Shown in pieces: positions 1 to 45,567 of a DNA stretch of 45,567 nucleotides. Source of the DNA: Bacteroidales bacterium (lineage in GTDB: Bacteria; Bacteroidota; Bacteroidia; Bacteroidales; GWF2-38-335); assembly GCA_016936815.1 (NCBI GenBank), contig JAFGXD010000079.1:1-45567 (forward strand), read 5' to 3'. The notes below the pieces were generated by a model. It made no database searches and was not told the origin of the DNA. It was given only the letters and a program-made list of their open reading frames with translations. Every line of letters starts with the position of its first letter. The stretch's first letter is position 1. The translations under genes were made by a program, and so were the position numbers.

Positions 1-672
1 AACCTTTCATTATTACATATTTCTTCGGGCAATACCCAAACCGACAGCACAAATACTTTACATTTCAGGCATACCACAGGACTATATTCAACTTTTAAAA
101 GCGAAGGAATAAATTACAGAGCAAATATTTACTATCAAACGGGCAGTAATAACCTTGGGCAAAATGTACAGGCCTATTTATTTGATGCAGATTTATTTTA
201 TAAATTAGGTAAAACAAGAATTGGACTGGGATTAAGTTTGCTTTCAGGTGACGAAAATACTATTGATGAAACCGACAGAACTTTCGATGTTCTTTATGGA
301 GCAAGACATCGTTACTTTGGACATATGGACTACTTCAGCAATTTTTCTTCACAGACAAAAAGAGCCGGGCTTATTGATATATACGGATATTTAGGCTATA
401 AAATTTCAGATAAAATTCAAATAACAAATACAGGTCATTATTTTAGTTTGGAGAAAACTAATGAAATTTCTCCGGAAGGAAAAAACTTAGGTTATGAAAA
501 CGAAATAGAATTAAAAATAAAAATAAGCGAATCGGTAAGCCTTATAGCTTCATATTTATTCTTTTTGCCAACAGAGAATTTTAAACAAATTACAAATTTG
601 AAAGCTAAAGATTTTCAACAATTTGCATTCGTAGAAATTACAATTAAGCCCATATTATTTAAACAACAATAA
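1..672 (+). CDS. Outer-membrane porin, alginate-export / phosphate-porin-like, 5' end missing
   Basis: The frame is open from the first base of the window, so the start lies upstream and only the last 223 residues are visible. They show the alternating polar/aromatic pattern of outer-membrane beta strands. A central motif (LLSGDEN, then LYGARHRYFGHMDYF, then GLIDIYGYLGYK) resembles the C-terminal half of Bacteroidota alginate-export-family porins. The gene ends 12 bases before pstS, so it is probably the first visible gene of the phosphate operon and the likely outer-membrane entry route for the same anion. The family resemblance is from memory; the link to phosphate is inferred from position only. 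It could also be a general porin. Confidence 0.65.
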   Translation, partial: NLSLLHISSGNTQTDSTNTLHFRHTTGLYSTFKSEGINYRANIYYQTGSNNLGQNVQAYLFDADLFYKLGKTRIGLGLSLLSGDENTIDETDRTFDVLYGARHRYFGHMDYFSNFSSQTKRAGLIDIYGYLGYKISDKIQITNTGHYFSLEKTNEISPEGKNLGYENEIELKIKISESVSLIASYLFFLPTENFKQITNLKAKDFQQFAFVEITIKPILFKQQ

Positions 673-684
673 AAAAATAAACAC

Positions 685-1620
685 ATGAGAAAACTTCTTT
701 TTATACTAATATTTGCCATTACTTTTTCGGCGTGCACTTCAGATAAACAAAAACAAAACACCATAAGCATATCAGGAGCATTTGCTCTGTATCCAATGAC
801 AATAAAATGGTCTGAAGAATATAAAAAAATCTATCCGGAAATCAGATTTAATATATCTGCAGGAGGAGCAGGCAAAGGTATGACGGACGCCTTGTCTCAA
901 ACTGTAGATTTAGGAATGTTTTCAAGAGAAATTTCGGATGAGGAAATAAAACAGGGTGTGTGGTGGGTTGGTTTATGTATAGACGCAGTACTACCAACAA
1001 TTAGCGAAGACAATCCATATTTTGATATTCTAAAAGCCAGAGGAATAACACGCAATGAACTTAAAGAAATATTTATCGATAAAACCATTACTGATTGGTC
1101 TCAATTAATTGAAAACAAAAAGAATTCACCAATTGAAATTTATACCCGTTCCGATGCATGTGGAGCAGCAGGCACATGGGCAAAATACCTTGGTGGAAAG
1201 CAAGAAAACCTTACAGGCACAGGAGTGCATGGCGACCCAGCCTTGGCAGAAGCCATAAGCAAAAGTCCCAAATCCATAGGTTATAATAATACCGCATTTA
1301 TTTACGACATTAAAACCGGAAAGAAATATTCCGGGATTGAAGTTATTCCATTGGATTTAGATGGCAACGGTAAAATTGGCCAAAATGAAGATTTTTACGA
1401 TAATTTTGACAGTCTTTTAGAAGCAATTAAGAATGATGTTTATCCATCTCCTCCTGCAAGAGAATTGTACTTTGTATCGAAAGGAAAACCCGAAAAGCAA
1501 GCCACCTTAGATTTTATTAAATGGGCTTTAACCGACGGACAAAAATTTATTAAAGAGGCCGGTTATGTTCCAATTCCTCAGGATAAAATTAATAAATATC
1601 TTAAGAAAATTGAAGAATAA
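685..1620 (+). CDS. pstS: PstS-like phosphate-binding lipoprotein of an ABC transporter
   Basis: A 311-residue periplasmic substrate-binding protein that delivers phosphate, or a similar oxyanion, to the PstCA permease. The N terminus is a lipoprotein signal ending in FSAC, with lipid-bearing Cys17. The PBP-like fold follows, with a ligand motif SGAFALYP at 30-37 and RSDACGAAGT at 155-164. The second motif sits where canonical PstS has RSDGSGT, so this is a divergent subgroup. Residues 224-235 (DLDGNGKIGQNE) match a 12-residue EF-hand calcium loop, with Asp at 1 and 3, Asn at 5, Gly at 6 and Glu at 12. The TAA stop shares its last base with the pstC ATG, so the two are translationally coupled. 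Transporter role is sure; exact substrate is less so. Confidence 0.85.
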   Translation: MRKLLFILIFAITFSACTSDKQKQNTISISGAFALYPMTIKWSEEYKKIYPEIRFNISAGGAGKGMTDALSQTVDLGMFSREISDEEIKQGVWWVGLCIDAVLPTISEDNPYFDILKARGITRNELKEIFIDKTITDWSQLIENKKNSPIEIYTRSDACGAAGTWAKYLGGKQENLTGTGVHGDPALAEAISKSPKSIGYNNTAFIYDIKTGKKYSGIEVIPLDLDGNGKIGQNEDFYDNFDSLLEAIKNDVYPSPPARELYFVSKGKPEKQATLDFIKWALTDGQKFIKEAGYVPIPQDKINKYLKKIEE

Positions 1621-2507
1621 TGAGATTAAAAAGATTGCTATATAATAGATTTGGAGAGATTTGGATGTTGTCTGCAATAACAATTATTCTATTATTTCCT
1701 TTAGTTATTGGTATTGCATTATTTATAAAATCCGATTCAATTGTTAGTTCTTACAGTTTAGCAGAATTACTCTTTTCGTCAGAATGGTTACCTAGCGAGG
1801 GTAAGTTTGGTTTTCTTCCTTTCATTATAAGCTCTATTTATGTTACCATTTTAGCATTTGCTTTTTCTGTGCCCATTTGCCTTCTAACCGCAATATATTT
1901 AAGCGAATATGCACCAAAAAGACTAACCGTATTTATGCAAACCGTTATAGATATTCTTGCCGGAATTCCCTCTGTTGTTTATGGAATGTGGGGAATTTTG
2001 GTTATTGTTCCATTTGTTGGAGAAACATTAGCGCCAATGTTTGGTGTTAAAAGTCACGGCTATAGCATTTTGTCAGGAGGAATGGTTTTAGCAGTAATGT
2101 GCATTCCTTACATTTTAAGCATGCTAATTGAAACTTTTAAAACCGTTCCTAATGGTTTAAAGGAGGCTAGTTTATCTATGGGTGCAACACGCTGGGAAAC
2201 AATAAAACACAGCATTTTGAAAAAAGGCAGACCCGGCATTATATCAGCTTTTGGTTTAGGTTTGGCAAAAGCATTTGGTGAAACCCTTGCTGTAATGATG
2301 GTTGTTGGAAATGTTGTAAATATTACTGCCAATCCTTTCGATTCAGGATACCCATTACCGGCTCTTATAGCTAATAATTATGGGGAAATGCTTTCTATTC
2401 CAATGTACGATTCGGCATTAATGTTTGCAGCATTTTTGTTACTAATTGTAATTCTATTCATTAATCTGTTTTTCAGATATTTTATTTACAAATCGCAAAA
2501 AATATGA
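1620..2507 (+). CDS. pstC: Phosphate ABC transporter permease PstC
   Basis: A 295-residue inner-membrane permease, one half of the PstC-PstA channel. It has about six hydrophobic segments, the first at about 17-37. The cytoplasmic coupling loop (LKEASLSMGATRWETIKH, roughly residues 181-198) is the EAA-type motif that docks on PstB, and AFGLGLAKAFGETLAV follows. The start ATG overlaps the pstS stop by one base (TAATG) and its own TGA stop overlaps the pstA start (ATGA). This tight packing indicates one cotranscribed, translationally coupled operon. It also shows that TGA is read as a normal stop in this genome. Confidence 0.92.
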   Translation: MRLKRLLYNRFGEIWMLSAITIILLFPLVIGIALFIKSDSIVSSYSLAELLFSSEWLPSEGKFGFLPFIISSIYVTILAFAFSVPICLLTAIYLSEYAPKRLTVFMQTVIDILAGIPSVVYGMWGILVIVPFVGETLAPMFGVKSHGYSILSGGMVLAVMCIPYILSMLIETFKTVPNGLKEASLSMGATRWETIKHSILKKGRPGIISAFGLGLAKAFGETLAVMMVVGNVVNITANPFDSGYPLPALIANNYGEMLSIPMYDSALMFAAFLLLIVILFINLFFRYFIYKSQKI

Positions 2508-3361
2508 GAAAAATTAGAAAAATAGAAGAAAAATTTTTTAAAATAATATCGCAACTCGCTACTTATTCCTTAGTGGCTATTTTGGGCTATATAATTTTTG
2601 TGATTTTTAAAAATGGCTTTTCTTCACTTTCGTGGGAAATGGTTAGCGAGATACCTTCAGGAGGTTATTATTACGGAGGCGATGGTGGTGTATTAAATGC
2701 AATAATTGGATCTTTATATATTGCTTTGGGAGCAACTTTAATTGCAATAATTATTGGCGTACCAGCTGCCCTATTTATAAACTCTCATTTAATGCAGAGA
2801 AAACGGTCTCAAAACACAATTCGATATATTCTGGATGCATTGTGGGGAATTCCTTCAATAGTGTATGGAGCTTTTGGTTTTACCCTGATGATATATTTAG
2901 GCTTAAGCGCCTCATTATTAGCAGGTATATTAACAGTGTCATTTTTGATTACTCCAATTGTTATTAGAAGTTTTGATGATGTATTATCTACCATTCCGCG
3001 AGGATTATACGAAGCTTCTTTTTCATTGGGATCTACTAGAACCGAAACCGCTGTAAAAGTTCTTCTTAAACAAGGATTTTCAGGATTTATTACGGCGGTA
3101 CTATTAGCCTTTGGCAGAGGAATTGGTGATGCAGCCTCCGTGCTTTTTACGGCGGGTTACACAGATAACCTTCCCGGAAACTTGGATGAACCTGCTGCAA
3201 CTTTACCTTTGGCAATTTTCTTTCAATTGGGTTCACCAATTCCAGAAGTTAGACAACGAGCTTATGCCGCTGCGGCAATTTTAACCCTTATAATTTTAAT
3301 AATAAGTTTAAGCTCAAGATTTGTTTCCAGAAAATATCAGAAAAAAGCTTTAAAATTTTAA
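2504..3361 (+). CDS. pstA: Phosphate ABC transporter permease PstA
   Basis: A 285-residue inner-membrane permease and partner of PstC. It has several transmembrane segments, with clear ones near 17-37, 67-90 and 260-277. The EAA-like coupling loop is LYEASFSLGSTRTETAVKV at about residues 168-186, followed by AFGRGIGDAASVLFTAG. An N-terminal periplasmic stretch with SGGYYYGGDGGVLNAI is typical of PstA, where a GGI/GG(I)xxAIxGT motif precedes the second membrane segment. The start ATG overlaps the pstC stop (ATGA). The pstB start follows four bases after the stop. Confidence 0.92.
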   Translation: MRKIRKIEEKFFKIISQLATYSLVAILGYIIFVIFKNGFSSLSWEMVSEIPSGGYYYGGDGGVLNAIIGSLYIALGATLIAIIIGVPAALFINSHLMQRKRSQNTIRYILDALWGIPSIVYGAFGFTLMIYLGLSASLLAGILTVSFLITPIVIRSFDDVLSTIPRGLYEASFSLGSTRTETAVKVLLKQGFSGFITAVLLAFGRGIGDAASVLFTAGYTDNLPGNLDEPAATLPLAIFFQLGSPIPEVRQRAYAAAAILTLIILIISLSSRFVSRKYQKKALKF

Positions 3362-3365
3362 ATTC

Positions 3366-4217
3366 ATGATTATTACACTTAATGATACAATAATGAAAGA
3401 AGAGAAAATTCAGTTAGATTTTGCTGAGAAACTTGATTTTGAAACAAAAAATAAGCAAATTCCCGAAAATCCTGCTGTTACTATTAGTAATTTAAATGTT
3501 TGGGCATCAAAACACCATATTCTTAAAAATGTGGAATTGAAAATTCCTAAAAACAAAATTACTGTATTACTGGGACCTTCAGGATGTGGAAAAACCACAT
3601 TATTGAAATCTCTTAACAGACTAACCGATTTAGATAAAGAACTTTATGTAAGCGGCAATATTTTTATTAATGACGAAGAAATTTTACACGCTAAAAAGGA
3701 TATTCCAGAAATAAGAAGAAAAATGGGACTCTTGTCTCAAAAACCTTATCCCCTGCCAGTTTCAATATATAAAAACATGACTTACGGATTTAAACTAAAA
3801 GGTATTAGAGATAAAAAATTAATAAATTATAATGTTGAATTACGTTTAAAGGAAGTAGGCCTTTGGGAAGAAGTGAAAGATAGGCTGCATAGTTCTCCAG
3901 ACAAACTTTCTATTGGTCAACAACAACGATTATGTCTTGCAAGAGGTCTAACCGTAAAACCACATATTATTTTAGCCGATGAACCAACTTCTGCTCTAGA
4001 TCCAACATCAAGCAAAATTATTGAAGATTTGTTTAAAAAAATGAAAAACCAATACACAATAATTGTTGTAACCCACGTTTTACGTCAAGCTCATAGACTT
4101 GCTGATAATGTTGTATTTATGAGCGATGGGGAAATTTTTGAGCAAGGTTCTCCAAATAAATTATTTAAAAACCCTGAAACCCAAGAATTAAAAAAATATT
4201 TGGTTGATGGTAACTAA
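3366..4217 (+). CDS. pstB: Phosphate ABC transporter ATPase PstB
   Basis: A 283-residue ATPase that powers PstCA. It has Walker A GPSGCGKT at 70-77, Q-loop Gln125, signature LSIGQQQR at 181-188, Walker B IILADE at 201-206 and H-loop His237. KSLNRL just after Walker A is typical of PstB. The N terminus is some 25-30 residues longer than usual PstB. A second ATG at 3393 (residue 10) is a possible start, and neither ATG has a clear ribosome-binding site. No phoU follows: the next gene is ftsE after a 116-base gap, so the operon seems to end here. Confidence 0.93.
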   Translation: MIITLNDTIMKEEKIQLDFAEKLDFETKNKQIPENPAVTISNLNVWASKHHILKNVELKIPKNKITVLLGPSGCGKTTLLKSLNRLTDLDKELYVSGNIFINDEEILHAKKDIPEIRRKMGLLSQKPYPLPVSIYKNMTYGFKLKGIRDKKLINYNVELRLKEVGLWEEVKDRLHSSPDKLSIGQQQRLCLARGLTVKPHIILADEPTSALDPTSSKIIEDLFKKMKNQYTIIVVTHVLRQAHRLADNVVFMSDGEIFEQGSPNKLFKNPETQELKKYLVDGN

Positions 4218-4333
4218 AATAATAAAGAAACCGCTAACCTTAACTTTATAATTTTGACCCTGTAAAAGAGAAAACTAAAAACTATTAATTTGTCTGTATT
4301 ATTTTATTGTTTAGATTTGTAGAAAAAACAAAA

Positions 4334-5044
4334 ATGATTGAATCTGCAGCAATAAATCTGGAAAAAATAAAGGTGTTTCAGGGAGATTTTGAAGTACTCT
4401 CCGATGTAAATTTTTCGCTAAACAAAGGCGAATTTGTTTATTTGGTTGGAAAAGTTGGGAGCGGAAAAACAAGCTTAATTAAAACCCTAAATGCCGAGCT
4501 ACCTTTAAAAGAAGGTATTGGCAATGTAGTAGGTTTTTCTTTACGTAAGATTAAAACTCGTGAAATACAGCGATTGAGAAGAAAAATTGGTGTTGTTTTC
4601 CAAGATTTTCAATTACTTACTGATCGTACTGTGTTCGATAATTTGAACTTTGTTTTAAGAGCAACCGGTTGGAAAAACAAAAAGGAAATTACTGAAAGAA
4701 TAAAAGATGTTTTAGAAAGAGTAGGATTGTCTGATAAAATTGCCAAAATGCCTCACGAACTTTCTGGTGGAGAGCAACAAAGAGTTGTTATTGCAAGAGC
4801 TTTGCTTAACAATCCGGAGCTAATTCTTGCCGACGAGCCAACAGGAAACCTTGATCCGGAAGCTGCCATTGGAATTCTAGAATTGCTTTTTGATATTTGT
4901 GCCAACGGAAGAGCTGTTTTAATGGCAACACATAATCACTCGCTTCTAAAAAAGTTTCCGGCAAAAACTTTTAAATGCGAAAACGGAAAGCTTTCGGAAC
5001 TAAAAGAAGATATTCAGGTTATTGATTTTTCAGAACTAGAATAA
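4334..5044 (+). CDS. ftsE: Cell-division ABC ATPase FtsE (Bacteroidota type)
   Basis: A 236-residue cytoplasmic ATPase that, with the membrane protein FtsX, is thought to control peptidoglycan hydrolases at the division site. Walker A is GKVGSGKT (39-46), Q-loop Gln90, signature LSGGE (143-147), Walker B LILADE (163-168), H-loop His200. The segment FQDFQLLTDRTVFDNLNFVL (residues 89-108) is the FtsE hallmark. I chose the ATG at 4334; a TTG nine codons upstream adds residues that look non-coding. The 116-base gap after pstB holds a TAATTTTG (4249-4256) resembling a Bacteroidota -7 box but no upstream TTTG, so its promoter is unproven. No ftsX is adjacent. Confidence 0.88.
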   Translation: MIESAAINLEKIKVFQGDFEVLSDVNFSLNKGEFVYLVGKVGSGKTSLIKTLNAELPLKEGIGNVVGFSLRKIKTREIQRLRRKIGVVFQDFQLLTDRTVFDNLNFVLRATGWKNKKEITERIKDVLERVGLSDKIAKMPHELSGGEQQRVVIARALLNNPELILADEPTGNLDPEAAIGILELLFDICANGRAVLMATHNHSLLKKFPAKTFKCENGKLSELKEDIQVIDFSELE

Positions 5045-5045
5045 C

Positions 5046-8000
5046 TTATTTAGACTTATCGGGGAAATCTGGTTTTTCAGGTTTCTGAATTTTCCAAATT
5101 TTCAATTCTTCCATAATAGTTTCAATAGCCTTGTTTAATTGCTGATCTTCTCCTGCATACTCTTTAGCCGGGTCGTTTTCGATAATAATATCGGGTTCAA
5201 CCCCCCAACCTTCAATAATCCATTCTTTTCCATCGGAAGAAAAAGATGCAAATTCCGGTTTACGCAGATCTGCCCCATCAACAAAAGGAAGGCTGCCCCT
5301 AATTCCAACTACACCCCCCCATGATCTTACTCCAATAACCTTCCCAATATTGTGTTTCTTAAAGGCATAAGGAAACAAATCTCCATCTGAAGCAGAATAT
5401 TGGTCAATTAGTAAAACCTTAGGTCCAAGCATCATTTGACGAGGTGTTGTTCCTACCCATTCAACGTTTCTTGAAATATTTGCTCTAGTCATTTCTCTCT
5501 GCAAACGCTCAATTATCATTGGAGACACATTTCCTCCTCCATTGCCTCTTCCATCTATAATAATTGCCTTTTTATCTAACTGAGGATAAAAGTATTTTGC
5601 AAACTCGTTTAATCCATCCGTTACCATATCGGGAATATGAATATATCCAACCTCACCGTTTGTTGCTTTTTCAACCTTTCTAATATTTTCTCTAACCCAG
5701 TTGAAGTAATATAAGTCGGCTTCATCTTCAATAGGAACAACAATAGATTTAATCCCATTTTTTCCGTCGGGAGACGATCCGCTTGTTATTTCAACATGTT
5801 TTCCGGCTTTTCCTACAAGTAAAGAATATATATCATTAGTTGTGGTAACAGAAACCCCGTCTATTTCAAAAATATAATCCCCTTCTTTAATGTTAACACC
5901 AATTTCAGTAAGCGGGGAACGAACTTTGCTTCTCCAGTTCTCACCATCAAGAATTTTTTCAATTTTATAATATCCCGATTTATGGGAAATAATTTTTGCT
6001 CCCAATAATCCAAGTTTTATTCTCTCGGGATTAGTAATATCTCCACCATTAATATAAGCATGACCGACATTTAATTCACCAATCATTTCACCAATTAAAT
6101 AATTAAGGTCGGTTCGATGATTAACGCTACTAAGCAAATCGCTGTATTTATTTTTAATTTTTTCCCAATTAACACCGTGCATTCCGGGATCGTAGAAAAA
6201 ATCACGCATTTGTCTCCAGGCTTCGTAGTAAATTTGCTGCCATTCCTGTTTGTTGTCAATCATTACTTTAAGGTTCGAAATATCTAATTCATTTTCCTTT
6301 CCCGGTTTAAATTCTGCTTTTGGCAAATCGGCAACATAAACTTGTTTTCCTTTGCGTAGCATCATTTTCTTTTTATCGTGAGAAATTGAATATGAACGCA
6401 ATTCTGATATTTTTGTTTCTTTCTTTTTGTCGAAACTAAACATCATAAGAGCCGGAGATTCTCCACCGCCGGTTTTAATATAATAAACGTTTTCTCCAAT
6501 AACGGTTAAAGCCCAGTAATTACCTGCATCAAGGGGTAGATTGGCAATTCTGTTTTGAATTCCGTCTAAATCAACCTTGATTGGCCCTTCCGGAGTTTTG
6601 TCATCTTTGCTTGCTGATTTATTAACCTCATCATTTTTAGGACTTAGCGGATTTTGAGTTTCTTTTGCCAAAGTAATAAAATAAATGTTGTTCATGTCGT
6701 TATAAGAATGATTCCATTCTGTTGCGCTATAAGTAGGATTAAAATCTCTTCCGGATACAAAAAACAGATATTTGCCATTATCGCTAAAAACAGGTTGACC
6801 TGAATTATACCATTTGTCGGTAATTTCAGTAGTTTTTTTATTATCAACATTGTAAAGCATTACTCTTCCCATACCGTTTGTACCGGCATTTTGGTAAGTA
6901 ATCCACTTGCTGTCTGGCGACCAGTTAAAAGAGTTATATTCCCATATTTGCGATTTGGCCACTTCGGTTACCACTTTGCTTTCAACATCAATAAACAAAA
7001 GCCTAAGCTTCTTATCGCTCCAAAGAATTTTTTTGCTATCGGGACTCCATTTCAGAAAATATTTATAAGTATCTGAATTTTTAGTTAACTGAATTGCAGC
7101 ACTTTTACCATCTTCACCTTGAATATAAATTTCATCTTCTCCGGTTCTATCTGAAATATAGGCAATGTTTTTTCCATCGGGCGACCAAGCTGCATTTCTA
7201 TCATGAGAACCTGATGAACGGGTTAAATTTCTAGTAATTCCTTCGGAGGAAGGAACTGTAAAAACATCACCTCTGGCACTAACAACAATTCTGTTTCCAT
7301 CGGGACTAATATCAATATTACCAATGTTCTCGCGTGCATCTTTAAGTTTATTTCTACCATGAAGCAAATCGTTTTTAACCTTTATGCTTATTTTGTTTGT
7401 TTTATGATTATCGAGGTTAAGAATCCATAGTTCCCCTCCATTTTCAAAAATTATTCTATTACCCCCAATAGATGGAAATTTTACATCATAATTCTTAAAA
7501 TCGGTTACTTTTTCTGTGGTCTTTTTTTCGGTATCGTAAACAAAAATATTCATAATTCTGTTGCGATCGGAGGCAAAATATATTCTGTTTTTGTACCACA
7601 TTGGGAAAATATCCTGAGCAACATTTTTGGTAATATTTTCAGTTTGTTTCGATTTAAAATCGTATATTCTTACATCGTCGGCCATTCCTCCCTTGTAATA
7701 TTTCCATGTTCTGAACTCTCTCATTACTTGATTGTAAGCCAATTTATTACCATCATCGGAAAAGGAGCAAAATCCACCTGCCGGCAATGGAAGCTCTTCC
7801 GACAATCCACCATTAACGGAGACTTTATAAAGTTTACCAACAAAACTGTTAAAAGATTCTTTTCTAGAACGATAAACAATATACTTTCCATCTTTTGTCC
7901 AAGTAATGGCCATATTATTTGGACCCATTCTGTCGCCAACATCATCTCTTCCCAAAGTAGCTGTATAGGTTAGTCGCTTTGGATTTCCTCCTTCTGCCGG

Positions 8001-8285
8001 CATAGAAAAAATCTCTGTATTTCCATCGTATTGCCCGGTAAAAGCAATTGTTTTTCCGTCGGGACTAAATCTTGCAAACATTTCATATCCATCATGAAAA
8101 GTAAGCTGCCTGGCAGTTCCTCCTGCGCTGTCAACTGAATATATGTCGCCTGCATAGGAAAAAACTACGTTGTTATTGTGTATGGCTGGAAACCTGAGCA
8201 GTTTTGTAGTTTCTTGGGCATTTGAAACCAAAACCAAAGTAAATAAAAAAGCAAGTGAGATAATTTGTTTCAGAAAGCTGTTCAT
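5046..8285 (-). CDS. Tricorn-type S41 serine protease, secreted
   Basis: A 1079-residue tricorn protease homologue, probably periplasmic. A signal peptide (1-23, cut after SNA) is followed by two WD40/PD40-like propellers with many SPDGK-type turns (about 25-330 and 325-650). A helical C1 region follows (675-745), then a PDZ domain (about 755-850) and the S41 catalytic domain (860-1060). Candidate catalytic residues are His742 in VGHAY, Ser966 with Asp967 in YSASDGD, and Glu1025 in IEGWGVEPD. The place of the archaeal tricorn active-site Ser745 seems to be Gly741 here. Family members degrade peptides gated through the propellers. It is tail to tail with ftsE with one base between the stop codons, and has its own upstream region at 8286-8436. 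Confidence 0.9.
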   Translation of the reverse strand: MNSFLKQIISLAFLFTLVLVSNAQETTKLLRFPAIHNNNVVFSYAGDIYSVDSAGGTARQLTFHDGYEMFARFSPDGKTIAFTGQYDGNTEIFSMPAEGGNPKRLTYTATLGRDDVGDRMGPNNMAITWTKDGKYIVYRSRKESFNSFVGKLYKVSVNGGLSEELPLPAGGFCSFSDDGNKLAYNQVMREFRTWKYYKGGMADDVRIYDFKSKQTENITKNVAQDIFPMWYKNRIYFASDRNRIMNIFVYDTEKKTTEKVTDFKNYDVKFPSIGGNRIIFENGGELWILNLDNHKTNKISIKVKNDLLHGRNKLKDARENIGNIDISPDGNRIVVSARGDVFTVPSSEGITRNLTRSSGSHDRNAAWSPDGKNIAYISDRTGEDEIYIQGEDGKSAAIQLTKNSDTYKYFLKWSPDSKKILWSDKKLRLLFIDVESKVVTEVAKSQIWEYNSFNWSPDSKWITYQNAGTNGMGRVMLYNVDNKKTTEITDKWYNSGQPVFSDNGKYLFFVSGRDFNPTYSATEWNHSYNDMNNIYFITLAKETQNPLSPKNDEVNKSASKDDKTPEGPIKVDLDGIQNRIANLPLDAGNYWALTVIGENVYYIKTGGGESPALMMFSFDKKKETKISELRSYSISHDKKKMMLRKGKQVYVADLPKAEFKPGKENELDISNLKVMIDNKQEWQQIYYEAWRQMRDFFYDPGMHGVNWEKIKNKYSDLLSSVNHRTDLNYLIGEMIGELNVGHAYINGGDITNPERIKLGLLGAKIISHKSGYYKIEKILDGENWRSKVRSPLTEIGVNIKEGDYIFEIDGVSVTTTNDIYSLLVGKAGKHVEITSGSSPDGKNGIKSIVVPIEDEADLYYFNWVRENIRKVEKATNGEVGYIHIPDMVTDGLNEFAKYFYPQLDKKAIIIDGRGNGGGNVSPMIIERLQREMTRANISRNVEWVGTTPRQMMLGPKVLLIDQYSASDGDLFPYAFKKHNIGKVIGVRSWGGVVGIRGSLPFVDGADLRKPEFASFSSDGKEWIIEGWGVEPDIIIENDPAKEYAGEDQQLNKAIETIMEELKIWKIQKPEKPDFPDKSK

Positions 8286-8436
8286 AATAAATTGATAATT
8301 AATGTTATAAAAACGATATTCCTTATTGTGTTTTATATTTTAGTCTAACAATATTAATAAATTTTGTTGAATTATTGGCAAAAAAATATTGAGATTCGTA
8401 TAATATTAGTATTATTACACAAAAAATATATTTATT

Positions 8437-9129
8437 ATGTTGGGAATTGTTCAAGTTTTGTTTTTGCTGACTGTTTACTCGGTGTTTGCAAGTATTTTGT
8501 TTGAAATTTTTGCAGGTCTTTATAACCTTCGCGGCAGATTATTGTATAGTGGAATTAGAAATTTTTCAGACGAAAAGGGCGATTTTATAAAAAATTTTTA
8601 CACCTCTAAAGAGATTAAAGATTCAAGGGTATTTAGTTTTTTTAATAAGCCGGCATATATACCTTCTGAAATATTTGCCAATGAAGTGAGAAAGTTTCTA
8701 AAAAAAATAAAAGAAACTAATAATCAAGAATATAGTAATGATGGTTTTTGTATTAAAATATTAGATTTAGAAAATCAATCTGAAGGTTCCAATGAAAAAA
8801 CAAAACAACTTCTAATAGAATATTTTAATTATCAAATACTTACAATTAGAGCTAAATATAAAGCTATTGCAAGAATTGGACTGTTCGCAACAGGGTTTAT
8901 TCTTGCCTGCCTCTTAAATCTGGATTTCTTTTTGTTAATTAGCAAACTTGATTTCAGCACCGCAACAACAATTCCCGAGTTTTCAGGATGGTTTTTCAAT
9001 AGTAATTTCTTCATTTCTCAAAGTATTTTCTCTTCATTTACAGGCTGCACAATTACCGCAATACTCATTTCTTTTGGAGCTCCCTATTGGTTCGATATTA
9101 TGCAAAAATTTGCCAGAGTTAAGATTTAG
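8437..9129 (+). CDS. Unknown membrane protein with three predicted membrane helices
   Basis: A 230-residue protein I cannot assign to a named family. It has hydrophobic helices at about 4-26, 145-167 and 198-215, and a hydrophilic middle domain (30-140). Two stretches look conserved: KPAYIPSEIFANEV (71-84) and the C-terminal SFGAPYWFDIM (212-222), which I recall from unnamed proteins in Bacteroidota and cyanobacteria. There is no signal peptide cleavage site. It reads away from the tricorn gene over a 151-base shared upstream region in which I see no convincing promoter. A 58-base gap separates it from the next lipoprotein gene, so an operon is possible but not shown. Confidence 0.75.
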   Translation: MLGIVQVLFLLTVYSVFASILFEIFAGLYNLRGRLLYSGIRNFSDEKGDFIKNFYTSKEIKDSRVFSFFNKPAYIPSEIFANEVRKFLKKIKETNNQEYSNDGFCIKILDLENQSEGSNEKTKQLLIEYFNYQILTIRAKYKAIARIGLFATGFILACLLNLDFFLLISKLDFSTATTIPEFSGWFFNSNFFISQSIFSSFTGCTITAILISFGAPYWFDIMQKFARVKI

Positions 9130-9187
9130 GTACACAAAGTAGAATAGTTTTCAGGTTTTTCATATATTGCAACAAAAAATATTTTCT

Positions 9188-10234
9188 ATGAAAACTTTAA
9201 GAAAACTTACATTTATATTTGGATTAATAACAATTTTAAGCTCATGTTCTTCAACCAATTTACTTACCATGAGTGTTACTGAACCTGCAATTGTATATCT
9301 TCCAAAAAGTATTGAAAAGATAGGTGTAATAAACAGGAGCTTGCCTAATGAAAACAAAAAACTTGTTGAAAACCTTGACAAAATTCTTACTATTGAAGGG
9401 AAAAACCTTGACAAAGACGCAGCTAATGAGGCTGTTAAGGGCGCATTTGAATCATTAATTAAAACCAATCGTTTTTCGTCAGTAAAAAACTTAGATACCA
9501 TTAATTTGAAATCTGTTTACCCCGGAGTTTTTCCTCCCGCTATTGATTGGGCTTCAGTAAACAGAATTTGTGAACAAAACGAGGTACAAGCTTTGTTTGT
9601 ACTTTCATTTTTCGACACCGATTCTAAAATTCATTACAAAACTCAAAATGTGGAAGTTACAGGACCATTGGGTGTTAAAATTCCGGCAATTGAACATCAT
9701 GCTACACTTGCTACACTTGTAAAAACAGGATGGAGAATTTACCTTCCATCGGAAAGGGAAATAATTGACGAATTGGTTATGAGTGACGAAATTTTTGTTA
9801 CCGGAAAAGGAATTAATCCTGCTAAAGCCATAGCTACCATTGCCGGAAGAAAAGATGCAGTAAATCGCCTTAGCTACAATTTTGGATATTCATATCCACC
9901 CAGAATTATGCCCAACAGAATAAGAGTATCTAGAGAATATTTTGTAAGAGGGACGGATAATTTTAAAATAGCAAAACGAAGGGCGCAAACAGGCGACTGG
10001 GATGGTGCAGCAAAACTCTGGGCTCAGGAAACAAATCATCCCAAAAGCAAAGTGGCAGGGAGAGCTTATTACAATATGGCAATTATTAACGAAATTAATG
10101 GGAATCTAGACGAAGCAATTGTAAACGCCTCAAAATCTTATACAGATTATAAAAACAAAAGAGCTCTAAATTACTTGAATATATTGCGTTACAGGATTAA
10201 TCAACAAAACGAGTTAAAACGACAAGAGGAATAA
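9188..10234 (+). CDS. DUF6340-type lipoprotein with C-terminal TPR-like helices
   Basis: A 348-residue envelope lipoprotein. The lipoprotein signal ends in LSSC, with lipid-bearing Cys20. The next part (VTEPAIVYLPKSIEKIGVINRS) is what I recognise as the start of the DUF6340 family of Bacteroidota. The C-terminal part from about 255 onward (GDWDGAAKLWAQET, then AYYNMAIINEINGNLDEAI) reads as two tetratricopeptide-like repeats, suggesting a protein-binding role. I use the ATG at 9188; a TTG seven codons earlier is in frame but would place polar residues before the signal. It is followed after 12 bases by the L,D-transpeptidase gene, so the two are likely cotranscribed. Function unknown. Confidence 0.78.
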   Translation: MKTLRKLTFIFGLITILSSCSSTNLLTMSVTEPAIVYLPKSIEKIGVINRSLPNENKKLVENLDKILTIEGKNLDKDAANEAVKGAFESLIKTNRFSSVKNLDTINLKSVYPGVFPPAIDWASVNRICEQNEVQALFVLSFFDTDSKIHYKTQNVEVTGPLGVKIPAIEHHATLATLVKTGWRIYLPSEREIIDELVMSDEIFVTGKGINPAKAIATIAGRKDAVNRLSYNFGYSYPPRIMPNRIRVSREYFVRGTDNFKIAKRRAQTGDWDGAAKLWAQETNHPKSKVAGRAYYNMAIINEINGNLDEAIVNASKSYTDYKNKRALNYLNILRYRINQQNELKRQEE

Positions 10235-10246
10235 TTTTTCTTAACT

Positions 10247-12112
10247 GTGAAAACTACATTTTTTCTAACCTTCTTAATTTGCTTCTTTGCTCTAATAATT
10301 GCTTTTTCCGGATGCAGTGGAAATAAAAAAGAGAAAGAACAAACTCCCCTTGAACAAATATACTCAAGCAAGTTTTCTTACGACTCCATTTCAACTTACC
10401 TTATAAAGGAACTATCCTTACAAAAGGATACAATTGGATATTTCCCCGATTCAATAAAATATTATGAGGTGTTAAAAATGTATTATTCAGAAAGAAAATT
10501 TCAACCTATTTTAATAAATCAAAACCTTAATAATCCAGACATAGACTCTATTTTAAAGCAGTTAATAAACTCTGAACTGCACGGATTATTAAGAAGCTTT
10601 TATCGTTTAAATGATATAATTGAACTTTTAGATTCGTCAAAAAACTCATTTATTGAAAATGAAATAATTAATTATCAATTACTTGCAAGAGCCGATATTG
10701 TTATTTCAAACTCATTGTTGGAGTATTCAGGCGATTTGCAATATGGAAGAATACATCCGGCTTTGCTGTGGAAAACACATCACGGAATGAAGATGAAAAC
10801 ACGGGACTCAACTACATTCTTCAATCCGCTGAAAGCAATCTCAAAATCCGATTATTTAAAATCTATTCAGCCAAATGGCAGAGATTATAAGAAATTGCAA
10901 AACACTCTTAAATATTATTTAAAAATTAAAGAATCAGGTGGTTGGGATAGTCTTTTTTTAAAAGTTGAAAAAATTGAATTTGGCACCAAAACAAGCTTTG
11001 CCGATAGTTTAGCAAAACGTCTCTTGCAAACATACGATATTGACAGCCTAATTCTTAGCAAAATTCCAATGGAAGGTTATAACGATAGTATCTTGTTTAA
11101 AGCCTTAAAAAATTATCAGTCAAAAAACGGACTATTAAATGATGGTGTAATTGGAAAACATACAATTAATAGCCTTAATATTTCTGTTGACGACAGAATT
11201 AAAAAAATTTCGGCAAATCTTGAAAGATTTAGATGGTTTGAATATCCCGACACAGGAATTTACATTAAAGTAAATCTTCCGGAGTTTATGCTATACCTTC
11301 AAGACAAAGGAAAAACAAGACTTACCATGAAAATATGCTGTGGGGAAGTTAGAGAAAAAAAATACGATGAAAAGATGAAGACCTATCTTAAAACAAAGAA
11401 AAAATATCATAAGCCCAATAATCATGAAACTCCTACAATGTTTAGCAAGATTTCATATTTTGTATTAAACCCTGAATGGATTGTTCCGAAAAACATTACC
11501 GATAACGAAATTATTTATAAAGCTCTAAAAGATTCTAATTACATTGAAAACAATAATTACTGCATTTTTGACGGCGACGAGCAAATAGATCCAAAAACAA
11601 TAGACTGGAAATATTATGCCGACAAACGATTGCCTTATAAAATTAAGCAAAGTTCCGGAGATGGAAACGCTTTAGGAAAGATAAAATTTATGTTCGACAA
11701 TAAACACAGTATTTACCTTCACGACACACCAAACAAAGCAGCTTTTAACAGAGCTTACCGTGCCGTTAGTCATGGTTGCGTTAGAATTCAAAAACCACTT
11801 GAATTAGCCGAAATTCTTATTGAAGATCACAAAAGATGGGATTTTGATGCAATTAGGATGGAGTTAGGAATGAAACCAATTGACGATGAAGACAAGATTA
11901 AATACAAGAAGAAATTGAAGAAATTTGAAGAAAGGATGGAAAAAATGGCCGAGGAAGGCGGAAAACTGGAAACCAAAAGTGTGTATCTGGAAAAAGGCGT
12001 CCCGTTGTATATCGACTATTACACTTGCTGGGTTGACAGTGCCGGAATAATTCAATTCAGACAAGATATTTACAATAGAGATAAAGACCTAATCAGAGCA
12101 TTGTTTAAATAA
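10247..12112 (+). CDS. L,D-transpeptidase lipoprotein, YcbB-like
   Basis: A 621-residue envelope enzyme predicted to make 3-3 cross-links in peptidoglycan, or to attach proteins to it. The start codon is GTG. The signal ends in FSGC, with lipid-bearing Cys23. An N-terminal scaffold domain spans about 60-270. A peptidoglycan-binding-like segment (LFKALKNYQSKNGLLNDGVI, residues 283-302) comes next. The YkuD catalytic domain (about 335-530) carries HD at 492-493 and SHGCVR at 508-513, with catalytic Cys511. A basic insertion at about 370-395 separates the first strands of the catalytic domain. An acidic/basic coiled tail of about 90 residues follows. It is the second gene of a pair with the DUF6340 lipoprotein. 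Confidence 0.9.
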   Translation: MKTTFFLTFLICFFALIIAFSGCSGNKKEKEQTPLEQIYSSKFSYDSISTYLIKELSLQKDTIGYFPDSIKYYEVLKMYYSERKFQPILINQNLNNPDIDSILKQLINSELHGLLRSFYRLNDIIELLDSSKNSFIENEIINYQLLARADIVISNSLLEYSGDLQYGRIHPALLWKTHHGMKMKTRDSTTFFNPLKAISKSDYLKSIQPNGRDYKKLQNTLKYYLKIKESGGWDSLFLKVEKIEFGTKTSFADSLAKRLLQTYDIDSLILSKIPMEGYNDSILFKALKNYQSKNGLLNDGVIGKHTINSLNISVDDRIKKISANLERFRWFEYPDTGIYIKVNLPEFMLYLQDKGKTRLTMKICCGEVREKKYDEKMKTYLKTKKKYHKPNNHETPTMFSKISYFVLNPEWIVPKNITDNEIIYKALKDSNYIENNNYCIFDGDEQIDPKTIDWKYYADKRLPYKIKQSSGDGNALGKIKFMFDNKHSIYLHDTPNKAAFNRAYRAVSHGCVRIQKPLELAEILIEDHKRWDFDAIRMELGMKPIDDEDKIKYKKKLKKFEERMEKMAEEGGKLETKSVYLEKGVPLYIDYYTCWVDSAGIIQFRQDIYNRDKDLIRALFK

Positions 12113-12140
12113 AATCAGCTTAATTCTATTATAAACAAAA

Positions 12141-12459
12141 CTACTTATACCTCACAAACCTAATTATTAAATCCTTATTATTAGTAGTAGAAATTTTCAG
12201 TAAAAACATACCTGATTGTAAAGATCTTACATCAACAACTTTATTGTGGCCTGATAAGATTTGGTTACCATACAAATCGTAAATACAAAAACCAATTACT
12301 TCTGTTGATTCTATATACAAATAATCATTTACCGGATTAGGATAGATTCTAATACTATTTTCCAAATTATCTACTTTAATTAGTGCAGTATCAACCACAA
12401 AAACGTGTGATTCAAGGTTAAACAAATAACAATACAGATAATGCAAATAGTATTCGCAT
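12141..12459 (-). pseudogene. Remnant secreted-protein gene: signal peptide plus type IX sorting domain, frameshifted
   Basis: The main open frame (12141-12461) has no ATG. Its last ~75 residues are a typical type IX secretion C-terminal sorting domain: IRIYPNPVNDYLYIES, then IYDLYGNQILSG, then LQSGMFLLKIST. In another frame an ATG at 12459 (minus) gives MRILFALSVLLFV and then a TAA at 12418-12420. That is a plausible signal peptide start, and it lies one base out of frame with the sorting domain. Joining the two would give a ~100-residue protein with almost no cargo. I read it as the leftover of a deleted secreted protein, with a +1 shift at about 12420-12430. A short intact gene with a sequencing error is the alternative. 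Confidence 0.6.
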
Positions 12460-12530
12460 AGCTAAAAATAAGTATATCGTACAAAACAACAGTAGAACAA
12501 CAAAAGCAAGCCTATACTAAAAATAAAATC

Positions 12531-14288
12531 TTACTTCCTTCCAACCTTAACTCTATTGCCTTTTCCGGGGTTGGCTGCAAGAAAAGCATCTACTTTGGCT
12601 TGTAGTCTTCCGGATTCTTTATGCTTGATTAACATTTGAGTAATTTCAGCAGTAGAGTAAGAGTTTACATTGGACTCTGTTCTTACCGTTGGGAAAGGAG
12701 AATCTGCATATAAAGAAGGCTTCTTGCTGAAATTGGCAATCTTTTTCTTAGCAACTGCTCCATCTTGAATTACTCCGTTAATTATTTGAAATGGATCTCC
12801 GTTTTCCTGAGCAAAATACAAATAGTTATTTGCTTCGTCGTGTTCGGCTATTGCATCAAATCCATCGGCAATCATTACCAAATAATAAGATCCTGTAAAT
12901 GCTTTGTTGCTTCCCGGATTGCTTGGGTCGGGAATGCTTGTTGGCATTGAATAAGTGAACTGGAAGTAATTTCCCGGATCTGAACCTGATGGATCGTAAA
13001 GTGCATCGGCAACAGACCAACCTGCAGGTACATCAATATAATTCCACCAGTTTCCTGAAGCTCCGTAAAGTGTAGCTCCGGTAACATCTGCCAAATTTCC
13101 GTCTTGTCCGTAAGAACCATACTCGTTGGTATAGTAATCGTATAGAACTATTCCGTAATCGTTGGCATCGTAAGCATTGTAATACAAGTAAACTATATTC
13201 CATTTGTTGGAGGCGGTAATGGCACTCTGACCAACATTATAAACATTGTAAGAACATTTTCTGTTAAGAAGACTTGGGCCTGAGCCATAATCGTATGAAT
13301 CGTATTCATCAGCTAAAGCCCAACCAACAAGATCGTAAGTAGAAGAAGAACTTCCGGGAGTTGAATAATTTGAATTTAAAGATTTTGCAACAAAAGCGCA
13401 GAAACAAAATTCATTTACAAAGAAATTGTAGTCAACCCAAATGTAACCGTTGTCGCCCCAATTTGTTCCCCAGGAGTTAACAACTCTAAAAGCCCCATTT
13501 GGACCTTTGTTGTCGTCGTAACCACATAAAGCCATTGCGTGGTAAGCATGTTGCATTCCGGGATCTAAGTAAGTGTCGGAACTAATAATGTTGCTTGAAT
13601 TCCAACTCATAAAATTATCGCCAAGTTTTGCTCCAATAGCAACGGCACGACCATCGTTAAGATAGTCTTTAATCTCATTAATATTGGTATAGGAAATTTT
13701 TCTGTAATTCTCTATTTTGTAAGAATTTGCTTCACCTGTCCATTCTGATTCCGGAGAAGAGGAACAATCGCCCAAGCCGGTGTAAGGAACTTTGCTAAGT
13801 GTTGCAACTCCTCTTGATACCATTATGTCGAAAGCCGATTCGAAACCGGTTCCGTTACAATCTTCGCCTTTATTGGCATTAGAAATTGCCCAGAATAAAT
13901 CTTTAGGGCTAAACTGATTTGAACTTGTAGCAAGCTGAGAGCTGCTTAAACCATTGTCAACACCATGCAAAAAGGTTCGTAAATTGTAACCAAGCGACCA
14001 TGCCACACAAGTGCCGTACTGACCTTGATTTCCAATAGGCGGGAATTTTGCTGAAAGGTCAACTGAGCTGGGAAGACTTCCGTCGTCAATTGTTTCGTCG
14101 AGGTTAATATCTTGTTCCAATTCGTCAAGATTTTCATCTTCTGCTCCAATCCAACCAAGAAGGTAGTTTAGAGCTCCGTCGGGAGATAATTCTTCCTCAT
14201 CGCAGGCCGAAAATGTTAATACTGTGGCAAATAAAAAGAATAAACTTGCCGCAGCCAATAGGCTTATTTTTTTCATTTTTGATTTCAT
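12531..14288 (-). CDS. Papain-like (C1) cysteine protease lipoprotein
   Basis: A 585-residue surface or periplasmic lipoprotein, with a signal ending in TFSAC and lipid-bearing Cys29. The catalytic domain spans about 75-305: Gln88 in GNQGQYGTCVAWS (oxyanion hole), Cys94 (nucleophile), His250 in HAYHAMALCGYDD, and Asn271 in VVNSWGTNWGDNGYIWV. All C1 catalytic residues are present. There is only a short acidic linker (30-70), with no long inhibitory propeptide. The C-terminal half (about 310-530) is rich in Tyr, Asn and Gly and looks like a beta-sandwich I cannot name. The last 50 residues are basic. It has no type IX sorting domain, unlike many secreted neighbours. It starts five bases after the pentapeptide gene, so the two are cotranscribed. 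Confidence 0.85.
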   Translation of the reverse strand: MKSKMKKISLLAAASLFFLFATVLTFSACDEEELSPDGALNYLLGWIGAEDENLDELEQDINLDETIDDGSLPSSVDLSAKFPPIGNQGQYGTCVAWSLGYNLRTFLHGVDNGLSSSQLATSSNQFSPKDLFWAISNANKGEDCNGTGFESAFDIMVSRGVATLSKVPYTGLGDCSSSPESEWTGEANSYKIENYRKISYTNINEIKDYLNDGRAVAIGAKLGDNFMSWNSSNIISSDTYLDPGMQHAYHAMALCGYDDNKGPNGAFRVVNSWGTNWGDNGYIWVDYNFFVNEFCFCAFVAKSLNSNYSTPGSSSSTYDLVGWALADEYDSYDYGSGPSLLNRKCSYNVYNVGQSAITASNKWNIVYLYYNAYDANDYGIVLYDYYTNEYGSYGQDGNLADVTGATLYGASGNWWNYIDVPAGWSVADALYDPSGSDPGNYFQFTYSMPTSIPDPSNPGSNKAFTGSYYLVMIADGFDAIAEHDEANNYLYFAQENGDPFQIINGVIQDGAVAKKKIANFSKKPSLYADSPFPTVRTESNVNSYSTAEITQMLIKHKESGRLQAKVDAFLAANPGKGNRVKVGRK

Positions 14289-14293
14289 AGTTT

Positions 14294-15274
14294 TTATTTT
14301 ATTATTTCTGTTTTTGTAAATTCTTTATTTGTTGAATAGAATGAATTAGTAATTTTTAGTCCTTCTGGATTTTCAATTTTTATTTTATCTGTTTCGGGAA
14401 TTCCCATTAAAAAAGTAGATTCAGTAATTATCATATCTTTTTGAGAAACAAGTTCATTCATTTGCACCAAGCCCATAAATACTACTTTTTCAAAACTAGT
14501 ATAACCTGCAAAAACAGCATTATTAAACTGCGCTTTTTCGTGAAAAACAGAGTTGTTGAAAATGGCTTTATCTTTAAAAATTGACTGGTTTAGATTAAAA
14601 TCCCTCATTGCCGAAATGGATGTAAATTCTACATATTTTTTAAAATTTGAAGCTGAAAACTGAGCAATTCCGTGAAAAACAGCATTTTGAAAATAGGTGA
14701 TTCCCTCGAAAACGGCTCTCATAAAATTGATATTTCCTAAACTTACAATTCTATGAAATTTTGCTTCATCCTTAAAAAAAGTTGAAGAAAAATAGTTGTC
14801 TTTATTCTTAAAATAAGCTCCTTCGAAACCGGCTTTCTTATCGAAAATAGATTGCGAAAAATTTACAATTCCATCAAAAATAGCCTCATTGAACAAAACC
14901 TCTTCCTTAAATTTGCAGTTTAAAAAGTTAACACTTTTATTGAATCTAACGAAGTACTTTGCTTTTTTATCGTCGGTTTTAAAACAGCTAACGTTGCCTG
15001 TAAAAGTGCAATTGTCGAAAGTAATTGACGAATTTATGTAAATTCGATAATTATCGGATGATTCTATAGTCTTCTTTTTTAGAGAAGTAAAATCGAGATT
15101 TCCGTTTATTGTGGCATTTTTGTAATAAATGTCTTTTCCTTTTTCCAAATCCTTAATTATGCTGGAGGCATCAACAGTAGTGGCGTTTTCGTTAGTATTT
15201 GACGAATTTGTGCAACCTGCTATTATTAAAAAAGAATTGGAAAGAATAAGCAGTAGAAGAAATATTTTTTTCAT
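14294..15274 (-). CDS. Pentapeptide-repeat-like lipoprotein
   Basis: A 326-residue lipoprotein, with a signal ending in IIAGC and lipid-bearing Cys21. From about residue 60 to 285 it repeats a pattern of Phe every five residues (for example FNEAIFDGIVNFSQSIF and FNNSVFHEKAQFNNAVF). This is the F-type pentapeptide repeat that folds into a four-sided beta helix. I use the ATG at 15274; a TTG nine codons upstream adds a polar stretch before the signal. It sits between the QGK-repeat gene (41-base gap) and the papain-like protease (5-base gap). Such proteins usually act as binding surfaces; no enzyme motif is visible. Confidence 0.75.
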   Translation of the reverse strand: MKKIFLLLLILSNSFLIIAGCTNSSNTNENATTVDASSIIKDLEKGKDIYYKNATINGNLDFTSLKKKTIESSDNYRIYINSSITFDNCTFTGNVSCFKTDDKKAKYFVRFNKSVNFLNCKFKEEVLFNEAIFDGIVNFSQSIFDKKAGFEGAYFKNKDNYFSSTFFKDEAKFHRIVSLGNINFMRAVFEGITYFQNAVFHGIAQFSASNFKKYVEFTSISAMRDFNLNQSIFKDKAIFNNSVFHEKAQFNNAVFAGYTSFEKVVFMGLVQMNELVSQKDMIITESTFLMGIPETDKIKIENPEGLKITNSFYSTNKEFTKTEIIK

Positions 15275-15315
15275 CTTTTTAAAGGGAATTATGGTTTTCA
15301 AAACGACTTGGTAAA

Positions 15316-15858
15316 TTAGTTTGTTTTACCTCCCGATTTGCCTTGAGTTTTACCCTGAGTAGTTCCTTGGGTTTTACCCTGTGTCTTACCCTGCGATTGG
15401 GTATCACCTGCTTTAACTTCCTTAACTTCTTTTTCGGTAACTTTAACCTGAGTTTTGCCCTGAGTTTGGGTCTTCGTTTCTGTTGCTTTAATTTCCTGCT
15501 TCTCTTTTCCTAAAGCTTTTCCCTGAGTCTTAACTTCAGTAGCCTTAATTTCTTGCTTTTCTTTTCCTAAAGCCTTACCTTGACCGGGATTTCCTTCTTT
15601 ACCCAATGCTTTTCCTTGATTTTTGTTTTCAATCTCTTTTTTTACATCAACTTTTGTAGCATCTGCGTTTTCAATTGAACTTTGTTGTTTTTGCTTTCTA
15701 ATTTGCTCCTTTTTTTCGGCAGGAACAGTTTTATTTACTTTTTCCATAAAGGACATACCGGATTGTTTTTTTTGTTCGGGTTCCTGAGCCATAGTCAATA
15801 CCGGTAAACAGAAAACTAATAACGTAATAATAATCAGACTTGTTCTAATATTTTTCAT
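15316..15858 (-). CDS. Secreted lysine/glutamine-rich repeat protein (QGK repeats)
   Basis: A 180-residue protein with a signal peptide (1-24, cut after TMA). After it, the sequence is low-complexity and strongly charged, and contains many Gln-Gly-Lys units. The core is a 19-residue repeat present twice (TQGKALGKEKQEIKATE type, residues 92-129), with shorter QGKALGKE and QGKTQ copies around it. Likely disordered. I do not recognise a family. It is the first gene of a likely three-gene operon with the pentapeptide lipoprotein and the papain-like protease. A box TATATTTA preceded by TTG at 21 bases lies upstream, one base short of the Bacteroidota promoter consensus. Confidence 0.7.
   Translation of the reverse strand: MKNIRTSLIIITLLVFCLPVLTMAQEPEQKKQSGMSFMEKVNKTVPAEKKEQIRKQKQQSSIENADATKVDVKKEIENKNQGKALGKEGNPGQGKALGKEKQEIKATEVKTQGKALGKEKQEIKATETKTQTQGKTQVKVTEKEVKEVKAGDTQSQGKTQGKTQGTTQGKTQGKSGGKTN
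15472..15585 (-). repeat. Two tandem 57-base coding repeats inside the QGK gene
   Basis: Two adjacent 57-base units encode near-identical 19-residue blocks, residues 92-110 and 111-129. They differ at the first residue (Gly/Thr) and near the end (Val/Thr). A shorter third copy of the QGKALGKE part lies just upstream in the reading direction. Such units can expand or contract by slippage. Confidence 0.8.
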
Positions 15859-15941
15859 AATATAAAAGATTTAAAAATGTCAATAAATATACAACAATTT
15901 GAACAAATATTTCAAGTCTTTATTGTTTTTTTATTTTTAAT

Positions 15942-16631
15942 TCAATCTTTTTTAACGTCAGAAACAATTTTTCCGTCCTCTATAGTAATAATGCGCCTTG
16001 CTTTATTTACAACCCTAGGGTCGTGGGTTGAAAAAATAAATGTTGTTTGTTCTTCACGGTTAAGCTTTTCCATTAAATCGAGCAAACTTTCGGTTGTTTT
16101 AGAATCCAGATTGGCTGTTGGTTCGTCGGCCAAAACAAATTTTGGTTTAGATGCTAATGCCCTGGCCACCGCAACTCTTTGCTGTTGACCACCCGATAAT
16201 TTTCCCGGTCGCTTGTTTACAAAGTCTTCCAACCCAACAGCTTTTAATAATTCCATGGCTCTAATGGTTCTTTTGCTTTTTGGCTCTTTCTGCAATTCCA
16301 TAATAAATTCAACATTTTCCTTAGCTGTAAGAACAGGAATAAGGTTATAAGCCTGAAATACAAAGCCAATATTATTAAGTCTGAAATCGGTTAGTTGCGA
16401 CGAATTTAGTTTATCTATTCTAACATCGTTTATTAGAATTTCTCCTTTTGTTGGCACATCCAAACCACCCAACATGTTTAAAAAGGTTGTTTTTCCCGAA
16501 CCAGAAGGACCAACAATTGCTGTAAATTCCGATTCGGCAATTTCCAAATTAATGCCGTTAACAGCATGAACAGCATGAGTTTCGGGATCGTAAATCTTGT
16601 GTAAATCTATGGTTTTTATTATTGTTTTCAT
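15942..16631 (-). CDS. LolD/MacB-type ABC transporter ATPase
   Basis: A 229-residue cytoplasmic ATPase of the MacB/LolD/FtsE superfamily. Walker A is GPSGSGKT (41-48), Q-loop Gln93, signature LSGGQ (145-149), Walker B FVLADE (165-170), H-loop His203. It is the last gene of the tetR-permease-permease-ATPase unit, 24 bases after the second permease. Such systems move lipoproteins, peptides or drugs at the outer face of the inner membrane by mechanotransmission. The TGA stop shows again that TGA ends genes here. Because a TetR regulator leads the operon, export of a toxic compound or envelope stress is more likely than constitutive lipoprotein sorting. Confidence 0.88.
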   Translation of the reverse strand: MKTIIKTIDLHKIYDPETHAVHAVNGINLEIAESEFTAIVGPSGSGKTTFLNMLGGLDVPTKGEILINDVRIDKLNSSQLTDFRLNNIGFVFQAYNLIPVLTAKENVEFIMELQKEPKSKRTIRAMELLKAVGLEDFVNKRPGKLSGGQQQRVAVARALASKPKFVLADEPTANLDSKTTESLLDLMEKLNREEQTTFIFSTHDPRVVNKARRIITIEDGKIVSDVKKD

Positions 16632-16655
16632 TGTAAATATTGATTTTTTAAATTA

Positions 16656-17876
16656 TTAATTATAATCTTTTATAGCTTCTACAGGTCTTAATTTCAGTGC
16701 TTTGCGAGCAGGATAAATGCATGCTGCCACAGCAACAAAAATTACTAGCCCAATAATTTCAACATATTCGTACCACGCCAGTTCAGGGTACATTACGGAG
16801 GCATAACCCACTTGCTCGAAGCCTTCCGAAAAGCTTTCAAAATTTATTCCGCTATTGCCGGTAACAAAAACTATTACAGCGGCAAAAAGGGTTCCTATTA
16901 CTGCTCCAACTATTGAGAGAAAAATTGTTTCAAGCATAATCATTGTAAACACCCTTTTCTTACTCATTCCAACAGCCAGAAGCATTCCGAGTTCTTTTCT
17001 GCGTTCCATTACCGACATCATCATGGTGTTAATTATTCCAAAAGAAAGAGCCAGAAGAATAATCAGAATAATTACAAAAAGCATAAAATCGCCCATTTCA
17101 ACCAACATACCAACGTCGGGAAGAATTTTTATCCACGATTGTACATCCAGATTTTTGTATGTTTCTTCAAGCGTTTCAACTGTTTCATGTAGTGTTTTGT
17201 GGTTTTTCAGCCTAACAATTATTTCGTGGGCATTAGAACTGTTAAGGCCAATAAGATTTTCTAAATCGGAGGTTCTTGTAAAAACGGTTCTCCCATCGAA
17301 CATGCCGTTGTGGGTTTTGTAAATTCCTACAATTGTGAAATTTACTTTTATTGAACTGGTATCGGGTTTTGTAAGGTTAATAGCAATTTCGTCGCCCACT
17401 TTTGCTCTTAACTTCTCGGAAATTTTTCTGCTAATTACAATCTGAGGACTTTTTAAGGAAGTAAAATATTCTCCGGTATCAATTTTTTCGCTAATTCCAC
17501 TAACCATTTTTTCTTTCTCAGGATTAACGGAGTAAAGAACAACACCGGTTGAATTGTGTTCAGTTTGTGCAGAATTCAAGAGTTTGTAACGGATTGAAAC
17601 AGCCTCAACTGCGGGGAGTTTTTCAATTTCGGAAGCAATATTCTCGGCCTCTTCAATAATATGAATTAACTCATTATTTTCTAAAAAGTGAGGATTATGA
17701 AGCTGAATATGAGACGATTCGTTGTTAACAGCTTCATTTATTCTGTCTTTTATTAAACCATTCATTAATCCAACCGAAAAAGTTCCTCCAAACATTCCAA
17801 TTGCAACGGCCATAATAACAACCAGACTTCTAATTTTATTACGCCAAATATTTCTCCAGGCAATAGACCAAATCAT
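16656..17876 (-). CDS. MacB/FtsX-family ABC permease (second of pair)
   Basis: A 406-residue inner-membrane permease. Its first membrane helix is at about 15-37. A large periplasmic MacB-PCD domain follows (about 40-260), then the three FtsX-domain helices at about 265-290, 315-342 and 372-393. The motif SVMERRKELGMLLAVGMSKK (residues 288-307) is the cytoplasmic coupling region typical of LolC/E and MacB. It shares organisation with the neighbouring permease, so the transporter is probably a heterodimer of the two plus an ATPase dimer. It starts 17 bases after the other permease gene. Confidence 0.85.
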   Translation of the reverse strand: MIWSIAWRNIWRNKIRSLVVIMAVAIGMFGGTFSVGLMNGLIKDRINEAVNNESSHIQLHNPHFLENNELIHIIEEAENIASEIEKLPAVEAVSIRYKLLNSAQTEHNSTGVVLYSVNPEKEKMVSGISEKIDTGEYFTSLKSPQIVISRKISEKLRAKVGDEIAINLTKPDTSSIKVNFTIVGIYKTHNGMFDGRTVFTRTSDLENLIGLNSSNAHEIIVRLKNHKTLHETVETLEETYKNLDVQSWIKILPDVGMLVEMGDFMLFVIILIILLALSFGIINTMMMSVMERRKELGMLLAVGMSKKRVFTMIMLETIFLSIVGAVIGTLFAAVIVFVTGNSGINFESFSEGFEQVGYASVMYPELAWYEYVEIIGLVIFVAVAACIYPARKALKLRPVEAIKDYN

Positions 17877-17893
17877 AATTAATTGTTTTAAAG

Positions 17894-19114
17894 TTAATTT
17901 CTAATAGCCTTTATAATTTTCATTCTAAGTATCGATATTACAGGATAAATTGCAGCTATTAATACTATAACAACAACAGCAACAATCTGGTTAATATAAA
18001 ATGAAAGCTCTAAGGCAAAGGGCATTTTAGCCTCCACACCAAAAGATTCCATAGCTTCTTTAATTGAACCGGGTAATTCAATTGGGTTTAGGTGAAAATA
18101 GACATTTACAGGAACAGCCAGCATAATTCCTGCAATAATTCCCATAATTCCAATGATAAGAGTTTCAATAGTAATAATTCTAACAAGTTTCCATTTTTTC
18201 ATTCCAACAGCCAATGTAATTCCAAATTCTTTTCTTCGTTCCATTGTCATCATCATTATTGTGCCAAAAACACCAAAGCCAATAACCAAGTAAAGTAAAC
18301 CGAGAAATAGAATTCCGCTGGCATTATCGGAGTCAATTTGTTGTTTAAGATCCGGACGGGTTTCATACCACGCAAGTACCTCAAATTTAGAGCCAAGGGC
18401 AGCTTTTAAATCGTCAATTGTTTCTTGAGTTTCTGAACTGCTATTTAGGTTAATGCAGTATTCGGATACCATGTTTTTAGCTGAAAAGAAAGTCTGCGCA
18501 GTTTTTTTGTCCATAATAACAAGCGATGAATTTAGGTCGGGAGCGGGCATGTGTACAATTCCTTTAATCGCAAATTTGCCAAAAGCCGGCAGTTTAAAGT
18601 AGTTGCGACTAGCAAGAGAAATGCTGTCGCCAACACCAACTTTCAGAAATTTTGCCAGATTTTCGCCTAAAACCACCTCATTATCTCCGGGACTAATATA
18701 TTTACCCTCAACAAGTTTATTTTCAAGGTTTAATCTTTGTTTTTCTGCAATAGGGTCAATTCCCAGAATTAATGCTCCATTAGTTTGAAGTTCGAATGAA
18801 ACCATTGCACCGCCTGTAATTTGCGAAATAGTATGTGCAACATTTTTGTGGTTAGAAATAATGGTTTTAATTTTCTCCGATTCCTCAAAAACCATGTTAA
18901 TTGTTGGATCTTCAGTATATCCCTTTTTGTGAATTTGAATATGACCAATGTACTTTTCCACAGCATTTTCCATCATTAAATCGTAGGAACCAAGTTGAAA
19001 TCCCCTCATTATTACAGCAAAGAAAATGGCCAATGCAATTGCAGATGCGGTAATAAAGGTTCGATTTTTAACCCTCCAAATATTTCTCCATGCAATTTTA
19101 AAATACGATTTCAT
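17894..19114 (-). CDS. MacB/FtsX-family ABC permease (first of pair)
   Basis: A 406-residue inner-membrane permease, the same length and plan as its partner: helix at about 15-37, periplasmic MacB-PCD domain to about 262, then three FtsX-domain helices. The coupling motif TMERRKEFGITLAVGMKKWK is at about 288-307. The N terminus (FKIAWRNIWRVKNRTFITA) matches the IAWRNIWR motif of the other copy, so the two arose by duplication. It lies 19 bases after tetR, so it is expected to share its promoter. Confidence 0.85.
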   Translation of the reverse strand: MKSYFKIAWRNIWRVKNRTFITASAIALAIFFAVIMRGFQLGSYDLMMENAVEKYIGHIQIHKKGYTEDPTINMVFEESEKIKTIISNHKNVAHTISQITGGAMVSFELQTNGALILGIDPIAEKQRLNLENKLVEGKYISPGDNEVVLGENLAKFLKVGVGDSISLASRNYFKLPAFGKFAIKGIVHMPAPDLNSSLVIMDKKTAQTFFSAKNMVSEYCINLNSSSETQETIDDLKAALGSKFEVLAWYETRPDLKQQIDSDNASGILFLGLLYLVIGFGVFGTIMMMTMERRKEFGITLAVGMKKWKLVRIITIETLIIGIMGIIAGIMLAVPVNVYFHLNPIELPGSIKEAMESFGVEAKMPFALELSFYINQIVAVVVIVLIAAIYPVISILRMKIIKAIRN

Positions 19115-19133
19115 TTGTTCTTTTTTTTAGCAA

Positions 19134-19787
19134 TTATAATAATATGTAGCCCATAGAGTCGTTAAGCTCTGCATTTTTACCGGTTTTGCCTTTCCTCCTT
19201 TTTAGAAACATATCCTTCAATAGAATTTTAAATTTTTCCAGCATTTCATTGTTAAAAAGTTCAGGAGCAAGGCAATATTGCATTGTAAAACCTTTAATAA
19301 TTGAAGAAAATAGAATTAGTGCAATTTCAGGATCTTCGAAGCCGTTGGAATTGAAAAATTTTACAATTAGCAACTGACTATTCCTTACGTTTTCGTTATT
19401 TGTTTCCTTAAGCAAAAGTTGAAGCACCTCGTTTTGCATACTAATTTGAAAAAATAATTTCCATTCAATGGGGTTTTCAACTAGCATTTGAAAGAATTTA
19501 TCGAAAAAACCTTCGGCTTCATCCAAACTAATTTCGTTGTCGCTGTTAGGGTTTAGCAAGGTCATTATTTTATCGGTAAGATTGGCAAAAATGCTTGAAA
19601 GCAAATGCTCTTTACTTTGAAAATAATTGTACAAAAGACCTTTTGAAATACCGGCTTCTTTGGCAATATTTGCAATTGATGTAGCATGGTAACCCTTTTC
19701 TGCAAAGAGTTTAAGGGCAACGCTGCAAATCTCTTCTTTTCTGCTGCGCCGCATTTGTTCAAATTGAATTTTTGTTCTCGGACTCAT
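19134..19787 (-). CDS. TetR/AcrR-family transcriptional repressor
   Basis: A 217-residue regulator. The N-terminal helix-turn-helix (about residues 15-60: ALKLFAEKGYHATSIANIAK, then GISKGLLYNYFQSKEHLL) is a strong TetR DNA-binding domain. The rest is a helical ligand domain without a recognisable subgroup. It is the first gene of the ABC transporter operon and begins 12 bases from a candidate operator (19799-19814) placed just after its own -7 box. Autorepression with release by a transported ligand is the natural model. The C-terminal tail (FLKRRKGKTGKNAEL) is basic. Confidence 0.9.
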   Translation of the reverse strand: MSPRTKIQFEQMRRSRKEEICSVALKLFAEKGYHATSIANIAKEAGISKGLLYNYFQSKEHLLSSIFANLTDKIMTLLNPNSDNEISLDEAEGFFDKFFQMLVENPIEWKLFFQISMQNEVLQLLLKETNNENVRNSQLLIVKFFNSNGFEDPEIALILFSSIIKGFTMQYCLAPELFNNEMLEKFKILLKDMFLKRRKGKTGKNAELNDSMGYILL

Positions 19788-19798
19788 ACTTTATGATT

Positions 19799-19840
19799 AA
19801 ACGGTCGGTCAAAGATAAAATATTTAAATTCAATTGTCAA
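19799..19840 (-). promoter_or_regulatory. Promoter and candidate TetR operator of the ABC transporter operon
   Basis: On the minus strand a TTG (in TTGACA, 19840-19835) is followed after 20 bases by TATCTTTG (19817-19810). This fits the Bacteroidota promoter form TTTG-N19-21-TAnnTTTG, with one T of the -33 box missing. Directly overlapping and following the -7 box is CTTTGACCGACCGTTT (19814-19799). It contains the GACCGACCG core I recall near many tetR genes. A repressor bound there would block the polymerase. The operator assignment is inference. Confidence 0.6.
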
Positions 19841-19873
19841 TACTTTTCAAATAATTTTTTAGAAAAAAATGTG

Positions 19874-19881
19874 TAAGTTTG
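19874..19881 (+). promoter_or_regulatory. Possible -7 box before the 926-residue protein gene
   Basis: TAAGTTTG matches the Bacteroidota TAnnTTTG consensus and lies 22 bases before the ATG. There is no TTG at the usual distance upstream, so support is partial. Confidence 0.35.
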
Positions 19882-19903
19882 AGGCTGTTAATAATTTCTA
19901 GGC

Positions 19904-22684
19904 ATGACAAAAAAAAGAATATTTATTGCAATAACCGTAATTGTTGTATTATTAATAGCCGGCGGTTACTTTTTCTTTAGAAGTAAACTGCAACCAACCA
20001 CCCAGCCAATAAATGCGGTTCCAACGGATGCAGCTATTATATTGGAAACCAACAATATTGCTCAACTTACTCATTCTCTTAATTCGGGTAAAAACGAGGT
20101 TTGGAATCAGCTTTCTCAAATAGAAGATTTCTATGGACTTAGTTCGCAGGTAAAATTTCTGGATTCAATTCTGCTAGCCGACGAAACTCTAAAATCGCTT
20201 ACCGACAATAGGGAATTAATAATTTCCTTGCATCCGACTGCTAAAAACAAATTCAACTTTCTATACATCTTGGGTACAGAAAACACCGGCATTTACGAAG
20301 ATTTAAAAATTTGGGTTGAAGAAAATATTCAGAAAAAATTCGAGGTTAAGGAAAGAGATAAAGATGGTGTATCGTTTTTTGAAGGGGAACTGAAAAACCA
20401 TTCTTACTACAAGAAGTTCAGCTATGCCTTTTACGATGGCTTGTTTATTTTCAGCTTTTCTTCTTTGTTGGTAGAAAATTCTGTAAATCAGCTAAAATCC
20501 GGTAAATCAATCCTTTCATTAACTTCCTTTAAGTCCATTTATGATGCCAAAGGAAAAAACGTTCCTGCCAGCTTGTTCATAAATTATTCTAATGCATCCG
20601 GGCTTCTTTCTTCAATTTGTTCTACTGAAAAACTAAACCTTTCAAAGGGAATGAAGAATATAGCCGACTGGTCGCTTATGGATTTGAAACTTAATGAGGA
20701 ATTACTTATACTTTACGGATTTTCAGTTAGTTCCGATTCTGTTCCGTCTTATTTAAACATTTTTAAAAACCTGAAACCGGTTGGATTTACTCTTGATGAA
20801 ATCTTACCAATCTCAACTTCCTTTTTCTTAAGTCTGGGAATTGAAAAGCCGGGGGTTTTCCAAACCAATTACAGAAAATTTCTAAAATCTCTTAATAAAC
20901 TTGGAGAATACGAAAATTATCTGAAAGATTTTAAAGCAAAATACCAAACCGACCCCGAAGAATTATTCCGTTCTTTTATGGGAAACGAAATTGCTTTTGT
21001 TAAAACAAATATTAAAGGTCTTGAAACTGCTGAAAACACATTTATTATTGTAAAAACCGGCTCCGGAGATTTTACAAAAGACAAACTAATTGAGCTTCTA
21101 AAAACTTATTCCGCAACCGAAAATACCAATTACAAATTACTGGTTTCCGATTATATTCTCGATAAAGATAAATCGTTTCCCGTTTATTCATTCCCATTTC
21201 CTGAAATGCTTTCCGTTCTTTTTGGAGATGTTTTTGCAGAACTTCAGACTAAGTATTTCGCCATTTACAAAAACCACTTGATTTTCGCTAATTCAAAAAA
21301 AGCTATTTCAGAATTTATTTATGCCAATGTGCTTCAAAAGGTTCTTAGTCTTGATTTAGATTTTGTGGAATTTAAGCAAAGTTTAGCCTCAAATTCAAGT
21401 ATTACAGTTTGGGCTAATTTGGCCAACAAACAAGATTATTTGCAGCAATTTTTAAATCCTTCCGCTTATTTGGGCGTTGAAAAGGCTTTCGACAAAACGG
21501 GGAAATTTCAAGGACTTGCTCTTCAATTTTCTGCATCTGAGGGATTTATCTACAATAACGTTTTCCTAAAATATAATCCTCGTGTTTATAGGGAAGATCC
21601 AAAAACTGTATGGGAAAGTCGTCTCGATACCTGCGTTGCAATAAAGCCAAAATTTGTTGTTAACCACGATTCTGAAGAAACAGAGGTTTTTGTTCAGGAT
21701 ATGAATAACACTATTTACTTAATAAACAGTACAGGAAGAGTGCTCTGGAAGAAAAATCTTAAGGAAAGAATTCTTTCAGATGTTTTTCAAATTGATTACT
21801 TTAAAAATGGGAAATTGCAACTAATGTTTAACACCAAATCAAAAATTTATTTAATAGACCGACTTGGTAACAACGTTGAAAGATTTCCTGTTGAGTTGCG
21901 AGCAAATGCCACTAACGGAATTTCAGTTTTCGATTACGAGAATAACAGAGATTACCGACTATTCGTAGCCTGTAATAATGGAAAGATTTATGCAATGGAC
22001 AAAAACGGAAGTATTCTTAAAGGTTGGGAATTTGAAGAAACAGAACATTCGGTTAAAACACCAATTCAGTTTTTCCGTATTTCCGATAAAGATTATATTG
22101 TTTTTGCCGATAGTCTTAAAACCTATATTCTCGACCGAAAAGGAAAGTCTAGAGTAGATGTAAAAGAATATTTCCCGGCTTCCTCAAATAATTCCTTTTT
22201 TCTCGACAAAGACCCAAAAACCAAAAAGCATCGTCTTGTTACTACTACAATTACAGGTAAGCCGGTTTTTGTATATTTCGATGGCTCAGTAGAAATTAAG
22301 GATATTCAGGAAATCTCAACAAATCATTTCTTCGATTTGAATGACTTAGATGGCGATGGTTTTAACGACTATATTTTCCTCGACAGCACAAGACTTACCG
22401 TAATGAACCTCGAGTTTTTACCAATGTTTGAAAAGAAGTTTGAAACAGCACCAAAATTCCCACCAATTTTCTTTGTATTTCCCGACAACCAGCGACGAAT
22501 TGGTATTGTGGAACAAGAAAAAAATCTTATTCATCTTATTGAATCAACCGGAGAGCATTACGAAGGATTCCCTTTGAAAGGCTTCTCGTTATTCAGTATT
22601 GGAAATATGGGAAATAAGGAGGGTTTCTTTAACCTTATTGTGGGAAGTAAAAACAACTTTTTGTATAATTATACTGTTAATTAA
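19904..22684 (+). CDS. Membrane-anchored DUF3352-like protein with a C-terminal beta-propeller
   Basis: A 926-residue protein with an uncleaved N-terminal helix (about 5-25) and a large extracytoplasmic part. Residues about 35-560 resemble DUF3352-type proteins, where paired alpha/beta modules begin with a phrase like VPTDAAIILETNNI (39-52). The second half, from about 590, reads as repeated four-strand blades with short FG-GAP/PQQ-like phrases (VFVQDMNNTIYLINSTGRVLW; LFVACNNGKIYAMDKNGSIL). It includes an Asp-rich turn DLDGDGFNDY near residue 815 that could bind calcium. The combination suggests a scaffold or ligand binder at the cell surface. Family names are from memory; function unknown. 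It is divergent from tetR. Confidence 0.7.
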   Translation: MTKKRIFIAITVIVVLLIAGGYFFFRSKLQPTTQPINAVPTDAAIILETNNIAQLTHSLNSGKNEVWNQLSQIEDFYGLSSQVKFLDSILLADETLKSLTDNRELIISLHPTAKNKFNFLYILGTENTGIYEDLKIWVEENIQKKFEVKERDKDGVSFFEGELKNHSYYKKFSYAFYDGLFIFSFSSLLVENSVNQLKSGKSILSLTSFKSIYDAKGKNVPASLFINYSNASGLLSSICSTEKLNLSKGMKNIADWSLMDLKLNEELLILYGFSVSSDSVPSYLNIFKNLKPVGFTLDEILPISTSFFLSLGIEKPGVFQTNYRKFLKSLNKLGEYENYLKDFKAKYQTDPEELFRSFMGNEIAFVKTNIKGLETAENTFIIVKTGSGDFTKDKLIELLKTYSATENTNYKLLVSDYILDKDKSFPVYSFPFPEMLSVLFGDVFAELQTKYFAIYKNHLIFANSKKAISEFIYANVLQKVLSLDLDFVEFKQSLASNSSITVWANLANKQDYLQQFLNPSAYLGVEKAFDKTGKFQGLALQFSASEGFIYNNVFLKYNPRVYREDPKTVWESRLDTCVAIKPKFVVNHDSEETEVFVQDMNNTIYLINSTGRVLWKKNLKERILSDVFQIDYFKNGKLQLMFNTKSKIYLIDRLGNNVERFPVELRANATNGISVFDYENNRDYRLFVACNNGKIYAMDKNGSILKGWEFEETEHSVKTPIQFFRISDKDYIVFADSLKTYILDRKGKSRVDVKEYFPASSNNSFFLDKDPKTKKHRLVTTTITGKPVFVYFDGSVEIKDIQEISTNHFFDLNDLDGDGFNDYIFLDSTRLTVMNLEFLPMFEKKFETAPKFPPIFFVFPDNQRRIGIVEQEKNLIHLIESTGEHYEGFPLKGFSLFSIGNMGNKEGFFNLIVGSKNNFLYNYTVN

Positions 22685-22719
22685 TTCTTTTTTTCGTTTT
22701 TTTGTAGCCAACAAACAAC

Positions 22720-22758
22720 CTTTTGTAATTTGTTGTAGTCTTACAAAAGTTACAAAAG
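22720..22758. repeat. Inverted plus direct 9-base repeats in the intergenic region
   Basis: CTTTTGTAA (22720-22728) is the exact reverse complement of TTACAAAAG, found twice in direct tandem at 22741-22749 and 22750-22758. The first pair could form a 9-bp hairpin with a 12-base loop. There is no T-tract right after it, so it is not a clean terminator. It could be a protein-binding site or an RNA element ahead of the lipoprotein gene at 22809. Confidence 0.55.
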
Positions 22759-22808
22759 ACTTAAGAAAAATTGCATAACAAATTGCATGACCTGTAAAAT
22801 TAATTTTT

Positions 22809-24467
22809 ATGAAAAAAACCAAAGTTAATCTATTGAAAGCCAAAATTCTACTGGTTTTCTTTTCGCTAATTCTTTCTTCTTGTATTAAAGATGAGCTTGA
22901 AATGAACAAATTCTCGGAAGATATGGATTGGAATCCCAATATGGCGCTTCCTCTTGCTAAAGGATCATTATCGGTTAGGGATTTGGTAATGGACTACGAT
23001 AATGAGGAGCTTATTGAAGAAGATGAAACAGGCTTTCTTTATCTTATTTACAACAAGAGAATACTTTCCTACAGAGCCGATTCTATGATAAAAATACCAA
23101 ATCAATCGTTTTCGGATGTGTTTACCGCAGCAGCAGACCTTAACCCAAGTACCGTTCCGGTTGGATCAACTGTTTCGGAAAGCCATTCATTGGTATTCGA
23201 TATTGCGGTTAACTCAACAGAAGCTCTAGACAGTATTCGACTTAAATCTGCCGAACTTAATGTTCAGTTAAATTCCGATTTCGAACATCCCGGAACTCTG
23301 GTAATTCAATTTCCAACCATTAAAAAAGGCTCGGTAGTTTATACCAAAACAATAAACATTCCTGCAGCCGGTGGAACAGTTACAAACAACTACACCGATA
23401 TGGAGGGATATTCAATAGACCTTACAGGAACAGGGGCAGAAACAAATAAACTGCCAATTAACTATACTTTAACGCTAACAAACTCGGGTAATCCTGTTGC
23501 AGGTTCCGATCAAATTAGTTTGACTGTTGGAATTGTAAACATTAAATACTCCTCAATGTTTGGCTATCTTGGAAACTACTCTCAAGATTTTTCAATGGAT
23601 TCTATTCATCTGGAAATATTTAATCAGGTTTTAGATGGAGAAGCCTATTTCGACGACCCAAGAATGTACGTTAGAATGAATAATTCTTACGGCTTGCCCG
23701 TTCAGTTTTACCTTACAAGTCTTGGAACTTATTCCACAACGGGAGCACCTTCTACTCCATTGTTTGGAACCGACGTTCCCACAATAGTAAACCCAAGAAC
23801 AATGATGTATCCAACTTTGTCGCAAATTGGTCAGTTTGCTTCCGATATGCTTTCTCTAAATAAAACAAATTCTAATATTATGGATGTGGTTGAAACTCAG
23901 CCAAAATATATTTTCTTCTCTGTAGAATCTGAAACCAATCCTTTAGGACCGGGATTCGACTACAATTTTGTAACAGATTCCAGTCGCTTCGACCTCGAAC
24001 TTGAGGTAGAACTTCCACTTTATGGAAATGCAAAATACTGGTTACTGCAAGATACTGCCGATTTAGATTTTTCTGCTTTATATGAAGATTTGGATATTAT
24101 AGACTGGATAAATTTCCGCCTTGTTGCCGAAAACGGAATGCCAACCGAAGCCAGATTGCAAGTTTATTTTGTTGACTCAAATTACGTAATGGTAGATTCT
24201 CTTATTTCCAATGAGTTAATTATTCAATCGGGTGGTTTGGATGCTGCCGGAAAAGTTGTTTCTCCAACTACTCTTGTAACAAACATGAGATACGAACACG
24301 ACAGAATTCAAAACCTTAAAGATGTAAAGTACATTTTGTATAGTGGTACTGTTAACACAACAAATGCCGCAACTGAACTGGTTAGGTTTTATTCCCATTA
24401 TAACATAGATATTGGTCTGGGGGCACAAGTGCAAGTAAAAATTGATGATTCGTCAGACTTAGAATAA
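22809..24467 (+). CDS. Unknown large lipoprotein
   Basis: A 552-residue lipoprotein, with a signal ending in LSSC and lipid-bearing Cys25. The mature part starts DELEMNKFSEDMDWNPNMALP, a pattern I recall from unnamed Bacteroidota lipoproteins. It is rich in beta-sheet and polar residues, with no catalytic motif that I can see. The 124-base gap upstream carries the 9-base repeats described at 22720. It is followed after 15 bases by the DUF5723 gene, which has an unusually strong ribosome-binding site, so the two are probably cotranscribed and may act together at the outer membrane. Confidence 0.7.
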   Translation: MKKTKVNLLKAKILLVFFSLILSSCIKDELEMNKFSEDMDWNPNMALPLAKGSLSVRDLVMDYDNEELIEEDETGFLYLIYNKRILSYRADSMIKIPNQSFSDVFTAAADLNPSTVPVGSTVSESHSLVFDIAVNSTEALDSIRLKSAELNVQLNSDFEHPGTLVIQFPTIKKGSVVYTKTINIPAAGGTVTNNYTDMEGYSIDLTGTGAETNKLPINYTLTLTNSGNPVAGSDQISLTVGIVNIKYSSMFGYLGNYSQDFSMDSIHLEIFNQVLDGEAYFDDPRMYVRMNNSYGLPVQFYLTSLGTYSTTGAPSTPLFGTDVPTIVNPRTMMYPTLSQIGQFASDMLSLNKTNSNIMDVVETQPKYIFFSVESETNPLGPGFDYNFVTDSSRFDLELEVELPLYGNAKYWLLQDTADLDFSALYEDLDIIDWINFRLVAENGMPTEARLQVYFVDSNYVMVDSLISNELIIQSGGLDAAGKVVSPTTLVTNMRYEHDRIQNLKDVKYILYSGTVNTTNAATELVRFYSHYNIDIGLGAQVQVKIDDSSDLE

Positions 24468-24468
24468 A

Positions 24469-24476
24469 AAGGAGGA
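24469..24476 (+). promoter_or_regulatory. Strong Shine-Dalgarno sequence before the DUF5723 gene
   Basis: AAGGAGGA lies with seven bases between GGAGG and the ATG at 24483. Nearly all other genes in the window lack such a site, as usual in Bacteroidota, so this start is marked unusually clearly. Confidence 0.75.
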
Positions 24477-24482
24477 GAAAAT

Positions 24483-25964
24483 ATGAAACCAGCAAAATAT
24501 ATTACCGTATTAATTTTTTCTTTCGCTTTTCTAGGCTTAAGCGCACAAAGAAATAACACCATGTATTTCATGGACGAAATTCCTCAGGCTAACCTTCTAA
24601 ATCCTGCATACCAACAAAAATGTAAAATAAATTTTGGAGGGCTTATTACCCCAATTCTTCCGCCTTTGGAATTAGATATGGGTTTAAATGGATTTGCAGT
24701 AAAAGACCTTATTCCTATTAACAAAAGTCTCGATTCTATTATTCATCCCGAACATCCTTTGTTCGATTACGATAAATACCATAAGCGGCTTAGAAAGATG
24801 AATTATATAACTGCAGATATAAACATTAACATTCTTTCTGCAGGATATAAATTTAAGGAGGATTGGTATTTTACTTTTAATCTTACCGAAAAAGTTCAAA
24901 CCAGAATTGGTCTTTCCAAAAACCTTTTAACCTTTTTAGATGAAGGTAACGGGCAATCTCTTCTTGGAAAAGATGTAGAACTTGCCGGAATTCACCTCGA
25001 TGCTTTACACTATCGTGAATGGGCTTTTGGAGCTTCAAAGAAAATAGATAAGAAATTAACTGTTGGCGGAAAAGTGAAAGTATTATTTGGAAAAGCTAAT
25101 GCCTACACCAAGACTAACGATTTGTTAATGAGAACAAACGACGATCCTAATTCGACTTTCGAAACTACTTTTACCACCGATATAGAATATAGACTATCTT
25201 CACCTTTTTACCGAATAGACAGTTTATATTACTTGCCCGACCACGACTCGGTGGTTTTTGTAGACACAACCTACGATGTAGATCCAATGGATTATGTTTT
25301 CAACAGCAAAAATCTTGGGTTTGGTTTAGACCTTGGAGCAACTTGGAGTCCTAACCAAGACTGGACTTTCTACGCAAGTATGCTGGATATTGGCTACATA
25401 AAGTTTAAAGATAATACAACTACCCTTAAAAGCAAGGGGCAGTTTCTTTTCGACGGAGTAGATGTTGTTCCATACTTAGAAGAAACAGATTCGGCCTACG
25501 TTGCCGATATGACAGATTCTATTGTAAATATTTTTATGGCCAAACACGACAATAAGCCATACACTTATGTGCTTGCACCAAAAATATACCTTGGAGCATC
25601 CAGAAAACTAACTGAAAAATTCTCGGTAGCAGGTTTGTTCAGGGGAGAAATTTACCATAAAACACCATTTATGAGTCTTACCCTTAGTGGAAAAGCCGAT
25701 TTAAAAAAATGGGTGAAACTAACACTATCGTATGCCGTTACAAATAATTCTTTTAAAAATTTAGGATTTGGAATAGTGCTTAAAGGCGGACCAATGCAAT
25801 TTTATTTTGTAGGAGATAATTTACTGGGAACATGGCAGATAGTTCGCTCCGACGGAGATTTTTCGGGAGTTGTTCCTTACACCATGCGTTATGTAAGTTT
25901 CCGTTTCGGAATGAATATTATTTTTAAATGTCCTAAAGCTTCTGAGACAATGTTTGGAGGATAA
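24483..25964 (+). CDS. DUF5723-like outer-membrane protein
   Basis: A 493-residue protein with a signal peptide (1-21, cut before QRNN). The start of the mature protein (MYFMDEIPQANLLNPAYQ) is the phrase I associate with DUF5723-type Bacteroidota proteins. The C-terminal half alternates hydrophobic and polar residues with many aromatic ends (LGFGLDLGATWSPNQDWTFY; PMQFYFVGDNLLGTWQ), consistent with a beta barrel. It is probably an outer-membrane partner of the preceding lipoprotein. No enzyme signature is visible. Confidence 0.72.
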   Translation: MKPAKYITVLIFSFAFLGLSAQRNNTMYFMDEIPQANLLNPAYQQKCKINFGGLITPILPPLELDMGLNGFAVKDLIPINKSLDSIIHPEHPLFDYDKYHKRLRKMNYITADININILSAGYKFKEDWYFTFNLTEKVQTRIGLSKNLLTFLDEGNGQSLLGKDVELAGIHLDALHYREWAFGASKKIDKKLTVGGKVKVLFGKANAYTKTNDLLMRTNDDPNSTFETTFTTDIEYRLSSPFYRIDSLYYLPDHDSVVFVDTTYDVDPMDYVFNSKNLGFGLDLGATWSPNQDWTFYASMLDIGYIKFKDNTTTLKSKGQFLFDGVDVVPYLEETDSAYVADMTDSIVNIFMAKHDNKPYTYVLAPKIYLGASRKLTEKFSVAGLFRGEIYHKTPFMSLTLSGKADLKKWVKLTLSYAVTNNSFKNLGFGIVLKGGPMQFYFVGDNLLGTWQIVRSDGDFSGVVPYTMRYVSFRFGMNIIFKCPKASETMFGG

Positions 25965-26009
25965 AATGTTTATTTTAACCATTTGTTTTGCTATTACTTA
26001 AATTAATTC

Positions 26010-28121
26010 ATGAAAATATTTCTATTATTGTCTCTTGTCATTATACTATCAGTTCGCTTGTCTTTCTCCCAATGGCAATCAACAAACGGACCGTATGGAA
26101 ACATTGAATTAAGCGCAATAATCAATTATGAAAACGAGATTTTTGCCTCGTCATTTTATTGTGGTTTTTTTTCAAAGACTTCTATAAATGAATCTTGGAC
26201 TCAAAAATTGCATAATTACTTTGAAATTTTCACGCTAAAAGGAGATAGTTTATTTTTTATTGAACATCATTTTTTTGGTGGAATGGATAGAACAGGCGGT
26301 TTGCAAATGATGCAACTTTCAAATACTAACCCGTCTCCAATTGTTCTCGATTCGAGTCTAGATCCTGAAGTTCTTTCACATACCGATTCATGTCTGTATG
26401 CAGGAGATAGTTACAGAGGATTAATTCGTTTAGACTTTGATGGTGCAATATTAGGATACCATAATACGGGATTACCAATTGATTCAGTTTACGAGTATTA
26501 TGTTGGCGAATACTATTACTATAATTACGTGGGCGCCTTGGCTTTGACAGAAAATTATGTTTTTTGCGGCACAAATAACGGAGTTTACCGGACTAACGAG
26601 AATTTGGAAAATTTCTATCCCGTTAATAATGGATTAAGTGCAGGGAGAGTGTCCCTTATTAAAACTTTTAATGATTCTCTTTATTGCGCAATTAATGGAC
26701 AATTATTTATGAGTCAGGACTTTGGAGATAACTGGACAAATCTACTTTCAGTTTCTTCAAATATTTCATGTGTAAACAAAACCGGAAACATTATTCTTGT
26801 AGGTACTGAAGGCTCCGGATTATTTAGATCATCAGATAATGGAACAACCTGGTTAACATTAAACAATGGCTTACCTGAATTAAATATTAAAGCAATATTA
26901 ACTTTGGATTCTTTAACAATTTGCGGAACAAATACTTGTGGCGCATATTTTTTATCTGAAGATGTGTGGCAAAGTAATAATGAAGGAATGGTTTGTTCTT
27001 TTATTAGAGATTTAACGAGTACAAAAAGTAATATTGTTGCATTGCAGACTAAGAACATAAATCTGTATAGTAGTGGAGTTTACACAGATATTACTCCCAA
27101 CATTACAAATGACATTTTCTTAAATATTGATAATATGGGAGATACAATTTTTGTAAGTAATTATTTTATGCAATCATCTTGGCCCTACGTTTATCAGTTT
27201 TTTCATTATACCTTTGATAATGGGAACATTTGGTATGAAATTGACAATCTGCCTTATACATTGCCCGCAGGAAATAGTGAGCATAGTATTTACATTAAAG
27301 ATAAAAGAATTTATGGCTATTCGGAGGAGAAATTGTATTATTCTGATAATGTGGGTGAAACATGGACTAATATTAGTATTCCCTCTCAGTACTGTAATGA
27401 CATAAATGATTTTTTGGTATTCGATTCAATAGCTTTTACAAGTGCATGTGGAGATGCGCAACTTTTAAAGCTTGACGATTTAAATAATTGGTCTTTATCT
27501 AATTATGGATTACCACCTTCAAGATCTCCACATAAAATTGCTAACTGCGATTCAGCTTTATTTACCTATATTCTTGTGGAAGGAATGTATGTTAGTTTTG
27601 ATAATGGTGTTTTTTGGGAATATGCAGGTTATGGTCTTGAATTAGATTATTTTGGAATTACTGATTTTGTGTATGTGGGTAATTTTTTAATTGTTTCAAC
27701 GTCAAAGGGGCTGTTTTATACCGGAAATTTCGGTCAAAATTGGTATCAAAGCAACGATGGATTAATAAACAAAAATGTTAGTTCTTTAGAAATACTTAAT
27801 GACACCCTTTATGCCGGAACTTACGGAAATGGCGTTTGGAAACAAAGTATTAATGACCTAAACCTTCAATCGCCTGAATACAAACCAATAAATATTGAGG
27901 ATAAGATTTTCCCAAACCCGGCAAGTCTTTACCTTTTTGTTTTTCCTAAATCAAATGAAGAGTATTACCAAATAATTGATTTGATGGGAAATATTGTTTT
28001 AGAAGGAGATTTTAAATCAGGAAACAAAATTAATATTTCCACGCTAAACAATGGGATGTATCTACTAAATATTAAGGGCTTAGAGAAATCAAGAACCGAA
28101 AAAATTGTAATTTCCAAATAA
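26010..28121 (+). CDS. Type IX-secreted BNR/propeller-like repeat protein
   Basis: A 703-residue secreted protein with a signal peptide (about 1-20, cut before QW). The body holds many repeats with the Asp-box look SDNGTTW, FGDNW and NVGETWTN, typical of BNR/sialidase-like or Ycf48-type propellers, each followed by a hydrophobic strand such as YAGTYGNGVWKQ. From about 630 there is a type IX sorting domain (FPNPASLYLF, then IDLMGNIVLEGDF, then LNNGMYLLNI). It is expected to be exported by the type IX system and released or attached to the cell surface. No catalytic residues can be assigned, so binding is as likely as hydrolysis. Confidence 0.8.
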   Translation: MKIFLLLSLVIILSVRLSFSQWQSTNGPYGNIELSAIINYENEIFASSFYCGFFSKTSINESWTQKLHNYFEIFTLKGDSLFFIEHHFFGGMDRTGGLQMMQLSNTNPSPIVLDSSLDPEVLSHTDSCLYAGDSYRGLIRLDFDGAILGYHNTGLPIDSVYEYYVGEYYYYNYVGALALTENYVFCGTNNGVYRTNENLENFYPVNNGLSAGRVSLIKTFNDSLYCAINGQLFMSQDFGDNWTNLLSVSSNISCVNKTGNIILVGTEGSGLFRSSDNGTTWLTLNNGLPELNIKAILTLDSLTICGTNTCGAYFLSEDVWQSNNEGMVCSFIRDLTSTKSNIVALQTKNINLYSSGVYTDITPNITNDIFLNIDNMGDTIFVSNYFMQSSWPYVYQFFHYTFDNGNIWYEIDNLPYTLPAGNSEHSIYIKDKRIYGYSEEKLYYSDNVGETWTNISIPSQYCNDINDFLVFDSIAFTSACGDAQLLKLDDLNNWSLSNYGLPPSRSPHKIANCDSALFTYILVEGMYVSFDNGVFWEYAGYGLELDYFGITDFVYVGNFLIVSTSKGLFYTGNFGQNWYQSNDGLINKNVSSLEILNDTLYAGTYGNGVWKQSINDLNLQSPEYKPINIEDKIFPNPASLYLFVFPKSNEEYYQIIDLMGNIVLEGDFKSGNKINISTLNNGMYLLNIKGLEKSRTEKIVISK

Positions 28122-28232
28122 TTTTAATAATACAATTTTGCCAATATTATAAATGCAAAATAAATACTTGTACTCATTAACCTTAAATATCTGCATTATT
28201 TTGTATTTTTGAAAGAAATGTTTTAGACAATA

Positions 28233-30494
28233 ATGACTGGCAAGATTCTTCATTTATTTTTTATTCTAATTCTTTCAGTTCAGCTTTTTGCAAACAGCAA
28301 AGCAGATAGTGGAGATTTTGAAAAGGCTGAAAAGAAATATCAACAAGCAAAACAGCTAAGAAAATCAGGAAACCACAGTCAGGCTCGCTTTTTATACGAA
28401 GAAGCTTTCGAACTTTATACCAAACTAAACTCCAAACAAAAAATTTCTGATGTTTATAACGAGCTGGGTATTAGCTATTACACTACCGGCGAATACGACA
28501 AAGCAATGGAAAATTTCAGGCTTTTGCTAAAAAGTACGGGAGAAACCGGAAATATTGAAGATAAGTATTTGGCCTACTTAAATATGGGAGTTGTGTATTT
28601 CGACCTTGCCGTTTATGAAAAAGCTATGGAGTTTTTTAACAAAGCCTTAGACATTGCGGAAAAGACAAGTAACGATAAGAAAGCTGCAGCTCTAAACCAA
28701 ATTGCAAATGTTTTTTATGTTTGGAACAAGCATAAGGAGGCCCTGGAAATTTATAAAGAGGCTCTTCAAATAAATACTGAACTCAACCACAAAAGGGGAA
28801 TGGCCGATAACCTCAATAATATTGGTAATATTTATCACGATTTTGATTCCCTGAATTCCGCTTATGCATATTATTTGAAGTCTTTTAACATTGAAAAAGA
28901 ATTGGATAATAATGAAGGTATGGCAAAGTCTCTAAACAACCTTGCTTCAATATTAAACAAACAAAATAATCCTGAGCAAGCCCAAAACTTGCATAAACAG
29001 GCTCTTGAAATAAATATCAAACTTAACGATTTTCCAAATATTGCTTGGACAATGAACATGATTGGAAAAATGTTTTTTGCCAATAATCAACCCGATTCAG
29101 CAGAATATTATTTCCTTAAAACAGAGGAAATTCTTAAAAATACCGGGTCAAAAGAATTGAAAATGGATTTGTTTTTATCACTTTCTCAATTGTTTGAATC
29201 TGAGGGAAATAATTCAAAATCATACATTTACTACAAACAGTATTTAGACATTAAGGATTCAGTTTATACAGAAGAAGCTTCTAATCAGATTGAACTCCTA
29301 AAAATTCAATATCAAACTCAAAAAAAACTTCTTGAAATTGAGGCTGTTGATTTGGAAAACCAAAAACTTGTTTCAGAAGGCGAAATTCAGGAACAAATTC
29401 AGCAAAGAACCAGCCGCATTGCCCGATTGCTACTAATAATTCTTGGGCTGTTTTTACTCTTTTCTGTAATTATTTTCATAAGGTATTTACGAAACCGTAG
29501 GTTAAATAATTTACTGCTAATAACAAAAAACGAAATTATTCAACAGAAGGAAGAAATTGAAGCACAGAGAGATGAAATTTCAGCCCAAAGAAACAATATT
29601 CTCGAACAAAAGGAAATTGTAAGCATTCAGAAAGAGTATATTACACGACAAAAAACCAATATCTCAGAATCTATAGCCTATGCCGGAAAAATTCAGCAAA
29701 CTCTGCTCGAAGGCTACGAAATACCTCAGGAACACTTTATTCTTTTTAAACCCAGAGATATAGTTTCGGGCGATTTTTATTGGGTTTATAAAAAAGATTT
29801 CAGAACAATAATTATTGCGGCAGATTGTACTGGACACGGAGTTCCGGGAGCGAGTATGTCGGTTTTGGGAATTACTTATTTGAGAGATTTGGTTGTAAAA
29901 AACAATATTTTCAAGCCTTCGGAAATTCTAAACCAATTGAGAGAGAAAATTATTAATACCCTTCAACAAAAGACGGGCACTAGCAAATCGAAAGATGGAA
30001 TGGATATGGCCGTTGTTTGTATAAATTCTAAGGAAAAAACTCTTTCTTATGCAGGAGCCAATAACCCGGCATACATTGTAGTAAAAGACAAAAATGAATT
30101 CTTAAAACTTAATCATAATTTTCTTGCAAAAGCCCATATAACTGATAATTCAGGCAATAAATGTCTTTTCGAAATTAAACCCGACAAAATGCCAATTGGG
30201 GTTTATGAAGATAATTCAGTTTTATTTACAAATGTGCAAATTAAACTGAGCTTAAATGAAGTAATTTACCTTTTTTCAGATGGTTACGCCGACCAATTTG
30301 GCGGTAAAACAATTGAGGGAAAAAAATTCAAATACAAGCCTTTTAAAGATTTGCTAATTGAAAATTCAGAAAAATCCTTTAGAGAACAAAAGGAAATTTT
30401 GGAAAAGACAATAGAAAATTGGATGAAAGGTTCAGGTGAAACACCATTCCAACAAGTTGATGATATTTTGGTAATTGGGGTAAAAACCGAATGA
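28233..30494 (+). CDS. TPR sensor with transmembrane helix and SpoIIE/PP2C phosphatase domain (copy 1)
   Basis: A 753-residue signalling protein. Signal peptide about 1-20, then about seven TPR units (26-345), a coiled coil (346-395), a transmembrane helix (398-417), a second coiled coil (421-475) and a SpoIIE-type PP2C phosphatase (485-751). Metal-binding aspartates are present: Asp514 in SGDFYW, Asp531 in ADCTGHG, Asp591 in GMDMAV, Asp683 in SDGYADQFG and Asp743/744 in QVDDILVIG. The TPR part would be periplasmic and the phosphatase cytoplasmic, probably acting on an anti-sigma-antagonist-like phosphoprotein. A TATTTTTG box lies at 28204-28211 without a TTG upstream. The stop overlaps the next start (ATGA). 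Confidence 0.88.
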   Translation: MTGKILHLFFILILSVQLFANSKADSGDFEKAEKKYQQAKQLRKSGNHSQARFLYEEAFELYTKLNSKQKISDVYNELGISYYTTGEYDKAMENFRLLLKSTGETGNIEDKYLAYLNMGVVYFDLAVYEKAMEFFNKALDIAEKTSNDKKAAALNQIANVFYVWNKHKEALEIYKEALQINTELNHKRGMADNLNNIGNIYHDFDSLNSAYAYYLKSFNIEKELDNNEGMAKSLNNLASILNKQNNPEQAQNLHKQALEINIKLNDFPNIAWTMNMIGKMFFANNQPDSAEYYFLKTEEILKNTGSKELKMDLFLSLSQLFESEGNNSKSYIYYKQYLDIKDSVYTEEASNQIELLKIQYQTQKKLLEIEAVDLENQKLVSEGEIQEQIQQRTSRIARLLLIILGLFLLFSVIIFIRYLRNRRLNNLLLITKNEIIQQKEEIEAQRDEISAQRNNILEQKEIVSIQKEYITRQKTNISESIAYAGKIQQTLLEGYEIPQEHFILFKPRDIVSGDFYWVYKKDFRTIIIAADCTGHGVPGASMSVLGITYLRDLVVKNNIFKPSEILNQLREKIINTLQQKTGTSKSKDGMDMAVVCINSKEKTLSYAGANNPAYIVVKDKNEFLKLNHNFLAKAHITDNSGNKCLFEIKPDKMPIGVYEDNSVLFTNVQIKLSLNEVIYLFSDGYADQFGGKTIEGKKFKYKPFKDLLIENSEKSFREQKEILEKTIENWMKGSGETPFQQVDDILVIGVKTE

Positions 30495-33052
30495 AAATTA
30501 AATTAACATATTGCCTGTTTTTCATTTTTTCAGCTCTTTTAGGGCAGAACAGTATAGTTGACAGTCTTGAACAAGCTGCAAACCGACAAAACGGAAAAGA
30601 AAAAGCCAAAACCTTAATTCTGCTGGCCAAAGAATACCAAAACATAGATCTTAAAAAGTCTAATGAATTGGCATTTAAGGCGTTGAAGATTGCTGAATTA
30701 AAAAAGGACAATTGGTTAATGGCAGAGGCAGCTATTTCATTAACAGTAGGATATTATACTTCGGGAGAGCTATTTGAAGCAGAAAAGTATTGTAAACAAT
30801 CGTATGAGCTAACTAAAAAGACAAAAGACAAAAATCAACTAGCAAGTGTTTTTAACAACTTTGGGCTAATATATTTAGAATTGGGAAATAATGTTCTTGC
30901 TCAGGACTATCTTGAAAAGTTTCTGGAAGCCGAAAAAGAACTGGGAAAACCTGAAGGTATTGCCATGGCATACGGAAATCTTGGTCTTGTTTGGGAAATT
31001 AAGGGGGAAATTGATTCTGCACTGTATTTTTATTCATTATCGCTAGAAATGGATAAAAAAGCAGACAATAAACTTGGAATGGCTTTTTCATATAACAATT
31101 TAGGCATAATTAATGAGTTTAAAGGGAATTACGATTTAGCCATAGAAAACTATCTTCTTTCAATAAAACTATTCGAAGAATGTAATCATAAAACCGGACT
31201 GGCTTCAGTTTATAACAATATTGGGATTGTTTATAGCGGAAGAGGCAATTACGGAAAAGCAATGGAGGTTTACCAAAAATCTCTAAAAGTTGAGGAAGAA
31301 CTTGGAAACACAATAGGAACAGCGACAGCACTAAATAATATTGGTGAAATTTACAGCGTTTGGGGGGATTTAGATAAGGCAATGGAATATTACTATTTAT
31401 CTCTTAAAATTGTTGAAAAAGGAGGAAACCTAAACGACATTGCTCTAAAGAACCTTAATATTGGAGCCATATACGATAAAAAGCAAATGGAAGACTCGGC
31501 TCTGGTTTATTACCAAAAATCACTTGAGCTTTATACTAAAGCCGATAATATTGAAGGACAAGGGTCTGTTTACAATAATATTGCGTCAATATATTTGCAT
31601 AAAGAAATTTACAATGAGGCTTTTGAATATTATAACAAGGCTCTTGAAATAAGAAAGAAACTTAAGGAAAAAAGAGGATATGCCGTGGTTCTAACTAACC
31701 TTGCCCAAATTTATATTTATTGGAAAAACTACGACAAGGCAATTAAAAACCTTGAAGAAAGTAGAGAAATACTTGCAAACGCCAAGATAATTAAGGATTT
31801 AGCTGCAAACTACAAGGTAAGCTCCAGATTGCTTCATGAAATAGGTGAAGATGTAGAAGCCTTAAGTTTGATAAAAAAATATGGAAATATACAAGACTCC
31901 ATTTTTAATGTTGAAAATTATAGACAATTTACCAGTCTTAGGGAAAAATACGAATCTGATAAAATTGAAGAAGAACTGAAAGTGAAAAATTCTGAACATG
32001 AGCTAAATGTTGCAAAATCGCAACTCGATGCCCAAAAAGCAAAGCAATTATTGTTTCAGGTTTTAATGATTTCTATTGGGGTGGTAGTTATGCTTGTGTT
32101 TGTAATATTGTTTTTCCGTTTGAATAAACAAAAAAAGAAAATAAATGCAAGTCTAATTATTCAAAACGAAGAACTAAGGCAGCAAAAGGAAGAAATGTCT
32201 AGTCAACGTGACGAAATTGAAGCCCAACGTGACGACTTAAGCCGGCAACACATGCTAGAGGTAATACAGAAAGATTTAATTTCTAAGCAGCACGAAGAAA
32301 TTACCGACAGCATAAAATACACCAGAAATATTCAGGAAGCTCTTTATCCTGACATAGGACTTATAAAACAATATTTTTCGGAAGTTTCAGTAATTAGAAA
32401 ACCAAAAGAAATAATTAGCGGCGACTTCTCCCTTTTTCATGAAGATGAAGAAAATATTGTATTTGCAATTGCCGATGCAACCGGACATGGTGTTCCATCT
32501 GCTTTTTTAAGTATGTTGGGAATAGCTTTGATAAACGATTTGCTTATTAGCAATTCCGGAAATCCTGCTGAAATACTTAATAAATTGCGTGAAGATTTTA
32601 TTTCCGCTTTTTCTACCGAGCAACAAGATGCCTTCGAAAACAGGGAAGGAATTGACATTGCCCTAATTGTTGTTTCAAAAAACCAAAAAACTATTTCTTA
32701 TGCAGGAGCAAAAAGACCTGTAATTATTATGAATGTTGATGGTAGTCTGGATTATTTGGAGCCGGACAAAATGCCGGTAGGAGAGCACAGACTTTCAAAA
32801 ATCCCGTTTGCTTGCAAAACTCATAAAATAGAAAAAGGCAGTACTATTTTTATGTTCACAGATGGCTTTACAGACCAAATTGGAGGAATTGAGCAGACCA
32901 AATATGGCAAGAAACGCCTTATGAATTTATTAGAAAAAATAGGTAATCTACCTATTAATGAACTTGAAGTTAAATTAATTGAAGACCACGAAGAATGGAA
33001 AGGCAAATACAAACAGGTAGATGACGTTCTTTTTGTTTGTTTGAGGGTTTAA
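30491..33052 (+). CDS. TPR sensor with transmembrane helix and SpoIIE/PP2C phosphatase domain (copy 2)
   Basis: An 853-residue paralogue of the preceding gene, with about 11 TPR units in place of about seven (residues 35-470). A coiled coil (475-515), transmembrane helix (521-543), second coiled coil (550-600) and SpoIIE-type phosphatase (610-850) follow. Metal residues are conserved: Asp645 in SGDFSLF, Asp662 in ADATGHG, Asp722 in GIDIAL, Asp791 in TDGFTDQIG and Asp844/845 in QVDDVLFV. ATG and the previous TGA overlap (ATGA), so both are made together. The longer TPR region suggests a different input to a similar or shared target. Its stop abuts the stop of the converging ispB-like gene. Confidence 0.88.
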   Translation: MKIKLTYCLFFIFSALLGQNSIVDSLEQAANRQNGKEKAKTLILLAKEYQNIDLKKSNELAFKALKIAELKKDNWLMAEAAISLTVGYYTSGELFEAEKYCKQSYELTKKTKDKNQLASVFNNFGLIYLELGNNVLAQDYLEKFLEAEKELGKPEGIAMAYGNLGLVWEIKGEIDSALYFYSLSLEMDKKADNKLGMAFSYNNLGIINEFKGNYDLAIENYLLSIKLFEECNHKTGLASVYNNIGIVYSGRGNYGKAMEVYQKSLKVEEELGNTIGTATALNNIGEIYSVWGDLDKAMEYYYLSLKIVEKGGNLNDIALKNLNIGAIYDKKQMEDSALVYYQKSLELYTKADNIEGQGSVYNNIASIYLHKEIYNEAFEYYNKALEIRKKLKEKRGYAVVLTNLAQIYIYWKNYDKAIKNLEESREILANAKIIKDLAANYKVSSRLLHEIGEDVEALSLIKKYGNIQDSIFNVENYRQFTSLREKYESDKIEEELKVKNSEHELNVAKSQLDAQKAKQLLFQVLMISIGVVVMLVFVILFFRLNKQKKKINASLIIQNEELRQQKEEMSSQRDEIEAQRDDLSRQHMLEVIQKDLISKQHEEITDSIKYTRNIQEALYPDIGLIKQYFSEVSVIRKPKEIISGDFSLFHEDEENIVFAIADATGHGVPSAFLSMLGIALINDLLISNSGNPAEILNKLREDFISAFSTEQQDAFENREGIDIALIVVSKNQKTISYAGAKRPVIIMNVDGSLDYLEPDKMPVGEHRLSKIPFACKTHKIEKGSTIFMFTDGFTDQIGGIEQTKYGKKRLMNLLEKIGNLPINELEVKLIEDHEEWKGKYKQVDDVLFVCLRV

Positions 33053-34027
33053 TTATTTTTTTCTTAAAACCGTATAATTTACAAGTTCCTCCAAAGACTC
33101 TCTGGCAGGGTTATCCGGAAATTGCTTTAGAATATTAAGTGCGGAATCTCGATGATTAATCATTTTTTCTTCGGTGTATTGGATTCCGTTGGTTTGAAGC
33201 ACAAAATCCATTACCTCGTTTATTTTTTTGCTGTTAATTTTTGGATCTCTTATTGTATTCATTATTATCCTTTTCTCACTTTCAGCCGCCGATTTTAGTG
33301 CCTGAATTAGAGGCAGGGTGAGTTTCTTTTCTTTAATATCGTTTCCTGTAGGCTTGCCGGCAAGATTTTTCTTTTGAAAATCGAACAAATCATCTTTTAA
33401 CTGAAAAGCTATTCCCACATGCTCACCAAAAGATTTCATTAATCCAGCTTTTTCTTCATCCGCCCCTGCTGAAACCGATCCTGCAACTGCACATGCGGCT
33501 AATAATGTGGCTGTTTTTTTTCGTATTATTTCAAAATATATTTCTTCGGTAATGTCTAAACGACGCGCTTTCTCAATTTGAAGCAATTCACCCTCACTCA
33601 TTTCTTTAACAGCATCAGAGACAATTTCCAACAGTCTGAATTCTTTATCTCTTACGGCCAATAACAAACCTTGAGCGAGAAAATAATCGCCTATTAATAC
33701 AGAAATCTTATTTTTCCAAAGGGCATTAACAGAAAAAAATCCTCTTCTTTCAAAACTTTCATCAACCACATCGTCGTGTACTAAAGTTGCTGTATGCATT
33801 AGTTCAATAAGTGCAGCGGCATTATGAGTGCTTTTGTTAATTTTTCCATTTAATGAAGCAGTAAGGAAAACAAACATTGGTCGCATTTGTTTACCTTTTC
33901 TTTTTAGAATGTATGAAGTAATTATTCCCAGAAGCGAGACATTGGTCTTTAGCGATGCACGGAAAGATTTTTCAAATTCCTGCATTTCGGAGGCAATAGG
34001 AGCCTTTATTTTATCTATGGAAGACAT
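33053..34027 (-). CDS. Polyprenyl diphosphate synthase (trans, quinone side chain)
   Basis: A 324-residue cytoplasmic trans-prenyltransferase that extends farnesyl or similar diphosphates with isopentenyl diphosphate, probably for the menaquinone side chain. KGKQMRP (44-50) binds isopentenyl diphosphate. The first aspartate-rich motif is DDVVD (85-89), followed by ERRG. The second is DDLFD (212-216) within LKDDLFDF. Thr81 and Ala80 just before the first motif are small, which fits a long product. Length is normal for IspB/HepT type. Its last codon abuts the stop of the phosphatase gene from the other side. A TAGGTTTG lies at 34040-34033, only five bases before the ATG. Confidence 0.9.
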   Translation of the reverse strand: MSSIDKIKAPIASEMQEFEKSFRASLKTNVSLLGIITSYILKRKGKQMRPMFVFLTASLNGKINKSTHNAAALIELMHTATLVHDDVVDESFERRGFFSVNALWKNKISVLIGDYFLAQGLLLAVRDKEFRLLEIVSDAVKEMSEGELLQIEKARRLDITEEIYFEIIRKKTATLLAACAVAGSVSAGADEEKAGLMKSFGEHVGIAFQLKDDLFDFQKKNLAGKPTGNDIKEKKLTLPLIQALKSAAESEKRIIMNTIRDPKINSKKINEVMDFVLQTNGIQYTEEKMINHRDSALNILKQFPDNPARESLEELVNYTVLRKK

Positions 34028-34085
34028 GTAACAAACCTACATGTTTTTTTTGAAATAATTATCATTCTTCCAAAAAAATCATTTT

Positions 34086-34892
34086 TTATTGCTCAACATT
34101 GCCGGTAACCTTTAAAACAATTTTGCTGTTTTTTGGGTCGTTGGTAAAAACATCAATGGTTTTTGTTACATTTCCTTTTTTGCCTGATGTACGAAGAGTT
34201 ACAGTAATTTGACTTTTTTCTCCGGACTTAATTGGTTGGTCAGTTTTGCTGACTGCGGTGCAGCCTCAGCCAGCCTTTACTGAACGAATTTCCAGATCTT
34301 CCTTGCCTTTATTTATAAATGAAAATTCGTGAGTTACTGTTGCGCCCTGTTTAACAGTTCCATAATTGTAAACAAGAGTATCGAATTCGATTTTTGGAGC
34401 TCGTTTTAATTGCTTTTTTGTATAGGCAGTAAAATCTTCCTCAATTGTTCCACTAATGTTTAAAATATTTTTACGACCTTTCTCAACATCTTCATTAATA
34501 ATTACCTGTATTGAAGCCCTAATTGCTCCCCAAATTTGTTTGCCATCGGGTTTTTTATTCTTTTCGGGATGAATTGTAGCAATAATATAACCTTTTTGGT
34601 CGGGAGCAAGTTTTTCGGGAACTGCTTTTACACTTATATACTCAGGGTTATTCATAAAGCTGAGTTTCAATTCCTTTTCACTTACATTCCAAACGTGCAC
34701 AGTATCTGTTTTGGGTTTAACATGACTTACCGTTTGAAAAGCCATATAGCTTTTGTCAACTTTTAATACTCCGTCGCCAAATTGAAACGAATAGCGAATA
34801 GGTTCAGTTTTGGCGGCTTCTTTTACTTGCGCATTTGCAATAAAAATTCCCATTGCAAAAAACAAGAATACGAAACCAAGATTTTTTCTCAT
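34086..34892 (-). CDS. DUF1573 protein with in-frame TGA at a conserved cysteine (candidate selenoprotein)
   Basis: From the ATG at 34892 there is a signal peptide (1-21, cut after ANA), a first Ig-like domain (about 30-140) and a DUF1573 domain. At codon 209 the frame meets TGA (34268-34266). It sits in IRSVKAG-TGA-GCTAV, where DUF1573 proteins have KASCGCT. The TGA takes the place of the first cysteine. The frame then stays open for 59 codons and ends at TAA (34086-34088). Those residues (SGEKSQITVTLRTSGKKGNV and so on) are what the DUF1573 C-terminal half should be. TGA is a normal stop elsewhere here, so recoding, nonsense mutation or sequence error are the options. I favour selenocysteine. 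Read without recoding, a 208-residue product results. A good promoter lies just upstream. Confidence 0.65.
34239..34270 (-). promoter_or_regulatory. Overlapping hairpins at and after the in-frame TGA (SECIS-like candidate)
   Basis: Two mutually exclusive stems are visible in the mRNA. One pairs GCUGA with UCAGC and CUGC with GCAG (34270-34248), with loop ACC and a GG bulge; the TGA is inside its lower strand. The other pairs GUCAG with CUGAC (34253-34239) around CAAAA, and its loop begins 17 bases after the TGA. That distance fits the bacterial SECIS window, but a clear G at the start of the loop is missing. Function not shown. Confidence 0.4.
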
Positions 34893-34913
34893 AATATTAT
34901 TGTTTATAATTAC

Positions 34914-34944
34914 CAAAATTAATTACTTATCATTCAAAATCAAA
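34914..34944 (-). promoter_or_regulatory. Consensus Bacteroidota promoter of the DUF1573 gene
   Basis: On the minus strand TTTG (34944-34941) is followed after 19 bases by TAATTTTG (34921-34914), a full match to TTTG-N19-21-TAnnTTTG. The ATG is 21 bases beyond the -7 box. The DUF1573 gene can therefore be transcribed apart from the DUF2723 gene upstream. Confidence 0.7.
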
Positions 34945-34952
34945 GTATTTTA

Positions 34953-37900
34953 TCATCTTTCTAAAATAATTTTTAATTGAGCTTGAAACTTAGGCATTAG
35001 AATTATTTTTTCTACCCTTTCAGCAATCTCCTTCTTTTCGGCTCTTTCAAGCATATTATTAATTTCCAGAAGCATTCTTAATCTTTCTCTTATGTCGTCT
35101 CCAATTCTATTAACATCTTTAATATCAAGAGAGTGGAAATAAATCATATCGTCTTCAAGAAGGTCAATTAGCTTAACAAGAATAGCTTCTGCCTTTTCGG
35201 ATTCACCTAACGATTCGTAAATATTAGCTGAAAGAACCAATCCCATATCGGTGTAGAAATTTTCAACCGGAAGAATTTCCATTCCTCTGTCCATTACTTC
35301 AATAGCTTTTTCGGGTTTTTCTTCATTTATTAGAGCGTAGGCTAATCGTGCAAACATTCCCCTAATCTGAACTATTTTTGCAGTTCGCATTTGGTAGTAA
35401 TCGAAGTAAATATCTCCACCAATATTTCCCCATTTGAAATTATTCATTAAATCGTCGTACAGGGTTTTTGTGTTGATGTGATTTCCGTGGAAGTCCTTTT
35501 TTCCGCCCCTAATTGGAACAACCTGGTAAGCAAAACCTTTAAACTGAATATATGGACTTAAACCCAAATCACCGGCCGGCATAGGAGAAGAAAAACAGAC
35601 AGGACGTTCCCAGTTGCTGTTTGCCAGAACATCCAGAACAATTAATTGGTCTTTCATAATATAACCCTGCTTTATGGTTCTTTCGCTTAATTTGAAAACA
35701 ATATTTTCAGTCATTAAGTCGGCATCGGTTGAATCAACAATTCCATAAGAAAGAGCATTTTCTTTATTTACAGGAATAATAAATTTAGTGCCGGGCAGAT
35801 AGTAAAGGTTGTTTTGTTTTTCAACATTTGAATCTTTTGCAATAAAAGCCATAGCATCCTTTAATGGAATCGGGCTGTCGGCAATAGCTTCATAAAGCTG
35901 ATCAAGAAACGACTTTATTTGATTCATTGTTTCCAAAGAAAGTCCAAATTGTTTTTGTTTTGCCTCGTCTTGTAAAGCAGAAATAATATTTGAGAGTTTA
36001 TCTCTTAACTCAATAGGACCTTGATCTTTAGCTTTCATTATTCTATCGAAAGAAGTTTTGTCAAGGCTTTCAAGTTTTGAATTATTCATTACCTCAGTAA
36101 ACTGTTCAGCCAGTTTTTCATAATTTGATTTTAAGTTTGTGTTGGCATCATATTTTTCCTGCATCAACAAATACTTTGTGCCCTCCTCATCAATTCTTAT
36201 TTGGTCTCTCTTTCCAGTTAAGACTTGTTTTTGAGTAAATGAAAGAGGAATTGATTTGGATTCGTAAACGGTGTTTTTCATCTGATTAATGTACCAATCT
36301 GCATTAAGATAAGGCATACAAAGCACCCTTACATCAGTTCTAACACCCTCTACCTCTTGAGCATACCACAGCGGAAATGTATCGTTATCTCCAACAGTAA
36401 ATAATACTGCATTTTTACTACAGGAATTTAGATAATTGCCTGCAAAATCGCGAGCTACATATCTTGAGGATCTATCGTGATCGTCCCAGTTTTCGGCAGC
36501 CATTATAATAGGAACAAGAGCAAGGGAAGCTACTCCTGCAATTATTGCTGCTTTGCTTCCTTTAATAACCTCAGTTACTCCTCTATATAAGGCTAATACA
36601 CCAAGACCAATCCAAATAGCAAAAGAATAGAATGAACCTGCAAATGCATAATCTCTCTCTCTGGGTTGTTGAGGATATTGATTTAAGTAAATAACAATTG
36701 CAATTCCGGTAAAGAAAAACAACAAAGCAACAACCCAAAAATCGTATTTTCTTCTAAGTATTTGAATTACAATACCGGCAATACCAAAAATAAGAGGTAA
36801 AAGATAATACTTATTTCTTCCTTTATTTTCCATAAAAGACTTGGAAACTTTATCTTGAGAACCTAACCTAGCCTTATCGAAAGGAGCAATTCCACTCATC
36901 CAATTACCGTTAATTTTGTCTCCATGAGACTGAATGTCATTTTGTCTTCCGGCAAAATTCCACATGAAATAGCGGTAATACATATGTCCGATTTGGTAAT
37001 CAGTAAAAAACTTAAAATTCTCTCCAAAAGTTGGAATTTGAAGGCTGTACTTTCTACCCTCTCCGACCGATATTGCAACTGTTTTTCCTTTTACATCTCC
37101 CCAATAAACATAATCGGCTTTGTGTTCAGGTCGGTGACTATGCATTCTAGGAAAATACGTACATGCTTCAGGAGGGTATACGTAATCTTGTCTGTAGTTT
37201 ATTATTTCGTATTGGCCATCAATTTTTGCATAAATTGGTCGACTATCTTCAGTACTTAGAGGTGGAGTACTGTAATAAGGGCCGTAAATTAGAGGATTAT
37301 CCCCATACTGTTCCCTGTTTAAATAATCCAGCAAAGAAAAAGCGTTATCGGGAGCATTTTGATTCATTGGAGTTTGAGCCACAGATCTAATAATAATAAG
37401 GGCAAAAGATGAATATCCAATTACCAACATTGCAAATACCAGCATTACCTTTTTAAGTATTTCCTTTTTCTTTACAACGGCATAAAACAAGAGTCCGAAA
37501 ATTAAAGCAAAAAGCAAGAATACATAAAAAGCTAGTCCTGTATTGTAAGGCATTCCAAAAGAATTAACAAACAACAAGTCGAATTTACTTCCAAGTTTTG
37601 GTATTCCCGGAATAAAACCATACATCATAAAAAGTACCAATCCTCCTGCTATTAATCCGGCAAAAAGAAGTTTGAGATAAGAAAATTCATATTTTTTGAA
37701 AAAATACATTAGAACAATTGCAGGAATGGCGAGTAAGTTAAGCAAGTGGACACCGATTGAAAGTCCCATAAGGTATGCAATCAATAAAATCCATCGAAAA
37801 GATTGTGGGCTTTCGGATTGATCTTCCCACCTAACAATAGCCCAAAAAACTAAAGCAGTAAACAAAGAAGAAGAAGCATAAACCTCTGCTTCAACTGCCG

Positions 37901-38315
37901 AAAACCAGAAAGAATCTGAAAAAGTATAGGCCAGGGCACCTACAAAACCTGCAGATAAAATAGCAATGGTTTTTTCAAGTGAAATTTCTTCATCAACTTT
38001 GGTTAATATTTTTCTGGCAAAATAAGTTATTGTCCAAAACAGAAATAAAATTGTAAATGAACTAGCTAAAGCCGACATAATGTTGACCATCATAGCAACA
38101 TTTGTAACATCTCCTGCAAAAAAAGTAAAAAACCTTCCCATTAGCATAAAAAGTGGAGCTCCGGGAGGGTGACCAACTTCAAGTTTATAGGCAGAAGAAA
38201 TAAACTCACCACAGTCCCAAAAACTAACTGTTGGCTCAAGAGTTAGCAGATAAACAATAGTGGCAATCAGAAAAGATAACCAACCTGCGTAAATGTTAAG
38301 TTTTTTGAAATTCAT
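34953..38315 (-). CDS. DUF2723 polytopic membrane protein, GT-C glycosyltransferase-like
   Basis: A 1120-residue protein from the ATG at 38315; a TTG 24 codons upstream gives a poor N terminus. The first membrane helix (about 11-27) leads into the family motif SFWDCGEFI (31-39) and VGHPPGAPLF (47-56). This loop holds Asp34 and Glu37, comparable to the acidic residues of GT-C enzymes such as protein O-mannosyltransferases. About a dozen membrane helices follow to residue ~620, then a large soluble domain with HDRSSRYVARDFA and a TPR-like end (KPEKAIEVMDRGME). The family is thought to glycosylate surface proteins or polymers in Bacteroidota; the substrate is unknown. No promoter match is visible in the 171 bases before it. 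Confidence 0.85.
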   Translation of the reverse strand: MNFKKLNIYAGWLSFLIATIVYLLTLEPTVSFWDCGEFISSAYKLEVGHPPGAPLFMLMGRFFTFFAGDVTNVAMMVNIMSALASSFTILFLFWTITYFARKILTKVDEEISLEKTIAILSAGFVGALAYTFSDSFWFSAVEAEVYASSSLFTALVFWAIVRWEDQSESPQSFRWILLIAYLMGLSIGVHLLNLLAIPAIVLMYFFKKYEFSYLKLLFAGLIAGGLVLFMMYGFIPGIPKLGSKFDLLFVNSFGMPYNTGLAFYVFLLFALIFGLLFYAVVKKKEILKKVMLVFAMLVIGYSSFALIIIRSVAQTPMNQNAPDNAFSLLDYLNREQYGDNPLIYGPYYSTPPLSTEDSRPIYAKIDGQYEIINYRQDYVYPPEACTYFPRMHSHRPEHKADYVYWGDVKGKTVAISVGEGRKYSLQIPTFGENFKFFTDYQIGHMYYRYFMWNFAGRQNDIQSHGDKINGNWMSGIAPFDKARLGSQDKVSKSFMENKGRNKYYLLPLIFGIAGIVIQILRRKYDFWVVALLFFFTGIAIVIYLNQYPQQPRERDYAFAGSFYSFAIWIGLGVLALYRGVTEVIKGSKAAIIAGVASLALVPIIMAAENWDDHDRSSRYVARDFAGNYLNSCSKNAVLFTVGDNDTFPLWYAQEVEGVRTDVRVLCMPYLNADWYINQMKNTVYESKSIPLSFTQKQVLTGKRDQIRIDEEGTKYLLMQEKYDANTNLKSNYEKLAEQFTEVMNNSKLESLDKTSFDRIMKAKDQGPIELRDKLSNIISALQDEAKQKQFGLSLETMNQIKSFLDQLYEAIADSPIPLKDAMAFIAKDSNVEKQNNLYYLPGTKFIIPVNKENALSYGIVDSTDADLMTENIVFKLSERTIKQGYIMKDQLIVLDVLANSNWERPVCFSSPMPAGDLGLSPYIQFKGFAYQVVPIRGGKKDFHGNHINTKTLYDDLMNNFKWGNIGGDIYFDYYQMRTAKIVQIRGMFARLAYALINEEKPEKAIEVMDRGMEILPVENFYTDMGLVLSANIYESLGESEKAEAILVKLIDLLEDDMIYFHSLDIKDVNRIGDDIRERLRMLLEINNMLERAEKKEIAERVEKIILMPKFQAQLKIILER

Positions 38316-38439
38316 TTTACATTTATTTAACGGAAAAATGGCTTTCCGAAATTCGGGCTTAAAAATAGTATAATCCCTTAGAAACAAAAAATTAGTTTAT
38401 ATTTTTAACAGTTTTTAAGCAATAATAATTGTATAAAGC

Positions 38440-38474
38440 AAAAAAAAGCGGCCTGTTGCCAGACCGCTTTTATT
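38440..38474 (-). terminator. Intrinsic terminator of the SprB-repeat gene
   Basis: On the minus strand AAAAGCGG (38471-38464) pairs perfectly with CCGCTTTT (38451-38444) around a 12-base loop, followed by a run of T (38447-38441). It begins 15 bases after the stop codon at 38487, so it ends the large adhesin transcript before the DUF2723 gene. Confidence 0.85.
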
Positions 38475-38486
38475 AAACAATTTGTT

Positions 38487-41400
38487 CTATTGTCGTAAGA
38501 TAATTCTACTTGTGTAGATATTTTCTTTAGCAACAAGGTTAATAAAGTAAACTCCGGCTTTCAGTCCTTTAAGGTCGAATTCTGTTATTTCACTAACATT
38601 TTCAATTCTTCCTACATTTTCGCCAAGTACGTTCACTATTTCAATATGCTCAATTTCAATGTTAAAAAGTTCAATCTTTATAACACCTGAAGTTGGGTTA
38701 GGATAGATTAAATAACCGTTAGAGTAGCTCTTTCCTGCAATTTGATCAGAAAAGTCAACATAAATTGAATCTACAGTTTCACAGTTATTGTTATCTGTAA
38801 TGGTTACATAATACCAACCAAAAGAAAGATCTGTAATAGTATCTGTAAATCCACCATTACTCCAATCGTAAACATAATCCGGTGTTCCTCCTGATACTTC
38901 AACCCAAGCAGAACCGTTTCCGGCTCCAACAGGACTTTCTTCAACTGATCCCATAATCAAAACTAATTCAGCAGGTTCTCCAATAGTAAAGCTAGTAATT
39001 GTTTGACATCCCAAATCGTCACTAACAGTTAGAGAATAATCTCCGGCAGCAAGGAAGTCTTCGTTAGCTTCTGTTCCTCCGGAAGACCAGTTGTAATCGT
39101 AAGGAGCGGTACCACCTGTGACATTAGCAACAGCGTTTCCATTTGCTACACCAAAACAAGTAGCATCATAAGCAGAAACTAAAACAACAGGAGCGCCCAA
39201 ATCGTTTACCACAAAACTATCATTGGTAATACAACCATTTTCATCTGTAACCTCAACGCTGTAGGTTCCTGATAATAGATTGCTTAATGCATCAACAGTT
39301 TCTCCGCCATCCCATAAGATGTAATATGGTGAAGTTCCACCAATCATTGAAATACTAATGCTTCCATCGGCCATACCACAGTTTGCATCGTTTATTGAAG
39401 CAATAATCTCAAGAGAATCGGGCTGGGTAATTGTGTAAGTTTCAACTAACTGACAGTTATTATTGTCGGTTAAGGTAACAATATAATCACCGGCACAAAG
39501 TCCTGTTATTGAGGCATCGGTTGAAGAATTAGACCAAAGAATTGAGATTGGTGCTGTTCCTCCTGAAACTCCAATATTTATTGCACCATTGCAAGCATTG
39601 AAACAAGTAACATTAACCAAATCAATAACGTTTGCTGAAATTTGTGTTGGTTCCGCTACAGTCGCTGAACTTGTAATCTCGCATAAATTCTCATCGGTTA
39701 CGGTTACTGTGTAAATATCTGCAGAAAGTCCGGTAATAGCATCAGTACTTGCACCATTAGACCATGCGTAAGTGTAGATTCCTGTTCCACCGTTTACAAT
39801 AGTACTCACAGATCCATTATTATCTCCAAAACAAGTAATATCGGTTGCAGTTGCAGTTACTGTAAATTCAATAGGTTCAGCAATAATTACAGAAACTTCT
39901 TCTGTACAATTGTTTACATCGGTAACAGTTATTTGGTAAGTACCCGCTGTTAGTCCGGTTTCAGTAGCCGCAGAACCGCCATTAGACCAAGCAATGATGT
40001 AAGGAGAAATTCCACCGGTAACAGAAACACTTGCAGAACCATTGTTTCCACCATAACAAGCCACATCGTTATTTACTGATGTGCCGGCAATAAGTTCTGC
40101 AGGTTCAGTAATTACAACATCTATTGTTGATGAACAAGTGTTTGCATCGGTAACAGTAGCAGTTGTTGTTCCTGCACATAAACCACTTGCAGTAAGACCA
40201 TTTTCACCTGTTAGCCATGAAATTGTAAATGGAGCTGTTCCACTGGTTATTTCAATTTCGGCCGTTCCGTTACAATCTCCGTAACAACTAACATTGGTTT
40301 GTGAAACAAGCGATAATACCGGTCCGCCGGCATCATTAACATTTGCTAAGCCTGTTACTTCACAAAGGTTTGCATCGTAAACTGATACTCCATAAGAACC
40401 TGAAGCAAGTCCCGAAACAGATGCTCCGGTTGATCCATCATACCACAAATAAGTATAAGTTCCTGTACCACCTGTTGGAGCAACAGAAGCAGAACCGTTT
40501 GAAGCTCCACAACTTGCATCTGTTGTTGTTAGGTTTATAGCAATTGCTGAAGGCTCAGTAACTGTATATGAGCCGGTTGCAACACAAGAATTATCGTCGC
40601 TAACTGTAACGTTAACTGTTCCTGCGCAAAGGCCGTTAATGTTAGCTGTGGTTGAGAATGTAGGATTATCCCAAATGTAGCTGTATGAACCTGTTCCTCC
40701 GGTAACACTTACTGAAGCTGTTCCGTCACAGTTTGCGTTACAAGTCATACTTGTACCCGAAACACTAGCTGTTAGCTCGTCCGGTTGAGTAATTGTAACA
40801 CTTCCTGTAGCTTGACAAGCATTAGCATCGGTAACGGTAAGTCCGTAAGTTCCTGCAACTAATCCGGTAAGGTTTGGTGTAACTGCACCACCTGTCCAAG
40901 TATAGCTGTATGGACTGGTTCCTCCTGTTACAGTTGAGGTAGCCGAACCGTTAGCATCGCCAAAACAAAGAACATTTGTCTGAGCAATTGCAATATTTAA
41001 TGCAGCAGGTTGAGTAATAGTAACATTTGCAGTTGCACTTACCATACTGGCATCGGTTGCTGTTACAGTATAAACACCGTTACATAAACCTGTTGCTGTT
41101 GTGGTAGTTTGTGAAGCTGCACTCCATAAGTAAGTAATTGGAGCAACACCTCCACTTGCAAGAGCAGTAGCCGATCCATTACAATCGCCAAAACAAGTTG
41201 GGTTAACAAATCCTGTTATTGAAACAGAGAAAACACCCGGTTCGTTTACAGTTGCTGAAGCATAAGCCTCGCATCCGTTGGCATCGGTAACAACCACATT
41301 GTATGTTCCTGCTGAAAGTCCTGTTGCAGTAGCAGTTGTTTGTGAAGAACCATCGTCCCACAAATAAGTGAAAGAACCGGCTCCACCTGAAGCAGTAACG

Positions 41401-44400
41401 GTAGCAGTACCATCTGAGCCGCCTGCAACACTAACATCTGTTGCACTTGCAGAAGCAGTAAGCAATGAAGGTTGACTTACAGTATATGAACCACCATCTG
41501 TACAACCATTTGCATCGCTAACAACAACATTGTATGTTCCCGGAGCTAAATTAGTAGCTGTAGAAGTTGTTTGAGTAGCTGCATCATCCCATAAAAATGA
41601 ATATGTACCTGTTCCACCAACAACTGAGGCGCTTGCTGTTCCATTGGCATTACCAAAACAATCTACATTGGTTCCGGTAACAGTAGCAACAAGTTCTGCA
41701 GGTTGAGTAATTGTAACATTTCTAGTTATTGAGCAACCATTAATGTCGCTAATTTCAACTGAATGAGTACCCTGACATAGTCCGGTTTCTGTAGCAGCAG
41801 AGCCGCCGGTTGACCAAGAGTAAGAATATACCGGAGTTCCTCCTGAAACGTTAACAGTAGCAGAACCATTACATGAACCATAACAACTTGCATTTACAAC
41901 ACCTGAAATTGATGCGTTTAAAGCAGTAGGTTCAGTAATTGTAACAGAAGCTGCCGCATTGCAACCAACATTGTCGGTTACGTTTACTGAATGAGTTCCT
42001 GCACACATACCGGTTTCATTTAAACCTGAACCACCTGTTGACCATGCAATTGTATAAGGTGCAGTACCTCCTGAAACTGAAACAGTTGCAGTTCCATCAC
42101 AAACTCCGTTACATGATACATTTCCTGAAGAAGTAATTGTAGCAGTTGGAGCTCCAAGGTCGTTTACGTTTGCTGTGGCAGTTTGCTGACATCCGTTAGC
42201 ATCGCTAACTGTAACAACATAAGAACCTGCATAAAGAGCAGTTGCTGTTGCTGTAGTTTGACTTCCTGCAGCAGCATTCCAAAGATAAGTTAGAGTACCT
42301 GTTCCACCTGAAGCACTAACAGTTGCAGTTCCATCGTTATTTCCGCAAGTTGCAGGAGTTGATGAAGTGGTAGCTGAAATTGCAGCAGGTTCGGTAATTA
42401 CTTGTGAGTTGTTAATTACACAACCTTTGTTATCTGTAACAACAACCGTATAAGTACCGGCACAAAGATTTGTAGCAGTAGCAGTTGTTTGGAAGCCTGG
42501 ATCGTTCCATGAATATGTATATGGAGATGTTCCGCCGGAAACACTTGCAGTTGCAGTTCCATTACAAGAAGCATTACATGTGTTGTTAGTTCCGGACATT
42601 GTTAGAGATAGAGCAGTTGGCTGATTTATTGTTACACTTGAATTAATAACACAACTATTTGCATCAGTTACAGTTAAGCCATAAGTTCCCTGAGTTAATC
42701 CTGAAATATTTGCTGTTGTAGCCAAATTTGACCATGCATAAGTATAAGGACTAGCTCCACCTGATACAGTTGAATTAGCAGCTCCGTCGTTTCCTCCAAA
42801 GCAACTAATATCCGTTGCTGCAATATTAAGTGAAAGAGCAGCAGGTTCTGTAATAGTTACACTTGAAGTTCTGGCACAAAGATTCGCATCAGTTACTGTT
42901 ATTGTGTAAACACCTGCCGGAAGGTTGGAATAAGTTACTGTTCCATCTCCGGTATAACCATTTGGAGCCCAGTTATAAACATAAGGAGTTGTACCTCCGG
43001 TAACCAAAACAGTGGCCGAACCGGTTGAAGCTCCATTACAAAGTACGTTAACTTTGGAAATAGTGTTTACAATAGAAGCGGGCTGAGTAATAGTTACTGA
43101 ACCTGTTGTTTGACAAGAATTCTGATCTGTTACTGTAACAGAGTATGTTCCGGGAATCAAACTACTTATTGTTGAAGTGGTTTGTCCACCTGTCCATAAA
43201 TAAGATATTGTTCCTGTACCTCCTGAGGCAGAAACAGATGCTGAACCGTTTGCTGCACCATTACAAGTAACATTTGTTCCACTGGTTGTAGCTGCCAAAG
43301 CAGTTGGTTGGGTAATTGTTACTGAATTGCTTGCAGTACAAGAATTTGCATCGCTTATTGTAACAGTATATGTTCCGGCTACAAGATTTGTGTTTGTAGC
43401 TGAAGAACTACCATTCGACCATGCAAATAAGTAAGGACTTGTTCCTCCTGATGCACTTACAGTAGCAGAACCGGTATTTCCACCATTACACAAAACATCG
43501 CTTGAACTAATTGTTGAACTAATAGCTGTAGGCTGAGTAACGGTAGTTGAGGCAGTAGTCTGACAACCATTAACATCTGTTACTGTTACACTGTATGTTC
43601 CGGCAATTAATCCGGAAATGGTTGTTGTAGTAGCTCCTGTAGACCATAAATAATTATATCCTGCAGTTCCTCCGGCAGCTGAAACAGTTGCAGTTCCATT
43701 ATTTCCGCCAAAGCAAGAAACATTGGTTCTTGAAGCAGTTGCAGATAATGCTGTTGGTTGACTAACTGAAACAGAAGCAGATTGAGTACAAGAATTTGCG
43801 TCACTTACAGTAACAGTGTATGTTCCTGCAGGTAAATTTGAATAAGTTGTAGTTCCATCACCTGTAAATCCATTAGGAGCCCAGTTGTATCCGTAAGGAG
43901 AAGTTCCTCCTGCTACCGATACAGTAGCCTGACCGTTTGATAAACCATTACAAGTAACATTAGTATTTCCTGTAGTCAGTGTCATTCCGGCAGGTTGGGT
44001 AATTACAGCAGAAGTTATTTCTGTACAACCATTTGCATCTGTTACTGTAACAGTATATGTTCCTGCAATCAAATTAGAATAAGTAGCAGTACCATCGCCT
44101 GTATAACCATTTGGAGCCCAGTTAAATCCATAAGGAGAAGTTCCTCCGGCAGCATTTACAGTAGCTGAACCATTATTTCCGCCAAAACAAGAAACCTGTT
44201 GGTTAACAACTGTTGAAGCAAGCAAATCTGTTGGTTGTGTAATAACAACTGAAGTAGAAGCAGTACAAGAGTTAGCATCGGTTACAGTAACTGTGTAAGT
44301 TCCTTGAGTTAATCCTGAAATAGTTGCTCCTGAACCACCGTTGCTCCATGCATAACCCAAAGCACCTGTTCCGCCAACACCTGTGGCTGTAGCAGTTCCA

Positions 44401-45567
44401 TTATTTCCACCAAAACAAGAAACATTAGTTCCTGAAGCAGAAACAGTAAGTTGAGTTGGTTGAGTAACGGCAATACTTCCGGTAGCAGTACATGAATTCG
44501 CGTCGGTTATGGTAATTGTATAAGTTCCGGCAGTTAGATTTGAATAAACATTTGTGCCATCGCCAGTAAAACCATTTGGAGCCCAGTTATATGCAATAGT
44601 ACCTGTTCCACCTGAAGCAGTTGCAGTTGCAGTTCCGTTGTTTCCGCCAAAGCAAGAAACGTTGGTTCTAGTAAGAGCCACTGTTAATAAGGTAGGTTGA
44701 GTAATAGTTGCACTAGCTGTGCCCACGCAAGAGTTAACATCGTAAACCGATACAGAATAAGTTCCGGCAGCTAAGTTAATCGCTGTTGCAGTTGTTTGTC
44801 CATTTGACCATAAGTACGTATAGCCGGGGGTTCCACCTGAGCCTGTAACCGTTGCTGTTCCATTAGATCCACCATTACAAGAAACATTGGTTTGACCTGA
44901 AATTGTAGCAGTAACAGCAGTAGCAGGCTCATTAACAGTTGTCATTGCAGTAGCTGTACAAGTATTTGCATCTGTAACAGTTACATTATAAATACCTGCA
45001 ATAAGAGAACTTGCAGTCTGGTTAGTTTGACCACCCGGATTCCATAAGTAAGTATAAGGAGAAGTTCCTCCGGAAGGAGCTGCAGTTGCAGTACCGTTGT
45101 TTCCACCAAAGCAAGTAACATTAGTAGCAGAGGCAGTTACAGAAGGAACATCATTTACAGTAATATAAGCTGTTTGCGTTATTGAGTTTGTACCACTGGC
45201 ATTTGTAACAGTAAGAGAAACATCATAAGTCCCCGGAGTGTTGTAAACCACCGAAGGATTCTGGTTTGTTGATGTCCCAGGTGTACCACCGTTGAAAGTC
45301 CATGACCAAGAAGTTGGAATGTTTGTTGATTGGTCAGTAAAAATAACTGTTCCTCCATCACATACAGAAGTAATATCTGATGAGAAATCGGCTACCGGAG
45401 GTGCATTTAATGGAATGCCTGTAACATAAATATCATCAATCATACTAGCTCTGGAAGCCTGAATTGCGCCACTAATACCGGTATTACTTGTCATTATCCA
45501 TCTTAAATATACCAAGGGTTTATTTTCACATGCGCTTGGTAAGGCAACATCATTAAGGTTACCTGTA
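38487..45567 (-). CDS. Giant SprB-repeat, type IX-secreted surface protein, 5' end outside window
   Basis: At least 2359 residues; the frame is open to the last base. The visible N-terminal part (VALPSACENKPLVYLRW, then SMIDDIYVTG) looks like the end of a jelly-roll/laminin-G-like domain. A PKD domain follows (45401-45156: PVADFS, TPGTYDVSLTV). Then come about 28 SprB repeats of ~76 residues, each with CFGGNNGTAT, GGTSPYTYLW and AGTYTVTVTDAN phrases. The last ~80 residues are a type IX sorting domain (YLIYPNPTSG, VLGENVG, LKAGVYFINL). SprB of Flavobacterium is the gliding adhesin. Surface adhesion or motility is likely here; no gliding gene is in this window. A strong terminator follows. Confidence 0.9.
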   Translation of the reverse strand, partial: TGNLNDVALPSACENKPLVYLRWIMTSNTGISGAIQASRASMIDDIYVTGIPLNAPPVADFSSDITSVCDGGTVIFTDQSTNIPTSWSWTFNGGTPGTSTNQNPSVVYNTPGTYDVSLTVTNASGTNSITQTAYITVNDVPSVTASATNVTCFGGNNGTATAAPSGGTSPYTYLWNPGGQTNQTASSLIAGIYNVTVTDANTCTATAMTTVNEPATAVTATISGQTNVSCNGGSNGTATVTGSGGTPGYTYLWSNGQTTATAINLAAGTYSVSVYDVNSCVGTASATITQPTLLTVALTRTNVSCFGGNNGTATATASGGTGTIAYNWAPNGFTGDGTNVYSNLTAGTYTITITDANSCTATGSIAVTQPTQLTVSASGTNVSCFGGNNGTATATGVGGTGALGYAWSNGGSGATISGLTQGTYTVTVTDANSCTASTSVVITQPTDLLASTVVNQQVSCFGGNNGSATVNAAGGTSPYGFNWAPNGYTGDGTATYSNLIAGTYTVTVTDANGCTEITSAVITQPAGMTLTTGNTNVTCNGLSNGQATVSVAGGTSPYGYNWAPNGFTGDGTTTYSNLPAGTYTVTVSDANSCTQSASVSVSQPTALSATASRTNVSCFGGNNGTATVSAAGGTAGYNYLWSTGATTTTISGLIAGTYSVTVTDVNGCQTTASTTVTQPTAISSTISSSDVLCNGGNTGSATVSASGGTSPYLFAWSNGSSSATNTNLVAGTYTVTISDANSCTASNSVTITQPTALAATTSGTNVTCNGAANGSASVSASGGTGTISYLWTGGQTTSTISSLIPGTYSVTVTDQNSCQTTGSVTITQPASIVNTISKVNVLCNGASTGSATVLVTGGTTPYVYNWAPNGYTGDGTVTYSNLPAGVYTITVTDANLCARTSSVTITEPAALSLNIAATDISCFGGNDGAANSTVSGGASPYTYAWSNLATTANISGLTQGTYGLTVTDANSCVINSSVTINQPTALSLTMSGTNNTCNASCNGTATASVSGGTSPYTYSWNDPGFQTTATATNLCAGTYTVVVTDNKGCVINNSQVITEPAAISATTSSTPATCGNNDGTATVSASGGTGTLTYLWNAAAGSQTTATATALYAGSYVVTVSDANGCQQTATANVNDLGAPTATITSSGNVSCNGVCDGTATVSVSGGTAPYTIAWSTGGSGLNETGMCAGTHSVNVTDNVGCNAAASVTITEPTALNASISGVVNASCYGSCNGSATVNVSGGTPVYSYSWSTGGSAATETGLCQGTHSVEISDINGCSITRNVTITQPAELVATVTGTNVDCFGNANGTASASVVGGTGTYSFLWDDAATQTTSTATNLAPGTYNVVVSDANGCTDGGSYTVSQPSLLTASASATDVSVAGGSDGTATVTASGGAGSFTYLWDDGSSQTTATATGLSAGTYNVVVTDANGCEAYASATVNEPGVFSVSITGFVNPTCFGDCNGSATALASGGVAPITYLWSAASQTTTTATGLCNGVYTVTATDASMVSATANVTITQPAALNIAIAQTNVLCFGDANGSATSTVTGGTSPYSYTWTGGAVTPNLTGLVAGTYGLTVTDANACQATGSVTITQPDELTASVSGTSMTCNANCDGTASVSVTGGTGSYSYIWDNPTFSTTANINGLCAGTVNVTVSDDNSCVATGSYTVTEPSAIAINLTTTDASCGASNGSASVAPTGGTGTYTYLWYDGSTGASVSGLASGSYGVSVYDANLCEVTGLANVNDAGGPVLSLVSQTNVSCYGDCNGTAEIEITSGTAPFTISWLTGENGLTASGLCAGTTTATVTDANTCSSTIDVVITEPAELIAGTSVNNDVACYGGNNGSASVSVTGGISPYIIAWSNGGSAATETGLTAGTYQITVTDVNNCTEEVSVIIAEPIEFTVTATATDITCFGDNNGSVSTIVNGGTGIYTYAWSNGASTDAITGLSADIYTVTVTDENLCEITSSATVAEPTQISANVIDLVNVTCFNACNGAINIGVSGGTAPISILWSNSSTDASITGLCAGDYIVTLTDNNNCQLVETYTITQPDSLEIIASINDANCGMADGSISISMIGGTSPYYILWDGGETVDALSNLLSGTYSVEVTDENGCITNDSFVVNDLGAPVVLVSAYDATCFGVANGNAVANVTGGTAPYDYNWSSGGTEANEDFLAAGDYSLTVSDDLGCQTITSFTIGEPAELVLIMGSVEESPVGAGNGSAWVEVSGGTPDYVYDWSNGGFTDTITDLSFGWYYVTITDNNNCETVDSIYVDFSDQIAGKSYSNGYLIYPNPTSGVIKIELFNIEIEHIEIVNVLGENVGRIENVSEITEFDLKGLKAGVYFINLVAKENIYTSRIILRQ
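38755..45152 (-). repeat. Array of about 28 SprB repeats (~228 bases each)
   Basis: By counting the C-x-G-x-x-x-G onset I find about 28 coding repeats. In four (third, fifth, sixth and tenth from the N-terminal side) the tryptophan strand is extended to WAPNGxTGDGT. Two copies (the 17th, with VSVAGGSDG, and the last, with PVGAGNG) lack the usual cysteine. Similarity between neighbours is moderate at the DNA level, so the array is old rather than freshly expanded. Confidence 0.85.

Follow-up and report, generated by a model that had tools for sequence, protein, structure and literature searches.

A DUF1573 gene with an in-frame TGA

The reverse strand of the window, which is the whole 45,567-nt stretch of Bacteroidales DNA analysed here, carries a proposed DUF1573 selenoprotein gene of 268 codons (34086..34892, (-)) that begins with an ATG at 34892 and ends with a TAA at 34086-34088. 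Translation of this frame yields 208 residues, a TGA (bases 34268-34266), 59 sense codons, and the terminal TAA. When the TGA is read through, the protein matches Pfam PF07610 (DUF1573) over residues 168-266 with 99.1 bits (gathering cut-off 26.1), which confirms the claim of a preliminary description of this locus that the open codons after the TGA complete the domain. This C-terminal, Ig-like domain is encoded at 34092..34391 (-), and a loop that joins two of its strands holds the U-G-C motif. The TGA itself is codon 209 (34266..34268, (-)), the proposed selenocysteine and the U of UGC, and its Cys partner is codon 211. Alignment of 14 homologues placed codon 209 in a column that is otherwise an invariant Cys, the one that opens the DUF1573 CGC motif, as had been described. 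The gene, although apparently interrupted, is very probably intact and has a selenium-containing amino acid at the TGA.

Reading through all TGAs in the window lengthened a sense ORF by more than 40 codons solely in the codon-209 gene, and the single other read-through match is antisense to a gene. The N-terminus of the protein (MRKNLGFVFLFFAMGIFIANAQ) resembles a signal peptide. An Rfam scan around the gene returned no matches. Elsewhere on the same strand (38487-45515, (-)) the window encodes a very large SprB-repeat protein with 28 repeats and a Por secretion-tail domain.

TGA-bearing homologues and the downstream hairpin

Searches of 60 relatives and of 393 genomes of the order revealed TGA at the codon equivalent to 209 in nine more Bacteroidota homologues, spread over seven genomes. 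They occur in G001 and G160 (two copies each) and in G053, G253, G239, G198, and G305; the G001 contigs are those of Bacteroidetes bacterium GWF2_38_335, which belongs to the same genus as the window genome (G000). Together with the window gene, ten Bacteroidota genes thus carry TGA at a codon that otherwise specifies Cys, and the position of the TGA is not random, as had been argued from the window alone. The motifs at the TGA site are KAGUGCT, KGSUGCT, KASUGCT, and RGCUGCN. The replacement of Ser by Gly before the TGA, which had been singled out as a possible demand of RNA structure, is not a special feature, since most Sec homologues keep the Ser (KGS-U, KAS-U), and this codon falls outside the hairpin.

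Two homologues (G159 and G174) bear a TAA instead. These stops lie in the middle domain of proteins that keep CGCT, in genomes without selA, and look like ordinary lesions or errors. A phylum-level full-length search gave no match beyond the window's own genome at E 1e-40, and the phage and plasmid collections contained distant relatives only. The window genome also encodes a Cys-type three-domain DUF1573 protein (G000 C102) whose N-terminal domain holds a second CGC motif. C102 keeps this N-terminal motif, whereas the five three-domain Sec proteins (L064, L100, L101, L102, and L105) have lost it.

Just downstream of the TGA lies the proposed apical hairpin of a bSECIS element, GTCAG-CAAAA-CTGAC (34239..34253, (-)), which occupies nucleotides 16-30 in a count that starts at the TGA's T. 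Its two arms (16-20 and 26-30) are fully paired in nine of the ten Sec genes versus one of 39 Cys homologues (Fisher P 5e-8), and the exception, the G305 gene, has a different hairpin (GTCC-AATGC-GGAC) at about the same place. Four of the five pairs have compensatory substitutions in both arms; the remaining pair is invariant. The covariation score was matched by one of 500 shuffles and no slid register came close. Random choice among synonymous codons, which leaves the protein unchanged, completed the five pairs in 2-17% of cases, depending on the gene.

The published bSECIS model calls for a stem of 4-16 bp, a loop of 3-9 nt with a G in its first two positions, 16-37 nt between UGA and loop, and an MFE of -7.5 kcal/mol or lower (PMC13188914). 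The window hairpin falls at the margin of these limits when taken as a 4-bp stem with a 7-nt loop (GCAAAAC), which has G first and starts 16 nt after the UGA. The MFE of the 45-nt segment is -8.0 kcal/mol in the window, but this value does not describe the hairpin by itself, and an alternative fold of these 45 nt is slightly favoured; the corresponding MFE in G239 is just -6.2 kcal/mol, short of the -7.5 kcal/mol limit. Further weak points of the hairpin are its short stem of 5 bp and the C that follows the loop G, where G or U is preferred.

Selenocysteine machinery and competing explanations

The gene selA scored over the cut-off in 43 of the order's 393 genomes; every one of the seven other TGA-bearing genomes has it (hypergeometric P 1.2e-7, a value that is approximate given shared ancestry). 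A tRNA-Sec was found over the cut-off in G001, G053, G253, G198, and G305, and also in G032; none was detected in the selA-bearing MAGs G239 and G160. Genome G001 has selA, selB, selC, and selD, arranged with the tRNA-Sec upstream of selA-selB-class V aminotransferase-yedF-(Fic-like ORF)-selD, where names other than selA and tRNA-Sec were assigned by reading the sequences. On contig C378 of G305 (~9536-13540, L105 and its neighbours), selA, tRNA-Sec (selC), a Cys DUF1573, and the Sec DUF1573 adjoin one another.

The MAG that contains the window (95.5% complete, 192 contigs) encodes a true selD (355 bits), but no selA, and neither selB nor tRNA-Sec was found in it above the cut-off; its sub-threshold tRNA-Sec-like matches are Ser, Leu, Cys, Tyr, Thr, and His tRNAs. 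The preliminary description had counted a genome lacking Sec machinery against selenocysteine, and nominally the missing selA, selB, and selC fit that outcome. The selD gene resides on a 6519-bp contig (C189, L070) with yedF and the class V aminotransferase gene in the G001 order, and this contig stops 15 bp short of the aminotransferase ORF, at the place that selA-selB takes in G001. Because the contig ends at the expected selA-selB position, we take an assembly gap as the likely cause of the absence: judging from gene order, selA, selB, and selC are likely present in the organism and hidden in the gap, with true loss a possibility. FdhA was considered as a second Sec protein and rejected, as the copies in G000 and G001 have no in-frame TGA.

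True loss would make the gene a young relic, descended from a selenoprotein whose host recently lost selA, selB, and selC, such that the TGA is now a stop and SelD serves, e.g., for selenouridine. The absence of these three genes from a 95.5%-complete assembly that retains selD agrees with such a history, as does the orphan selD reported in one Bacteroidetes genome (PMC5029168). We nevertheless regard it as improbable: the downstream frame and the hairpin are intact and no other lesion is present, the selD-yedF-aminotransferase contig breaks off exactly where selA-selB is expected, and G239 and G160, which do have selA, likewise lack a detected tRNA-Sec, showing that fragmented MAGs lose parts.

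The source is a draft MAG, in which a misread or misassembled base, or a random nonsense mutation, could have turned a TGC or TGT codon into TGA, yet nine independent homologues from seven other genomes share the same TGA codon and eight of them also share the window's hairpin, which makes this explanation extremely improbable. It is just as hard to credit that another amino acid (Trp or Cys) is inserted at UGA, by read-through or codon reassignment and with no selenium involved, given that TGA read-through lengthens one sense ORF in the whole window and that the TGA replaces a Cys, tracks selA, and is accompanied by a SECIS-like hairpin. Selenocysteine, the interpretation originally proposed for this gene, is strongly supported because the TGA is conserved in ten homologues, selA is present in every one of the seven other genomes, and the hairpin covaries. 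The best explanation as a whole, in which we have high confidence, is a secreted or periplasmic DUF1573 selenoprotein with a Sec209/Cys211 pair, whose UGA 209 is decoded by means of SelB and a bSECIS.

Proposed function and relationship to known selenoproteins

The AlphaFold model of the window protein (mean pLDDT 87.9) has two Ig-like halves, and residues 209-211 are placed in the loop that leads from strand 202-207 to strand 211-215. Among solved structures, 2qsv from Porphyromonas gingivalis, a protein of unknown function, comes closest, followed by HYDIN-type ASH domains. In the mechanism we propose, the gene would give rise to a DUF1573 selenoprotein that, judging from its N-terminus, is secreted or periplasmic. 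A short bSECIS stem-loop just downstream of the UGA would direct SelB and tRNA-Sec to insert selenocysteine at codon 209, and the resulting Sec-Gly-Cys motif would sit in an exposed loop of the C-terminal Ig-like domain. There, Sec209 and Cys211 could be linked reversibly as a selenenylsulfide, or act as a selenol/thiol pair that binds metal, in redox chemistry outside the cytoplasm. We infer that the protein is an exported redox or metal-binding protein with Sec209/Cys211 as its reactive pair.

The preliminary description knew of no DUF1573 selenoprotein, but such proteins had already been catalogued: DUF1573 with UGC appears in published selenoprotein lists (PMC9312934, PMC13188914), and OS_HP2 appears in PMC2398784 and is credited to Zhang and Gladyshev 2007 by PMC9312934. 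DUF1573 selenoproteins ("OS_HP2", UGC) have been listed since 2007-2008, and an NCBIfam model (NF041425) exists. Like them, the window protein has the Pfam DUF1573 domain, with its proposed Sec in place of the Cys that opens CGC (giving UGC), and it would depend on bacterial Sec decoding. Unlike OS_HP2, it occurs in Bacteroidota and has a specific upstream domain; with TGA read as Cys, it scored 92.5 bits with NF041425 and the G001 C7 protein 79.0 bits, both below the curated cut-off of 100. The Cys-type Bacteroidales DUF1573 proteins (e.g., G000 C102 and G001 C12) have the same fold and upstream domain, but they carry CGCT where the window protein has UGCT, and among Cys-type genes a SECIS-like hairpin is found in one of 39. 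The Bacteroidota DUF1573 selenoproteins are a new branch of an already catalogued kind of selenoprotein.

A tree of 62 domains groups nine of the Bacteroidota Sec domains in a separate clade (96/90). Three Sec domains from Desulfobacterota/Deltaproteobacteria are set apart from it by a supported branch (99/96), and that of G305 lies near its own Cys neighbour. In AU tests, one clade for all Sec domains was not rejected (p 0.10, 0.22, and 0.15), and several origins of Sec are therefore suggested, not shown. We tentatively raise the possibility, short of favouring it, that Sec arose in Bacteroidota DUF1573 proteins separately from its origin in the deltaproteobacterial OS_HP2 proteins, perhaps twice (in the main clade and in G305), which would make this secreted domain a repeated target of Cys-to-Sec exchange.

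A 2006 survey did not detect Sec decoding in Bacteroidetes (PMC1794560) and a 2026 review does not mention the phylum (PMC13188914); against that record stands the occurrence of selA in more than a tenth of the genomes of one order. Gene callers that treat TGA as a stop truncate the protein at its proposed redox motif, and at that point the order's annotation is probably incorrect. Genomes with both Cys and Sec copies (G305 and G001) offer a natural Cys/Sec comparison for a domain of unknown function, and in G305 the pair is linked to the Sec machinery. Outside Bacteroidota, a Phycisphaerae MAG (JANQHN010000246.1; L144 3018, 4293) encodes two DUF1573-like domains, each of which has a TGA in frame where the motif would be (GGUGTT and GGUGMR) and lacks a Cys two residues on; by sequence, these are further selenoprotein candidates.
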